From: Oscillospiraceae bacterium
Lineage (GTDB): Bacteria > Bacillota > Clostridia > Oscillospirales > CAG-272
DNA length: 64,000 nt
Assembly: GCA_015064395.1 (NCBI GenBank)
Contig: SVSH01000009.1
Location: 1-64,000, forward strand
Direction: 5' to 3'
Shown piece after piece: positions 1 through 64,000 of this stretch. A program made the position numbers and the translations under genes. The notes under the pieces were generated by a model. The model worked only from the letters and a program-made list of their open reading frames with translations, did not search any database and was not told the DNA's origin. The number at the start of each line of letters is the position of its first letter. Position 1 is the stretch's first letter.

Positions 1-639
1 TGGGGTGTTGTCCTGATCGAAGGACGGTTGTTCATCTGCAAGGCTTTGGTAGCCGTAGGTCAGCTTTTCGAGCAGACCGTCGAGCTGCTGATCCTGTTCG
101 TATGTCAGCGATTCGCAGTTATCTCTTACGTAGACGATGCACCGATAGAGCAGGCTTGCCTCATCCTCGCTGAACATTCTGTTTTTGTCCATGAGCTGTG
201 ATCGGGTGATAAAGGATTCCTTGGCGTGTTCAAAGTCAGTCGTATAATCTCCGTGCGCCACATACGTTCCATTTCGTGCCTGTTTCCACGTGCAAAACAG
301 AAACCCGTGACTGCCATAAGCTCCGGCGAGGACGGTATCACCGTATTCGGAAAACTTTCGGTATTGGCTGACCTCGGGGATGGGCATCTTGGGGGATCGC
401 TCATATAGATTCACGTATTCACGGATGCGATAGGCTTCGTCGCTGATCGCCGTGAAGGTGTCACTAAAGTTCTGCGAGGTAACTTTGTCATCGGTATAGA
501 GAAGTGTTCCGTCCACAAGCTGTTGACAGAGGAATATGCCGTTCTGCCTGATCGACAGCGTTCCTGTGGCTTCATCGAGCGTTCCCGTGCATCCGAGCTT
601 CGGGAGCTTTCGCATCATTTCTTCTTGGTAAATGCTCAT
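1..639 (-). CDS. hypothetical protein, 3' end truncated by window edge
   Basis: Open minus-strand frame from ATG at 639 (AGGAGG upstream) to base 1 without a stop: MSIYQEEMMRKLPKLGCTGTLDEATGTLSIRQNGIFLCQQLVDGTLLY... Absent from the ORF track because it runs off the window. Confidence 0.75.
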   Translation of the reverse strand, partial: MSIYQEEMMRKLPKLGCTGTLDEATGTLSIRQNGIFLCQQLVDGTLLYTDDKVTSQNFSDTFTAISDEAYRIREYVNLYERSPKMPIPEVSQYRKFSEYGDTVLAGAYGSHGFLFCTWKQARNGTYVAHGDYTTDFEHAKESFITRSQLMDKNRMFSEDEASLLYRCIVYVRDNCESLTYEQDQQLDGLLEKLTYGYQSLADEQPSFDQDNTP

Positions 640-814
640 GTATTTTTCCTCCTAATTTTTTATTTTTGGCAAAAGAAAAAGGCACACGGATTTTTCTTTT
701 CCATGTGCCTTGGGTGGCTGATATTTTGCACCGACAGAGTTCAAATCCCTGAACTGTGGGGAAATAGCGATTTTATATCTCCATTTTTGTATCTCGATAT
801 TTCGCTCTGAAAAA

Positions 815-846
815 CGAAAAAAGCCTTGAAAAATCAAGGCTTTTTG
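815..846 (-). terminator. rho-independent terminator downstream of tRNA-Gln
   Basis: AAAAAGCCTTGAAAAATCAAGGCTTTTT hairpin with T-rich flank on both strands. Confidence 0.7.
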
Positions 847-874
847 TGGCGATATCTTTTTTATCGCCCTTTGA

Positions 875-950
875 TGGCTGGGGTACTAGGATTCGAACCT
901 AGGTAATGACGGAGTCAGAGTCCGTTGCCTTACCGCTTGGCGATACCCCA
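875..950 (-). tRNA. tRNA-Gln (anticodon CTG)
   Basis: Reverse complement TGGGGTATCGCCAAGCGGTAAGGCAACGGACTCTGACTCCGTCATTACCTAGGTTCGAATCCTAGTACCCCAGCCA folds as a cloverleaf; anticodon loop CTCTGAC; T-loop GGTTCGAATCC; encoded CCA. Confidence 0.93.
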
Positions 951-1053
951 ATGATTCAACGCATGATATTATAGCAAACTTTTCCCGCGTTGTCAATAGT
1001 TTTGACAAAAAAAATACAAATATTCCTCATTTATTTTTTTGGTGTGATTTGCC

Positions 1054-1093
1054 ATAAAACAGGGCAAGAGTTTCCTCCTGCCCTGCTGTTTTG
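1054..1093 (-). terminator. terminator of the 1103-2320 gene
   Basis: AAAACAGGGCAAGAGTTTCCTCCTGCCCTGCTGTTTT hairpin immediately after the stop. Confidence 0.65.
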
Positions 1094-1102
1094 TGTTTGA
1101 TT

Positions 1103-2320
1103 TTACACGTTCAAATAGGTCACGCGGGGGGCGTCCGAAATCTTTTTCTCGTTTCCGTCCGGCTCAAGACACAGCACACACGAGCCGTTGGAGACGAGCA
1201 CGTCGCCATTTTGCATCAGACGATAGGCCACTACGCCGCGGCGCAGGAGAGTGTCCGTGCCGTCGGGGGATTTGCGGTGAAGCTCCCAGGACCTCGGAAT
1301 GATGCCGGGGTTTTTATCTCCCTTGTTTTGATTCTCCTTAAGCTCCTTTTCTGCTTGAATAAAGTTGCCGTCAATGAACATTTGCTCCTCGTCGCGGCGC
1401 TTGACGTCGCCCGAATTTGACAGCGTCTTGCCAGAGTATTTGACCGAGAAGAAGTTGAAAAATCCAAACAGTGCCCTTACCATACGGAACGGAAACAGTA
1501 AGATATCGACAAGACAGCCCGATGAACGAGGCGTTCCCTTTTGCTTATAGGGGCGGCGAATGTAATAGAGTGAGCCGTCGGGCGCGGACTGGGGATGGAC
1601 AAAATCATACGCGTCATCGGCCAGCACCTCTTGCATGGTGCCCGTGGCGATATTCATCAGGCAAATCGCGCTGGGACCCAGCACGGGACGGGCGGCGCTT
1701 TGCATCATCGCGCGGTACATCCCATAGGGAACTCCCCCGGGAGCGTGATCCTCATCGTCCTTTTTGCTTTGCACAGCAAGGCCTGCAGAGGAAAAATAGA
1801 TCTCGTTCGGGTTTGTTTTAGACCAGACCGGCTCACTGTCCCAGGAGGGGCCGTCGGTATACGTATCGCAGATGGTTTTGCCCGCCTCCAGGACGCCAAT
1901 GTGGCTCTCTCCCGCGAAGGCGGCGCTGACGACCAGGCGGTCGCCGTTGTAATCAAAATCGTGGTAGGCGGTATCCCCGCTGCTGATCACGATGCCCTCC
2001 TGGGTGTGGTCATTCTTAAATTTTCGATAAATTCCCGCGGTATCGTCAATGCGGATGGAATAGACCAGCTCCCCGTTTTTGGTTGCCATACAGCCGACAG
2101 CGGCGTTGACGGCGGCGACCCGACTTTGGGCATCGGCGCCGGGCTGAAAGGCGTTGGTAAACATGGCGCCCGACCCACTTCGTTTCCATTCGGTGCGGTT
2201 GGCGCTGTCGCGGATCTTACGGAGGTAAGTTTCCAGCACCTCGCTACGGATGGGGTGGTCTTGGCCGCCGGTGTGGACGAACATGGAGCCATCGGAGATA
2301 TAGAGGTAGGAATGGGACAT
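1103..2320 (-). CDS. hypothetical protein with TolB/beta-propeller-like character
   Basis: 405 aa ORF; repeated blade-like segments (GTMQEVLADDAYDFVHPQSAPDGSLYYIRRP); no closer family recognised. Confidence 0.7.
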   Translation of the reverse strand: MSHSYLYISDGSMFVHTGGQDHPIRSEVLETYLRKIRDSANRTEWKRSGSGAMFTNAFQPGADAQSRVAAVNAAVGCMATKNGELVYSIRIDDTAGIYRKFKNDHTQEGIVISSGDTAYHDFDYNGDRLVVSAAFAGESHIGVLEAGKTICDTYTDGPSWDSEPVWSKTNPNEIYFSSAGLAVQSKKDDEDHAPGGVPYGMYRAMMQSAARPVLGPSAICLMNIATGTMQEVLADDAYDFVHPQSAPDGSLYYIRRPYKQKGTPRSSGCLVDILLFPFRMVRALFGFFNFFSVKYSGKTLSNSGDVKRRDEEQMFIDGNFIQAEKELKENQNKGDKNPGIIPRSWELHRKSPDGTDTLLRRGVVAYRLMQNGDVLVSNGSCVLCLEPDGNEKKISDAPRVTYLNV

Positions 2321-2361
2321 GGTGGGACTCCTTTCGGGGAATTTATGGGAAATTTAAGGTT

Positions 2362-2965
2362 CTAACAGCTTCTCCTTTTGACGCGCACACAGCTGCGCGC
2401 GTGCGCTGTACCGGTTTTTGATGCCACTTCTTGGGGCGCGCCAAGAAGTGGCCAAGAAACGCGCCCAGGCGTTCCCCCTGGGAACCCCCGGCATTGCCGC
2501 TCTGCAAAGAGAAAGACGAGATAGACATATATTTTGCCTGTGCGGTGCTCCAAATTTTGTCACCACGAGCGGCAGGCGGAAAAAACAAAAAAATTTTGCA
2601 ATCTCCACAGGGGCGTTCTTCGAACGCCCGCGGGCGAACGCAGTTCGCCCCTACAGGCAAATCTAATATAGTGGAGCGAATGGGGTGGGGCCCTCTCCGT
2701 CGGCTTCGCCGACACCTCTCCCAGCGGGAGAGGCTTTCGTGGAGCAGATGTGCCCCACAACACAATTCTAATATCGTAGAGAAGAAGGGGTAGGGGCCCC
2801 ACTTCTTGCGGGAGCCGATTTCGCCTGCGGCGAAATCACTATGAAATAGCGGAGTTCTTCCCCATACAGGGCTAGAAGAAGTTGTCCCGGCTACGCTTTC
2901 ATTTTTTCTTTGAAAGTTCTTGGGGGGTGTGGGGGACTTCTTTCAAGAAGTCCCCCACGTCGTTT
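2362..2965. repeat. modular intergenic repeat copy R1 (left end, REP pair, 3' hairpin module)
   Basis: Left end CTTCTCCTTTTGACGCGCACACAGCTGCGCGCGTGCGCTGTACCGG, hairpin GCCACTTCTTGG-N6-CCAAGAAGTGGC, CCCAGGCGTTCCCCCTGGGAACCCC, CACGAGCGGCAGGCGG, shared with many other intergenic copies. Confidence 0.85.
2609..2654. repeat. paired inverted REP (BIME-like)
   Basis: AGGGGCGTTCTTCGAACGCCCGCGGGCGAACGCAGTTCGCCCCTA: two GTAGGGGCGAAC..GTTCGCCCGC-type palindromes in inverted orientation. Confidence 0.75.
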
Positions 2966-2968
2966 TCC

Positions 2969-5506
2969 TTATTCCTTATCTTCCTCCAGCACCGGCACAA
3001 CGATCTCCGCTGTTTCCTCGGTGGGGGTTTCTTGTGTTTCTTCGTCCTTCTTTTCGTCGGGCGAGACCTTGGTGAAGTTCACGATCTTCTGGTCGTCGTC
3101 CAGTCTCATGACGATAACGCCGGACGCGCTACGCGAGTAGGTGTTGATACCGGCAACGGGGGTACGGATGATGGTGCCCTGGTCGGTGATGAGCATCAGG
3201 TCGTCCTGCTCTTCTACCGCGCAAATGCCGGCCAGCTTGCCCGTTTTTTCGCTGATATTGTGGCAGATCACGCCCGATCCACCGCGGTTTTTCATCTGGC
3301 GGAACTCACTAAAGTCAGTTCTCTTACCAAAGCCGCGCTCGGTGACGGTCATGAGCATCTTGTCCTCGTCAACCAAGACGGCACCCACGACCACGTCGTC
3401 TGCGGACAAGCGCATACCGCGCACGCCGCGCGCCGTTCTGCCCATCACGCGGACGGTCTCCTCGTCAAAGCGAGTCGCCGCGCCGTTTGCCGTGGCGATC
3501 AGAATGTTCTCGCCACCCTTGGTGTGAACGACAAATAACAATTCGTCGCCCTCGTCCAAAGAAATTGCGATCTTACCGCCCTTTCTCTGATATTCAAACT
3601 CCTTGAGCGCCGTTCTCTTGATAACGCCGAGCTTGGTTACCATGGTCAGGTGCTCGCCCTCGTTGAAGGCATCGATGCTGATGATGGTGGTGACCTTCTC
3701 GCCGTCCGCCAGCTGCAGGACGTTGGCAAGATAGGTGCCCTTGGCCGTACGGGATGCCTCGGGGATCATGTACGCCTTGATGCAATGAACCTTACCCGTG
3801 TTGGTAAACATCATGAGCAGCGAATGGCTGTGAACGGACAGCACCTTTTCGATGAAGTCCTCTTCCTTGGTCGTCATACCGATCAGTCCCTTACCGCCGC
3901 GGTGCTGTGCGGTGTAGGTATCCGCCGGCAGTCGCTTGATATAACCGGTGTGGGTCAGCGTAATGACGCAGTTGTGGCGCTCGATCAGATCCTCGTAGAC
4001 GATCTCGTTCTCGGCCGCGCAGATCTCGGTTCTTCTCTCGTCGCCATACTTCTCCTTGATCTCCAGCATTTCCTTCTTGATGATGTCGCGGATCTTGGTC
4101 TCATCGGCCAAAATGCCGCGCAGCTCCTCGATCAGGGCGTGCAGACGGTTCAGCTCGTCCTCGATCTTGTCTCTCTCCATGCCGGTCAGTCGTCCCAGCG
4201 TCATTTCGACGATGGCCTGCGCCTGCACGTCGGTCAGACCAAAGCGATCCATGAGCTTGGCCTTGGAGTCGGGGATGGAGGTCGATGTCTTCATGATCTG
4301 AACGACCTCATCAATATTATCGTTGGCAATCTTATATCCCTCGAGAATGTGGGCGCGGGCCAGCGCCTTGTCCAGCTCAAACTTGGTGCGGTTGGTGATG
4401 ACCGACTCCTGGTGAGCAATATAATGATCCAAAATTTGAGGCAGCGAGAGCACCTTGGGCTCGTTGTTGACAACGGCCAGCATATTGACGGCGCAGGTAT
4501 CCTGCAGCTGAGAATACTTATACAGCTGATTGAGAATGACCTGACCGTTGGCGTCGCGGCGATACTCGATCACGATTCTCATACCCGCACGACCCGACTC
4601 GTCTCTCATGTCGGTGATACCCTCAACGCGCTTGTCGCGGTGCAGATTGGCGATCGACTCGCACAGCATACTCTTATTGACACCGTAGGGGATCTCGGTG
4701 ATGATGATGCGTCTGTTCTCCTCGTCCACTTCGGCCTTGGCGCGAACCATGATACGGCCGCGACCCGTCGTGTAGGCCTCCAAAATACCGTTAGTACCGT
4801 AGATGGTGGCACGGGTCGGGAAGTCGGGTCCCTTGACGTACTCCATCAGCTCGGGAACGGTACACTCGGGGTGATCCATGCGGAAAATGGTGGCGTCGAT
4901 GACCTCACCTAAGTTATGGGGCGGAATATTGGTCGCCATACCGACGGCGATACCCATCGCGCCGTTGACCAAAAGATTGGGAAAACGGGCGGGAAGTACG
5001 GTCGGCTCGTCCAAGCGGTTATCAAAGTTTTTGGTCATCTTGACCACGTTCTTGTCCATGTCGCGGAGCAATTCGTCCGAAATTTTGGACATTCTCGCCT
5101 CGGTATAACGGTAAGCGGCCGCGCCGTCACCGTCCACGGAACCGAAGTTACCCTGACCCTCTACCAGCGGATAGCGATAGGAAAAGTCCTGCGCCATGCG
5201 GACCATCGTGCCGTAAACGGCGGCGTCACCGTGGGGGTGATAGCGACCGAGCACGTTACCGACGGTGGTAGCCGACTTACGGAAGGGCTTGGAGTGAATA
5301 AGACCATCCTCGTACATGGCGTACATGATACGGCGTTGACCCGGCTTCATACCGTCGCGGACGTCGGGAAGGGCGCGGGAGATGATGACAGACATGGAGT
5401 ATTCGATGAAGGATTTTTTGACCTCCTTCTCCATGGGGATGGGGATGATCTTCTGATCGGGAAATTCGATGCTTTCGTTTTCGCGTTTTTTATCAAAGGG
5501 TTTCAA
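2969..5506 (-). CDS. gyrA: DNA gyrase subunit A
   Basis: 845 aa; [74 protein letters not shown]. Confidence 0.97.
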
Positions 5507-5559
5507 TGGTCAAGTGTCCTTTCTTCTTTGATATTTATAGGGGTGGATTAAATTTCAAG

Positions 5560-6108
5560 CTACTTTTTCTACAGCCTCGCCCAGCTTCGCGCGCTCGGTA
5601 TGCTGTATGAATGTTCATTCTTTGCCGCGCGGCAAAGAACGAACCAAGAAAACGCGCCCGGACGTTCCCTCCGGGGCCTCCCTTTCCGTGCCGCTCTACA
5701 AAGAGAAAAACGTGAGGTCACATATATGCTTTTTTGCTGTGCCTCAACTTTAGTCAACACGCGCGGCAGGTGTTGAAAAAATTTTTTTACTCTCCGTAGG
5801 GGCGTTCAAAGAACGCCCGCGGGCGAACAAAGTTCGCCCCTACGGGGAACACAAGGGCTTTTGCCCTTAAATGAGTGCGGCTTTTTTTGAAGCCGTGCTC
5901 GCAAACGCTGAAGATGCAACCCTTTGCGCCACAATCAGGTGAAATTCATTTCACCGTGGCGCACTGCGGGGTTCTAAGGGGCTTGCCCCTTAGTCCTCTT
6001 TCTTGGTTCGTTCTTTCTCGGACGAGAAAGAATGAACACCAATGCCGCACAGCGCGGCGCGCAGCTCGACGAAGTCGAGGTGGGCTGTACGCGCGTTTGT
6101 AGGAGAAA
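5560..6108. repeat. modular intergenic repeat copy R2 (both ends)
   Basis: Left end CTTTTTCTACAGCCTCGCCCAGCTTCGCGCGCTCGG with hairpin GTTCATTCTTTGCC-GCGC-GGCAAAGAACGAAC; right end GTTCGTTCTTTCTC..GAGAAAGAATGAAC ... CAGCTCGACGAAGTCGAGGTGGGCTGTACGCGCG. Confidence 0.85.
5796..5843. repeat. paired inverted REP (BIME-like)
   Basis: GTAGGGGCGTTCAAAGAACGCCCGCGGGCGAACAAAGTTCGCCCCTAC. Confidence 0.8.
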
Positions 6109-6119
6109 CAGTGGAAAAT

Positions 6120-6623
6120 TTAGTTTTTTCTTCTAAAATACCTCACCGCCGCAGGAATATATACGATCAGCGAACCGATCAGACCTGCCAGAAGTACGGC
6201 AAACAGATGAACAATGCTTTTTTCCTCGATTGCTCGCCATGCGCCGAGCAACAGGTGTGCAGGAACAGTCATTAACAAATAGGTCAGCGGGTGATCAAAC
6301 AGCCGCCGGGCGGTAAACGCCGCATACACACCGCAAGCAAAAAACAACAGCGGCAAGACGGAGATGCCAACGCCCACAAGAGCGTCGAGTAAAAATCCGC
6401 CGATCATGCCGAAGACAGCACCTGCCACAGGTCCCCTCTTCCAGCCCAACAGCAAAACGAGAGCGAAAGTCAATTCTACCGTCGCGCCAAAAATAGGAAC
6501 GTAGGAGAGAAAGCTTGCTTGGATGATACAAAACAGCCACAAAAGTAGCAAATACAGCACCCATTTTAAGGGGGTCAGCGGCTCTCGCGCCAGCTTACGA
6601 TCATCTCGGATCTCATGGTTCAC
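6120..6623 (-). CDS. mreD: rod shape-determining protein MreD
   Basis: 167 aa multi-TM protein directly downstream of and overlapping mreC; MreD-like topology. Confidence 0.82.
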   Translation of the reverse strand: MNHEIRDDRKLAREPLTPLKWVLYLLLLWLFCIIQASFLSYVPIFGATVELTFALVLLLGWKRGPVAGAVFGMIGGFLLDALVGVGISVLPLLFFACGVYAAFTARRLFDHPLTYLLMTVPAHLLLGAWRAIEEKSIVHLFAVLLAGLIGSLIVYIPAAVRYFRRKN

Positions 6624-7479
6624 GGTCCGTCACCTCCTCACCCCCGGATTGCCCTGTGACGATCATCAAAACGTCGGTTGCCCCATAGTCAGCATACAGC
6701 CTGACGTAGGCATAGGGGGAGCGGTCGTAGGCATCGGCACCGACCTCTACGATCTCGCCGATGATGATTCCGCCGGGGTAGGTCTCGCCAAAGCCGTTGG
6801 TCACCACGACGTCGCCTACCTGTAGGGCAGTCTGATAGTCTACGTTGGTGTCCAAATATTGAAGCTTGGCATGTTCATTTCCCGCTTGCAGGCCGCAGAG
6901 CGTTCCGTTGATGCCCGATCGAACGACCATCGCACCGACAAACACCGTTTCATCCCTCAGTGTTGTGACCTTACAGGTGGCCGCGGATACCTCACTGACG
7001 GTACCGTACAGTCCCGATGCACTCAGCACCGGCATACCGACTGCCACGCCGTGCCGGCTTCCCCGATTGAGGGTCACCGTTCTGCCTGACGGGTCGTTGT
7101 TATATATAATTGCTGCATCTGTCAGAATAAGATCCTTATTTTCTTGTTTCAGATCCAAATATTCGCGCAGCTGCTCGTTTTCCTTTTTCAGTTGCTCCAG
7201 GGTAGAAAGCTGATCCTTGAGCTTGCCGATCTCGCCTTGAGCATCGGATAATTGTTGTTTAAGATTTTCGTAGTCGTCCCGACTTGCCATCGCACCTTGA
7301 GCGGCTTTACCGGCAGATGAAAGCAGGCGGGTGAAAGGAGAGGAGAGGGTGGTGATCGTACCTCGTATGACGTCTTTGGTTTGAGTCAGGGAGAGGGCGG
7401 TGGGGATAGCGCAAAGGAGCAGAGCGATGACAAGGCAGATGGCGAGTTGTTTGGGAAGAGTCAGTTTTTTTCTTCGCAT
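6613..7479 (-). CDS. mreC: rod shape-determining protein MreC
   Basis: 288 aa; N-terminal TM, coiled coil, GLYGTVSEVSAATCKVTTLRDETVFVGAMVVRSGINGTLCG, VVTNGFGETYPGGIIIGEI. Confidence 0.92.
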   Translation of the reverse strand: MRRKKLTLPKQLAICLVIALLLCAIPTALSLTQTKDVIRGTITTLSSPFTRLLSSAGKAAQGAMASRDDYENLKQQLSDAQGEIGKLKDQLSTLEQLKKENEQLREYLDLKQENKDLILTDAAIIYNNDPSGRTVTLNRGSRHGVAVGMPVLSASGLYGTVSEVSAATCKVTTLRDETVFVGAMVVRSGINGTLCGLQAGNEHAKLQYLDTNVDYQTALQVGDVVVTNGFGETYPGGIIIGEIVEVGADAYDRSPYAYVRLYADYGATDVLMIVTGQSGGEEVTDREP

Positions 7480-7519
7480 GGATGCTCCTTTCTTTCTTTT
7501 TTAGGTGGGGTATCTAAAC

Positions 7520-8012
7520 TTTTAACAGCTTCTTCTACGGACGCGCATACAGCTTCGCGCCGTGCTGTGCCGGTTTGATTGTTCATTCTTTCTCATCCGA
7601 GAAAGAACGAACCAAGAAAGCGGACCCGGGCGTTCCCCCTGGGAACCCCCGGCATTGCCGCTCTGCAAAGCATAAGACGAGATAGACATATGTTTTGTCT
7701 GTGCGGTGCTCCCAATTTTGTCAACACGCGCGGCAGGCGGAAAAAGCAAGAAATTTTTGCAATCTCCACAGGGGCGTTCTTCGAACGCCCGCGGGCGAAC
7801 ACAGTTCGCCCCTACAGGCAAATCTAACATTGTGGAGCGAATGGGTGGGGCCCCATGAGCTCGCGGCAGTACCTATGGAATAGCGGAGTTCTTTCCCTTA
7901 CAGGGCTAGAAGAAGTCGCCGGGGCGAGCCTTACTTTTTTCCTTTCCATAAAGTTTTTTGAGGGGGTCAGGGGAACTTTTTTCTAAAAAAGTTCCCCTCG
8001 TACTCCTCGTCT
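7520..8012. repeat. modular intergenic repeat copy R3
   Basis: Left end CTTCTTCTACGGACGCGCATACAGCTTCGCGCCGTGCTGTGCCGG; hairpin at 7581-7612; GTTCCCCCTGGGAACCCC; REP pair; 3' hairpin module next to gyrB stop. Confidence 0.85.
7769..7815. repeat. paired inverted REP (BIME-like)
   Basis: AGGGGCGTTCTTCGAACGCCCGCGGGCGAACACAGTTCGCCCCTAC. Confidence 0.78.
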
Positions 8013-8016
8013 CCCC

Positions 8017-10562
<2,546 letters not shown>

Positions 10563-10565
10563 CCC

Positions 10566-10811
10566 TCACTCACACCGCCCAAGCAGTGCGGTGGACGAAA
10601 GCTGGGAAAAGCAGATTTTGTTTTTCTTTTTTTCTTTATACAACACAAACGCGCGCGGCAGCTCCTCACATGAGGCACTCACCTCGCCGCGGCTTTCGGC
10701 CTTGGCCAAATACTGCCGTGTGGTGTGCGAGATGGTCGAGTTATCGATATCAAAAATGCCAATGATATCCTTCTCTCGGATATTTTTATTGCTTCCAATA
10801 TGAAGATACAT
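10566..10811 (-). CDS. remB: DUF370 / RemB-like extracellular matrix regulator
   Basis: 81 aa MYLHIGSNKNIREKDIIGIFDIDNSTISHTTRQYLAKAESRG; position between recF and gyrB matches Bacillus remB (yaaB). Confidence 0.88.
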   Translation of the reverse strand: MYLHIGSNKNIREKDIIGIFDIDNSTISHTTRQYLAKAESRGEVSASCEELPRAFVLYKEKKKNKICFSQLSSTALLGRCE

Positions 10812-10832
10812 GGTATTCTCCCATTTTTTAGA

Positions 10833-11960
10833 TCAAACGGCCGTGAACGTGCCTTTTTTTACTTGAATGACGTTTGCTTCGCAAAGACGCGCCATTTCGT
10901 TTGTCTCGCAGGTCGTCAAAATCACCTGCTTGTCACGAATGCGACTTGTCAGATAGTCCCGTCGGCGGGCGTCCAATTCACTCAACACGTCGTCGAACAG
11001 ATACACAGGGTGCTCCGCGCACGTCTCGCGGCAGATCTCGCCTTCTGCCAGCTTCATGGCCAGCGCCAGCGAGCGTTGTTGCCCCTGAGAGGCGAAAAGA
11101 CGGGCGCAGACGCCGTTGAGCGTGATGTCGATATCATCCCGATGAATGCCCCACAACGTGTATCCCGCGCCAATTTCGCGGGCGTGAGAGGTGGTCAGAA
11201 GCTTGAGATACGCTTCCTTTGTCTTTTTGGTGTCGAGATACTCCTCTTCACAGGACAGATGTGCCGTGCCAAGATAATGAAAATCAGGGGTCTCCTGCCC
11301 TTTTGTCATGTCCTCAAACACGTCGCGGGCGGCCTTTCTCATTTTTTGAATATACTCCACACGATAGCGAGCAATGATCGCTCCCTCGTGGGCCAGCTGC
11401 TCTGACCACACGTCAACGGTGTCCTCCATGATGCGGCGGGCACTCTCGCTCTCGGACGCCTCCTTGATCAGGCGATTGCGCTCCTTGAGTATCTTCTGAT
11501 ACCGCTGAAGCGCGCCCATGTAGACGGGCTTGAGCTGGGATATGGCAACGTCAAGAAAATTACGCCGCAGATCGGGTCCGCTCTTGATGATGGACAGATG
11601 CTCGGGACAAAACAGCACCACTCTCAGCCCGCCGATCAGATCGGACATTTTGGCGATGGGCAGACCGTTTTGCTCCATCTTGCGGCGTCTGCCTGCCATG
11701 AGCGTGGCGGACAATCGCATATCACGGATATGATCGCAATAGTCCAGCGTGACCGTCGCATGATCCTGTCCAAAGCGAATCAGATCAGCGTCGCGCGCCC
11801 CGCGAAAGCTCTTGCCCAGCGCCATCATTGCGATGGCCTCTAAAAGATTAGTCTTGCCCTGGGCGTTGTCTCCCAAAAGAAGATTGACTTGTGGGCAAAA
11901 CTCCACCTTGGCACTTTCTATGTTGCGAAAATTCTCAACTTGTATGGTTTTACACTGCAT
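10833..11960 (-). CDS. recF: DNA replication and repair protein RecF
   Basis: 375 aa; LLLGDNAQGKTNLLEAIAMMALGKSFR (Walker A), LFDDVLSELDARRRDYL (Walker B). Confidence 0.96.
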   Translation of the reverse strand: MQCKTIQVENFRNIESAKVEFCPQVNLLLGDNAQGKTNLLEAIAMMALGKSFRGARDADLIRFGQDHATVTLDYCDHIRDMRLSATLMAGRRRKMEQNGLPIAKMSDLIGGLRVVLFCPEHLSIIKSGPDLRRNFLDVAISQLKPVYMGALQRYQKILKERNRLIKEASESESARRIMEDTVDVWSEQLAHEGAIIARYRVEYIQKMRKAARDVFEDMTKGQETPDFHYLGTAHLSCEEEYLDTKKTKEAYLKLLTTSHAREIGAGYTLWGIHRDDIDITLNGVCARLFASQGQQRSLALAMKLAEGEICRETCAEHPVYLFDDVLSELDARRRDYLTSRIRDKQVILTTCETNEMARLCEANVIQVKKGTFTAV

Positions 11961-11973
11961 AACCGCGTGTCGG

Positions 11974-13125
11974 TCACTCCTTCATGCGGACGGGAAGCAG
12001 GAAGAACAATTCACTATGATCGTCGCTTGCCTCCAGGGGCTCGATGTTAATGGAGGTCAAGGCCGAGGTCATGCTGATCTTAACGGTATCTGCCGTGCAG
12101 GCACGCAGAGAGTCGATCAGATAGCGGTTGTTAAAGGCAATGGTCAGATCGTCACCCTCGTGGACAATGGACAGCTCGTCATAGGTGCTGCCTGCCGTGC
12201 TGGTAGCGTAGATCTTGAGCAGATCGCCCTCCAGCTGCAGCTTAACGTGCGAGCGGACGCTGCCGGCAATTCTCTCCTCGGTGATGAGAGCCGCACGGTC
12301 CAGCGCGGACAGAAGCGCATTCTTATCCACCTCAATACCGATGCGATGAGAGGAGATAATGACGCGATCGTAATCGATGTATTCGCCGTCGATCAGGCGG
12401 GAGAAGAAGGTCAGGTCTCCCAGCTTCATGAGAATGTTCTTGCGGCTGACGAAGATGCGGGCATCCTCTTCCTCGCTGTCCAGCAGCATTCTCTGCAATT
12501 CACCCACCGTCTTGACGGGCATGATGAAGGAATAGTTCATGGGAACGCCCTCGGCGCCGGCATTGGTCATCTCGGTCGAAACGGCACACTTGGCCAGGCG
12601 GAAGCCGTCACAGGTAACAGCCATCATATTATCCTCAACGATCTTGAAGTAGCAGCCGTTGAGCACAGGGCGCTGATCGTTAACGCCCATGGCATGGGAT
12701 ACCTTAGCGATCATCTTTTTGAGCACGGACTGATTGACGACAAAGCCCTTATCACCCAGCAGGTGAGGGATCTCGGGAAAATCGGAGCCACGCAGGGCGT
12801 TCATTTTATGGGTGGACTTACCGGCCTCAAAGGTAGCCGTCAGCTTATCGTCAACCGTCAGCGTGACCTCATCGCCGTCCATGACCTTGACGGTCTGATT
12901 AAACTTTTGCGCATTGATGATATAGCTACCGCCCTCGAGAACCTCGGGGTGAATGGTGATCTGTACGCCCTTTTCAAGGTCAAAGGTAGTCAGGGTACAG
13001 GTATCGGGCTCGACGGCCTCAATCAGGATGCCTTCGATACCGGGCATAGTGGATTTACCCGACACGGCGCACATCAAGGGGGCAATGGCTTCGCTAATGC
13101 TCTGGCGGTTGAAAACGATTTTCAT
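11974..13125 (-). CDS. dnaN: DNA polymerase III subunit beta (sliding clamp)
   Basis: 383 aa; MKIVFNRQSISEAIAPLMCAVSGKSTMPGIEGILIEA ... terminal LLPVRMKE. Confidence 0.95.
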   Translation of the reverse strand: MKIVFNRQSISEAIAPLMCAVSGKSTMPGIEGILIEAVEPDTCTLTTFDLEKGVQITIHPEVLEGGSYIINAQKFNQTVKVMDGDEVTLTVDDKLTATFEAGKSTHKMNALRGSDFPEIPHLLGDKGFVVNQSVLKKMIAKVSHAMGVNDQRPVLNGCYFKIVEDNMMAVTCDGFRLAKCAVSTEMTNAGAEGVPMNYSFIMPVKTVGELQRMLLDSEEEDARIFVSRKNILMKLGDLTFFSRLIDGEYIDYDRVIISSHRIGIEVDKNALLSALDRAALITEERIAGSVRSHVKLQLEGDLLKIYATSTAGSTYDELSIVHEGDDLTIAFNNRYLIDSLRACTADTVKISMTSALTSINIEPLEASDDHSELFFLLPVRMKE

Positions 13126-13185
13126 GGTTTTGTCCTCCGAAATTTTTTGAATTTGGAATGTATGTTTTATTTTTATTTTTATTTT

Positions 13186-13735
13186 TTAACTACTTCTTCT
13201 GTTTGACACGCACACAGCTGTGCGCGTGCGCTGTACCGGCTTTGATGTTACTTCTTTGTCATTCAACAAAGAAGTAACCAAGAAAATGAACCCAGGCGTT
13301 CCCCCTGGGAACCCCCTGGCATTGCCGCTCTACAAAGAGCAACAAGAGAGATCACATAAACGCTTTTAGTGCTGTGCCTCAAATTAAGACAACACGAGCG
13401 GCAGGTGAGGAAAAAAAGGGCTTTTGCTTTCCGTATTGCGAAAAAGTTATGCTTTCATAAGGTGCGTTGAACGGTGGCAAGAGTTTTTGCTATCGCATCC
13501 TGCGTGTACCTTCCGTGTTTGCAAGTTTTTTTAACTTGCAAACACAAGCGTTGAAGGAGCAAACTTTTGCGAAAAGATAAGCAGAGCGACAGCGCCGCGT
13601 CCTTTTCGCACTGCGGGTTTCCAAAGGGTATTAGACCCTTTGGTCCGCTTTCTTGGTTCGTTCTTTCTCGGATGAGAAAGAATGAACACCTATGCATTCA
13701 GCGAGCGCGTTGTGCGAGCCTGTAGGAGAAGTCCT
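13186..13735. repeat. modular intergenic repeat copy R5 (both ends)
   Basis: Left end CTTCTTCTGTTTGACACGCACACAGCTGTGCGCGTGCGCTGTACCGG with GTTACTTCTTTGT-N6-ACAAAGAAGTAAC; right end GTTCGTTCTTTCTC-GGAT-GAGAAAGAATGAAC. Confidence 0.87.
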
Positions 13736-13749
13736 TGAACTCTTCACAA

Positions 13750-14310
13750 ACTAATTCTCCGCCAAAAACCTTCTCTCCCTCGCTCGCCATAGAACGAAAG
13801 AATGAAAGATTGAAAGAATGATTTAGTAGTAGCAGTATTAGGCCCTGTTGCTTCTGTGGAAACCCAAAAAATCCTTACACACCAACACTTTTTTACCCTT
13901 CATTTTCCATTCTCACGGTTGAAAACTCTGCCTCTTTTCTGTGGTCAAAAAGTGGAAAAATCAAATTAACGCGCCAATCGGTGTCAAAGAAGCACAACTT
14001 GTGTCCAAAAAAGAGATTTGGGTTCAAAAAATAGTGCCAACTGTGGATTATTTTGTCGTCTTGTGTTGTTGAAAACTCGCGGTATCTTTTACAGATGTGC
14101 GCGCTGAATATTGGTTGTCCCCACCTTGTGAATAAATGGGAACAGTCTGAAAACATCACGCAACGACAAGGAAAAATAAGGATTGCTTTTTATTTTACAC
14201 TTGCCTATCCCCACGTTTTACACATACGCTTGTATGGAAAAATAAGGTGTGGAAAAGTGTGTGGAAACTGTGGAAAACCGAACAAAGAAATCGGGACGAT
14301 TTCTTTGTTC
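13750..14310. other. putative oriC segment (AT-rich, clustered DnaA-box-like 9-mers)
   Basis: In the dnaA-dnaN intergenic region: TGTGGATTA (14042), TGTGAATAA (14127), TGTGGAAAA (14248), TGTGGAAAC (14260), TGTGGAAAA (14269); three clustered boxes on one strand. Confidence 0.65.
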
Positions 14311-14615
14311 AACAAGATTTTGCTCAAAGGCTGAACGCCTTTGTCAAACCTGTGGTTTGAACGCAAAACTTGCCTGATGCCGGGAAGATGGATGAATAAA
14401 GGTAGGGACGATTTCTTTGTTCAACAAGTTTAGCTCAAAGGCTGAACGCCTTTGTCAAACCTGCGGTTTGAACGCAAAACTTGCCTGATGCCGGAGAGAT
14501 AGATGAATGAAATTATGATGGATTTTCCATTTCGACAAGATTTCACTCGAAGACTGGACGTCTTCGCCGAGCCTATGGCTCGGACGTGAAACTTGCCGCA
14601 CGCCGGGAAGTTTTT
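14293..14615. repeat. three tandem copies (period about 112 bp) of a three-way-junction-forming motif
   Basis: Junction cores at 14313-14372, 14425-14483 and 14536-14595: outer stem CAAG..TTTTGC/GCAAAACTTG plus two hairpins; arms differ in copy 3 but remain paired. Confidence 0.85.
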
Positions 14616-14617
14616 TA

Positions 14618-15193
14618 TTTTTTTTGACGCTCACACTGCGCCTACGGCGCGCGCTCGCTGTTTCGGTTTTGGATGACACTTCTTGCTTCGCGGCAAGAAG
14701 TGTCCAAGAAACGCGCCCGGACTTTCCCTCCGGGACCTCCCTGGCATTGCCGTTCTACAAGGATAAAGACGAGATAGACATATTGTTTCTTTGTATTGTA
14801 CTTCAAACCTTGCCAACACGAACGGCAGGCGGAGAAAGCAAAAGTTTTTGCTTTCTTTCTTGTAGGGACGGGCGTCCTCAACAAAGGCAATTCTAACATT
14901 GTGGAGAAGAAGGGGTGGGGGGGACGGAGTCAATTTGCAAAGCAAATTGATGCCGAGCGGAGCGAGGAGAGCCCCACTTTTTGCGGTAGTACCTAAGTGG
15001 TAACGCATTCCCTTCCCCACACAGGGTTAGGAAAAGTTGCAAGGGCGAACCTTTAGCTATCTGCGGGAAGAATTTTGTAAAACAAAATTCTTCGTGAGCG
15101 GGCTAACTGAACACTCCATAAGCATTTATTTTGTGCCCGCTCGGTTTTTGAGGGGGCCAGGGGAACTTTTTTCTAAAAAGTTCCCCTCGTACT
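14618..15193. repeat. modular intergenic repeat copy R6
   Basis: TTTTGACGCTCACACTGCGCC, GACACTTCTTGC-N6-GCAAGAAGTGTC, CCCGGACTTTCCCTCCGGGACCTCC, CACGAACGGCAGGCGG, 3' hairpin module next to dnaA stop. Confidence 0.83.
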
Positions 15194-15195
15194 CC

Positions 15196-16590
15196 TCACT
15201 GCCCCGTGATTTCCTTTTTCAGTTCAGAAATTTCAAGCGAGAACATATTGTCTGCCTGCATCCGGCGCTCAATGGTGTCAATGGAGGACATGATTGTTGA
15301 GTGGTCGCGATTGAAAATTTTACCGATATTCGGGAAGGACATATCAGTGATCGTACGGATCAGATAAACCGACACGTGGCGGGCGAAGGCGACCTCCTTA
15401 GTGCGGCGCGAGCCGATGATGTCTTCCCTCTTGACGCCGTACTTTTTGAAAATAGCGGCGAAGATCTTATCGACGGTTACGCTGACGGGCTCGGCGCCTC
15501 CGGAAATATCAATGATGCAGGATCTGGCCAGGTCCATGTTCAGCTCCTTGCCCGACAAGAAGATCAGAGCGCCCAGCTTTTTAATGGCACCCTCGATCTG
15601 ACGGATGTTGGAGCGCAGATTTTCGGCCAAAAACATCAGCACGTCATCAGGCATATGAATGTTGACCTGCTCGGCCTTCTTTTTGATGATGGCAATTCTC
15701 AGCTCCAGATCAGGCGGCTGAATGTCGGCGATCAGACCCCACTCGAAGCGGGTACGCAGGCGATCCTCCAGCGTTTTGATGTCGCGCGGGGGACGGTCGG
15801 AGGTCAAAATGATCTGCTTGTGCTCCTCAAAGAGCGAATTGAAGGTGTGGAAAAATTCCTCCTGCGTGGCCTCTCTGCCCGCGATGAACTGAATATCGTC
15901 GATCAGCAGCACGTCGCATTTGCGGTAGCGCTCGCGGAACTGGGAGGGAGCGTTGCTCTTGAGCGACTCGACCAGCTGATTGGTGAAATCGTCGCCCTTA
16001 ACGTAAATAATATTGATATTGGGATTATTTTTCTTGAGCTGATTGATGATCGCATACATCAGGTGCGTTTTACCAAGACCGCTCTGACCGTAAATGAACA
16101 GGGGGTTGTAGTTCATAGCGGGGCGATCGGCAACGGCAACGCAGGCGGCGTGTGCAAATTTATTGGACGCGCCGATGATGAAATTATCAAACGTATACTG
16201 GAAATCGTAGCTGGAAACGTCAGCGTGATTTGGAATGGAGGGCACGGGAGATATGTATTCGGTGGTCGATTTGTTCTCCTCCTCGCCCTGCTCCAAAATA
16301 TTGATCAGATTTTTAGGATCGACCGGCTTGCCGTTGAACACGATATCGACGTCAATGTCAAATCCCATCAGGTCAGAAAAGCCTTTTTTGATATCCTCCA
16401 GGTGGCGCTTTTTGATGATATTCAATTTCAACTCGGAGGAGGTGGAAAGGGTGATGGTATTGTTTTCAAAGCCGACGACGACCAGCTCTCCAAACCAGAG
16501 ATCTACGGTTTCGCGGCTGAGCTTGGAAGTAAAGGACTGACGCACGATGTTCCAAATATCGGCGATGTCGTTGAGGTATGCGGAAGACAT
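15196..16590 (-). CDS. dnaA: chromosomal replication initiator protein DnaA
   Basis: 464 aa; NPLFIYGQSGLGKTHLMYAI, VLLIDDIQFIAGREATQEEFFHTFNSL, FNRDHSTIMSSIDTIE. Confidence 0.97.
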   Translation of the reverse strand: MSSAYLNDIADIWNIVRQSFTSKLSRETVDLWFGELVVVGFENNTITLSTSSELKLNIIKKRHLEDIKKGFSDLMGFDIDVDIVFNGKPVDPKNLINILEQGEEENKSTTEYISPVPSIPNHADVSSYDFQYTFDNFIIGASNKFAHAACVAVADRPAMNYNPLFIYGQSGLGKTHLMYAIINQLKKNNPNINIIYVKGDDFTNQLVESLKSNAPSQFRERYRKCDVLLIDDIQFIAGREATQEEFFHTFNSLFEEHKQIILTSDRPPRDIKTLEDRLRTRFEWGLIADIQPPDLELRIAIIKKKAEQVNIHMPDDVLMFLAENLRSNIRQIEGAIKKLGALIFLSGKELNMDLARSCIIDISGGAEPVSVTVDKIFAAIFKKYGVKREDIIGSRRTKEVAFARHVSVYLIRTITDMSFPNIGKIFNRDHSTIMSSIDTIERRMQADNMFSLEISELKKEITGQ

Positions 16591-16700
16591 AAAATTTTGA
16601 CCTCCTGGTGAATGTATTTTATGGAAAAAAATGAGGTTGTTTTTGAATAAAAAATGAAATTTGGCACTCTGTTTTTGGCGTAGTTATAATTATATATAAT

Positions 16701-16755
16701 ATTATAACATATTATTAGCAAAATTACAAGGGATGTCGTAATATTTGTACGACAT
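16701..16755 (-). promoter_or_regulatory. predicted dnaA promoter with adjacent inverted repeat
   Basis: Minus strand TTGTAA-17 nt-TATAAT (-35 at 16724-16729, -10 at 16701-16706); ATGTCGTA-N7-TACGACAT at 16733-16755 just upstream of -35. Confidence 0.65.
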
Positions 16756-16787
16756 TTTTAAAAGTTTTTTATAGATTTTTTAAAGTG

Positions 16788-17432
16788 GTAACAACTTCTT
16801 CTTTTGACGCTCACACTGTGCTTCGCACGCGCTCGCTGTGCCGGTTTTAATGTCCTTTCTTTGTCGCTGAACAAAGAAAGGACGAAAGAAAATCAGCCAA
16901 AGGCTGCCGCCTTTGGAAACCGCTCCTTTGCTGCCCTACAAAGAGAAAGACGAGAGGTCGCATGAACACTTTTAGTGCTGTGCCTCGACTTAAGACAGCA
17001 CGAGCGGCAGGCGGAGGAAGCAAGAGCTTTTGCTTTCCGTTTTGCGGAAAATTCGAGCTATCAAAAGGTGCGTTGAACAGAAGCAAAAGCTTTTGCTGTT
17101 GCATCTTGCGTGCTACTTCCATGTTTGCAAGTTTTTTAACTTGCAAACGCAAGCACTGAAGATGTGTGATTTTGCGTCGTGTTGCGCGGAGCGAGAGCGC
17201 AGCGCCTACAAAGACGCACTGCGGGGTTCCAAAGGGCTCCAGGCCCTTTGGCGCCCTTCTTCCGCCACTTCTTGGGGCGTGCCAAGAAGTGGCATTAAAC
17301 GCACAGCGCGCCGCGATGTCAGATTTGGCAAGCAAATGCCAAGTTTTGTTCACCCGCTGAACACGGGCGTCATGCAAGCATGAACACAAAACTTGTGGCG
17401 CGCCCGGGGATAGAAAGCTAAATTTCAAATAA
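16788..17432. repeat. modular intergenic repeat copy R7 (both ends, carries a three-way-junction insert)
   Basis: Left end CTTCTTCTTTTGACGCTCACACTGTGCTTCGCACGCGCTCGCTGTGCCGG; GTCCTTTCTTTGT-N6-ACAAAGAAAGGAC; TTTGCAAGTTTTTTAACTTGCAAA; right-end hairpin CCACTTCTTGG..CCAAGAAGTGG. Confidence 0.85.
17340..17395. repeat. fourth copy of the oriC-adjacent three-way-junction motif
   Basis: CAAGTTTTGTTCACCCGCTGAACACGGGCGTCATGCAAGCATGAACACAAAACTTG: same outer stem and same GCTGAAC / TGAACRC positions as the copies at 14.3-14.6 kb. Confidence 0.8.
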
Positions 17433-17480
17433 CTTCTCCTTTTGATGCACAAAGTTGTGTGCGCGTCAAAAGAAGAAGTT
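17431..17480. repeat. fold-back pair of repeat termini
   Basis: AACTTCTCCTTTTGATGCACAAAGTTGTGTGCGCGTCAAAAGAAGAAGTT: left and right end motifs directly juxtaposed. Confidence 0.7.
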
Positions 17481-17504
17481 GTTTAAAATCCGGCCTTGCC
17501 CCAC

Positions 17505-17540
17505 TAAAAAAAGGAGAACGCACACCGGATTCTCCTTTGA
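17505..17540 (-). terminator. terminator downstream of copA
   Basis: AAAGGAGAACGCACACCGGATTCTCCTTT flanked by A/T runs. Confidence 0.7.
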
Positions 17541-17556
17541 AAATTATATCATTTTC

Positions 17557-17772
17557 TTATTCACATTCATACCCTGCAGCAACAACGGCATCCACCAGAG
17601 GTTTTCTTTCCACACACTCCTCTGCCATTACCACCGCATTCGCATTTTCCAGTGAAACCTCCACCGAAATTACCCCATTAACCCCCTCCAGCGCCTTTTT
17701 TACGTGCGCTACACAGTGGGGACACATCATACCCTTGACCGACAGGGTGACGGTCTGATTGTTTGATTCCAT
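17557..17772 (-). CDS. possible internally initiated CopZ-like chaperone (in frame with copA)
   Basis: In-frame ATG at 17772 preceded by AAAAGGAGGA (17783-17792); would encode 71 aa MESNNQTVTLSVKGMMCPHCVAHVKK... Confidence 0.5.
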   Translation of the reverse strand: MESNNQTVTLSVKGMMCPHCVAHVKKALEGVNGVISVEVSLENANAVVMAEECVERKPLVDAVVAAGYECE

Positions 17773-20238
17773 CGAAATAGTATCCTCCTTTTGTGTTTCA
17801 TCCGCTATATCGTCAAATGCATCATATTGTAGATTTGTTACGGTTTGCTTTTGAATGATATTTTTCTTTTTACGCTTAAAATGAACGTGAGACAAAGACA
17901 CCTTGCGCAGGCGAAGCGAATTGAGAACCACGCAAACGGAGGAAAGACTCATCGCTCCCGCCGCCAGCATAGGATTGAGCGTGACGCCAAAAGAAGACAG
18001 TGCCCCCGCCGCTATGGGAATGCAAATGGTGTTGTAAAGCAAAGCCCAAAACAGATTTTCGCGAATGCAAGCCATGGTCCGTCGGCTCAGAGCAATGGCG
18101 TCTGCCACGCCGTGAAGCGTGCTCTTGGTCAGTACCACGCCCGCACAGTCGATGGCCACGTCAGTACCCGCACCGATGGCAATTCCCACGTCAGCGCGAG
18201 CCAGGGCCGGCGCGTCGTTGATGCCGTCGCCTACCATGGCGACCGAGCATTGACCCGAAAGCTCACGCACCAATCTTTCCTTGTCTTGAGGCAAAAGCGA
18301 AGCTCTGACCCCGTTCACGCCGGCCTTGCCGGCCACAGCGGCCGCGACGGTATCATTGTCGCCCGTCAGCATCAGCGTTTCCACGCCCATGTCGGACAGC
18401 CGCGAAATAGCCGCAGGCGTATCCTCTCTGACACGGTCGGCCAGGGCAATCGCACCCACGGCCTGCCCATCGTAAGCGACGCAAACGACGGTCTTTCCCT
18501 CGCCGCCCAGCTTTTCGTTTATCTGGTCAAACCACAACAAATTCTGCTCGTCCACGCCCTGCTTCCACATGAGCGTTTTTTTACCAACCAGACAAATTTT
18601 GCTATTGACTGATCCCTTAACGCCTTCGCCTATGATAGAAACGTAGTCGGTGGCCGTGGGGGGAATGATATGCTTTTTTTCAGCGTAGCTACAGATAGCG
18701 ACCGAAAGAGGATGCGACGAATGACGCTCCACAGCGGCCGCAAGGGAGATTAGATCCTCCACCCGACCCATGGATGAGCCTATGGGGGAAAGGGATGTAG
18801 CGGTGGGGCAGACGATGCAGTCGGTGACCTCGGGGAGTCCCTCGGTCATGGTGCCCGTCTTATCCAAGCACACGACCTGTGTGGCGTGAAGCTTTTCGAG
18901 CGCCTCTGCACTTTTGAACAAAACGCCCATTTCAGCCCCTCTGCCTGTGGCCACCAAAATGGCAGTCGGGGTAGCAAGACCCAGCGCGCAGGGACAGGAA
19001 ATAACCAGGACGCTGATGGAAAATTGCAGAGCCTCGGTGATATTTTGGGTCGTGATCATCCAAAAAACGAAGGTTCCGATAGAAATAAGAAGAACAGCGG
19101 GAACGAAGAACAGACTGATCTTGTCGGCCAGTCTTGCCACGGGGGCGCGGCTGGACGCGGCGTCCTCCAACAGCTGTAAGATGTGGGAAAGCGCCGTTCC
19201 CTCGCCCACCTGCTCGACGCGGACGAGCAGACTTCCCTCTACCAGCGTGCAGGCGGCGTGTACGCGGTCGCCTACCGTTTTGTCAGCGGGAATGCTCTCT
19301 CCCGTCAGCGCGGACTCGTTGACAGCGCCCCGTCCCGAGATAATCATGCCGTCTACGGGAATGAGATCACCCTCGCGACAAAGCACCACGTCTCCAATTT
19401 GAACAGAGGAAAGAGGAACGATCTTCTGCTTATCATCCTGGACAATTATTGCGGTATCGGGCAGCATGGTAGCCAGTGCTTGAATGGCGCGGGAGGCACG
19501 CAGACGAGCGCCCTTTTCCATGTTTTTGCCCAGCGTCACCAGCGTGACGATCATGGCCGCCGACTCAAAATAAAGGTTGTGAGCAAGGGAGTGAAGCAGC
19601 TCTGTGTCTCCGCTCTGCCCTGCCATGATCATGCGGGCAACCACAAAAAGACCAAACATCATAGACGCGCCCGAGCCGATGGCAATAAGAGAATCCATAT
19701 TGGGAGAGAAGTGGCACAGTGCACGCCAGCCGCCGATGAAATAGCGGCGGTTGAGAATAAGCACGGGGGTGGTCAGCGCGAGCTGAATCAAGGCCACGAT
19801 TAGAGGGTCTTTGACAAGAACGAGACCAAACATGGGTCCCATAGAAAAAAGCATGAGGATCAGGGTCAACAGTGCGGACAGAGCAAAGGTAAACCAGGAG
19901 CGACGGAGTCTCTTTTTTTCCGTTTTTTCCGTTTGCTTTGCCGTTTGCTTGCGCTCGGTGACGGTGACATCGGCCATTTTCGCGTGATAGCCTGCGTGAG
20001 AGATTTCCGTGATCAGGGCGCGGTCAATGGCGTCCTTCCCTACCTTTTCCACAAGGCTCTCGTCGATTTCGACGTTCATAGAGGAGGTCAGCAGGCTGAC
20101 GGTGACGTCGTAAGGGCAGGAGTCCTTTCCTTTGGGTTGGATATGGTCGAGGGCTTTTTTGGCGGCGCGCTCGACGTGAGAGACGCAGGCGGCGCAGCTC
20201 ATGCCGGATATGTCGTAGCGGTATTTTTTGCGTTCCAA
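17557..20238 (-). CDS. copA: copper-translocating P-type ATPase with N- and C-terminal HMA domains
   Basis: 893 aa; GMSCAACVSHVERA (N-HMA), SCPCALGLATP, DKTGTMTEG, MVGDGINDAPALARADVG, and C-terminal GMMCPHCVAHVKKALEGVNGV. Confidence 0.95.
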   Translation of the reverse strand: MERKKYRYDISGMSCAACVSHVERAAKKALDHIQPKGKDSCPYDVTVSLLTSSMNVEIDESLVEKVGKDAIDRALITEISHAGYHAKMADVTVTERKQTAKQTEKTEKKRLRRSWFTFALSALLTLILMLFSMGPMFGLVLVKDPLIVALIQLALTTPVLILNRRYFIGGWRALCHFSPNMDSLIAIGSGASMMFGLFVVARMIMAGQSGDTELLHSLAHNLYFESAAMIVTLVTLGKNMEKGARLRASRAIQALATMLPDTAIIVQDDKQKIVPLSSVQIGDVVLCREGDLIPVDGMIISGRGAVNESALTGESIPADKTVGDRVHAACTLVEGSLLVRVEQVGEGTALSHILQLLEDAASSRAPVARLADKISLFFVPAVLLISIGTFVFWMITTQNITEALQFSISVLVISCPCALGLATPTAILVATGRGAEMGVLFKSAEALEKLHATQVVCLDKTGTMTEGLPEVTDCIVCPTATSLSPIGSSMGRVEDLISLAAAVERHSSHPLSVAICSYAEKKHIIPPTATDYVSIIGEGVKGSVNSKICLVGKKTLMWKQGVDEQNLLWFDQINEKLGGEGKTVVCVAYDGQAVGAIALADRVREDTPAAISRLSDMGVETLMLTGDNDTVAAAVAGKAGVNGVRASLLPQDKERLVRELSGQCSVAMVGDGINDAPALARADVGIAIGAGTDVAIDCAGVVLTKSTLHGVADAIALSRRTMACIRENLFWALLYNTICIPIAAGALSSFGVTLNPMLAAGAMSLSSVCVVLNSLRLRKVSLSHVHFKRKKKNIIQKQTVTNLQYDAFDDIADETQKEDTISMESNNQTVTLSVKGMMCPHCVAHVKKALEGVNGVISVEVSLENANAVVMAEECVERKPLVDAVVAAGYECE

Positions 20239-20339
20239 AGAATCGCCTCTTTTCTTACATTATTGATAGGTAGTATTATTATAAACTTTATTTGTTGATT
20301 TGTCAATGGAGGGGGGATGGGGGGGAGGGTTTTGCTAAA

Positions 20340-20803
20340 TTTCAAACAACTACTCCTCTTGACGCGCACACAGCTTCGCGCGTGCGCTGTGCCGGTTTTG
20401 ATGTTACTTCTTTGTCTTTCAACAAAGAAGTAACCAAGAAAATGAACCCGGACGTTCCCTCCGGGGCCTCCCTTACTTTGCCGCTCTACAAAGAGAAAGA
20501 CGAGAGGTCACATATACATTTTTTATGCTGTGCCTCCAATTTAGTTACCACGAGCGGCAGATATAGAAAGCAAGAACTTTTGCTATAACAAACCCATCTT
20601 GGGCGTGCGCTCATGCGCCCAAGATGGAGGAGGCTTGCGAAAGCAAAAGTCCCGGCGGCTCTCAAAAAGCCGTCGGGCGGTGGGGTCCCAAGGGGTGTCC
20701 CCTTGGTTCCCTTCTTGGCTACTTCTTGGGGAATGCCAAGAAGTAGCATAGGCACTTCCGCCGCGCGTTGTGGCGCGCCTATCTGTAGAAGCAGTTGTTA
20801 AAA
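20340..20803. repeat. modular intergenic repeat copy R8 (both ends)
   Basis: Left end CTACTCCTCTTGACGCGCACACAGCTTCGCGCGTGCGCTGTGCCGG; internal CCCATCTTGGGCGTGCGCTCATGCGCCCAAGATGG; right-end hairpin GCTACTTCTTGG-N6-CCAAGAAGTAGC. Confidence 0.85.
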
Positions 20804-20816
20804 TATTAATGCAACA

Positions 20817-20853
20817 AAAAAGCAAGTCGAACCACAAAGATCCAACTTGCTTT
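20817..20853 (-). terminator. terminator of the PBP2-like gene
   Basis: AAAGCAAGT..ACTTGCTTT immediately after the stop with a T run on the minus strand. Confidence 0.7.
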
Positions 20854-22952
20854 CATCCTTTATTCCATTGCTCCAAAACAGCCTCGATCACCGGCTCTGC
20901 CACGGAAGCCTCTCCCCCGTTTTCCACGATCACCGCCACACAAATACCCGTGAGCGGCTGATCCGACAGAAAAACAACAGGGGTAGAATAAGCCAGCATA
21001 ACGGCGTGATCCGTTCCGCCATTACCGGAAGGAACCGAAGATGCAAAGCACCCTGCCTGAACGCCGAGTGTGTTCAGCCCCTCAACCAATCCTTCCAAAC
21101 GGCCACTTTGCTTCATCGCATCGCGCATCGCATCAAGCAAAAGGGTGCGACCTTCCCCGCTCAATGCATACTCGCAAAGAAGGGTGGGCTGTGTCTTTTG
21201 CGTGACGTCGCCGCTTGTGAAGTTGCGAACCTCATACAATAAATGAGAGGAATATCGCTTGCCGCCGCTGACGATGCTTGATAGCATAGAGCAAAGCTGG
21301 GCAGGCGTGCAGACCGTGTCTCCCTCGCCAAGAGCAGCCTTGATCAGTGCCGCTTCGTTGTCCTTGGCAATGGAAGAAGCCCTTCCCTCCTCCTCGGACA
21401 GTTCAATGCCTGTTTTTTGGCCAAAGCCAAGCAAAGATTCATAGGAAGCGTAGCGCTCAAGCCCCAGGCCTTGCGCCAGTTTTCCAAAGAAAATATCGCA
21501 CTTGTCCACGATCGCCGTGGAGGCGTTGATAAAGCCGTGGGAGACGTCCGTTTGGATCAGCATGGGACACAAAAGCGTGTATCCTTCTACCTTCAATACG
21601 CCCGAATCGACCCAAAGAGTAGAGGAATCGACCAGTCCCGAGCCAACCCCCGCCGTTCCCGTACAAAGCTGCATGAGCTTGCCGGGAAAATACAGACCCG
21701 ACAGGGCGCGGTTGAGCAAGGGAGAAGCAGGGTCAGAGGCGAGCTGATCGTAGTTTTCGTTGAACAGCGTCGCATCAAAGGTCGGTGCACTGGCAAGAGC
21801 CAGACACTCGCCCGTGTTGGGGTCGGTGGCGATCACAGCTCCCTTTTTCAGCCCCGTCCTCTGGAGCTGATCGCGCAGAGAATCCTCTGCTGCCATCTGG
21901 GTGTCAATGTCAATGGTCAGACGGATGTCCTGCCCGGCGATGGGCTGCTTGATGACGGTCGAGGAGACCGTCTGTCCCTGTTCGTTCTTGGTGATCTGCA
22001 TCTGCCCGTCCACACCGTGCAAAATGCTCTCAAAAGCACTCTCACAGCCGGCAACGCCCACGATAGCGTTCATGGGGTAGCCCAAGGAATTGTAGTATTC
22101 CCAGTCCTCGGCAAAGATCTTACCCACACGGCCGAGAATATGCGAAGCGTAGCCGGGATAATGATACACCCGCTCGGCGCGAACGATAAATGCCACGCCC
22201 CGCAAGGGCGACTCCTTATTGGCCGCCAGCACCGATGCGCTGACGCCCTTGGCCAGCGTGTATTCGGTCGTGTCACTGCCAAAGCGGCACAGATCCATGT
22301 CGTAGTACAGCCGGATCAGCTTGGTGATCTCCTCGCCCGTGTAAAGAGGAACGCCGTCCAGGTGGGCGTCCAGCGAGTAGGTCTTGACGTAATATTGCGC
22401 CAGCGCGCCGGCTGTGGTTTTTTGAGACAGCCCCAGGCGAGACAGAAGCTTGTCAAGGCGCTGGGCTACGATGGAGTTTCCGTCGCGCGCCTCGTCGTTA
22501 TAGGTAAAGGTAGGGTAGATGCCGGCAAGAGGAAAGGAATCCTCGGTCAGCTCGCCCGCCTCAGGGGTGGACAGGTAGGAAAGCAGCGTCAGGAGTGAAG
22601 AATTTCGGACGGCAATGCCTTGATCGGTAACAAAAGGATCGTGGTGCAACACCAGATCGTAAGCGTATACGTTGGTGACCAGCGGCTTGCCGTTTCGATC
22701 GTAAATATCGCCTCGGACGGCTTGCAGTGTGACCGTTTGGACGGTATAGCCGGCGGGAACAGAGGGCTTTTCCTTGTAGATGGAATAGGCGTTCCCCTTG
22801 GCCTGCAAAGAGATCAGAATCACGGCGTAGACCATACAGACCGCGACAAAAAAGCCGGACAGTACGGTAATTCGGCGGGAGAAGATGGCGTGCGGCGTGC
22901 GCTTGATCTTTTTCTTTTTTCTTTTTTTGCGTTGATACAGCGGCTGTGGCAA
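20853..22952 (-). CDS. PBP2-like transpeptidase-fold protein, catalytic motifs degenerate
   Basis: 699 aa; N-terminal TM, GDIYDRNGKPLVTNVYAYDL, DIRLTIDIDTQMAAEDSL, GAVIATDPNTGECLALASAPTFD, LGFGQKTGIEL; SxxK, SxN and KTG positions not conserved. Confidence 0.88.
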   Translation of the reverse strand: MPQPLYQRKKRKKKKIKRTPHAIFSRRITVLSGFFVAVCMVYAVILISLQAKGNAYSIYKEKPSVPAGYTVQTVTLQAVRGDIYDRNGKPLVTNVYAYDLVLHHDPFVTDQGIAVRNSSLLTLLSYLSTPEAGELTEDSFPLAGIYPTFTYNDEARDGNSIVAQRLDKLLSRLGLSQKTTAGALAQYYVKTYSLDAHLDGVPLYTGEEITKLIRLYYDMDLCRFGSDTTEYTLAKGVSASVLAANKESPLRGVAFIVRAERVYHYPGYASHILGRVGKIFAEDWEYYNSLGYPMNAIVGVAGCESAFESILHGVDGQMQITKNEQGQTVSSTVIKQPIAGQDIRLTIDIDTQMAAEDSLRDQLQRTGLKKGAVIATDPNTGECLALASAPTFDATLFNENYDQLASDPASPLLNRALSGLYFPGKLMQLCTGTAGVGSGLVDSSTLWVDSGVLKVEGYTLLCPMLIQTDVSHGFINASTAIVDKCDIFFGKLAQGLGLERYASYESLLGFGQKTGIELSEEEGRASSIAKDNEAALIKAALGEGDTVCTPAQLCSMLSSIVSGGKRYSSHLLYEVRNFTSGDVTQKTQPTLLCEYALSGEGRTLLLDAMRDAMKQSGRLEGLVEGLNTLGVQAGCFASSVPSGNGGTDHAVMLAYSTPVVFLSDQPLTGICVAVIVENGGEASVAEPVIEAVLEQWNKG

Positions 22953-22994
22953 GACGATCCTTCCCCCTTTCCGTAAAAATCAAAATAAAATCTA

Positions 22995-24194
22995 TTATGC
23001 TACCGGCACAAAGGTGGAGATCCAGGCGCTGAGGAACCAAAGACCAAACAAAAGAGCGCAGGTTACGATGGACGCAATGATACCGCCGTTGGAAAATGCG
23101 TTGGTCAGAGCGTCACCGTGGGTCAACTGATCCTCGCGGCGGCGAACGGTAAACTTGCGGAAATGAACGATGAGAAGGATCAGACCGGCAATGGCAAGGC
23201 CAAAGCGCATAGCGGTCATTCCCATCAGTGCGGCGTATGCCCCCAGATGCTCGGAAATATAGGGCATAAGCTCCTCCTCGCCAAGGGTCAAGAAGGTGTC
23301 ATAGTCCAGCCAGTTTGAAATCAATGTGGGTACAATACCGCCAAAGAAGTTGATGACCATGTGTAAAAAGACACCGTTGAGCCAGTTTCCCGTGCGGGCA
23401 TACAAGAACGCCAGGAGAAGTCCCAGCATGGTAGCGTAAAAGAACTGATAGAAATTGCCGTGGAAGGCGCCGAAGAGCAGACTGCTGACCAAAATTGCGG
23501 CCAATTCTCCGTGAGGCAGCATGCGGTCCATGAGAAGCTTGCGGAAGATCAGCTCCTCAAACACAGGGGCGCAGATCACCGTCGTCAGCATAGACAGCCA
23601 AAGCGGAACGTCCAGGGTTTCACTCAGCGAATTTTCAAAATTGATCCCGGTCAGAGACGCCAGCATAGAAACGAAGGACTCGCCCATCAGGCTTCCCGCC
23701 AGCATGATCGTCTGCGATATGATAAACAGAATGAGAAAATGAGACAGCTTCAGCTTTTTTCTCTCGGGAATCTCGGTGGGGAGCTTGCGCACGAGAAGGT
23801 AAAGCAGCGGAATGCCTATCGTATACAGCGGCAGGGTGGACGCTAAAATAGAGAACCAATAGCTCTCATAAATGTGAGGAGCGAGCGTGTAGACCTGATC
23901 CACCAGCGTCTGCGCCACAACGTACCAGGCGACGGTCATGGCAACGAATGCCCAGCCGAGCTTGGAATAAGAGACTCTGAGCTTATCGCGCGCGAGAGCA
24001 CGGTCGATATCGCGGGCGTACGAATCATCCTCTGTGGTCGGTTGCTCCGGCATGGGCGCGGAATCCGTGTTTCCTTGCGTCACCTCTTTGACCGGTGGCA
24101 CGGGATCTGTCGGTTCCTCCGTCTTGGGCGAGGGCTTTGGCTCCTCGGGTGCGTTAAAGGAGTAAAAATCAAAATTGGGATTGTGATCCTTCAT
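22995..24194 (-). CDS. CPBP family intramembrane glutamic endopeptidase
   Basis: 399 aa multi-TM; APVFEELIFRKLLMDRM and LLFGAFHGNFYQFFYATMLGLLL motifs. Confidence 0.9.
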   Translation of the reverse strand: MKDHNPNFDFYSFNAPEEPKPSPKTEEPTDPVPPVKEVTQGNTDSAPMPEQPTTEDDSYARDIDRALARDKLRVSYSKLGWAFVAMTVAWYVVAQTLVDQVYTLAPHIYESYWFSILASTLPLYTIGIPLLYLLVRKLPTEIPERKKLKLSHFLILFIISQTIMLAGSLMGESFVSMLASLTGINFENSLSETLDVPLWLSMLTTVICAPVFEELIFRKLLMDRMLPHGELAAILVSSLLFGAFHGNFYQFFYATMLGLLLAFLYARTGNWLNGVFLHMVINFFGGIVPTLISNWLDYDTFLTLGEEELMPYISEHLGAYAALMGMTAMRFGLAIAGLILLIVHFRKFTVRRREDQLTHGDALTNAFSNGGIIASIVTCALLFGLWFLSAWISTFVPVA

Positions 24195-24233
24195 GGTAAA
24201 TCTCCCTTCTTAGGAAAAGGATAAGTCAGAATA

Positions 24234-25208
24234 TTATTTGCCCTCGTCGATGGCCTTTTGCAGCCCCTTGACGACGCAATCGCCGCACTCGGCGGCAGTG
24301 GTCACCCGCATACCGATGCCGTTGGCGATGACCTTGGAAAGACCGGGCAAAAGGGCGCTCTCGCCGCACAGAACGGGTCCGGTGGCAAAGACGTCCGAGC
24401 TAAGCTCGGGCGGGGCGGCCTCCAGTGCCGCTCTCATGAGTTGAATGATACGCAAAATAGGCTTGCGAAGCGCCTGCGCCACGTCAGCAGAGGAAATCTC
24501 TGCCGTGATGGCAAGACCGTTTTGCACGCTTCGGCCGCTGACCTGAATGGTACCGCGGTCGATGGCGGGGTGCGCCGTCCCAATGCGATGCTTGATGGCA
24601 TTGGCAGATTGCTCTCCAATAATAAGACCGTAGGCCGCCCGCAGATGAGAGATAATGGCGCGGTCAAATTCGTCGCCTGCCACCCGTCCGGTACGGGCGC
24701 TGACGACGCCGTCGTAGCACAGAACGGCCGCTTTGGTCGTTCCGCCGCCGATATCGACGATCATACTGCCGCGCGGGCTTGAGATATTCAGTCCTGCACC
24801 GTAAGCGGCGGCGATGGCATGGGGAATGAGGTGAACGTTTCTTGCGCCTGCGTCGCGCATCACGTCCTCCAGGGCGCGGCGTTCCACCTCGGTGATGCCG
24901 TGCGGAATGGATGCCACGACGGTGGGGCGTTGCAAAAAGCCAATGGCTTGTGCTTGCTTGAAAAAGGTATGAAGCATCATAACTGCCAAGTCGTAATCGG
25001 CAACGACGCTGTCCTGCAGGGGATGGCAGGCACGGACACCTGCGGGGGTACGACCCAGCATGGGGAGTGCCTCCTTACCGATGGCAATGGGATCTCCCGT
25101 GCGGGAATTGATCGCAACTGCCGAGGGAAAACGCTGGATCAGCACGTGTTCGCGGCGACTGATACGGGTATGGGTGGTACCGAGGTCAATGGCGAGGGGA
25201 GATGACAT
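24234..25208 (-). CDS. mreB: rod shape-determining protein MreB family
   Basis: 324 aa; AIDLGTTHTRISRR, GSMIVDIGGGTTKAAVL, GRVAGDEFDRAIISHLRAAYGLIIGEQSANAIK. Confidence 0.9.
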   Translation of the reverse strand: MSSPLAIDLGTTHTRISRREHVLIQRFPSAVAINSRTGDPIAIGKEALPMLGRTPAGVRACHPLQDSVVADYDLAVMMLHTFFKQAQAIGFLQRPTVVASIPHGITEVERRALEDVMRDAGARNVHLIPHAIAAAYGAGLNISSPRGSMIVDIGGGTTKAAVLCYDGVVSARTGRVAGDEFDRAIISHLRAAYGLIIGEQSANAIKHRIGTAHPAIDRGTIQVSGRSVQNGLAITAEISSADVAQALRKPILRIIQLMRAALEAAPPELSSDVFATGPVLCGESALLPGLSKVIANGIGMRVTTAAECGDCVVKGLQKAIDEGK

Positions 25209-25247
25209 GGGGATGCTCCTTTCGGGGGAAATTGAAGGGGTATCTAA

Positions 25248-25875
25248 AGTTTGAACAACTACTTCTTTTGACGCTCACACTGCACTTCGTGCGCGTTCGC
25301 TGTACCGGTTTTGATGTTACTTCTTTGTCGTTCAACAAAGAAGTAACCAAGAAAGTGAACCCGGACGTTCCCTCCGGGACCTCCCTTTCTTTGCCGCTCT
25401 ACAAAGAGGAAGACGAGAGATCACATATAAGCCGTTAATGCTGTGCCTCCAAGTTTGCCAACACGAGCGGCAGGCGGAAAAAGCAAAAAGTTTTGCCTTC
25501 TCGTAGGGACCGACGTCCTCGGCGGTCCGTCTTCTCGGCAGATGTGGAAAGCAATGGCCTTTGCTTTCCGTTTTTGCATAAAATTTATGCTAACATAAGG
25601 TGCGTTGAATAATAGCAAAAGCTTTTGCTTTTGCATCTTGCGTGCCACTTCCGTGTTTGCAAGTTTTTTTAACTTGCAAACGCAAGCGCTGAAACTGTTT
25701 ACTTTTGCGTCGTGTTGCGCGGAGCGAGAGCGCAGCGCCCACTAAGACGCACTGCGGGGTGCCAAGGGGCATTAGGCCCCTTGGTCCGCTTTCTTGGTTC
25801 GTTCTTTCTCGGATGAGAAAGAATGAACACACCTCACCCGCCGCGCATTGTGCGGCGGACAAAAGGAGAAACCGT
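25248..25875. repeat. modular intergenic repeat copy R9 (both ends, longest typical form)
   Basis: Left end CTACTTCTTTTGACGCTCACACTGCACTTCGTGCGCGTTCGCTGTACCGG with GTTACTTCTTTGT..ACAAAGAAGTAAC; right end GTTCGTTCTTTCTCGGATGAGAAAGAATGAAC. Confidence 0.87.
25502..25529. repeat. GTAGGGACCG-type REP-like palindrome
   Basis: GTAGGGACCGACGTCCTCGGCGGTCCG inside R9; related sequence at 45.3 kb. Confidence 0.55.
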
Positions 25876-25880
25876 AAAAA

Positions 25881-26480
25881 TTACATATTTCCCCACAATG
25901 ACAATTCAAAATTCTCCTTCAACACCACTTCCATACGATGTAAGGGCAATCCAACTACGTTAAAATAGTCTCCTCTGATGCCTTCAATCCAAAGCGAAGC
26001 GGTATCCTGAATACCATACGCCCCCGCCTTATCCATCGGCTCACCCGAGGCAATATATGCGTCAATCACATCGTCCGAAAGCGGGGCAAAGGAAACCTCC
26101 GTCACCTCGTGAGCGGTAACGGTCTGCCCACCTTTGACCACGCAAATACCGCTGATGACTCGGTGGGTGTTGCCCGACAACGACCGAAGCATACGACGGG
26201 CATCGTCCGCGTCATGCGGCTTGCCTAAAATTTCACCATCCGGACTGACCACAACCGTGTCTGCCGCCAGTATGACCGTATCGTCGTCCAAGCGACCCTC
26301 TTCGTTCAGCAGATTTTTCACAGCGGCGGCCTTGCGAGCGGCTAATATTTCCACCAGCCGTCCGCCGTCGCGCTCCTCACTGCTCTCGTGTGCGTCGGCA
26401 CAGACAACGCTAAAATTCAATCCCAAATGCTGCAGCATCTCCCGACGTCGGGGAGAGGCAGAGGCGAGAATCCAGGTCAT
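25881..26480 (-). CDS. maf: Maf family nucleotide pyrophosphatase
   Basis: 199 aa; ILASASPRRREMLQHLGLNF, ILAADTVVVSPDGEILGKPHDADDARRMLRSLSGNTHRVISG. Confidence 0.95.
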   Translation of the reverse strand: MTWILASASPRRREMLQHLGLNFSVVCADAHESSEERDGGRLVEILAARKAAAVKNLLNEEGRLDDDTVILAADTVVVSPDGEILGKPHDADDARRMLRSLSGNTHRVISGICVVKGGQTVTAHEVTEVSFAPLSDDVIDAYIASGEPMDKAGAYGIQDTASLWIEGIRGDYFNVVGLPLHRMEVVLKENFELSLWGNM

Positions 26481-26510
26481 GTTATGCTTCCTTTCCGTGG
26501 TCTATGAAAA

Positions 26511-28772
26511 TCAGGTCTTGCTGGAGGAGTCGATCAAAATACCACTCTCCAGGCGTCCCGTGTCAGCAATCAGCTTTTCAACAAAGGAGGCGTCGACCCA
26601 ATATTCGCCCTCACCGTTGATGGTCATGTAGGAACGGCCTTCGGAATAACGGTAGAAGCGGAAGACCATATCTACCTTGTTGTTGACGGGATGATAGGTG
26701 GGGTTGGTGATGGAGGCGTAGTCCTCTGCGTTTATTTTGATAACAAGCTGGAACTGACTGTCGTCCATGGCGCGGATCTCGGCCATCTCCTCTTCGGTCA
26801 GTGTCTTAATACCCTCGGATACGTGTCCGCCCATCGTCAGCATCAGTAAAGACTTGTAATACTGACGCAGATTGTAGACCTCGCCGTCCTTTTCGACGAT
26901 CTCACGGCCACCGGCGGAGACTCTTGTCAATTCGTAATCCAGCTTCTGGCCGTTGTAGGTGTAGGTGATGTCAAGCGAGTTGATCTCATCGCTCTGATCC
27001 GACTTGGAGTTGTCCAACAGGAGCGTGGCGTTGCGCGAGGGCGAGAGGATCTCGATGCGCTTGACAAACGCCAGGTTGAACCAGATGGGGAACGGATTGA
27101 TCCACTCCAAGGATTTGTATTCTACAAAATAAAGCGAGTGCTCAGAAACCTCGGCCACCACGTCGCACAGCTCGGAATAGACGTAATAGGTCTTGTTCTC
27201 GGTGAGCTTGCTGATACGCAGATAGTTGTTTATGGAGGTGTCAAATTTTACATCGTTATTGGTATCTAACTGAAGATCGTAGGAAATGACGTAGGCAGGC
27301 TTATCCAGTCCGTATTCCTTGAGAGAGTCGGGATCGTTGTGAACACCCAGCTTTTTGATGCTCAGAATGTTGGTCTGATAGAAGTTTTGCAGCACGGCGC
27401 TGAGAACGTCCGCATTGAGACGGTAACCGCCGTACTTGAAACGGTAGCCGCTGCCTGTGATATAAGGATCAGAGGAGGTCATGGTCTTGGAGCGCATGGT
27501 CAAGTCGACATAGTCAAAGGCAACCTCGACGTTGAGATCCTCTATGTTGCCGCCAACACAGGAGGCAAGCACAAAGTTTTCTACGTTAAAGGCGGCGTTC
27601 AGCGCGCTGGGATAGGTGATCATGGGGGTGATGAGATTTTCAATGGGCTGAAGCAGGGCCATATCGTAGTTGTCGTTGTTCATGATATAGACCGATTTGT
27701 TCTCGTCCCCTGCCAGCTTGCAGTAATAGCCGCCGCCGCCAACGATGGGATCCCCCACGATGACGGTGTGCTCCACCGTCTCCACGTTACCCTCGGCGTC
27801 CTTTTTCCAGGTATCATCTGCATTCTTCAAGGCACCCACGATGGTATAGGTGGTAGGCTTATATTCGTACTCGTTGCCCTCCTCGTCTACGCGCGTCTCG
27901 GCGACCAGGCCGTATTCAGCATATCCCAGCTCCTGCACGCGAGCGGTGTCCAGCTTATTGATGGTCAGGGGATAGCCTGCCGCGACGCACAGATAGGCGT
28001 ACTTTTCGGGGTCGTAATTGACAAGATAGGGGCAGTCGTCCTCGTCGTAGCCCTTGATGACGATCTGCTTTTTGTCGGCGGTGATGTCCTTGTTATAGAT
28101 GGTGAATTCACTGCCGTCCGAGTTGTTGACGGTAATGCTGACGACGTTGGACTGACGGATCTGGGCAAACATGAGAATACGGGTAGAGGTACCCGCAACC
28201 TCGATGCCCTCGACGGCAACCACGGCAAACTCCTTGATGGCGCCCGTGACGGGGTCCAGCTTGAGCTGTGTGCCGAGCGCGGTCAGATAATAGCCGTCGT
28301 CGTTGGTGGGCAGTTCATAGCCGTCGGCGTCGTAGATCGAATACACGCCGTCCACCTTCTTTGCCTTGTAGACTGCGCCGTCGTGATCGGTATACGGGAT
28401 GATGCTGACCAGATAATTGACCCCGATGAGGACAACGATCAGCACGGCGATGACCGAAACGAGAGCGATGAGCACCGTCTTCTGGAGACGGTAGGAGGAT
28501 TTTTTCTTTTTACTCTTGCCGCCCTTCTCTGCCTTGACCTTCACGTAACGAGCATGGAGAGTGATATCCTCCTTAGCGTCGAGAACGGTGTCGGCGGTGA
28601 CGGGCGTCCCCTTATCGTCGATCCAGCCCTCGAAGGCAAAGCCGGGGCGGGAGGCGACGGGGAGAGCGCCCAGTGCGTCACCGGTGATGGCCTCACGGGT
28701 ACGGGTGGGGCACTCGCCGCGGCCGGCGTCGAATATGATGTTGATGATGTTTTGGGTAGATTTGTTTTCCAT
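26511..28772 (-). CDS. DUF4340 domain-containing membrane-anchored protein
   Basis: 753 aa; N-terminal TM, LKEYGLDKPAYVISYDL-type DUF4340 segment; last gene of a Gld-type ABC operon. Confidence 0.8.
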   Translation of the reverse strand: MENKSTQNIINIIFDAGRGECPTRTREAITGDALGALPVASRPGFAFEGWIDDKGTPVTADTVLDAKEDITLHARYVKVKAEKGGKSKKKKSSYRLQKTVLIALVSVIAVLIVVLIGVNYLVSIIPYTDHDGAVYKAKKVDGVYSIYDADGYELPTNDDGYYLTALGTQLKLDPVTGAIKEFAVVAVEGIEVAGTSTRILMFAQIRQSNVVSITVNNSDGSEFTIYNKDITADKKQIVIKGYDEDDCPYLVNYDPEKYAYLCVAAGYPLTINKLDTARVQELGYAEYGLVAETRVDEEGNEYEYKPTTYTIVGALKNADDTWKKDAEGNVETVEHTVIVGDPIVGGGGYYCKLAGDENKSVYIMNNDNYDMALLQPIENLITPMITYPSALNAAFNVENFVLASCVGGNIEDLNVEVAFDYVDLTMRSKTMTSSDPYITGSGYRFKYGGYRLNADVLSAVLQNFYQTNILSIKKLGVHNDPDSLKEYGLDKPAYVISYDLQLDTNNDVKFDTSINNYLRISKLTENKTYYVYSELCDVVAEVSEHSLYFVEYKSLEWINPFPIWFNLAFVKRIEILSPSRNATLLLDNSKSDQSDEINSLDITYTYNGQKLDYELTRVSAGGREIVEKDGEVYNLRQYYKSLLMLTMGGHVSEGIKTLTEEEMAEIRAMDDSQFQLVIKINAEDYASITNPTYHPVNNKVDMVFRFYRYSEGRSYMTINGEGEYWVDASFVEKLIADTGRLESGILIDSSSKT

Positions 28773-28821
28773 GATTGGGTAAAGTCCCTTTCTTTTTTGG
28801 GATAGGTGGGGGGATCTAAAT

Positions 28822-29335
28822 TTTTAACTACTTTTTCTTTTGACGCTCACACTGTGCTTCGCACGCGTTCGCTGTACCGGCATTGGATGTTACTTCTTTG
28901 TCGTTCAACAAAGAAGTAACCAAGAAAGTGAACCAAGACGTTCCCTCTTGGAACTCCCTTTCCGTGTCACGCTACAAAGCGGATCAAGAGATAGACATGT
29001 TATTTTTTTATGTGGTGCTTCAAGTCTTGCTAACACGCGTGACAGATATAGAAAGCAAAAGTGTTTGCCCTAAAATGAGCGTGGCTTTTTTGAAGCCGCG
29101 CTCGCAAGCGCTGAAATTTTACATCTTCGCGTCGTGTTGCGCGGAGCGGGAGCGTAGCGCCCACAAAGACGCGCCGCGGGGTCCCAAGGGGCTTGCCCCT
29201 TGGCTGATTTTCTTTCGCCATTTCTTTGTTCAGCGACAAAGAAATGGCACAAAACCATACACCGAGCGCGCGCAGCTCGACGAAGTCGAGGTGGGCTGTG
29301 CGAGGCTGTAGAAGAAGACGCAGAAAATTTAGTTC
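28822..29335. repeat. modular intergenic repeat copy R10 (both ends)
   Basis: Left end CTTTTTCTTTTGACGCTCACACTGTGCTTCGCACGCGTTCGCTGTACCGG; right-end hairpin GCCATTTCTTTGT-N6-ACAAAGAAATGGC; CAGCTCGACGAAGTCGAGGTGGGCTGTGCG. Confidence 0.85.
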
Positions 29336-29337
29336 TT

Positions 29338-29712
29338 CTTCTCTCGCCGTTTTGCCACCACGAGCGGCAGGTAGAGGAAGCAAGGAATTTTGCTTTCCGT
29401 TTTGCGGAAAATTTAAGCTATCAAAAGGTGCGTTGAATAATAGCAAAAGCTTTTGCTCTTGCACCTTGCGTGCCACTTCCGTGTTTGCAAGTTTCTTTAA
29501 CTTGCAAACGCAAGCGCTGAAGATGCAGGCTTTTGCGCCACAATCAGAGGAAACCTCGTTTCCTCGTGGCGCACGGTGGGGATCCAAGGGGGAACCCCTT
29601 GGTGTCTTTTCTTCGCCTATTCTTTGCGACAAGGCAAAGAATAGGCATCAGCCGCACACCAAGCGCGCACAGCTCGACGAAGTCGAGGTGGGCTGGGCGA
29701 GGCTGTAGAAAA
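29338..29712. repeat. modular intergenic repeat copy R11 (right half)
   Basis: CACGAGCGGCAGG, GGTGCGTTGAATAATAGCAAAAGCTTTTGCT, TTTGCAAGTTTCTTTAACTTGCAAA, GCCTATTCTTTGC-N6-GCAAAGAATAGGC, CTCGACGAAGTCGAGG. Confidence 0.83.
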
Positions 29713-29753
29713 AAGTCGCTCAAACCTTCGCTATCAGCTCTTTACTCTGAATA

Positions 29754-31454
29754 TCAAGCAAACTTTCTTCTCGTAATGACATAAATGCCTGCGCCAAACA
29801 AGATCACCGCCGGCAACACCGCTAAAATAGTGGTATACGACGTCTTGTTGGTGTCGGTGATCAAACCGTCCTGAACCTCGGTTTCTACAAAAGGCTTCAA
29901 ATACTGCTGGATCAGAGCCGCCATAGCATCCTTACCCAAGGAGCGCAAGGTTCCCGCCAGCATGTCCGCGTTACCATACGACTTGGAGGTCAACAGCTCG
30001 TCACACAAAAATTCGGTCGATGCACAGGCAACCACGTAAGAATCGTGCGAGACGGTCGTGTAACCGTTGCGGTCGCCCGCCGCAGTGACTGTCTCGGAGG
30101 CAATGGTCATCAGCATGTAAGGATCGGCATTGGCAGGACGCTCAATGGCCTCGTCGCCTACGTAGGCAGTCGCACCCTCACCGGCAACGAAAACGTCAAA
30201 TGCCTGACGGTAGGTACCGCCCGAGCCGTAAGAAGCATACGAGAAAGCCTCAATGCCGTTCTCGGGATCGGCCATGACGTAGGTCGTTTTGTAAAGCGGA
30301 GAAAATTTGAGAGCGGCGCTGTTGCGGAAGACCACCTTGGGCGGATACGCTTTGCTTCTCATATCTGTGGTGATAGAAGCACCGCTACCCGTGGTTGCAT
30401 AATCGCCGACCAGCGTCAAACCGTCCGCCGTCAAGGACGAGGTGGTATCCTTGAGCAGATAGTTTTGATCGTCTCCCGACAGGTCGGTCTGGCGGCAGAT
30501 CGAAATGCCCCATTTTTCCAGATACTCCTCAAAGGTGGGAAGGAGAGGCGTGTCGGCGTTGAAAAACACCATCATGGAGTTTTCGTTGTCCAGATACGCG
30601 TCCAGCTTGGCGATCTCGGAGACGGTCGTGTCGCCCGACATGATATCATTATATCCCTTGAAGTCGGTCTTGGGATCGACACAGACCACCAGGCGGCAGT
30701 CCTCGGGAAGCTCCTCTTTTTCCAGGTCAAAATCGCGAATGACCTCGTATCCGGCTTCCTCAAGCAGGGTAATAAAGGTGTCGCTGTAGCCCGATTCGCC
30801 GTGATTGGACAGCAGCACGCACTTGGGAGAGGCCGCCTTGGTCACCTCAAAAATGGTGGCAAGGAAACGGCGCTCGCCGCTGTACGCCCACAATTCGTCC
30901 GTCGTGGTGTCCTGCATAAAGAAGGACTTGAGGGACAGGTGGCGGTACTCGGTTCCGCTGGAAATAATGACATTGGTGGGATAAATGGTGGTATAAGAGG
31001 TCGCCTTATACTGTTGAACAGCCGACGGGTCGCGGTTGACGTTGACCGTCTTGACCTCGATCGACTCGGGAAATTCCTTTTGCAGGCAAAGCGCCGTGAT
31101 GTAGATCATACGGCGGTAGGAGTTGGACATGAGGTTGTCAGGGTCGTCACAGAAGGTGATGGTCACCTTGACCTTATCCTCGCCCTTTTCCAGTCGAGCG
31201 GCGTTCATGTCATCCAGGGTCTTGCCCAAAAGGGAGATGCAACCCGGCGTCAGGGTATACAGCTCGTAGTCCTCACTGCCCGACGAGGTTTTGCGGGTGT
31301 AGGTCGTTAAGTCGATATACCACAGCCCACGCGACGCAAAGGCGGAGAACACCACGTTCACAACAAGAACGAGGGCGATCACCAAAACGGTCAGCGCGGT
31401 GGCGATGGTGGAGCGGCGCAGCTGCCGCCCGCTTGTGGATTGAAACAGTTTCAT
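29754..31454 (-). CDS. GldG-family ABC transporter auxiliary protein (paralog 2)
   Basis: 566 aa; N-terminal TM, ABC_transp_aux-like extracellular domain, C-terminal TM (AVLPAVILFGAGIYVITRRKFA). Confidence 0.82.
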   Translation of the reverse strand: MKLFQSTSGRQLRRSTIATALTVLVIALVLVVNVVFSAFASRGLWYIDLTTYTRKTSSGSEDYELYTLTPGCISLLGKTLDDMNAARLEKGEDKVKVTITFCDDPDNLMSNSYRRMIYITALCLQKEFPESIEVKTVNVNRDPSAVQQYKATSYTTIYPTNVIISSGTEYRHLSLKSFFMQDTTTDELWAYSGERRFLATIFEVTKAASPKCVLLSNHGESGYSDTFITLLEEAGYEVIRDFDLEKEELPEDCRLVVCVDPKTDFKGYNDIMSGDTTVSEIAKLDAYLDNENSMMVFFNADTPLLPTFEEYLEKWGISICRQTDLSGDDQNYLLKDTTSSLTADGLTLVGDYATTGSGASITTDMRSKAYPPKVVFRNSAALKFSPLYKTTYVMADPENGIEAFSYASYGSGGTYRQAFDVFVAGEGATAYVGDEAIERPANADPYMLMTIASETVTAAGDRNGYTTVSHDSYVVACASTEFLCDELLTSKSYGNADMLAGTLRSLGKDAMAALIQQYLKPFVETEVQDGLITDTNKTSYTTILAVLPAVILFGAGIYVITRRKFA

Positions 31455-32980
31455 CAGGAATATTTCCTCCTTACCAGAACAAAGGTAGACACAGCCAGGA
31501 TCAAAATGGCGGGTGTCAGAGAAAGTCCCAGCGTCCAGCGGAGCATTTGCGAGGTGGTAATGCTGGAGATGTTGGTGGTCGAGAAGGGCTTGTAGCGCAG
31601 GCCGATCAGAACGTCCTCCTTGCCCATGTGCTTCATGACGGACAAAAGGGCGTCGTTGTTGCCAAACACGGCCGACTCCAGGTAGTCCTCAAGCGCGTAC
31701 TCGGTCGAGCCGCACACCATGACCTGTGCGCCGGTGGTGGCGTCGGTGGTCAGGGACATCAGCGCAAGCGGGCCCTCGTAGCCGGGCAGTGCTTCACCCA
31801 TGGCATAAGCCTTGGCATTGGAAGAGCCGACGAACAGATCGACACGCGTGCGGCTTCCCTTCTGATAGGTCGCATTGCCTGCCGACGCAAAGCCCTCGGC
31901 GGCAAGCAAAACGGTGGCGTCACGGAAGACGACCTTGGGTGTGTATTCGGCCGACTGCAGGTGCTGTGTGACCTGTGCGCCCGCCCCTTGGGTGACATAG
32001 CTGCCGTAGATGGTAAATCCGTCGGCGGTCAGGGCAACGGAGTCGTCCTTGACCATGGCGTTAAAGGGATGTCCCGTCTTTTCGTCCACCTTGCGGCCAA
32101 AGCTGACGCCCCAGTCGGCAAGCAGAGCCTCCAGGTGAGGCAGCTTGGGCGAGGACGCGGACAAAAACACCATCATGTTGCCGCCGCCCGCCAGGTAGTT
32201 CTCTACCTTTTCGATCTCGGACACCTCGGACACGCCGTCCTTGATCACAAAGTCGTTGTTGGGATTGTAGCAGATGAGCAGCTCGCAATCCTCGGGGATC
32301 TCATCGTAGTACAGGTCCAGCATCAGCACGTCGTAGCCGGCGTTGATGATGGAATACAGCATGGTATCGTCAAAATAGATCTCGTCGTGGTTGGCGGTCA
32401 GAACGGCCAGAGGGCGCTCGCCACCGATGAGCGAGGTCAGCGTGGTGGCAAACATACGCTCACCGTCATAGCCGACGGGAGAGGTGGTGTTACCCCCCTC
32501 GAAGGTGAAAAATTCCTTTTGACGGAAGACGCGCTTGTCGCCTCCCTCGACCTTGAGCACGACGTTGGTCGAGGCAGTCACGCCCAATTCGTCCGCACGG
32601 CTCTTTTCCAGCCAGCAGTCAAACCAGGTGACCGATATATGGTCGGGATATGCAAGCTCCAGCTCGTGGGCGGTGGTATAGATGTAGTGACCGGGCTCGC
32701 CCTTTTCGTATTCCCGATAGTCTTCACAGAAGATGATCTCCGCCTTGACGCTCTCGCCGTTTTTCTCTGCCTTGTCGATGGCATCGTCCAGCAGCTCGCG
32801 GCAAAGATCGCTGACGGAATACAGCTTGTCGGGGGTCATGTCAATGTACCATGAATAGTACCCCGCAAGCGCGGTAAATATGACGTTCAGCAGCACCAGC
32901 GCGGCGATCAGCGTGACCGTCAGCGAGACGGTCATACTGCCGTAGCGCATACGGCGGCTGCGTATCATCGGATGTTTCAT
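31454..32980 (-). CDS. GldG-family ABC transporter auxiliary protein (paralog 1)
   Basis: 508 aa; same architecture, C-terminal SLTPAILILAVSTFVLVRRKYS; TGATG overlap with the downstream paralog. Confidence 0.82.
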   Translation of the reverse strand: MKHPMIRSRRMRYGSMTVSLTVTLIAALVLLNVIFTALAGYYSWYIDMTPDKLYSVSDLCRELLDDAIDKAEKNGESVKAEIIFCEDYREYEKGEPGHYIYTTAHELELAYPDHISVTWFDCWLEKSRADELGVTASTNVVLKVEGGDKRVFRQKEFFTFEGGNTTSPVGYDGERMFATTLTSLIGGERPLAVLTANHDEIYFDDTMLYSIINAGYDVLMLDLYYDEIPEDCELLICYNPNNDFVIKDGVSEVSEIEKVENYLAGGGNMMVFLSASSPKLPHLEALLADWGVSFGRKVDEKTGHPFNAMVKDDSVALTADGFTIYGSYVTQGAGAQVTQHLQSAEYTPKVVFRDATVLLAAEGFASAGNATYQKGSRTRVDLFVGSSNAKAYAMGEALPGYEGPLALMSLTTDATTGAQVMVCGSTEYALEDYLESAVFGNNDALLSVMKHMGKEDVLIGLRYKPFSTTNISSITTSQMLRWTLGLSLTPAILILAVSTFVLVRRKYS

Positions 32981-33021
32981 AGATTTGGTGTTCCCTTTCT
33001 TTTGCTATTTTTGTGACGTGA

Positions 33022-33792
33022 TCAGCCCCAGCGTCTCTTTTCGTAGACGCGGATGGTAAGAAAGATGAACACGAGGATGAGCGAGACGTAATACAAAATG
33101 GCGGCAAAATCAAAGATGCCGTAGCTGAAGGTGTAATAGCGGCTGAGCACCGAGAACCAGTTGATGACGGCGCGGATGACGTAAGAGCCGATGATCTGGT
33201 TGCCGTCCGAGTCGGTGATGTTGTTGAGCAGATTGAGCATGACCATCGCACACAGAACGCCGATGGTGACAACGGCGGCCGAGAGCTGGTTTTCGGTCAG
33301 GGACGAAATAAACGTACCGATGGCGATGAAGGCCGCACCCAACAAAAGCAGGGCGATCACGCTGCCCACCAGCTGGGCGGTCACAGGGCCGATGTGGGTA
33401 AACTCGGTCGAGTTACCGGCGCGCTCTGCCGCGGCGATAACGTAGATGGGAATGAAGTTGATGCAGGAGATGAGCACGGTCGAGACATACAGCGTCAGGG
33501 CCGCGAGATATTTGCCCATGACCATGCCCGTGATGGTAACGGGGGCGGTCAGGAGCAGCTGCTCGGTGCGTCCCTTTCTCTCCTCGGCAAACAGACGCAT
33601 GGTCAGAAGGGGGATGAGAATGATGAACGCAAAGATCATGTAGGTGAAATATTGGGTGGTGCTGTAGCTTTCGGATACCAGGGTGGTATAGCAAGCGACC
33701 AGCGCCGAGAACACGAGGAAAATACCCGTGTAAACGTAACCGATGGGATTGATGAAATAGGAGCGCATCTCCTTTTTATAGATGGCAAGCAT
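33022..33792 (-). CDS. ABC-2 type permease (GldF/NosY-like)
   Basis: 256 aa, 6 TM; FINPIGYVYTGIFLVFSALVACY, LLTMRLFAEERKGRTEQLLLTAPVTITGMVMGKYLAAL. Confidence 0.9.
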   Translation of the reverse strand: MLAIYKKEMRSYFINPIGYVYTGIFLVFSALVACYTTLVSESYSTTQYFTYMIFAFIILIPLLTMRLFAEERKGRTEQLLLTAPVTITGMVMGKYLAALTLYVSTVLISCINFIPIYVIAAAERAGNSTEFTHIGPVTAQLVGSVIALLLLGAAFIAIGTFISSLTENQLSAAVVTIGVLCAMVMLNLLNNITDSDGNQIIGSYVIRAVINWFSVLSRYYTFSYGIFDFAAILYYVSLILVFIFLTIRVYEKRRWG

Positions 33793-33834
33793 GGCTTATA
33801 TCCTTCCTTTTCGTAGCTGAATTTCGTGGCGACA

Positions 33835-34941
33835 TCAATAGTCGTCGTCCTGGTCCTGCGCGTTGTTTTTGAGGGCCTCCTCCTCGGCGGCGCGGCGGCG
33901 TGCCTCGGCGTCGCGGTAGAGATTGCCGGCAACGTCGGCCTCCAGTCCCGTGCGGGTCTTGCGGGCGCTCGATCGGCGGGCGTCGCGGCGGGCGTTCTTG
34001 TCCGAGCCCTCCGATTTATCAACGACGGTGATAAAGATATCCTCCAGGCTCATGCCCAGAGCCTCCATACCGATCATGGCCCATCCCTTTTCGGCCAGCG
34101 AGAAGAACAGATTTTTGCGGATATCTACGCCGTATTCGCTCTCGATGGTGTAGGTGTAGGCGTCGCCGTCGCGCTCGGCCAGTACCTCGGCGTAAGCGAT
34201 GCCGGGCTTGCTCTTGAGCATGGCCAGCACCTCGCGGGAAGGACCGCAGATCTTGACGTTGAAGCGGCGGTTGTTCTCGACGGCGCGGCTGATGTTTTCC
34301 GTCTTCTCATCCGCGACGATCTTACCCTTGTTGATGATGACGATACGGTCGCAAACGGCCTGTACTTCCTGCAGAATGTGGGTGGACAGGATGACGGTGT
34401 GATCGCGGCCGAGGTTGCGGATCAGGTTGCGGATCTCGATGATCTGCTTGGGGTCAAGACCGACCGTCGGCTCGTCGAAAATGATGACCTTGGGGTTGCC
34501 GATCAGCGCTTGCGCGATGCCGACTCTCTGACGGTAGCCCTTGGACAGATTGCGAATGACACGGTTGTAGACGTCCTTGATCTTAACGACGTCACACACC
34601 TCGGCGATGTGCTGCTCGCGATCCAGCGTACAGCCCTTGAGCTCGTAGTTGAAGTTGAGATATTCCTTGACGGTCATATCCAGATAAAGGGGCGGCTGCT
34701 CAGGAAGATAGCCGATGAGCTTTTTGGCGCCCAGGGGGTCGGCGAGGATGTCGATGCCTGCGATAGAGGCCTTACCCGAGGTAGAGGACAGATAACCGGT
34801 GAGGATGTTCATGGTCGTGGACTTACCCGCGCCGTTGGGGCCGAGAAGACCGACGATCTCGCCGCTTTCTACCGAAAAGCTGATGTTGTCGACGGCACAG
34901 AAGGAGCCGTAATTTTTGACCAGATGCTCGATTTTGATCAT
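33835..34941 (-). CDS. ABC transporter ATP-binding protein (GldA-like)
   Basis: 368 aa; GLLGPNGAGKSTTMNILTGYLSSTSG, NLSKGYRQRVGIAQALIGNPKVIIFDEPTVGLDP. Confidence 0.95.
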   Translation of the reverse strand: MIKIEHLVKNYGSFCAVDNISFSVESGEIVGLLGPNGAGKSTTMNILTGYLSSTSGKASIAGIDILADPLGAKKLIGYLPEQPPLYLDMTVKEYLNFNYELKGCTLDREQHIAEVCDVVKIKDVYNRVIRNLSKGYRQRVGIAQALIGNPKVIIFDEPTVGLDPKQIIEIRNLIRNLGRDHTVILSTHILQEVQAVCDRIVIINKGKIVADEKTENISRAVENNRRFNVKICGPSREVLAMLKSKPGIAYAEVLAERDGDAYTYTIESEYGVDIRKNLFFSLAEKGWAMIGMEALGMSLEDIFITVVDKSEGSDKNARRDARRSSARKTRTGLEADVAGNLYRDAEARRRAAEEEALKNNAQDQDDDY

Positions 34942-35175
34942 GATAGGAGATCCTTTCTTTGATTTCCAAACGGGAATTGACGCACTCGAATGCCCGAAGT
35001 GCGTATATACAGAATAAATTATATCATATTATTATGAACAAAGCATGAACGGGGCAAAATTTATGGTGTTTTCGTGCTTGATTTTTTGGTGAAGAGCGGG
35101 TGAAAAAGGGGGATTTTGGGAAAGGGTATGGACAAAAAAGGAAAATGGGGATATAATTGAGATGGAGATGCATTT

Positions 35176-35755
35176 TCTGCGCCTTCTTCTACGGACGCGC
35201 ATACAGCTTCGCGCTGCGCTGTGCGAATGATGCCACTTCTTGGCACGCCCCAAGAAGTGGCGGAAGAAGGGCGCCAAAGGGCCGAATGCCCTTTGGAAAC
35301 CCGCAGTGCGTCTTTGTGGGCGCTACGCTGTCGCTCCGCGCAACACGACGCAAAAACCTGCATCTTCAGCGCTTGCGTTTGCAAGTTAAAGAAACTTGCA
35401 AACACGGAAGGTGCACGCGGGATGCGATAGTAAAAAGTTTTGCCTCCTTTCAACGCACCTTTTGATAGCTTAAATTTTCCGCAAAACGGAAAGCAAAGCC
35501 CTTGCTTTCTCCACCTGCCGCTCGTGGTGGCAAGAGTTGAGGCACAGCACTAACAGGGTATAGGTGATCTCTCTTGTTGCTCTTTGTAGAGCGGCGATGC
35601 CAGGGGGTTCCCAGGGGGAACGCCTGGGCGCGTTTCTTGGCCTCTTCTTGGCGCGTCCCAAGAAGTGGCAATAAAAACCGGCACAGTGCACGCGCGCAGC
35701 TCGACGAAGTCGAGGTGGGCAGTGTGCGCGTCCCGAAAAGAAGTTGTACCAAATC
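35176..35755. repeat. modular intergenic repeat copy R12 (both ends, opposite internal orientation)
   Basis: Left CTTCTTCTACGGACGCGCATACAGCTTCGCGCTGCGCTGTGCG; GCGGGATGCGATAG, CCACCTGCCGCTCGTGG, GGGGGTTCCCAGGGGGAACGCC; right CAGCTCGACGAAGTCGAGGTGGGC..AGAAGTTGT. Confidence 0.86.
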
Positions 35756-35793
35756 TAATCAAAACTAAAAAATCAAAAAAGAAAGGAGCCACC

Positions 35794-37098
35794 ATGCCCC
35801 CCATCACCATCCCCTATCAAGCCCTGCGAGCCCTGTGGCTCCTCGAAAAAAATAACTTCCCCGCCTACATCGTCGGCGGTAGCCTTCGAGACGCCCTTTT
35901 AGGCATTCCCCCTCACGATTGGGACGTCACCACCCCCGCTCGCCCCGAGCAAATGATGGATATTTTCACCGCTGCCGGCTACCCCACCATCCCCACCGGT
36001 ATGGCTCATGGAACGGTCACCGTGCTGATCGATCATACCCCCATCGAATGCACCACCTACCGCCTTGACGGCGACTATACCGACGCCCGCCACCCCGACA
36101 GCGTCCGCTTTACCGACCGCATTGCCGACGACCTCGCCCGCCGCGATTTTACCGTCAATGCCATGGCCTGTCGCTTGCCACATATAGCAAAATTGGACTT
36201 TGATGATCCCGTGTTTTCGCACGGCGCGACTCTTGCCACGGAAGACCTCGAGCTGATCGATCTGTACGGCGGGCGGGACGATCTGCAGGGCGGTGTCATC
36301 CGCTGCGTGGGCGATCCGACCACCCGCCTGACCGAGGATGCCCTGCGTATTTTGCGCGGCGTTCGCTTTTGCGTCCAGCTTGGCTTTTCCCCCGACCCTG
36401 CCACGGAAGAGGCCCTTTTCGATTGCCGTGCGGGGCTGTCCCGCATCTCGGCCGAGCGCATCGCCACCGAGCTTGTTGCTACGTTGTCTTGCGGCCGTCC
36501 TGTCGCAAAGGGTCTTTCCCTGATGTCTCGCGCTTCCCTTTGGGAATACGTTTTGCCGGAAGTTGAAAATAGTAATATAACGACATATTATGATAGCAAA
36601 AAATCTCTGTTTTCGGCGCTGGATTGCTTGCCGAACGACGCTTCCTTGCGCCTTTCGCTTCTGCTTTGCGGCGCAGGCGAGGCGGGAGCAAGAGCCGCTT
36701 GCCGCCGCCTCAAATTGTCTAACAAAATGACCGAGGCGGTGGCGACCTACGTTGCCGCACTTGCGCTTGATTGCCCTGCGACCGAGGCGGACGTGCGCCG
36801 CTATCTTGCGGCTCTTGGCGAGTATGCCGAGGGGGCGCTAATGCTGTCGCGGGTCTGCTATGCCGATCAAAAGGCGGATTTTGACAAGGCCCTGACGCTT
36901 GCCGAACAAATCCGGGCGCGGGGAGATTGCCTAGGCATTTCCGGACTGAAGCTGGATGGTAAAGTGCTAATAGATCAGATAGGTCTTCGCGGTCGCGAGG
37001 TGGGAGAGGTGCTGTCGCGGCTGTTGGAGGCTGTGTTGGAGGATCCTTCGGTGAATGAGAGACAGAGGCTGTTGGAGATAGCAAAGAGTTGGAAATAA
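35794..37098 (+). CDS. cca: CCA tRNA nucleotidyltransferase
   Basis: Start at MPPITIPYQALRALWLLEKNNFPAYIVGGSLRDALLGIPPHDWDVTT after GAAAGGAG; RRDFTVNAMA. Confidence 0.93.
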   Translation: MPPITIPYQALRALWLLEKNNFPAYIVGGSLRDALLGIPPHDWDVTTPARPEQMMDIFTAAGYPTIPTGMAHGTVTVLIDHTPIECTTYRLDGDYTDARHPDSVRFTDRIADDLARRDFTVNAMACRLPHIAKLDFDDPVFSHGATLATEDLELIDLYGGRDDLQGGVIRCVGDPTTRLTEDALRILRGVRFCVQLGFSPDPATEEALFDCRAGLSRISAERIATELVATLSCGRPVAKGLSLMSRASLWEYVLPEVENSNITTYYDSKKSLFSALDCLPNDASLRLSLLLCGAGEAGARAACRRLKLSNKMTEAVATYVAALALDCPATEADVRRYLAALGEYAEGALMLSRVCYADQKADFDKALTLAEQIRARGDCLGISGLKLDGKVLIDQIGLRGREVGEVLSRLLEAVLEDPSVNERQRLLEIAKSWK

Positions 37099-37100
37099 AT

Positions 37101-37143
37101 GAAAAAAGACGAGGGATAGTTGTGTTCCTCGTCTCTTTTTTCT
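37101..37143 (+). terminator. terminator of cca
   Basis: AAAAAAGACGAGGGATAGTTGTGTTCCTCGTCTCTTTTTTCT. Confidence 0.8.
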
Positions 37144-37144
37144 G

Positions 37145-37715
37145 GGGTTGGGCGCGCCACAACGCGGCGCGCTGTGCGAGTCTGCTACTTCTTGGCATTC
37201 CCCAAGAAGTAGCCAAGAAGGGAACCAAGGGGACACCCCTTGGGACCCCTACTTCCCGACGGCTTTTTGAGAGCCGCCGGGGCTGTAGCCTTTGCAAGCC
37301 TCCTCCATCTTGGGCGCATGAGCGTACGCCCAAGATGGGTTTGTCTTGGCAAAAGCCCTTTCTTTCCCCACCTGCCGCTCGTGTTGGCTAAAATTGAGGC
37401 ACGGCATAAAAAACTTGTATGTGACCTCTCGTCTTTCTCTTTGCAGAGTGGCACGGAAGGCGTGAGAGAAGATCGCCTGCTTGCAGCAGGAGGCAAATCT
37501 TTGGATTTGCCGACGCAACAGTTTCACAAGGCAAGACGCCTTTTGGTAACCACCAAAAGATAGCTAAAGAACAAAAGCTTGCGGGTTTTCAAAGGGCATT
37601 GGGCCCTTTGACGCGCTTTCTTGGTTCGTTCTTTGCCGCGTGGCAAAGAATGAACATCCCTACCGGCACAGCGCACGCGCAAAGCTGGGTGCGCGTCAAT
37701 AGACGCAGTCAGTAA
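37145..37715. repeat. modular intergenic repeat copy R13
   Basis: GCGCGCCACAACGCGGCGCGCTGTGCGAG, GCTACTTCTTGG..CCAAGAAGTAGC, GCCCAAGATGGG, CACCTGCCGCTCGTGTTGGC, right end GTTCGTTCTTTGCC..GGCAAAGAATGAAC. Confidence 0.84.
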
Positions 37716-37735
37716 AAATCTATACTTCCCCCACG

Positions 37736-37766
37736 CAAAAAGGGCGAGAAAACTCGCCCTTTTTGC
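37736..37766 (-). terminator. bidirectional terminator at the flavin reductase-like 3' end
   Basis: AAAAAGGGCGAGAAAACTCGCCCTTTTT. Confidence 0.85.
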
Positions 37767-38338
37767 TATCTCTTTTTCTTTTTCTTCACCGCCGAAAACC
37801 CAAACTTGCCCACCTTCTTGCCAAGAGAGAAATACTCCCCGTGCGCAAAGGCAGTCAAATCCGCCCGTTCCATGCAAAGCTTGCCATTCTCATCCAAGAG
37901 ACCCTCATCCGCACGAACCGCCACAATATCGGCAATAAACATATCATGCGTGCCCAGCGGCACAACGTCCGTCACCCGACACTCCAGCGACAGAGGACAC
38001 TCGGCGATCGAAGGACAGGACACCTCGTGCCCCTCCTCCTTCGTGAGGTTGCACTTGGCGAATTTGTCTACCTTTGCTCCCGTGTACATGCCGCAATAAT
38101 CGGCGGTACGAACGAGCGAGGCCGGCACGAGATTGAGGGTAAACTCCCCGCTCTCCTTAATGATGCCGTAGGAATGTCGCCCGGGGCGCACCGAAATGTA
38201 TGCCTTGGGCGGATGGGTGTTGAGAATCCCCGTCCAGGCGACGGTGATGATGTTGCTTTTCTCCATACTGCCGCAGCTGACCATCACGGTCGGAAGCGGC
38301 CCGAGTAGGGTTGAGCCTTTCCAGTTGACCTTTGCCAT
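37766..38338 (-). CDS. flavin reductase-like (FMN-binding split barrel) protein
   Basis: 190 aa; VMVSCGSMEKSNIITVAWTGILNTHPPKAYISVRPGRHSYGIIKESGEFTLNL. Confidence 0.9.
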   Translation of the reverse strand: MAKVNWKGSTLLGPLPTVMVSCGSMEKSNIITVAWTGILNTHPPKAYISVRPGRHSYGIIKESGEFTLNLVPASLVRTADYCGMYTGAKVDKFAKCNLTKEEGHEVSCPSIAECPLSLECRVTDVVPLGTHDMFIADIVAVRADEGLLDENGKLCMERADLTAFAHGEYFSLGKKVGKFGFSAVKKKKKR

Positions 38339-38342
38339 GGCG

Positions 38343-40256
38343 TCAATCCACCGTCATGTAGCCCTTGTAGGCCAGCAGTTGGATGAAATATCCACCCACG
38401 ACGGTGCGGTTCTGGAAGCCGCACTGGGCGGAGGTTACCGTGTCGTACCAGTCGGTCAGCGGCACGCGGGAGGGAGACTCGTTGTACGCCCGCCACAGAG
38501 GATCAACAATGGCTTCAAAATCAGCGCGGTTTGTTGCCAGTGTACCCGCCCAGATGAGCCAGTCGGCCTTGGTGTAGGTGCGGCGGCTGTCAAGAGGGGT
38601 GCCGTAGGCGTGCGCCTCTCTCTTATAACGATTGATCTCGGCCTCGCGGAAGTGTACGGGGAACAGATCCAGACCAAACAGCTGATCCCAGATCAGATTG
38701 TATTTGAGGCTGAACGTGCCCTCGCGGTCAAAGGCCAGTCGGTAAGAGCCACCCTCGTTGCGGGCGCGGGGCAAAAAGCCCTCGGCCTTCTCTTTGGCAA
38801 TGGCCAGCATGCGAGCGGCGTCCTCTTGCTTGCCCAGCATACGGTACAGAATACCGAGCGAGGCGATGCCCATAATAGCCTTGAGCGTGAGGTTGCAGTT
38901 GTGCGCCAGGTGTCCCGCGAAATCGTCGGTGCAAAGCTGGTGCTCGGGATCATCACCGTTGGCGACGAGGTACTTGACCCAGTCCTCCAGCACGTTCAGA
39001 TGCGCGGCGGCAAACGAAGCGTCGCCCGATGCGACCGCCGTCGCGGCCTCCATGACCAGCATATTGCCGCACTCCTCGACGGGCATCTGACCATCCTTGC
39101 GCATCTCGCCCGTCTCGCGATTCTTGTTGTAGACCTGGCCGTTGACCAAGGGGTACTGACCCGCGTCGTGGGGCGCAAAATCATACGTCCACTCGTCCGT
39201 CGCGGCGTAGCGGTAAATGGGACGCATCATACCACGTACCAGCTCGGGATTGTAGAGCAGATACAGGGGGATAGAGGGGTAGCTGACGTCCACCGTCGCG
39301 GCACAGCCGTTGGAGAAATTCTCCTTGGAAATAAAGAGGATCTCGCCGTTTTCATCCAGTACCAGCTTGTGCGAATGCACCGTCTGGCGCAGCGCCAGCA
39401 TGAGGATCTCGGCGTACTTCTCGCCGCCCGCGCGAACGGCGTCGGCAAACAGACGATCGGAGAAGGCCTTGGCACGATCCATCACGTCAAGATACCCTTT
39501 GTGTGCCTCCTCGATGGCCGCCTCAATGGTGGGGGTTTGATGCTTCCAGTAAGCCTTGAGATTGTTACCGAAATACTGAATGCTCTCGACGTCGTCGTAC
39601 GCGAAGGTAAACAGCACGCTGTCCTCGATACAGGCCTTGGCGCAGAGATATGCCATGCCGTCGTCCGATGCTTCGCGGGGAAGATACTCGACCTCGCCGC
39701 CCTCGACGGACAGATAGAAATAGCCCCAGTCGATGCGTCTGTCGTCGCCGCTGCAATGAAGCACAGGCTGGCTCGCGCTACCCATTTTCATGGTCGACAA
39801 GCCCTCGATGTTGACCGTCTCGGCAACAAGCTCGTCCTGTCCCTTTTCGTGAAGGACGAACTCCTCTGACGCGGACAGCTTGACCGTCACAGAGTGCTCC
39901 TCGCCGTCGGTGGGACGGGCGATGATCTCGAGGTAGCTGACGGGACGGGAGATCAGATACAGGTCGTCGGGCAGGATGGGGGTGGTGAACAGAGCGGTCA
40001 GCTCCACACCTGCCGCTTCGAACACGTAAGTCGTGGTAAACGCCTCTACGTCAAGCGAGACCTGACGCATGGCGGGGATGTTTTTGTTGCCGATAAAACG
40101 GTAATCGACGCCGTCGATGGTGGCGACACCCTGAAGGGTCATGGGTCGGTTGGTCCAGTGACAGGTATGGATGTCGGTCAGGCGGTCGGCGGGGGACCAG
40201 AGGCTGAAATAGGGGTCGACGGTAATGAGGGGGACGGAGGGGGGACGGAGAATCAT
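38343..40256 (-). CDS. glutaminase-like protein (DUF4965/DUF1793 family)
   Basis: 637 aa; RPPSVPLITVDPYFSLWSPADRLTDIHTCHWTNRPMTLQG, DVSYPSIPLYLLYNPELVRGMMRPI. Confidence 0.88.
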   Translation of the reverse strand: MILRPPSVPLITVDPYFSLWSPADRLTDIHTCHWTNRPMTLQGVATIDGVDYRFIGNKNIPAMRQVSLDVEAFTTTYVFEAAGVELTALFTTPILPDDLYLISRPVSYLEIIARPTDGEEHSVTVKLSASEEFVLHEKGQDELVAETVNIEGLSTMKMGSASQPVLHCSGDDRRIDWGYFYLSVEGGEVEYLPREASDDGMAYLCAKACIEDSVLFTFAYDDVESIQYFGNNLKAYWKHQTPTIEAAIEEAHKGYLDVMDRAKAFSDRLFADAVRAGGEKYAEILMLALRQTVHSHKLVLDENGEILFISKENFSNGCAATVDVSYPSIPLYLLYNPELVRGMMRPIYRYAATDEWTYDFAPHDAGQYPLVNGQVYNKNRETGEMRKDGQMPVEECGNMLVMEAATAVASGDASFAAAHLNVLEDWVKYLVANGDDPEHQLCTDDFAGHLAHNCNLTLKAIMGIASLGILYRMLGKQEDAARMLAIAKEKAEGFLPRARNEGGSYRLAFDREGTFSLKYNLIWDQLFGLDLFPVHFREAEINRYKREAHAYGTPLDSRRTYTKADWLIWAGTLATNRADFEAIVDPLWRAYNESPSRVPLTDWYDTVTSAQCGFQNRTVVGGYFIQLLAYKGYMTVD

Positions 40257-40425
40257 GGCTTTGCGTCCTTTCTTTTGGATTGATGGATTTATTATAGCAT
40301 GGGAAGGGGGGGATGTAAAGGGGGGATTTTGAGAAGGGGGCTAAATTTTCAACAACTTCTCCTCTCCCACGAAACAAGCCCAAGGATCACTCCCCGGGCT
40401 TGCTGTTTTCATTTAATTTTTGCTT

Positions 40426-42381
40426 TTACTGTTGTCCGTCCCACAGCCTCACAACCTCAAAATTCCCCTCTCCGAGAATATACATATATCCGTCAATTAG
40501 CGTACCGCGGCAGTGGTCGGGGACTGCCCCAATACCAACGTTCATTACCTCGCGCAGCTCAAAACCGTCGAAATGAAGCACGATATAGCGAAGAGTTTCG
40601 TCTCTGTCATTATATTTACCGCTGTAGTCCGCAACACCCAGACCGATGAGTTGATTTTTGCGGTCGATAAAGTAAGCTTTGTATTCGCGGGAGAAATCAA
40701 AGGGCTTTTCGTAAGCGGTCACGGACACAACGCCGTCCTCGCTCTCCTCATAGATCTCGATCTTGAGCTCCCACGCATCGTTGATGCCAATGCCGAGCAG
40801 ATACCCGTTGCCAAAATTGACCAGCGACGAGGAATAACCGTCGATCACACCCGTGTCCTTGACGGTGATGTTGGAAAGATCGGAAAGATCAAAGAAGAAT
40901 ACGGGGTCGGTCAGCGTTACCACCACAGCGGTGCAAACGTAGGCCTTGTCGCCGTCAAAGCGAACGGACTCGACCGTCTCGCCCTTGGGAGCAAAGTTTT
41001 CTACCTTGGCGATCGTTTCCCAACTATTGATATCGATACAATACAGCGACGCACCAATGCCAAATTCCACGTCGGTGGACATCTGCACCGAGACGTTCGC
41101 TCCCGTGATGGTCTCCTTGAACTTGCTTGTATCGGTGGTCGTCACCACGCGCAAAATTCCCTGGTATTCGTCCAGACTGTACTGGTTCTTGACGCGGCCC
41201 TTCACGGTCGTCTTACCCATGGGGGTCAGTGTGCCGTCACCGTAGGACAATCTGGCGATCTCGGTCATGACCTCGCTCTTGGTGTAGCCGTCGTTCAACT
41301 GCGTGCGCTCGACGTACTGCGAGGTCGCATAGATGCTGTCTGTGGACACGTACACCTCCTGGGAGTAGGAAAGGAATGCGGCGTCGCCCAGCGGAGTCAG
41401 CGTCTTTTCGTCCAGCATAAAGACGGTGGTGTAACGGGGCGAGGACAGCGTCTCGGGCAGCACGATGTTCTCGGGGGCGATGCTCTCAAAGCCGTTACCC
41501 AAATCGATCTGGGGCAGGAATGTGGATTCGTCCGAAAAATCAGGATTGCGGACGGACATATTGGTCATGAGCATGAGCTGTCCGTTCACCACGCGGGAGG
41601 ACAGATAGCCGCCCGTGACGGTGACGCGGTTGGTTTCGTGCGTGTTGGCAGGGTCGGATACGTCAAGCGAGACGATGTCGATCAGCACGCGGGCATAGCC
41701 GTCGTCGTTCATCACCGCCATCGGCATAATGACCGTCAGCGTCGTGCAATCGGCGGAGAGGTACATCTCCATCTGATTGGAGTAATACATCACACCGGGG
41801 TATTCGGGTCTGTCGTAAGAATCCAACGAGCAGGAGAACACAAGCTTCGAGTTTTCCTTTTCGATGGAATACACGTACAGATTTTTTCCCTGCATATAGT
41901 AGATATACTTGTCGCTTCTCTTGAAAATGTCGCCCTCGATGACGCCCGCGACCTGGTTGTCGGTGACCTCCTCGTACTTCTGGTTGATGTCCTCTCCGGC
42001 AATTCCGTTCTCCATGTCGGGCGAAGACGCGCCGGGGGCCATGTTGTCGCCCTTGCCGACAAAAATTCCGCCGATGCTACGCAGCGTGGCCATCAGGGCC
42101 TGGAAGTTGTTTTTGTACTTGGGCTTTTGATAGGTCAGGGCGTTGATGCTCTGAATGACGGAATAATACTCACTGTCCGCGTATTCCGACACGTCGGGCG
42201 GGGTGGTGTCATAGGGGATAAACAGCACCAGGTTGAGTGCCGTTACCAGCAGGCACAGGCAGGCGGCGATGGCCGTCCATTTGTGCCAGGCGGGGCGCCG
42301 GGTCAGATTGCGGGGCGCGGCCTCCTCGACGTACTTGTCGTCAGCCAGGCTCATGGCGCGCAGCAGCTTACGTTTTTTCAT
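40426..42381 (-). CDS. membrane-anchored secreted beta-propeller protein
   Basis: Start at MKKRKLLRAMSLADDKYVEEAAPRN; one N-terminal TM then COG4880-like beta-propeller sequence (GEDINQKYEEVTDNQVAGVIEGDIFKRSDKYIYYMQGKNLYVYS). Confidence 0.85.
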   Translation of the reverse strand: MKKRKLLRAMSLADDKYVEEAAPRNLTRRPAWHKWTAIAACLCLLVTALNLVLFIPYDTTPPDVSEYADSEYYSVIQSINALTYQKPKYKNNFQALMATLRSIGGIFVGKGDNMAPGASSPDMENGIAGEDINQKYEEVTDNQVAGVIEGDIFKRSDKYIYYMQGKNLYVYSIEKENSKLVFSCSLDSYDRPEYPGVMYYSNQMEMYLSADCTTLTVIMPMAVMNDDGYARVLIDIVSLDVSDPANTHETNRVTVTGGYLSSRVVNGQLMLMTNMSVRNPDFSDESTFLPQIDLGNGFESIAPENIVLPETLSSPRYTTVFMLDEKTLTPLGDAAFLSYSQEVYVSTDSIYATSQYVERTQLNDGYTKSEVMTEIARLSYGDGTLTPMGKTTVKGRVKNQYSLDEYQGILRVVTTTDTSKFKETITGANVSVQMSTDVEFGIGASLYCIDINSWETIAKVENFAPKGETVESVRFDGDKAYVCTAVVVTLTDPVFFFDLSDLSNITVKDTGVIDGYSSSLVNFGNGYLLGIGINDAWELKIEIYEESEDGVVSVTAYEKPFDFSREYKAYFIDRKNQLIGLGVADYSGKYNDRDETLRYIVLHFDGFELREVMNVGIGAVPDHCRGTLIDGYMYILGEGNFEVVRLWDGQQ

Positions 42382-42935
42382 AATACGATCCCTTCTTTCT
42401 CCAGGTGTTCTCTGAATTTGTTTCTTGTTCGCATCAATGCCACCTTGACCGCGCTCTCGCCCAGCTCCATCTCCCGTGCGATGCTTTTGATGGGGCTGGC
42501 GTACCAATACCGCTGCATGAACATCACGCGGTCGCGCTTATCAAGGGAGGCCAGGAATGAGTTGATGGCATCTCCCAGTGCGATCTTGTCGGTCGGGTCA
42601 AGGGTCGAGTCGGCATCGGGGATGCACTCACTCCACTCGTCGAGGATGATCTCGATGGGGCCTTGCCGCTTTTGCGCGGTGTTCTTGTCCAGGCGATCGA
42701 GTGCTAAATTGCGGGTGATCTTGCCAAGGAAGGTGGACAGGCGGCTCGGTCTTGCGGGGGGCATGGCGCCCCAGGCGCGAAGATACGTGTCGTTGACGCA
42801 CTCCTCGGCGTCCTCGTTGGAATAGAGGATGGCGTAGGCGATGCGGTGGCAGTATTTGCCGTATTTCTTTTGGGTTTGGGACAGGGCTTTTTCATTGCGT
42901 TGCCAATACAGATCGACGATTTGTTGGTCTTCCAT
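42378..42935 (-). CDS. ECF-type RNA polymerase sigma factor
   Basis: 185 aa; DAEECVNDTYLRAWGAMPPARPSRLSTFLGKITRNLALDRLDK, region 4 FMQRYWYASPIKSIAREMELGESAVKVALMRTRNKFREHL. Confidence 0.92.
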   Translation of the reverse strand: MEDQQIVDLYWQRNEKALSQTQKKYGKYCHRIAYAILYSNEDAEECVNDTYLRAWGAMPPARPSRLSTFLGKITRNLALDRLDKNTAQKRQGPIEIILDEWSECIPDADSTLDPTDKIALGDAINSFLASLDKRDRVMFMQRYWYASPIKSIAREMELGESAVKVALMRTRNKFREHLEKEGIVL

Positions 42936-43042
42936 TGTGTCACCTCCCGGGGGTTTTCAGGTACCTTTCACCTTAATACACGGCATTTGGGATCGTTTGG
43001 TTACAGTATAGCACGGAAAAGTTTGGGTGTAAAGGCTGAATT

Positions 43043-43278
43043 TTCAACAACTTCTTCTTTTGACGCGCGTACAGCTTCGCGCCGCGCTGTGCCGGCAGGG
43101 GTGTTCATTCTTTGCCGCGCGGCAAAGAACGAACCAAGAAAACGCGCCAAAGGGTTCCAGACCCTTTGGCGCCTTTCTTCCGCCACTTCTTGGGGCGTGC
43201 CAAGAAGTGGCATCCAAAAACCGCACAGCTTGCGCGTGCCGCAGGCACAGTGCAAGCGTGGGCAGGAGAAGCCGCAAA
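43043..43278. repeat. modular intergenic repeat copy R14, minimal form (two ends only)
   Basis: Left end CTTCTTCTTTTGACGCGCGTACAGCTTCGCGCCGCGCTGTGCCGG + GTTCATTCTTTGCC-GCGC-GGCAAAGAACGAAC, a short CCAAAGGG..CCCTTTGG core, then the right end GCCACTTCTTGG..CCAAGAAGTGGC. Confidence 0.87.
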
Positions 43279-43318
43279 AAAATCTTCAAAAATCCCCGCA
43301 AAAATCTGAAAATAATAG

Positions 43319-43347
43319 GTGACAAACGCAAAAATATCTGTTATAAT
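43319..43347 (+). promoter_or_regulatory. predicted promoter of kdgK-like gene
   Basis: GTGACA-17 nt-TATAAT. Confidence 0.6.
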
Positions 43348-43399
43348 AACAGTCAGATATATCCCACCCTACAAAAAATCACCCGAAAGGATACATACC

Positions 43400-44422
43400 A
43401 TGAAAAAAGTAGTCACATTTGGAGAACTGATGCTCCGCCTCGCCCCCGAGGGCTATAACCGCTTCGTCCAGTCCGAAAGCTTCGGCGCTACCTTCGGCGG
43501 CGGTGAAGCCAACGTCGCCGTCTCCCTTGCCAACTACGGCGTCGACGCCGCCTTCGTCACCAAGCTCCCCACCCACGAGATCGGTCAGATGGCCGTCAAC
43601 TCGCTCCGCAAGTACGGTGTAGATACCTCCAAGATCGTCCGCGGCGGCGATCGCGTCGGTATCTATTACCTCGAAAAGGGCGCAAGCCAGCGTCCCTCCA
43701 AGGTCATCTACGACCGTGCCTACTCCTCCATCTGGACGGCACAGCCCTCCGATTTTGATTGGAATGCCATCTTCGAAGGCGTGGATTGGTTCCACTTCAC
43801 CGGCATCACCCCCGCCCTCAATCCTACCGTAGCCTCCATCTGCCTTGAGGCTTGTAAGGCCGCCAAGGAGAGAAACATCACCGTTTCCTGCGACCTCAAC
43901 TACCGTAAAAAGCTGTGGACGAGAGAAGAGGCTCGCGCAACCATGACCGAGCTGATGCCCTACGTTGACGTCTGCATCTCCAACGAGGAGGATGCTCACG
44001 ACGTCTTCGGTATCGACGCCGAGAACACCGATATCAATGCCGGCAAGGTCAATCACGAGGGCTACAAGAGCGTCGCAAGACAGCTCATGGACAAGTTTGG
44101 CTTTCAGAAGGTGGCCATCACCCTGCGCTCCTCCATCAGCGCCAACGACAACGACTGGGCCGGCATGCTGTACGATGGCGAGAACTACTGCTTCTCCAAG
44201 TCCTACCATATGCACATCGTTGACCGCGTCGGCGGCGGCGACAGTTTCGGCGGCGGTCTGATCTACTCGCAGCTCATGGGCTACTCCACCCAGGATTCCA
44301 TCGAGTTCGCCGTTGCGGCCAGCTGCCTGAAGCACTCCATCGAGGGCGACTACAATATGGTCAGCGTCGCAGAGGTCAAATCTCTGGCCGGCGGTAACGC
44401 AAGCGGTCGCGTACAGCGGTAA
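43400..44422 (+). CDS. kdgK: PfkB-family sugar kinase (2-keto-3-deoxygluconate kinase-like)
   Basis: Start MKKVVTFGELMLRLAPEGYNRFVQSESFGATFGGGEANVAVSLANYG; DRVGGGDSFGGGLIYS. Confidence 0.85.
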   Translation: MKKVVTFGELMLRLAPEGYNRFVQSESFGATFGGGEANVAVSLANYGVDAAFVTKLPTHEIGQMAVNSLRKYGVDTSKIVRGGDRVGIYYLEKGASQRPSKVIYDRAYSSIWTAQPSDFDWNAIFEGVDWFHFTGITPALNPTVASICLEACKAAKERNITVSCDLNYRKKLWTREEARATMTELMPYVDVCISNEEDAHDVFGIDAENTDINAGKVNHEGYKSVARQLMDKFGFQKVAITLRSSISANDNDWAGMLYDGENYCFSKSYHMHIVDRVGGGDSFGGGLIYSQLMGYSTQDSIEFAVAASCLKHSIEGDYNMVSVAEVKSLAGGNASGRVQR

Positions 44423-44478
44423 TTTGATCACGAAAAAAGAAGGGCTTTACGCTCCTTCTCATAAGGATGTTTACAAAT

Positions 44479-44526
44479 TTCGGCAGAGACATTGTTTTCT
44501 CTGCCGATTTGTGTTATAATGGGAGC
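44479..44526 (+). promoter_or_regulatory. hairpin and promoter leader element, copy A
   Basis: CGGCAGAGACATTGTTTTCTCTGCCGATTTGTGTTATAATGGGA: 8-bp stem; TTGTTT-17 nt-TATAAT (44492-44520). Near-copy at 58712-58758. Confidence 0.6.
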
Positions 44527-44648
44527 AACAAAAAGCCTCGCCCTTTGGGAGAGGTGGCGGCGTAGCCGACGGAGAGGGTTAGATGATGGATTGAAATGCC
44601 CTCTCACCCGCTATCGCGGGAGCTCTCCCAAAGGGAGAGCCTTTGGAT
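44526..44648. repeat. palindromic CTCTCCC/GGGAGAGG dispersed repeat
   Basis: GCCTCGCCCTTTGGGAGAGGTGGCGGCGTAGCCGACGGAGAGGG...CCCTCTCACCCGC..GCTCTCCCAAAGGGAGAGCC; partial relative at 2690-2740 (CCCTCTCCGTCGGCTTCGCCGACACCTCTCCC). Confidence 0.7.
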
Positions 44649-44741
44649 ACGTTCAATTTAGGGGTATGGGCTTTGCCCGATGCCCGCGTTGCAAGCAACG
44701 CTGTAATACAAAGGCGAAACTGGCGATAAAGGAGGTTATAT

Positions 44742-45245
44742 ATGTTCTCTATCATTGCTTCTAATCTTCATTGGCTGGAAGGGGTAGATCCCACCGAGGA
44801 TTTATGTCTTCACGGAAATGCAAAAGCAATCATAGGACATGAAGTTCTGGAATATGATAATGCAACAGTCAGTTCAACTGCATTGTATTTGCTGAAATCC
44901 TTGAAAGAAGATCATAAAATATATGAGAGTAATCAAATGCTTCCTTGCTGTGGCTTTTTTATGATAGCAAATGAAGAACTTTCAAGAGTTGATATTTGTG
45001 GTTGTCCTAACGGCGTTGATTGGTCGGTTTTGCACGAAAACGGTAATATTGTTTTAGTTACAGAAGCAGGAGAAAGAACGGAAATCTTATTTGAAGAATA
45101 TAAAACGACCGTCTTTGCATTCGCAGACCAAGTAGAATTCTTTTATAATTCTGCTGCAGAGAAAAAAATACCCGAAGATGCTTTTGATCGAAACGGTTAT
45201 ATTGCCTTTTGGAACGAATGGAAGGCAATACGTTACGGAATATGA
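44742..45245 (+). CDS. hypothetical protein, visibly lower GC than neighbours
   Basis: 167 aa ORF after GGAGG; family not recognised. Confidence 0.75.
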   Translation: MFSIIASNLHWLEGVDPTEDLCLHGNAKAIIGHEVLEYDNATVSSTALYLLKSLKEDHKIYESNQMLPCCGFFMIANEELSRVDICGCPNGVDWSVLHENGNIVLVTEAGERTEILFEEYKTTVFAFADQVEFFYNSAAEKKIPEDAFDRNGYIAFWNEWKAIRYGI

Positions 45246-45248
45246 TAA

Positions 45249-45286
45249 AGCCCCGACAGACTTTTTCATGATCTGTTGGGGTTATC
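45249..45286 (+). terminator. terminator of the 44742 gene
   Basis: GCCCCGACAGACTTTTTCATGATCTGTTGGGGT then TATCTTTG. Confidence 0.6.
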
Positions 45287-45317
45287 TTTGTCTACTGCAG
45301 AGCAATTATGCCTTTTT

Positions 45318-45366
45318 GGACCGTCGGGGACCTATCTCGCAAGCGAGATTACGCCGGTCCCTACAG
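45318..45366. repeat. GTAGGGACCG-type REP-like palindrome
   Basis: GGACCGTCGGGGACCTATCTCGCAAGCGAGATTACGCCGGTCCCTAC. Confidence 0.6.
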
Positions 45367-45423
45367 GAAAATGTAAACTTCCTTATGAGAACCAGTCCTT
45401 CGAGCCCCTCTTTTTTCTGCCTC

Positions 45424-45452
45424 TTGCTTTTTTCCCCAACGTGTGTTACAAT
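45424..45452 (+). promoter_or_regulatory. predicted rarA promoter
   Basis: TTGCTT-17 nt-TACAAT. Confidence 0.65.
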
Positions 45453-45486
45453 AGCCTTATTGATAGAGGAAACGAGGAGTTGACAT

Positions 45487-46716
45487 ATGAGAAACGCTCA
45501 GCTCGCTGATCTTTTGCGCCCCAAGACCTTTGACGATATCGTCGGACAGGAGCACCTGTTTGGCGAGCGCGGTGTGATTCGCCGCATGGTCGAGAGCGGT
45601 CGCATCACCAATATGATATTCTACGGCCCTCCCGGCATCGGTAAGACCACCGCCGCTGAGATCATCGCCGCGCAGTCGGGCATGCTGTTCCGCCGCCTGA
45701 ACGCTACCTCGGCGTCGCTCGCCGACGTCAAGGCCGTGCTGTCCGAAACGGACAACGTATTCGGCGCGGGCGGGGTGCTGTTGTACCTGGACGAGATCCA
45801 GTATTTTAACCGCAAGCAACAGCAGTCGTTGCTCGAATATATGGAGGACGGACGGGTCACGCTCATCTCGTCCACCACCGAAAACCCCCATTTTTACGTC
45901 TACAATGCCATTTTGTCCCGCGCCAGCCTGTTTGAATTCAAGCCGGTTCCGCCCCGCGCCATCCTCCCCGCGCTTCGTCGGGCACTGGACTATCTCAACG
46001 GCGAGTCGGGTACACAGAAGACCGCCTCGGACGAGCTGCTGGAGAAGATCGGACGGGCCACGGGTGGCGACGTTCGCCGGGCCATCGGTCTTTTGGAAAA
46101 CACCTTTTTTGCCGCCGACGGCGAGCTGTCCGAGGAGGATATGATGTCCTTCTCCACCTCGGTGGGGAATTTCAACGACGACACGCATTACGATCTGCTT
46201 TCCTGCCTGCAAAAGTCCATTCGCGGCTCCGACCCCGATGCCACCGCCTTTTACGTGGCCAAGCTGGTCGCGGCGGGCGAGCTGCTCGCGCTCTGCCGTC
46301 GCTTGCAGGTGATCGCCTCCGAGGATGTCGGCCTGGCCTATCCCCAGGCGGCCATGATCACCCGCGCCTGCTGTGAGTCGGCCGTGGCTCTCGGTCTTCC
46401 CGAGGGGCGCATTCCCCTGATCAATGCGGCACTTTTGCTGGCGACCTCGCCCAAATCCAACAGCGCGTATCTGGCGCTGGATGCCGCGTCGCAGGACATC
46501 GCCGCGGGCAAAGGGAACGTCATTCCGACGCATTTGCAATCTCCCCTCTTTAAGGGCTATCGCTACCCCCACGACTATCCCGATCATTACGTCGCCCAAG
46601 AGTATCTGCCGGACGATCTGAAGAACGCCCGCTACTATAAGCCTGCCCCCAACAAGCAGGAAATGGCGGCGGCCGCCTATTGGGAGGGCGTGCACGAGCG
46701 AGCAAAGAAGAAATGA
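45487..46716 (+). CDS. rarA: replication-associated recombination protein A (RarA/MgsA AAA ATPase)
   Basis: 409 aa; LADLLRPKTFDDIVGQEHLFGERGVIRRMVESGRITNMIFYGPPGIGKTTAAEIIA. Confidence 0.95.
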   Translation: MRNAQLADLLRPKTFDDIVGQEHLFGERGVIRRMVESGRITNMIFYGPPGIGKTTAAEIIAAQSGMLFRRLNATSASLADVKAVLSETDNVFGAGGVLLYLDEIQYFNRKQQQSLLEYMEDGRVTLISSTTENPHFYVYNAILSRASLFEFKPVPPRAILPALRRALDYLNGESGTQKTASDELLEKIGRATGGDVRRAIGLLENTFFAADGELSEEDMMSFSTSVGNFNDDTHYDLLSCLQKSIRGSDPDATAFYVAKLVAAGELLALCRRLQVIASEDVGLAYPQAAMITRACCESAVALGLPEGRIPLINAALLLATSPKSNSAYLALDAASQDIAAGKGNVIPTHLQSPLFKGYRYPHDYPDHYVAQEYLPDDLKNARYYKPAPNKQEMAAAAYWEGVHERAKKK

Positions 46717-46740
46717 TGCAATACAACAAAAGGAGCTCGT

Positions 46741-47238
46741 ATGATTGACTTTTACGAAACGCCCGAGCGGGAGAATAATATTGCAAGCCTGGCTACGCTG
46801 ATTGGCGGTATCGCGGGTATTGTGCTGTTTGCCGCCTCCAATTACATTCCCTACCCCTCCGTTGCCCAGATGATCGGCCTGGTGCTTTTGGTCATTGCGG
46901 TCATGATGGCGGTGCGCTGGCAGACGCGCTATCGCTACCGGGTGAGCGAGGATGCCGAGGACGGAACGGTGGAGCTTTCGGTCGTGCGCCTGCGGGGCAA
47001 CAAAACGATGACGCTGTGCAGACTTGCCCTGCGGGATCTGCAAAAGATGGACGTGTGCACCCCGGAAAATCGCAAGGAATGCAAGCAGAAATATCACGCC
47101 GACAAGATATACAATTACTGTCCTGACGTGCTGCCCCCAAGGTCGGTGTATCTGCATTTTGAGGAAGCGGGGCAGAAAATCGTGCTGTGTCTGCAGGCGA
47201 GCGAGGAGTTTTTGACTCGTATGAAGTCGCTGATGTGA
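46741..47238 (+). CDS. small membrane protein, unknown function
   Basis: 165 aa, two TM then a soluble domain; directly downstream of rarA. Confidence 0.75.
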   Translation: MIDFYETPERENNIASLATLIGGIAGIVLFAASNYIPYPSVAQMIGLVLLVIAVMMAVRWQTRYRYRVSEDAEDGTVELSVVRLRGNKTMTLCRLALRDLQKMDVCTPENRKECKQKYHADKIYNYCPDVLPPRSVYLHFEEAGQKIVLCLQASEEFLTRMKSLM

Positions 47239-47245
47239 ATATAAG

Positions 47246-47278
47246 GGAAGCTTCCGCAGGGGGGCTTCCTTTTCTTTC
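47246..47278 (+). terminator. terminator downstream of 46741-47238
   Basis: GGAAGCTTCCGCAGGGGGGCTTCCTTTTCTTT. Confidence 0.7.
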
Positions 47279-47372
47279 GCCATTTCTTTGTGGAATGACA
47301 AAGAAATGGCATCCCTGCCGGCACAGCGCGGCGCGAAGCTGTACGCGCGTCAAGAGGAGAAGTTGTTTAAAT
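47275..47372. repeat. solo right end of the modular repeat (R15)
   Basis: GCCATTTCTTTGT-N6-ACAAAGAAATGGC..CCGGCACAGCGCGGCGCGAAGCTGTACGCGCGTCAAGAGGAGAAGTTGTTTAAATTT. Confidence 0.8.
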
Positions 47373-47384
47373 TTCGCTTTCTAT

Positions 47385-47832
47385 CCTCGGGCGCGCCACA
47401 ACGCGGCGCGCTGTGCTAGTCTGCTACTTCTTGGCGTTCCCCAAGAAGTAGCCAAGAAAGGAACCAAGGGGACACCCCTTGGCACCCCACTGCCCGACGG
47501 CTTTTTGAGAGCCGCCGGGGCTTTTGCCTTCCCAAGCCTCCTCCATCTTGGTCGCATGAGCGCACGCCCAAGATGGGTGCGGTTAGGAAAGAATTTTTGC
47601 TTTCTCTGCCTGCCGCTCGTGTTGGCTAAATTTGAGGCACAGCACTAAAAACGCATATGTGATCTCTCTTGTTGCTCTTTGCAGAGCGGCAAAGGAGGGG
47701 GTTCCCAGGGGGAACGCCTGGGCGCGCTTTCTTGGTTCGTTCTTTGCCGCGTGGCAAAGAATGAACATCCAAGACCGGTACAGCGCGGCGCGAAGCTGTA
47801 CGCGCGTCAAAAGAAGAAGGTGTTTGAAATTT
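47385..47832. repeat. modular intergenic repeat copy R16 (same subtype as R8 and R13)
   Basis: CGGCGCGCTGTGC, GCTACTTCTTGG..CCAAGAAGTAGC, GCCCAAGATGGG, CTGCCGCTCGTGTTGGC, GTTCGTTCTTTGCC..GGCAAAGAATGAAC, GTCAAAAGAAGAAGGTGTTTGAAATTTA. Confidence 0.85.
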
Positions 47833-47890
47833 AACCTCTCCCCCCAATATTTTACCCCATAAAAAAAGTCGAAAAAAAGTAAAAAAATCA

Positions 47891-47919
47891 TTGATTTTAT
47901 TACCCAAATGTGATACAAT
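47891..47919 (+). promoter_or_regulatory. predicted promoter of the RDD gene and ABC operon
   Basis: TTGATT-17 nt-TACAAT. Confidence 0.6.
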
Positions 47920-47995
47920 GGATGTGTCCGTATGAAAGTATATATAATTATGTAACTTTTTTGTGCGACTCGCACAAAAGAAAGGGGAGGAATTT

Positions 47996-48757
47996 ATGAT
48001 AAGTGACCTGCAGAAGGCAAGTCTTCTCAAACGAGCCTCCGCTTTTTTGTTGGATATCATTCTGCTGGCCGTCCTGGTCACCGGGTTGGCTTTTTTGATC
48101 TCCACTGTCACGGGTTACGACAACTACGTCCAACAAATGAACGATCTCGAAAAGGAATACGAGGAAAAATTTAACGTCTCCTTTGATCTGACCGAACAGG
48201 AATACAATGAATTGTCCCAACAAGAAAAGACAAAGATCGATGAGGTCTATGCCGCCTACGCTGCCGACGAGAGAGTCGTTTATGCCTATAACATGATGGT
48301 CAACCTGATCCTTCTGACCACCTCACTGAGCATTCTGGGCGCATACCTTGTGCTCGAGTTGATCCTGCCCCTTGTCTTTGGCAACGGACAGACGGTGGGC
48401 AAAAAGATATTTGCCATCGGGCTGATGCAGACCAACGGAGTCAGGGTCTCCGCCTTTTCGATGTTTGTGCGCACCGTCCTTGGCAAGTGCACCATCGGAA
48501 CGCTGGTGCCTGCCGCCATCATCATTCTCAGCATGCTGGGATCGGCCGGTATCACGGGGCCGATCATCCTGCTTCTGATCCTTGTGCTTCAGATCGGCCT
48601 TATCGTCGGTACCAAGACCAATTCCGCCATCCATGACGTGCTGGCCTATACCGTCGCCGTCGATCTCGCCTCTCAGATGATCTTCGACTCGCCCGAGCAG
48701 ATGCTTGAGTACAAAAAGAAGATCCACGCCGAGGCTGCCGACCGCGCGCAGTATTGA
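47996..48757 (+). CDS. RDD family membrane protein
   Basis: Start MISDLQKASLLKRASAFLLDIILLAVLV; FGNGQTVGKKIFAIGLMQTNG; HDVLAYTVAVDL. Confidence 0.9.
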   Translation: MISDLQKASLLKRASAFLLDIILLAVLVTGLAFLISTVTGYDNYVQQMNDLEKEYEEKFNVSFDLTEQEYNELSQQEKTKIDEVYAAYAADERVVYAYNMMVNLILLTTSLSILGAYLVLELILPLVFGNGQTVGKKIFAIGLMQTNGVRVSAFSMFVRTVLGKCTIGTLVPAAIIILSMLGSAGITGPIILLLILVLQIGLIVGTKTNSAIHDVLAYTVAVDLASQMIFDSPEQMLEYKKKIHAEAADRAQY

Positions 48758-48823
48758 GCTCTTTTCGTTGAGAAAACAAAAATAAAAATATAAAAAATAT
48801 AACACTCAAGAAAGGGATTTTGT

Positions 48824-49915
48824 ATGAAGGTTGTATTACAAAATCTGACCAAGATCTTCCCCTCTCGCAACAAAAAAGCGAATGAGGAGGTCATCGCGGT
48901 CAACGACTTCACCTTTGAGATTCCGGACGGTAAGCTCATCGGCCTGCTTGGCCCCTCGGGCTGTGGTAAGAGCACGACGCTGTATATGATCAGCGGTCTG
49001 CAAAAGCCCACCGGCGGACGCATCTTCTTTGGTGACGACGACGTAACCGAGCTCTCCCCCGAAAACAGAGGCATAGGCCTGGTGTTCCAGAACTACGCAC
49101 TCTACCCCCACATGACGGTCAAGCAGAACATTCTGTTCCCCCTGCAGAACCTCAAGGGTGCGGACAAGATGGACAAGGACGTCATGCTGGAGCGCGCCTA
49201 TCAGGCCGCAAAGCTCGTACAGATCGACGAGCTGATGGACCGTAAACCGAGCGAGCTCTCGGGCGGTCAGCAGCAGCGCGTTGCTATCGCGCGTGCGCTG
49301 GTCAAGATGCCCAAGGTTCTGCTGCTCGACGAGCCGCTGTCCAACCTGGACGCAAGACTCCGTCTGCAGACCCGTGAGGAGATCCGCCGTATCCAGAAGG
49401 AGACCGGTATCACCACCATCTTCGTTACCCACGACCAGGAGGAGGCTATGTCCATCTCCGATATGATCGTCGTCATGAAGCTGGGTGTGCTGCAGCAGAT
49501 CGGTAAGCCCCAGGAGGTCTATGACGACCCTGCGAACCTGTTCGTTGCTAAGTTCCTGGGTACGCCTCCCATCAACGTCTTCGCAGGCGAGGTCAAGGGC
49601 GGCAAGCTGTACCTGGGTGAGGACGCCGTTCTGGACGTTCCCGGTGTCGATGACCGCAAGGTCACCGTCGGTATCCGCCCCGAGGGCTTTGTTCCCGCCG
49701 AGAACGGTGCTATGGTCTGCAACCTGTCTAACGTAGAGGTCATGGGCCGCGACGTCAGCGTCGTATCCACTCATCCCGCTTCTCTCAACCCCCAGATCCG
49801 CTCTATCGTCGATGCGGACAACAAGATCGCGGACGCGGCGACGGTTCGCTTTGCCCTCAAGCCGCATAAGGTGTTCCTGTTTGACGCCGAGACCGAAGAG
49901 CGCATCCGTTTTTGA
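48824..49915 (+). CDS. CUT1-type ABC transporter ATP-binding protein (UgpC/MsmK-like)
   Basis: 363 aa; GLLGPSGCGKSTTLYMISGLQKPTGG, ELSGGQQQRVAIARALVKMPKVLLLDEPLSNLDARLR, C-terminal TOBE-like region. Confidence 0.95.
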   Translation: MKVVLQNLTKIFPSRNKKANEEVIAVNDFTFEIPDGKLIGLLGPSGCGKSTTLYMISGLQKPTGGRIFFGDDDVTELSPENRGIGLVFQNYALYPHMTVKQNILFPLQNLKGADKMDKDVMLERAYQAAKLVQIDELMDRKPSELSGGQQQRVAIARALVKMPKVLLLDEPLSNLDARLRLQTREEIRRIQKETGITTIFVTHDQEEAMSISDMIVVMKLGVLQQIGKPQEVYDDPANLFVAKFLGTPPINVFAGEVKGGKLYLGEDAVLDVPGVDDRKVTVGIRPEGFVPAENGAMVCNLSNVEVMGRDVSVVSTHPASLNPQIRSIVDADNKIADAATVRFALKPHKVFLFDAETEERIRF

Positions 49916-49926
49916 GGTGATGGGCT

Positions 49927-50871
49927 ATGGTAGATAGTAAAAAATCATGGAAGGCGTGGCTGTACTTATCCCCTGCCATCGTTCTTCTTCTTATCTTTAC
50001 CGTGTGGCCGATCTTTAACACGATCCGCATGGCTTTCCTTGAAAATTATAACTTTTACGGTGGTATGAACGGCGTGACGTTTAAGTTCGGTTTGGGTAAC
50101 TTTATGCAGGTCGTCACGTACAAGAACTTTGTCACTTGCCTTACCAACACCCTGCTGCTGTGTGTGCTGACTGTCCCGATTTCGACTCTCCTGGCCTTGG
50201 TCATCGCAGTGTGCCTCAACGCCATCAAGCCGTTCCAAAGATTGCTCCAGACCATATTCTTTTTGCCTTACGTGACTAACTCCATCGCGATCGGCATGGT
50301 ATTTGCGGCCATGTTTAATATGATCGGAACCGCATATGGTACACAAAACGAGTTGATCGTTACGTCGGGTATTATCAACAACGTCATCGAGTTCTTTGGC
50401 GGCGATCGTATCAACTGGATCAATACGGGCTCGACCAAGCTGGCCAACATGATCGTTTTGGTCATCTATATCGTCTGGAATGCGCTGCCCTTCAAGATCT
50501 TGGTGCTTCTGGGCGGTCTTCAGAGCGTCAACAAGCAGTACTATGAGGCGGCCAAGGTGGATGGCACGTCCCGTCTTCGCACCTTCACCCGCATCACGGT
50601 ACCGCTACTCTCCCCTATGATCACCTACGTCGTCATCACCGGCTTCATCGGCGGCTTTAAGGAATATTCCAGTATCGTCGGTGTGTTTGGTGATGATATG
50701 GGTCCGACGGGTACGAACAAGCCTCTGAATACGATGGTCGGATACATTTATGACTCGCTGCGTAACAACCTTCCCGGACGTGCCAGCGCTGCGGCGCTGA
50801 TCCTGTTCGCGATCATCTTCGTCGTCACCATGCTGAACTTGTACATCAGCAAGAAGAATACACATTATTAA
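49927..50871 (+). CDS. sugar ABC transporter permease
   Basis: 314 aa, 6 TM; YYEAAKVDGTSRLRTFTRITVPLLSP EAA motif. Confidence 0.93.
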   Translation: MVDSKKSWKAWLYLSPAIVLLLIFTVWPIFNTIRMAFLENYNFYGGMNGVTFKFGLGNFMQVVTYKNFVTCLTNTLLLCVLTVPISTLLALVIAVCLNAIKPFQRLLQTIFFLPYVTNSIAIGMVFAAMFNMIGTAYGTQNELIVTSGIINNVIEFFGGDRINWINTGSTKLANMIVLVIYIVWNALPFKILVLLGGLQSVNKQYYEAAKVDGTSRLRTFTRITVPLLSPMITYVVITGFIGGFKEYSSIVGVFGDDMGPTGTNKPLNTMVGYIYDSLRNNLPGRASAAALILFAIIFVVTMLNLYISKKNTHY

Positions 50872-50883
50872 GGAGGTGGCGAT

Positions 50884-51834
50884 ATGACACAACAAAGCAT
50901 TCAAACCATGAGCGATCGTGATATGCAAAAGGTCAACGTTCGCCAACGCATCGTCAAGATCATTGTACAGGTCCTGTTGTATGCATTCCTTATCGTAATG
51001 GCGCTGATCATCGTCTTCCCCTTCTATTTTATGATTATTTCCTCGGTCAAGGAGCTGGCCGAATATAAGCTGCCGGTCCAGACGCTGTGGCCCAATAAGA
51101 TCGTCCTCTACAACTACGTAGAGGCGTTCAATACGGCACATCTCGGCCGACTGTTTATGAATACGCTGTACGTTGGCGTCGTATCTACGGTATTGTCGCT
51201 TGTCATCACCGTGCTGACGGCATTTGCCTTTGCACGCCTGGAATTCAAGGGCAAGAACGCCATGTTTGCCGCCCTTCTGGCAACCATGATGATCCCCGGC
51301 GAGCTGTTCACCATCACCAACTACCAGACCGTCAGTAACTTCCTGGGACTCAAGACGCTGGGAATGCAGATGGGCTCGGCGGCACTCAAGGATATGGGTG
51401 ACTGGAAAAACTCCTTTACGGTACTCATCGTTCCCTTCCTTGTCAGCGTGTTCTACATTTATCTGCTTCGTCAGAACTTCCTTCAGATCCCCAACGAATT
51501 GTACCTGGCCGCCAAGGTAGACGGGACGAGCGACATCAAGTATCTGTGGAAGGTCATGATCCCGTTGGCCCTGCCCACCCTCATTTCCATTACCATTTTG
51601 AAAATGATGGGCGCTTGGAACTCTTATATGTGGCCCTTGTTGGTTGCCAACGACGAGGCACATAATTTGATCACCAACGGTCTGCGTAACGCCTTCACCA
51701 CGACGGCGGGTGACGTCAATATCCCTGTTCAGATGGCAGCCGTTGCCATCGTATCCGCTCCCTTGTTCCTCGTCTTCATCTTCCTTCGTAAGTACATTAT
51801 GAAGGGTGTGTCGAGAAGCGGTATCAAGGGCTGA
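50884..51834 (+). CDS. carbohydrate ABC transporter permease
   Basis: 316 aa; ELYLAAKVDGTSDIKYLWKVMIPLALPTL EAA motif. Confidence 0.93.
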   Translation: MTQQSIQTMSDRDMQKVNVRQRIVKIIVQVLLYAFLIVMALIIVFPFYFMIISSVKELAEYKLPVQTLWPNKIVLYNYVEAFNTAHLGRLFMNTLYVGVVSTVLSLVITVLTAFAFARLEFKGKNAMFAALLATMMIPGELFTITNYQTVSNFLGLKTLGMQMGSAALKDMGDWKNSFTVLIVPFLVSVFYIYLLRQNFLQIPNELYLAAKVDGTSDIKYLWKVMIPLALPTLISITILKMMGAWNSYMWPLLVANDEAHNLITNGLRNAFTTTAGDVNIPVQMAAVAIVSAPLFLVFIFLRKYIMKGVSRSGIKG

Positions 51835-51919
51835 TCCCTTTCCCCGATAATAGCAGTCCCCCCGACTGTATATTATAAAAATAATTTTTTCCATCCAAAA
51901 GAAAGAGAGGAATTCAATC

Positions 51920-53341
51920 GTGAAGAGAAGAATTGTATCCCTTGTGTTGGCTCTGTTGATGATGACCGTCTCGCTGTTCACCGTCACCTCCTGCGCCGGC
52001 GGGCAGGTTGCAGGCGAGCTGTCTACCTTCGAGTTTGACACCGAAACCCCGGTTACCATTACCTTCTACCACACCATGGGCGAGTCTTTGCGCGCTGTGC
52101 TGGATAAGTACATTGCCAAGTTCAATGAGCTCTACCCCAACATCACGGTAGAGCACAAGCAGGTCGGCGGCTACGACGACGTTCGTGAGCAGATCAAGAC
52201 CGAGATCACCGTTGGTGACCAGCCCAACATCGCTTACTGCTATCCCGACCACGTCGCTCTGTACAACCTGGCTCAGGCCGTTCAGACGCTGGACACCCTG
52301 ATCGCCGCTGAAAACGTCGTTACCCGCGCTGATGGCACCACCGAGACGCTGGGCCTGACCCAGGAGCAGATCGATAACTTTATCGATGGCTACTACGAAG
52401 AGGGCAAGGCATTCGGTGACGGCAAGATGTACACCCTGCCTATGTCCAAGTCCACCGAGGTTCTGTACTACAACAAGACCTTCTTTAAGGAGAATAATCT
52501 GGCCGTTCCTACCACCTGGGACGAGCTGGAGCAGACCTGCAAAAAGATCCTTGAGATCGATCCCGAGTGTATCCCTCTGGGCTACGACTCCGAGGCAAAC
52601 TGGTTCATCACCATGTGCGAGCAGCTGGGTACTCCCTACACCAGCGCAACGGGTGAGCACTTCTTGTTCGACAACGAAGAGAACCACGCATTCGTTACCA
52701 AGTTCCGCGACTGGTATAACAACCGTTACGTGACCACCCAGGAGCTCTCGGGCGGTTATACCTCCGCGCTGTTCACCAAGTCTCCCGCTGAAGTGGGCAA
52801 CTGCTATATGTGCATCGGCTCCTCCGCGGGCGCAAACCACCAGATCCCCAAGAACGACGACGGTTCGTTTAAGTTTGAGGTTGGTATCGCTTCCATTCCT
52901 CAGGCAAATGCCGCTAACCCCAAGGTCATCTCCCAGGGTCCTTCTCTGTGCATCTTCAAGAAGGCCAACGCGCAGGAGGTTCTGGCTTCTTGGCTGTTCG
53001 TCAAGTACCTGACCACCACCGTTGACTTCCAGGCAGAGTTCGGTATGACCTCCGGTTACGTTCCGGTTTTGGAGAACGTCACCGACAATGCTGTTTACGC
53101 AGAAGAGCTGGCAAACGCTGACGGCTACGAGGGCCTGCCCCTTCTGGCTACCCAGGTGTGCCTGGAGCAGATGGATGCTTACTACACCTCTCCTGCATTC
53201 AACGGCTCTTCTACCGCTCGTGACGAGGTCGGTAAGCTGATGCAGATCTGCATGACCACCACCGAGTCCGACGTCGCAGCCGCTATCAAGAAGGCGTTTG
53301 CGGATGCCGTTGCCGAGTGTAAGTATCAGGCCGGCGAATAA
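51920..53341 (+). CDS. extracellular solute-binding lipoprotein (family 1, UgpB-like)
   Basis: 473 aa; lipobox VTSC; VTITFYHTMGESLRAVLDKYIAKFNELYPNITVEHKQVGGYDDVREQIKTEI. Confidence 0.92.
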   Translation: MKRRIVSLVLALLMMTVSLFTVTSCAGGQVAGELSTFEFDTETPVTITFYHTMGESLRAVLDKYIAKFNELYPNITVEHKQVGGYDDVREQIKTEITVGDQPNIAYCYPDHVALYNLAQAVQTLDTLIAAENVVTRADGTTETLGLTQEQIDNFIDGYYEEGKAFGDGKMYTLPMSKSTEVLYYNKTFFKENNLAVPTTWDELEQTCKKILEIDPECIPLGYDSEANWFITMCEQLGTPYTSATGEHFLFDNEENHAFVTKFRDWYNNRYVTTQELSGGYTSALFTKSPAEVGNCYMCIGSSAGANHQIPKNDDGSFKFEVGIASIPQANAANPKVISQGPSLCIFKKANAQEVLASWLFVKYLTTTVDFQAEFGMTSGYVPVLENVTDNAVYAEELANADGYEGLPLLATQVCLEQMDAYYTSPAFNGSSTARDEVGKLMQICMTTTESDVAAAIKKAFADAVAECKYQAGE

Positions 53342-53363
53342 TCTTTTCCAAAAGGTTCGATTT

Positions 53364-54746
53364 ATGAAACTGTTGAATTTCCATCCGGGGCGGGTAACCG
53401 CCCCCCGGACAAGCCGCCTGCTCGCACTTGCGCTGGCGCTTGTCATGCTGCTTTCCTTCTTCGTTGCCTGCGGTCCCGACTCCGGTGATCCCGGTGAAAA
53501 GAAAGAGCACGTCGATTACGTCGCCAATACGAAGCTGGACGAGACCAGCAGCAGCCGCAAGGTTGAGGCGACGGTCAAGTCCTACATCGACGGCGACACC
53601 ACCCACTTTTACGTTGATCCGACCGCCGACTTCCCCGAGGGCATCATCAAGGCCAGATACCTGGCTGTCGATACCCCCGAGTCGACCGGACGACTGGAGG
53701 AGTGGGGCAAGACGGCCTCCGCCTTTACCAAGGAGACGCTGAAAAACGCCGCAGAGATCCTGCTTGAGTCGGACGACGACAAGTGGAACAAGGACAACAA
53801 CGGCAGACACCTGCTTTGGATCTGGTACAAGAAAGAAGCAGGCGGCGAGTGGCGCAATCTCAATATTGAGATTTTGCAAAACGGCTACGCTGTTGCTTCC
53901 AACTCGGGCCAGAACCGCTACGGTACGACCTGCCTGGCCGCCCTGGCACAGGCTTCCTATGAAAAGCTGTACGTGCATTCCGGAGAGAAGGATCCTTCCT
54001 TCCCCTACGGTGACGCTACCGAGATCACCATCAAGGAGCTTCGCACCAATCGCGAGGCTTACGAGGGTCTTAAGGTCGCCATCGAGGGCGTGATCTCGCA
54101 GGATACCAACGGTACGCTGTACGTGGAAGCGTATGACGCAGAGGACGAAAAGTACTACGGTATGCAGGTCTTCTACGGCTACAACATGGCCACCAGCGCC
54201 AAGAGATTCCTCAAGGCGGGCAACCGCGTCCGCATCGTAGGCTCGTTCCAGTATGCCGAGGTCGTCAATGCGTATCAGATCGCCGGTCTGGAATACGACC
54301 AGATGGATCCCAAGAATCCCAAGTACACCCAACTGCTGGAGACCGACCAGCCCATCGCCTATACCGAGATCGTCGATCTGTCCGACTTTATGACGGGCAA
54401 GACGGATCTGGTCGTTGGCGAGGAAAACAAGACCATGGCTAACAACGAGTTGGCCCTGCACACCTCCGTGACCCTGAAGGGTCTGACCGTCGTCGACACT
54501 CGGACCACCACCAAGGAAACGAGCGACGACAAGGGTGCGATCACGCTGGTCTGCGAAAAGGACGGCGTTCGCATCAACATCCGTACCATCGTGCTGTACG
54601 AAAACAATGAGATCGTCACTGCCGATCGATTTGAGGGCAAGACCATCGACGTCGTGGGCGTCGTGGATTCTTATACGCCCGAAGGATCGACCGAGGCGCA
54701 GATCCAGATCCGCGTGTTTACCGTCGGCGCGATCACCATCCACTGA
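53364..54746 (+). CDS. secreted SNase-like (thermonuclease) lipoprotein with C-terminal OB-fold domain
   Basis: Start MKLLNFHPGRV; lipobox-like FVAC; YIDGDTTHFYVD, IKARYLAVDTPES, EEWGKTASAFTKETL, NGRHLLWIW; OB-like YEGLKVAIEGVISQDTNGTLYVEAYDAEDEKYYGMQVF. Confidence 0.88.
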   Translation: MKLLNFHPGRVTAPRTSRLLALALALVMLLSFFVACGPDSGDPGEKKEHVDYVANTKLDETSSSRKVEATVKSYIDGDTTHFYVDPTADFPEGIIKARYLAVDTPESTGRLEEWGKTASAFTKETLKNAAEILLESDDDKWNKDNNGRHLLWIWYKKEAGGEWRNLNIEILQNGYAVASNSGQNRYGTTCLAALAQASYEKLYVHSGEKDPSFPYGDATEITIKELRTNREAYEGLKVAIEGVISQDTNGTLYVEAYDAEDEKYYGMQVFYGYNMATSAKRFLKAGNRVRIVGSFQYAEVVNAYQIAGLEYDQMDPKNPKYTQLLETDQPIAYTEIVDLSDFMTGKTDLVVGEENKTMANNELALHTSVTLKGLTVVDTRTTTKETSDDKGAITLVCEKDGVRINIRTIVLYENNEIVTADRFEGKTIDVVGVVDSYTPEGSTEAQIQIRVFTVGAITIH

Positions 54747-54800
54747 TTTAATTTTTATAAATTAAATAAAACAAAAACAAACTAAAAGGAGAAAATCATC

Positions 54801-57284
54801 ATGAAAAAGCTTCTTGTAGTCCTTCTGGCGCTTGTTCTCTGCCTGGCTGCCCTCGTAGCATGCGGCGACAAGACTCCCGAGGTTACCTACGACGCAGCAG
54901 CTGCCGCTACTTACGTCTTCAACCTCTATAAGGACAAGGGTCCCGTTACGGCTTCTGACTTTGACGTAACGGCAAAGGTTCAGGTCAGCGGCGTATCCTA
55001 CGACGTTGAATGGACTGCTACCGAGGGTGTTACCATCACCAAGAAGGATGACAACACCTACACCGTTGACATCAACGAAAAGACCGCCGAGGCGTATGAG
55101 TACACCCTGACGGCAACCGTTAAGGCCGGCGACGGCACGACGGCAAAGAAGGACTTTAAGTTCAGTGTTCCCAAGTACGAGATTATGTCCTTCGAGCAGT
55201 ACATGGCTGCTGCTGAGGGCGACAACGTTACCATCGAGGGTATCGTCGTTGCCATCAACTCCAAGGCTGCCGGCAACACCAGAAACCACCTGTTCCTGGC
55301 AGACGCTAACGTCGTTGGCGGCTACTATTCCTATCAGATGGATGCTGACCCTGTGGCTGACCTGGGCATCGAGATCGGTATGACCGTTTCAATCACCGGT
55401 CCCGTTGCTCCCTACTCCGGTATGCAGGAGATCAAGGGCGGCGTTGCCAAGATCGTTAGCGCCGAAAAGAAGGAGTACGCTCCCGTTGACATCACCGATA
55501 AGTTCGCTGCAGGCGAGTCCCTGAAAAACTACGTCGGTCTGCCCGTTACCATCAAGGGCGTTGAGATTGCCGGTCAGGAGCTGGGCGGCACCTCTGACTA
55601 CCTCAAGTTCAAGCTGGGCGAGGTTACCTCTTACATCCGCACCTACGTCACCGACTTCCCCACCACCCTGAAGGCTGAGGACAAAACCACCATCGACGAG
55701 GCTCACGCAGCTAAGTTTGGTTACTCGGCTAACGTTACCGGTATTCTGGTTCTGTACAACAACGCTCCTTACCTCATCCCCATGACCACCGACTGCTTCG
55801 AGTACCTGGAAAAGGTTGAAAAGACCCCCGAGCAGAAGATCGAGGCCGTTCTGGGCGAGCTGACTCTGCCCACTACGATCAACAAGGCCGGCGAGCTGGC
55901 AGCTCCCGCAACCGGCACTGCTTACCCCGAGGTTACCCTTACCTGGGCATCCAACAACGAAAACGTTGTTGTTGCTGACGGCAAGCTGACCATTACCGTT
56001 CCCAACACCGCTGTTGAAGTTACCATCACCGTTACCGCTACCTGCGGCGACAAGACGGACACCAAGGAATTCAAGATCACCCTGACCAAGCTGGTTGATC
56101 CCAACACCTTCCTGACTCTGCCCCAGGCAAACGAGATCGGTATTATGATGGGCCACAACACCTACACCGAGGGCAAGTACTTCGTTACCGGTACGATCAA
56201 GTCGATCGAGTTCAAGAAGGGAACCGAGGATCTCAACGATTACGGTAATATGACCATCGAGGATGCTGACGGCAACACCTTCTATCTGTACGGCCTGTAC
56301 TCCGTTGACGGTGCCGTTCGCTTCGACAAGATGAATCCTCAGCCCAAGGTTGGCGACACCATCACCGTTTACGGTATCCTTGGCCAGTACAACGGTACGG
56401 CACAGATGAAGAACGCTTGGCTGGTTGCAACTCCCGCAGCAGACTCCGAGGTAACCGTCGTTGGTGCTAACACGATCGGTCTGGCACAGGGCCACAACAA
56501 GTATACTGCTGATAAGTACGTTGTTACCGGTGAGATCACCGAGATCGCAAACGACAAGTACGGCAATATATACATCAAGGATGCGAAGGGCAACACCTTC
56601 TACCTGTACGGTCTGTACTCTGCTGACGGCGAGGTTCGCTATGACAAGATGGAGACCAAGCCCGCTGTTGGCGACACCATTACCGTTTCCGGTATCCTGG
56701 GTCAGTACAACGGTGCGGCTCAGATGAAGAACGCTTGGCTGGTTTCGCATACGCCCGCAACCCCCGATGAGGGCGGCGACGAGGGCGGCGAGACCCCCGC
56801 TCCCGCAGGCAACACGGTTGATATGCCCTCCTTCTCCCTGGGTGACGGCAAGGATACCTCCTACACCGCTCGTACCAACTCTCAGGGTTGGGCAGCAGAG
56901 AACTCTGCTATCATTACTGGTAAGGAATATAACGGCGCGGAAACCTGGGCGATCACGCTCAACGGTAAGACCTCCGCTCCCGGTAAGCTGACCTCCGCGA
57001 AGCTGACCGGCGGTATCAAGTCGCTGTCCTTCAAGTACGGCTTCCCCTTCAGCGACACCCAGTTCAAGCTGACCATCAATATCAAGCAGGGCGACAAGGT
57101 TGTTGCTACCACCACGCTGGAGAAGACCGGCCTGACCCAGTCGACCGTTTATGATTTTACCTGGACGCTGGAAACTCCCGTTGAGGGCGAGTTCACCATT
57201 GAGATCATCAATGAGTGCCTGTCGAATTCGGGCAGTAACAAGGATCGTCTTTCCATCTGGAACATCACCTGGGAAAACAAGTAA
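54801..57284 (+). CDS. lipoprotein with tandem OB-fold-like domains and a bacterial Ig-like domain
   Basis: 827 aa; lipobox ALVAC; duplicated GHN.YT..KY.VTG.I..I...YGN..I.DA.GNTFYLYGLYS.DG.VR.DKM...P.VGDTITV.GILGQYNG.AQMKNAWLV units. Confidence 0.83.
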   Translation: MKKLLVVLLALVLCLAALVACGDKTPEVTYDAAAAATYVFNLYKDKGPVTASDFDVTAKVQVSGVSYDVEWTATEGVTITKKDDNTYTVDINEKTAEAYEYTLTATVKAGDGTTAKKDFKFSVPKYEIMSFEQYMAAAEGDNVTIEGIVVAINSKAAGNTRNHLFLADANVVGGYYSYQMDADPVADLGIEIGMTVSITGPVAPYSGMQEIKGGVAKIVSAEKKEYAPVDITDKFAAGESLKNYVGLPVTIKGVEIAGQELGGTSDYLKFKLGEVTSYIRTYVTDFPTTLKAEDKTTIDEAHAAKFGYSANVTGILVLYNNAPYLIPMTTDCFEYLEKVEKTPEQKIEAVLGELTLPTTINKAGELAAPATGTAYPEVTLTWASNNENVVVADGKLTITVPNTAVEVTITVTATCGDKTDTKEFKITLTKLVDPNTFLTLPQANEIGIMMGHNTYTEGKYFVTGTIKSIEFKKGTEDLNDYGNMTIEDADGNTFYLYGLYSVDGAVRFDKMNPQPKVGDTITVYGILGQYNGTAQMKNAWLVATPAADSEVTVVGANTIGLAQGHNKYTADKYVVTGEITEIANDKYGNIYIKDAKGNTFYLYGLYSADGEVRYDKMETKPAVGDTITVSGILGQYNGAAQMKNAWLVSHTPATPDEGGDEGGETPAPAGNTVDMPSFSLGDGKDTSYTARTNSQGWAAENSAIITGKEYNGAETWAITLNGKTSAPGKLTSAKLTGGIKSLSFKYGFPFSDTQFKLTINIKQGDKVVATTTLEKTGLTQSTVYDFTWTLETPVEGEFTIEIINECLSNSGSNKDRLSIWNITWENK

Positions 57285-57302
57285 TCCATAAAAACTACAA
57301 AA

Positions 57303-57340
57303 AGGAACCGCATCCTCGGATGCGGTTCCCTTTTCTTTTG
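57303..57340 (+). terminator. terminator of the OB-fold lipoprotein gene
   Basis: GGAACCGCATCCTCGGATGCGGTTCCCTTTTCTTTT. Confidence 0.9.
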
Positions 57341-57345
57341 CGCTC

Positions 57346-57374
57346 TTGACAAGCGGGCGGCGATACCTTATAAT
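57346..57374 (+). promoter_or_regulatory. consensus sigma-A promoter of the barnase-like gene
   Basis: TTGACA-17 nt-TATAAT, exact consensus hexamers. Confidence 0.85.
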
Positions 57375-57409
57375 ATAAATAATGTAGAAACACGCAAAGG
57401 AACCCGAAT

Positions 57410-58699
57410 ATGAACGTAGTAAAAAAGCTAACCCTTTGGCTGTTGATCGCCACCCTTGTTTTGACCGCTCTGTCGGCCTGCACGCCCTCGGACATCGGTG
57501 GGCAGACACCGCCCGATACAAACGATACTTCTACGCCCCCGGCGCTCGACGAGGTCATCCCCGAGTCGCTGACCATTTCCATTGCCAAGGTGCTGCTTAT
57601 GGTGGGCGAGACGGTCGATCTGGATTACGATTCGACTCCTGCCGGCCGTGTGAGCGTCACTTACGAGGCCGCTGAGGGTGCGTCGCACGTGAGCATCGAG
57701 GGCGATCGTATCACGGCCCTCTCGCCCGGAACCATCACGCTGATCGGTCACGCGGGCGAGGTTAAAAGCCAGGAGCTGATCATCTCGGTCATTCAAGACG
57801 CCGACCCCTACGTCGGTATGACGGCCGAGCAGTTTTATGCCAATTATACCCCCGCTGTCAGCTATCTGGACGCCAGCTACCGCACCCAGCACGGCTTTAT
57901 GTCGGGAGAATTGACCGTTCCCGACCAAGCGCCTACGGTCTCGAGCTATCAGCCCAAGCGGGACGATATGCTCATCCGCAACGCCAATACGTATTATTCG
58001 GATAACAATAACACCTACACGATAGTGGATGCCTACGGCCGCGAGGTCATGGAGATCTACCGCGGTGCGGCCTATATCACGCTTGAGGAGGTCGCGGCCT
58101 ACGTTTATGCCTTCGGCCACATTCCCGCCAACTACATCGGCGGCAAGAATGCCTCGCCCTCAAGCAGCGTTTGGGGCGAATATCTGCGACTCAATCACTC
58201 TCAATTTTCGGGAAGCACCACCAAATACCCCTATGAGCCCGCTCTTCCCGACATCAGCGGATGTGGGGGAGATCTGCAATACTACGAGATCGACATCGGT
58301 ACGACGGGAACGGACTGCGATCCCGGTTACGTTATCCGAACATACAACGACGGCAACCGCATCACCCGCGGTGCTGCCCGCATCGTCTACGCCCGCTTTG
58401 ACAAGAATGGCGACAACATCATCGACCCCAATGAGAAGTACGTCTTTTATACCTACAATCATTACAACGATTTTCAGGAATATCTGAACTACTACGGCGG
58501 CTGGGGCGAGATGTTCGGCAACGTCACGGGCGGCGGCGTCCTTTCGGACAAGAAAAACTGCAACCCCACCCCCTACGTTCCCGTCTGGCGGGGCAACCTT
58601 GGGGCGAACATGGGTAACGCCGCGGCGGCAGATAGCACATATGAAGTCATTGTCGCTTTTCTCACTCCCGCCGCCTGGCCGGGACGCAGGTATGCGTAA
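57410..58699 (+). CDS. secreted barnase-family ribonuclease lipoprotein with N-terminal Ig-like domain
   Basis: 429 aa; lipobox LSAC; LEEVAAYVYAFGHIPANYIGGKNA resembles barnase FDGVADYLQTYHKLPDNYITKSEA; YYEIDI, RITRGAARIVY and YNHYNDF cover the positions of E73, R83/R87 and H102. Confidence 0.82.
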   Translation: MNVVKKLTLWLLIATLVLTALSACTPSDIGGQTPPDTNDTSTPPALDEVIPESLTISIAKVLLMVGETVDLDYDSTPAGRVSVTYEAAEGASHVSIEGDRITALSPGTITLIGHAGEVKSQELIISVIQDADPYVGMTAEQFYANYTPAVSYLDASYRTQHGFMSGELTVPDQAPTVSSYQPKRDDMLIRNANTYYSDNNNTYTIVDAYGREVMEIYRGAAYITLEEVAAYVYAFGHIPANYIGGKNASPSSSVWGEYLRLNHSQFSGSTTKYPYEPALPDISGCGGDLQYYEIDIGTTGTDCDPGYVIRTYNDGNRITRGAARIVYARFDKNGDNIIDPNEKYVFYTYNHYNDFQEYLNYYGGWGEMFGNVTGGGVLSDKKNCNPTPYVPVWRGNLGANMGNAAAADSTYEVIVAFLTPAAWPGRRYA

Positions 58700-58711
58700 G
58701 CACCTACAAGC

Positions 58712-58758
58712 AAATATCGGCAGAGAGGTTGTCTTGCCGATTTGTGGTATAATGGGAA
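58712..58758 (+). promoter_or_regulatory. leader element copy B (hairpin and TATAAT)
   Basis: TATCGGCAGAGAGGTTGTCTTGCCGATTTGTGGTATAATGGGA; near-copy of 44479-44526; weaker stem and spacing than copy A. Confidence 0.5.
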
Positions 58759-59303
58759 GGGTGATAAAGATAGATAACAAAAAGGATTTGCCGAAAAGAA
58801 AAGATAACCGGCTCAAGAATTATGATTACAGTTCTCCCGGTGCATATTTTGTAACCATCTGTACGGAAAACAGAAGGAATTACTTTTGGAACGGATCGGT
58901 TGACCCACAGGTATTCAATTGGCGTTACGTAGGGGCGAACTGTGTTCGCCCGCAAAAACTGCCATTATCCAATATCGGCAAGATCGTGTTAGACGAGCTG
59001 GAACGATGGAATCAAACGTATCCTTCGGTATCATTGTATTCTTATGTGATTATGCCAAATCACCTACATATAATGGTTGTTATTTCCGCCGATGAATACG
59101 GGCGACCACAGGTCGCCCCTACGGTGGAACGGATGGTAAAACAATTCAAAGGCGCGGCTACAAAAAAGATTGGTGTATCTATTTGGCAAAAATCCTATAT
59201 TGAACACGTGATACGGAATAAAAAGGATTACGAAACCCGATCGAATTATATTTACGAAAATCCTATTCGTTGGTACTACGACGAATTATACACGGATGAA
59301 TAG
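58752..59303 (+). CDS. REP-associated tyrosine transposase (RAYT, Y1/HUH family)
   Basis: RLKNYDYSSPGAYFVTICTENRRNYFW, YVIMPNHLHIMVV (HUH), WQKSYIEHVIRNKKDYETRSNYIYENPIRW. Start ATG at 58752 or the GTG nearby. Confidence 0.92.
   Translation: MGRVIKIDNKKDLPKRKDNRLKNYDYSSPGAYFVTICTENRRNYFWNGSVDPQVFNWRYVGANCVRPQKLPLSNIGKIVLDELERWNQTYPSVSLYSYVIMPNHLHIMVVISADEYGRPQVAPTVERMVKQFKGAATKKIGVSIWQKSYIEHVIRNKKDYETRSNYIYENPIRWYYDELYTDE
58929..58953 (+). repeat. REP palindrome inside the RAYT coding sequence (1)
   Basis: GTAGGGGCGAACTGTGTTCGCCCGC, same as half of the REP pairs at 2.6, 5.8 and 7.8 kb. Confidence 0.85.
59099..59123 (-). repeat. REP palindrome inside the RAYT coding sequence (2, inverted)
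   Basis: CGGGCGACCACAGGTCGCCCCTACG. Confidence 0.8.
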
Positions 59304-59390
59304 GGGTGCAGGCGTTGCCCCGAACCTGCGTTGCTTGCAATGCTGCAGCGGAAATAGAAAAACGGCGATAAAAGCGAAGGAGATGTTTCA

Positions 59391-59867
59391 ATGATTGAAT
59401 ATGAAATATGCCCTATGACTACAGATGCCGAGATGGATGAAAAAGGATATGTTCATTGGAAATCTTGGCAGGAAACGTATACCGGCCTTATGCCGGATGA
59501 TTATTTGAAAAACATAACCTTGGAAAAATGTATCAAAATGGCGCACAAATGGCCGCAAAATACTTTTTTACTCAAAGTCGATGATAAAACTGTTGGATTT
59601 TCTTGCATGGGAAAAAGTGCTGATGCGGAAGGCGCAAATGAGGTTATTGCTATATATCTCTTAAAGGAATATCACAGCAAAGGGCTGGGATATGCGTTGT
59701 TAAATCAAACCGTTTCGCGGTTTGCAAAAAGCGAAAAAATCGTGTTATGGGTTCTTGAAGGCAATGAAAAAGCAATCAACTTTTACAAGAAATTTGGATT
59801 TGATTTTAATGGCAATCGAAAACCGCTTCCATTTGGTGTAGAATTACAAATGGAATTGAAGCCATAA
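59391..59867 (+). CDS. GNAT family N-acetyltransferase
   Basis: 158 aa; VIAIYLLKEYHSKGLGYALLNQTVSRFAKSEKIVLWVLEGNEKAINFYKKFGFDFNG. Confidence 0.93.
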   Translation: MIEYEICPMTTDAEMDEKGYVHWKSWQETYTGLMPDDYLKNITLEKCIKMAHKWPQNTFLLKVDDKTVGFSCMGKSADAEGANEVIAIYLLKEYHSKGLGYALLNQTVSRFAKSEKIVLWVLEGNEKAINFYKKFGFDFNGNRKPLPFGVELQMELKP

Positions 59868-59886
59868 GTCAAACGGAACCAGGAGA

Positions 59887-60522
59887 ATGGGAATTATGCC
59901 CGAAAAGAAAACAACTTTAATTATCGATATGTACGGGGTCATTTTGAAAGAACGGAAAGGAAACTTTGTTCCCTATACGTATGAACACTTCGACGCATCG
60001 GAACACGAAAGAATAAAGAATTTATTTGAACACGAAAAGCTGTTCACAAAAGCAGGTTTGGGTGATATTAGTTCGCATTTGTTTCTTTCTGAGTTGGGGT
60101 ATGAAGACACTGAATACCATATGAAAAACTATATTGAAAACTATCTTTCTTTTGATAAAACATTTGTTTCGTTTGCGGAAAAATACCATAACCGTTATAC
60201 ATTTGTTTTATTATCTACCGACGTCTCGGAATGGAGCAAGTACATTACAAAACACTATGGCATTGATCAATATTTCAAGTATAGAATAATTAGCGGAGAT
60301 GTACATTGCAGAAAGCCTGACCCTAAAATTTACAACATTACGCTAGAGCAGACGCAAACAAAAGCAAGCGAGTGCCTTTTTGTTGATGATAATGTGGACA
60401 ATATTTTGGCAGCCCAAAAGCTTGGGATCCGTTCTATTCTTTTTAACAGATACAATGAGCAATATTCGGGAGAGCAAGTTCATTCGTTTGAAGAATTGGA
60501 TCAAATCCTCCAAGTCTTTTAA
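59887..60522 (+). CDS. HAD-superfamily hydrolase
   Basis: 211 aa; LIIDMYGVILKER, FVLLSTDVSEW, GDVHCRKPDPKIYNITLEQ, CLFVDDNVDNILAAQKLGIRSILF. Confidence 0.9.
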   Translation: MGIMPEKKTTLIIDMYGVILKERKGNFVPYTYEHFDASEHERIKNLFEHEKLFTKAGLGDISSHLFLSELGYEDTEYHMKNYIENYLSFDKTFVSFAEKYHNRYTFVLLSTDVSEWSKYITKHYGIDQYFKYRIISGDVHCRKPDPKIYNITLEQTQTKASECLFVDDNVDNILAAQKLGIRSILFNRYNEQYSGEQVHSFEELDQILQVF

Positions 60523-60528
60523 TATCAA

Positions 60529-60571
60529 TAACCCCCAACAGATTTTCAAAAAATGTTGGGGGCTATTTGAT
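60529..60571 (+). terminator. terminator of the HAD gene
   Basis: CCCCCAACAGATTTTCAAAAAATGTTGGGGGCTATTTGATTTT. Confidence 0.8.
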
Positions 60572-60589
60572 TTTATAGCGTTTTTTCTC

Positions 60590-62236
60590 TTACACCGTCT
60601 TGATGAAATCCTCCAACTCGCTCTTAATCACCGACACCTGTGGGCCGTAGACGACCTGCACGCCGCCGCCCTTGCGGATCACACCCGCCGCGCCGCTTTC
60701 CTTGAGGCGGGCGTCCGAAACAAGAGAGGCATCCTTGACGCTGACGCGGAGTCGTGTCGCACAGCAATCAAGCCCTGCGATGTTATCCTTGCCGCCAAGA
60801 CCCTCCAAAATCAGGCGGGAGACGTGATGCTCGTCCTTGGCCGTCGTGTCCGAGGTGGACTTGCCGGCCTTTTTGTCGTTATAGTCCGCGCGAGTGTAAA
60901 GGCGGGTCTCCTCGCCCTCTGCTTCGCGCCCCGGCGTGGCATAACCCCGACGGCGAATGAGGAAGCGGAACAGCAGAAAATAAACGATGAAATAAAACAC
61001 GCCAACGACGGGGATCATCACCCAGTTGGTCTTGTCGTTGCCCTGCAGGACGCCAAAGAGGAGCAGGTCGATGATACCGCCTGAGAAGGTCATGCCCACA
61101 CCCACGCCGAGCAGATGCATGAGCATATACGCAAGCCCTGCAAAGACCGAGTGAATGACGTACAGAACGGGGGCGACGAACAAAAAGGTGAATTCGATGG
61201 GCTCGGTGATGCCCGTCAGCATACTGGTCAGTGCCGCCGAGAGAAGAAGTCCGCCGGCTGTCTTTTTACGATCGTCGCGGGCACAGGAGTACATAGCCAG
61301 CGCCGCGCCGGGAAGCCCAAAGATCATCAAGGGGAATTTACCGCTCATAAAGCGGCAGGCCTCGACGGAAAAACGGGTGGTTGCGGGGGAGGCCAGCTCG
61401 GCAAAGAAAATGTTTTGCGCGCCGTAGATCATCGTCCCGTCGATCATGGCAGAGCCACCCACGCCCGTCTGCCAGAAGGGCAGATAGAACACGTGGTGCA
61501 GCCCGAAGGGAATGAGAATGCGCTCGATAAAGCCGTAGATGAGCGTCCCCGCGTAGCCCGAGCGGAGCACGAGATCGCCCAGCGCAAAGATGCCCGTCTG
61601 AATATAGGGCCAGACGAAAAACATGACGGCGCCGACCAGAATATAAGCGGTGGTAGAAATGATGGGAATGAAGCGGCTGCCGCCAAAGAAGGAAATGACC
61701 TGCGGCAGGCGGATCTTATAAAACCGATTGGTGAGCGCCGCGACGCCAAGACCGACGATGATGCCGCCGAACACGCCCATCTGAAGCGACTCGATGCCGA
61801 CGACGTTTGCGATCGTTCCCTCCTGCATGACCCCCGGCTCCAGCCTGCCCGTCAGGGACAAGAGAGAATGGATGGTGGTATGCATGACGAAAAAGGCAAT
61901 GGCGGCTGACAGCGTGGCAGTCGCCTTTTCGTTCTCCGCCATGCCCAGCGCCACGCCCATGGCAAAGATGAGGGGCAGATTGTCAAAAATGACCGATCCG
62001 ACTGCCGAGAGCAGCGAGAAAATAGCGAAGGGCACCGTTCCCGGGCCCATGACTCCCAAAAGGCCGTATTCGGCCAGCATGGTGGCGTTGGTCAGCGAGG
62101 ACCCGATGCCCAAAAGAAGCCCCGCGATGGGTAACAGGGCAATGGGCAACATAAAGGCGCGTCCGACGCGCTGAAGCAGGCTGAAAAAGCCGCCGCCCCC
62201 TCCTCGTTGAAGATCGTCTGTCTTGACACTCGTCAT
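60590..62236 (-). CDS. PTS transporter subunit EIICB (glucose/N-acetylglucosamine family)
   Basis: Start MTSVKTDDLQRGGGGGFFSLLQRVGRAFMLPIALLPIAGLLLGIG; GITEPIEFTFLFVAPVLYV; EIIB NIAGLDCCATRLRVSVKD. No EIIA domain. Confidence 0.93.
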   Translation of the reverse strand: MTSVKTDDLQRGGGGGFFSLLQRVGRAFMLPIALLPIAGLLLGIGSSLTNATMLAEYGLLGVMGPGTVPFAIFSLLSAVGSVIFDNLPLIFAMGVALGMAENEKATATLSAAIAFFVMHTTIHSLLSLTGRLEPGVMQEGTIANVVGIESLQMGVFGGIIVGLGVAALTNRFYKIRLPQVISFFGGSRFIPIISTTAYILVGAVMFFVWPYIQTGIFALGDLVLRSGYAGTLIYGFIERILIPFGLHHVFYLPFWQTGVGGSAMIDGTMIYGAQNIFFAELASPATTRFSVEACRFMSGKFPLMIFGLPGAALAMYSCARDDRKKTAGGLLLSAALTSMLTGITEPIEFTFLFVAPVLYVIHSVFAGLAYMLMHLLGVGVGMTFSGGIIDLLLFGVLQGNDKTNWVMIPVVGVFYFIVYFLLFRFLIRRRGYATPGREAEGEETRLYTRADYNDKKAGKSTSDTTAKDEHHVSRLILEGLGGKDNIAGLDCCATRLRVSVKDASLVSDARLKESGAAGVIRKGGGVQVVYGPQVSVIKSELEDFIKTV

Positions 62237-62384
62237 AACTCTGTTTCCTTTCCCGTTTGACCTTGCGGTGTTTTTGCTACTATTTTTCACGTGCGGGGTG
62301 GGTTTTATACAGAAATTTCTTGACAATCCTCTTTCACCCATGGTAAAATATATCAGTTACGTTGCACAGAAAGGAATTACGGTC

Positions 62385-63848
62385 ATGAAAAGAACAACAA
62401 AAGTAGCAGTTTTGCTGTTGTTGGCAGTCCTGTTTTGCTTGCAGCTGCTCGCCTGCAAGCAGCCGGAGACGCCCGGGGGAGAGGTTCCCCCGAGTATCAA
62501 TCCTCCTTCGGAGAGAGTAGAGCCGGACATCGAGAAAAAAGACTACAACGGCACGTTTAGCGTATTGCACTATACAACGACCAACCACGAATGGACCAAC
62601 CCCTGGGACGAGATCGTTCCTGCCTCGGGCATGGAGACCCGCCCCGGTGATCTGATCGGCAACGATATTTTTGAACGTGCCGCTTGGTTGGAGCAGGAGT
62701 ATGGCATCACCGTGACCAACGAGTACATCGAGTACACCAAGCTGCCGACCACGATGTCGACGATCAAGACCTCCGGCGGCACCGAGTATCAGCTGCTGGC
62801 CACCATGGGACGCAGTGCGCAGGTCCTGATGGGCAAGGGATATTTCTTCAATATGGCAGAGATCCCGGGCATCAATTTTGAAAATCCCTGGTGGAACGAC
62901 AGTGCCCTGGAGGCACTCAGCCTTGGCGACTACGTCGAGTTTGCCGTTTCGGATATGCTGCTCATCGACAAGAGCGCGACTATGGCGATGTACTATAATA
63001 TTCCCATGGCCAACGACTTGCAGCTTGACGGCTTTTACGACGCCGTTCGCGACTACGAGTGGACGATCGAGCGCCTGGCGGAATATGCCGAGGTCGGTCT
63101 TCAGCCCGATGGTGATGACGACTGGGACATGGACGACGTTTACGGCATCGTCGCCAACGACGACCCGGTTCATGCTCTTTACATAGGCTCGGGCAACCGC
63201 TTCATGGAAAAGGATGAGAATGGAAATTACTATTACAGCTACGGCACGGGCGACACGATGCTGGTCATGACCGATCTTTTGACGGATATTATGTACGCTG
63301 ATTTCTACTGGAACAGCTACGTCCACGCCGAAAGCCCCGATTTTGCAAGCGGAGGCTCGCTGTTTACCTTTGATAAGGTCAAGAGATGCATGAAGCTGCG
63401 TGAAATGCAGGATGACTACGGCGTGCTTCCCATTCCCATGTACAGCGAGGATCAGAAGCAGTATTACAGCCTGGTCTCCAACTACCACGACAGTATGTTT
63501 GCGGTGATCAACACCAACGTCAACAGCAAAGAGCTCATCGGCGCGGCGCTGGAGCTGATGGGATACTACTCCTACTATGAGATCTACAACGATTTTTATG
63601 ACGTTGTCATTCAGAACAGAGGCACGCGTGACGAGGAATCCAAGCGGATGCTGCAGTTGATCTTTGAGACCCGTACGTATGATATGGGACTTGTTTACGA
63701 TCCGTACGGCAACACGGCGAATGTCATTCGCATCACGGGAACACAATCCAGTGACGTAGCATCGCAATGGTCGGAGATGCAATCGAAGCGAGAGGATACC
63801 GAAAGAGAGCTTGAGGAATTGATCAAGCAGTTCAACGGGAATAGCTAA
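62385..63848 (+). CDS. solute-binding-type lipoprotein
   Basis: Start MKRTTKVAVLLLLAVLFCLQLLACKQP (lipobox LLAC); WDEIVPASGMETRPGDLIGNDIFERAAWLEQEYGITVTN; ABC SBP-like. Confidence 0.78.
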   Translation: MKRTTKVAVLLLLAVLFCLQLLACKQPETPGGEVPPSINPPSERVEPDIEKKDYNGTFSVLHYTTTNHEWTNPWDEIVPASGMETRPGDLIGNDIFERAAWLEQEYGITVTNEYIEYTKLPTTMSTIKTSGGTEYQLLATMGRSAQVLMGKGYFFNMAEIPGINFENPWWNDSALEALSLGDYVEFAVSDMLLIDKSATMAMYYNIPMANDLQLDGFYDAVRDYEWTIERLAEYAEVGLQPDGDDDWDMDDVYGIVANDDPVHALYIGSGNRFMEKDENGNYYYSYGTGDTMLVMTDLLTDIMYADFYWNSYVHAESPDFASGGSLFTFDKVKRCMKLREMQDDYGVLPIPMYSEDQKQYYSLVSNYHDSMFAVINTNVNSKELIGAALELMGYYSYYEIYNDFYDVVIQNRGTRDEESKRMLQLIFETRTYDMGLVYDPYGNTANVIRITGTQSSDVASQWSEMQSKREDTERELEELIKQFNGNS

Positions 63849-63859
63849 TGTAAGATAGA

Positions 63860-63908
63860 AAAACATCCATCCTTTGCAACAGAGGCAGAGGGTGGATGTT
63901 TTTTTCTT
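63860..63908 (+). terminator. terminator of the SBP-like gene
   Basis: AAAAACATCCATCCTTTGCAACAGAGGCAGAGGGTGGATGTTTTTTTCTTT. Confidence 0.85.
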
Positions 63909-63911
63909 TGG

Positions 63912-64000
63912 AAGGCTAAATTTTAAGCAACCACTTCTACGGACGCGCATACTGCTTCGCGCTGCGCTGTGCCGGTTTTCGTTGTCACTTCTTGGCGCGT
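63912..64000. repeat. modular intergenic repeat copy R17, cut by window edge
   Basis: GGCTAAATTTTAAGCAACCACTTCTACGGACGCGCATACTGCTTCGCGCTGCGCTGTGCCGG..TCACTTCTTGGCGCG left end. Confidence 0.85.

Follow-up and report, generated by a model that had tools for sequence, protein, structure and literature searches.

A PBP2-type protein without transpeptidase motifs, retained in an Oscillospiraceae genus as a candidate non-catalytic subunit of RodA

It is textbook knowledge that RodA polymerises and PBP2 cross-links, the two proteins working as a coupled pair. According to the available text of PMC6207328, PMC10257715 and PMC8078798, PBP2 not only cross-links but also regulates RodA as its subunit, through surfaces that lie in the pedestal and in the membrane helix. 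In particular, it has been reported that RodA still polymerises when PBP2 transpeptidation is blocked by mecillinam, that changes in the pedestal activate RodA, and that in E. coli RodA running without PBP2 cross-linking is toxic (PMC6207328). Moreover, lipid II was polymerised by RodA alone or together with an inactive PBP2 (PMC7793260), a result by which part of the activity of RodA may be independent of PBP2. PMC12713402 describes the B. subtilis gene for PBP2b as essential and the catalytic activity of its product as dispensable.

The systems closest to the one described here are laboratory catalytic mutants, namely B. subtilis PBP2b and C. difficile SpoVD S311A, which indicate, as far as the available text of PMC12713402 goes, that a non-catalytic class B PBP can support its SEDS partner; these are, however, engineered, and a second class B PBP is implicated. 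The protein that we name pseudo-PBP2 differs from them in that the loss is natural, fixed in four species, and accompanied by no spare PBP2 that could be found. Similarly, in the mecillinam-inhibited E. coli RodA-PBP2, glycan polymerisation continues without PBP2 cross-linking (PMC6207328), with the toxicity mentioned above, whereas the pseudo-PBP2 lineage lives in this state. No description of a natural motif-less PBP2 was found in the part of the PMC literature that was searched; the fold and the family are known, and the natural pseudoenzyme state appears to be new.

A class B PBP at the mreB locus

The window analysed is a stretch of 64,000 nucleotides of contig SVSH01000009.1, from an Oscillospiraceae genome (G000 in the following) that is 90% complete. 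The gene and its parts are:

20853..22952, minus strand: pseudo-PBP2, MrdA ortholog without SxxK, SxN and KTG, 699 aa, TTG start (domain and motif alignment)
21963..22724, minus strand: PBP_dimer/pedestal domain, residues 77-330, 35/35 family-conserved sites kept (Pfam, conservation table)
21111..21842, minus strand: transpeptidase-like (TP) domain, residues 371-614, with KLMQ at the SxxK site (425-428) and KCD at the SxN site (484-486) (Pfam, alignment)
20856..21110, minus strand: C-terminal part, residues 615-699, expected location of KTG, 2/11 conserved sites kept (alignment)
20818..20854, minus strand: intrinsic terminator, 16-pair stem followed by a U-rich tail, overlapping the stop codon of pseudo-PBP2 (folding)

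The product of 20853-22952 belongs to the PBP2/MrdA type of class B PBPs. The original prediction, made from the letters of the window, had described a full-length PBP2-like protein with an intact ORF and its own terminator, and all of this was borne out: the frame is open over 699 aa, the TTG start is preceded by GGAAAGGGGGA, a purine-rich, Shine-Dalgarno-like stretch, and the stem at the stop codon has a folding energy of −21 kcal/mol (z −5.1). Pfam recognised PBP_dimer at residues 77-330 (E 3.7e-28) and Transpeptidase at residues 371-614 (E 1.2e-23), both above the curated cut-off, and the top NCBIfam model was pbp2_mrdA (TIGR03423), at 271.8 bits. Pseudo-PBP2 is like the members of TIGR03423 in domain order, pedestal, locus beside mreB and co-occurrence with RodA, but unlike them in the absence of SxxK, SxN and KTG and in a score of 272 bits against an equivalog cut-off of 455. 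The best PDB sequence matches were MrdA chains, among them chain 6pl5_B of the Thermus RodA-PBP2 complex, and a scan of genome contigs gave four distant PBPs only. The structure model was poor (mean pLDDT 48.8, pTM 0.52), because, besides the window protein, its input alignment had only four distant relatives; on this model the best Foldseek match was again 6pl5_B (E 3.1e-25, TM 0.40/0.47, rmsd 17.9), which gives weak support at most.

The genes relevant to the locus are the following:

22995..24194, minus strand: CAAX/Rce1-like membrane protease, flanked by mreB and pseudo-PBP2 and separated from each by about 40 nt (gene order)
24234..25208, minus strand: MreB paralog, opening the gene group (profile match, gene order)
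25881..26480, minus strand: maf, conserved neighbour marking the orthologous locus (gene order)
6613..7479, minus strand: mreC, between gyrB and gyrA (gene order)
6120..6623, minus strand: probable mreD (follows mreC; weakly similar to the gene that follows mreC in relatives)

Pseudo-PBP2 had been placed two genes from mreB, and this is the order found, mreB, CAAX protease, pseudo-PBP2. Over a longer distance, the window and G031 have maf-mreB-CAAX-pseudo-PBP2-copA-dnaA-dnaN-recF-gyrB, and G115, whose PBP2 is intact, carries maf-mreB-PBP2-copA-dnaA-dnaN-recF-gyrB on one stretch. The maf-mreB-PBP2 neighbourhood was also found in G068, G001, G136, G032 and G056, as expected for an orthologous locus, and G070 has mreB-CAAX-PBP2 on a contig that stops before maf. 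Since its gene order is common to G115, pseudo-PBP2 is the positional ortholog of PBP2, hence the ancestral PBP2 and not a spare copy.

Some further features of the neighbourhood were observed. A CAAX/Rce1-like protease next to PBP2 is not confined to the genus: G032 and G070 have one beside an intact PBP2, which makes it a recurrent neighbour of elongation genes. In the window, mreC and the probable mreD lie between gyrB and gyrA, apart from mreB, a layout found also in G031, and in G136 and G056 mreC and mreD adjoin mreB and PBP2; the MreD model gave no match to the product of 6120..6623. Two MreB-type actins, 37% identical, are encoded in the window genome, one at 24234-25208 and the other on contig 32 of G000; the window copy has the lower MreB-model score of the two and was not found in G092 and G146.

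Loss of the catalytic motifs in one clade

The comparison was based on 146 genomes of the family and on six of the genus. By splitting the match list at an E of about 1e-25, PBP2 was counted in 76 of the 146 genomes and 70 were scored without it, the call in G119 being doubtful (partial protein at a contig end, E 2.3e-27). Four partial rows (L155, L156, L157 and L161) were left out of the tree and of the 69-row conservation table; L156, the N-terminal half of the G109 protein, is also outside the count of 72 reported below. Pseudo-PBP2 is present in four of the six genus genomes (G000, G135, G031 and G092), with a mutual identity of 38-77%.

SxxK, SxN and K(T/S)G are all missing from the four genus copies and all present in the other family PBP2s readable across the catalytic domain (72/72). 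In the family alignment the window protein has KLMQ in place of SxxK, KCD in place of SxN and GCFASS near the place of GKTGTA. The original prediction had claimed that all three motifs were lost, reading PGKLMQ at the SxxK site and KCD at the SxN site, in full agreement with this alignment; its reading of VQAG at the KTG position was right as to the missing motif and probably wrong as to the place, the counterpart being more likely GCFASS (residues 634-639; GCIGAS in G135 and G031, GYLGAQ in G092), with VQAG a few residues upstream. MAFFT puts this counterpart one column off, and the motif is missing under either placement. An alternative alignment with intact motifs, which would have spoken against the prediction, was sought and rejected, as none of the alignments brought the motifs back.

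Several sites that are invariant in all 69 near-complete intact relatives are altered in all four genus copies. In the order G000, G135, G031 and G092, S425 is replaced by K, K, K and T, K428 by Q, H, Q and T, S484 by K, G, G and G, N486 by D, D, D and E, and Q543 by E, E, E and L; K636, G638 and T639 of KTGT are likewise altered. With no motif left, pseudo-PBP2 is expected neither to bind penicillin nor to cross-link. The shared replacements, D/D/D/E at 486 and K/K/K/T at 425, could hint at a new chemistry, or at cross-linking continued by the replacement residues; however, none of the copies retains a Ser nucleophile or general base at these sites, and 428, 484 and KTG are replaced differently from species to species, which is unexpected for a new active site and makes this explanation very improbable.

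The four motif-less copies form one clade (SH-aLRT 100), and in the simplest history the motifs would have been lost once, before the four species split, the loss then being lasting. Since these genomes are drafts, 86-90% complete, one could think of an assembly or alignment error, or of an intact PBP2 elsewhere in the genome doing the work. On the other hand, the loss is seen in four separate genomes with differing substitutions, and the search for PBP2-type proteins, which was also a check proposed with the prediction for the window genome, found no second PBP2 in any of the four drafts; the only candidate, an extra weak match in G031, was rejected because it is the N-terminus of FtsI. An artefact of this kind is hardly credible.

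Conservation of the reading frame and of the pedestal

The reading frame and the pedestal of pseudo-PBP2 are kept under purifying selection. No in-frame stop was found in any of the four species, and in the closest pair, G135/G031, dN was 0.153 and dS 1.11, with a dN/dS of 0.137, dS being near saturation in wider pairs. The pedestal of this pair gave a dN/dS of 0.121, the TP domain 0.105 and the C-terminus 0.239; in g68, the intact PBP2 pair closest in MreB divergence (MreB 91.8% vs 93.0% identical), the ratio was 0.18. When neutral change of at least 10% was simulated, none of 500 frames remained free of stops. The dN/dS in relatives had been proposed as a check, and a frame decaying with stops as the observation that would overturn the prediction: the former indicates selection, and the latter did not occur. 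Neither frame decay nor neutral substitution was found, and pseudogene decay was rejected on the basis of the absent stops, the low dN/dS and the simulations.

To describe where the constraint falls, conserved sites were defined as the residues shared by at least 90% of the 69 intact relatives. The window protein retains 35/35 of them in the pedestal, 32/46 in the TP domain and 2/11 in the C-terminus (pedestal 35/35 vs TP plus C-terminus 34/57, p 2.5e-6). By the stricter count of sites kept in all four copies, the values were 28/35, 29/46 and 1/11, respectively, and the pedestal contrast was 28/35 vs 30/57 (p 0.014); the G092 copy retains 29/35 pedestal residues. Among intact pairs, the conservation of the TP domain roughly matches or exceeds that of the pedestal: the two are about equal in g32, g20 and g68, and g18 has 76-87% in the TP domain against 52-71% in the pedestal. 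The order is reversed in the motif-less clade, in which the G000/G135 pair gave 63% for the pedestal, 54.5% for the TP domain and 34.5% for the C-terminus. In the G135 copy (L009), we also observed that the near-invariant pedestal residues R86 and N87, at the GDIYDRNG position, are changed to C and H, the other conserved pedestal sites being kept.

The same data bear on the possibility that the elongation system has become dispensable and that pseudo-PBP2, its catalysis gone, is a functionless remnant slowly fading. The C-terminal part is indeed strongly relaxed, with 1/11 conserved sites kept in all four copies, and PBP2 is missing from 70/146 family genomes and, within the genus, from G146 and maybe G147. 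Nevertheless, four species at 38-77% identity without a stop, a dN/dS of 0.137 in the closest pair and of 0.105 even in the TP domain, neutral simulations that fill with stops and a conserved pedestal are difficult to reconcile with a relic, which we consider improbable.

RodA, the remaining cross-linkers and the proposed role

In the family sample, two SEDS genes, the second being that of the polymerase RodA, were found in 69/76 genomes with PBP2 and in 6/70 without it (p 7.6e-26); by genus, a second SEDS gene was present in 32/35 with PBP2 vs 4/36 without, kinship being handled at genus level only and 13 genomes being discordant. Three sampled genera are mixed for PBP2, and the SEDS count follows PBP2 in g29 and g31 but not in g5, where the PBP2 call is doubtful. 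PBP2 and the second SEDS gene are absent from roughly half of the 146 genomes, mostly together, also within g29 and g31. Pseudo-PBP2 co-occurs with RodA as well: each of its four genomes carries two SEDS genes, against a single one in G146, where PBP2 is absent. The Asp of the HTDF motif is kept in the five RodA proteins of the genus, that of G000 being encoded on contig 29, the eight compared relatives keep Asp there, and we take it to be the counterpart of FtsW D297. The latter is a putative catalytic residue according to the available text of PMC8765783. Each of the four pseudo-PBP2 genomes retains RodA with this Asp, together with one MreB or more. In G147, of the same genus, MreB and RodA are present and PBP2 was not found, and about 580 bp behind the CAAX gene contain no PBP2 start; the genome being 73% complete, in 340 contigs and with a dispersed repeat behind this gene, it is weak counter-evidence.

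As for other enzymes, the only other PBP_dimer protein of the window genome is FtsI-type, whose motifs are intact here and in all the genus genomes (6/6), with the N-terminus on a separate contig in G031. The window genome, where class A PBPs were sought, also encodes one of this class, whose SAIK, SVN and KTG look intact, and a DacA-like protein. YkuD L,D-transpeptidases (PF03734) were rejected as substitute cross-linkers, being matched in 3/146 family genomes and in no genus member within that sample, which covered four of them and neither G146 nor G147.

Taken together, we favour the explanation, with a probability of about 0.6, that the only PBP2 found in the genus, turned into a pseudo-transpeptidase, is retained to hold or activate RodA through its pedestal. 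Pseudo-PBP2 would sit in the membrane beside RodA, its transmembrane helix and pedestal would hold RodA in an active state, the way PBP2 acts in E. coli and Thermus, and RodA so held would polymerise glycan strands that pseudo-PBP2 itself could not cross-link. Cross-linking of the strands would instead fall to the FtsI-type PBP, the class A PBP or both, whose motifs are intact in the window genome, given the rarity of YkuD enzymes in the family and the lack of matches in the four members of the genus that were covered. For a protein whose RodA-facing half is kept and whose catalytic half is lost, the most economical reading is a non-catalytic subunit of RodA, and binding of pseudo-PBP2 to RodA is inferred indirectly, from the conserved pedestal and the co-retention. 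Some points have a cost for this explanation: the system is dispensable in the family and, as G146 has neither PBP2 nor RodA, in the genus, and the toxicity reported for E. coli (PMC6207328) means that a compensating cross-linker must be assumed. The pedestal residues missing from G092, the 13 discordant genomes and the poor structure model also weigh against it.

A pseudo-transpeptidase acting as an elongasome scaffold or regulator had been suggested at the outset. The comparative data strengthen its first part, a protein retained after its catalysis was lost, through four species, purifying selection and a constraint moved to the pedestal; the elongasome role gains from mreB synteny and RodA co-retention, and a specific partnership with RodA is our own suggestion. 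A different scaffold or sensor could also be imagined, which would not activate RodA but would have as its main partner the CAAX protease, MreB, MreC or wall fragments lodged in the former active-site cleft. The gene group mreB-CAAX-pseudo-PBP2 is compatible with it, and the dead TP domain, under purifying selection and with shared replacements (acidic 486, Lys 425 in 3/4), may bind something. We regard it as unlikely, given that PBP2 presence tracks the second SEDS gene, that the best-kept region is the pedestal, RodA- and MreC-facing by published work, and that G092 keeps pseudo-PBP2 without the adjacent mreB paralog.

If RodA is the partner, the genus would offer a natural, selected separation of function, and we lean slightly towards this broader view: a class B PBP without transpeptidase serving as a purely allosteric subunit of RodA. 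Side-wall polymerisation would then no longer be coupled to a cross-linker of its own, and beta-lactams would not affect it at PBP2. A lineage with the RodA-PBP2 pair minus the cross-linking half of PBP2 is a natural test of whether the structural role justifies retention by itself, in a system from which the transpeptidase variable has already been removed, and it shows an intermediate stage in a family of which about half the sampled genomes do without the pair.

Finally, many intergenic gaps of the window (13200-13690, 16780-17260, 20360-20860, 25245-25830, 28817-29713 and others) are occupied by imperfect repeats, dispersed and about 80-250 nt long, and a short piece of such a repeat lies behind the CAAX gene of G147 (L085). 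A sigma-70 promoter matching the consensus at 12/12 positions (TTGACA-17-TATAAT) was observed at 20278-20306, on the minus strand, before the copper-type P-ATPase gene.
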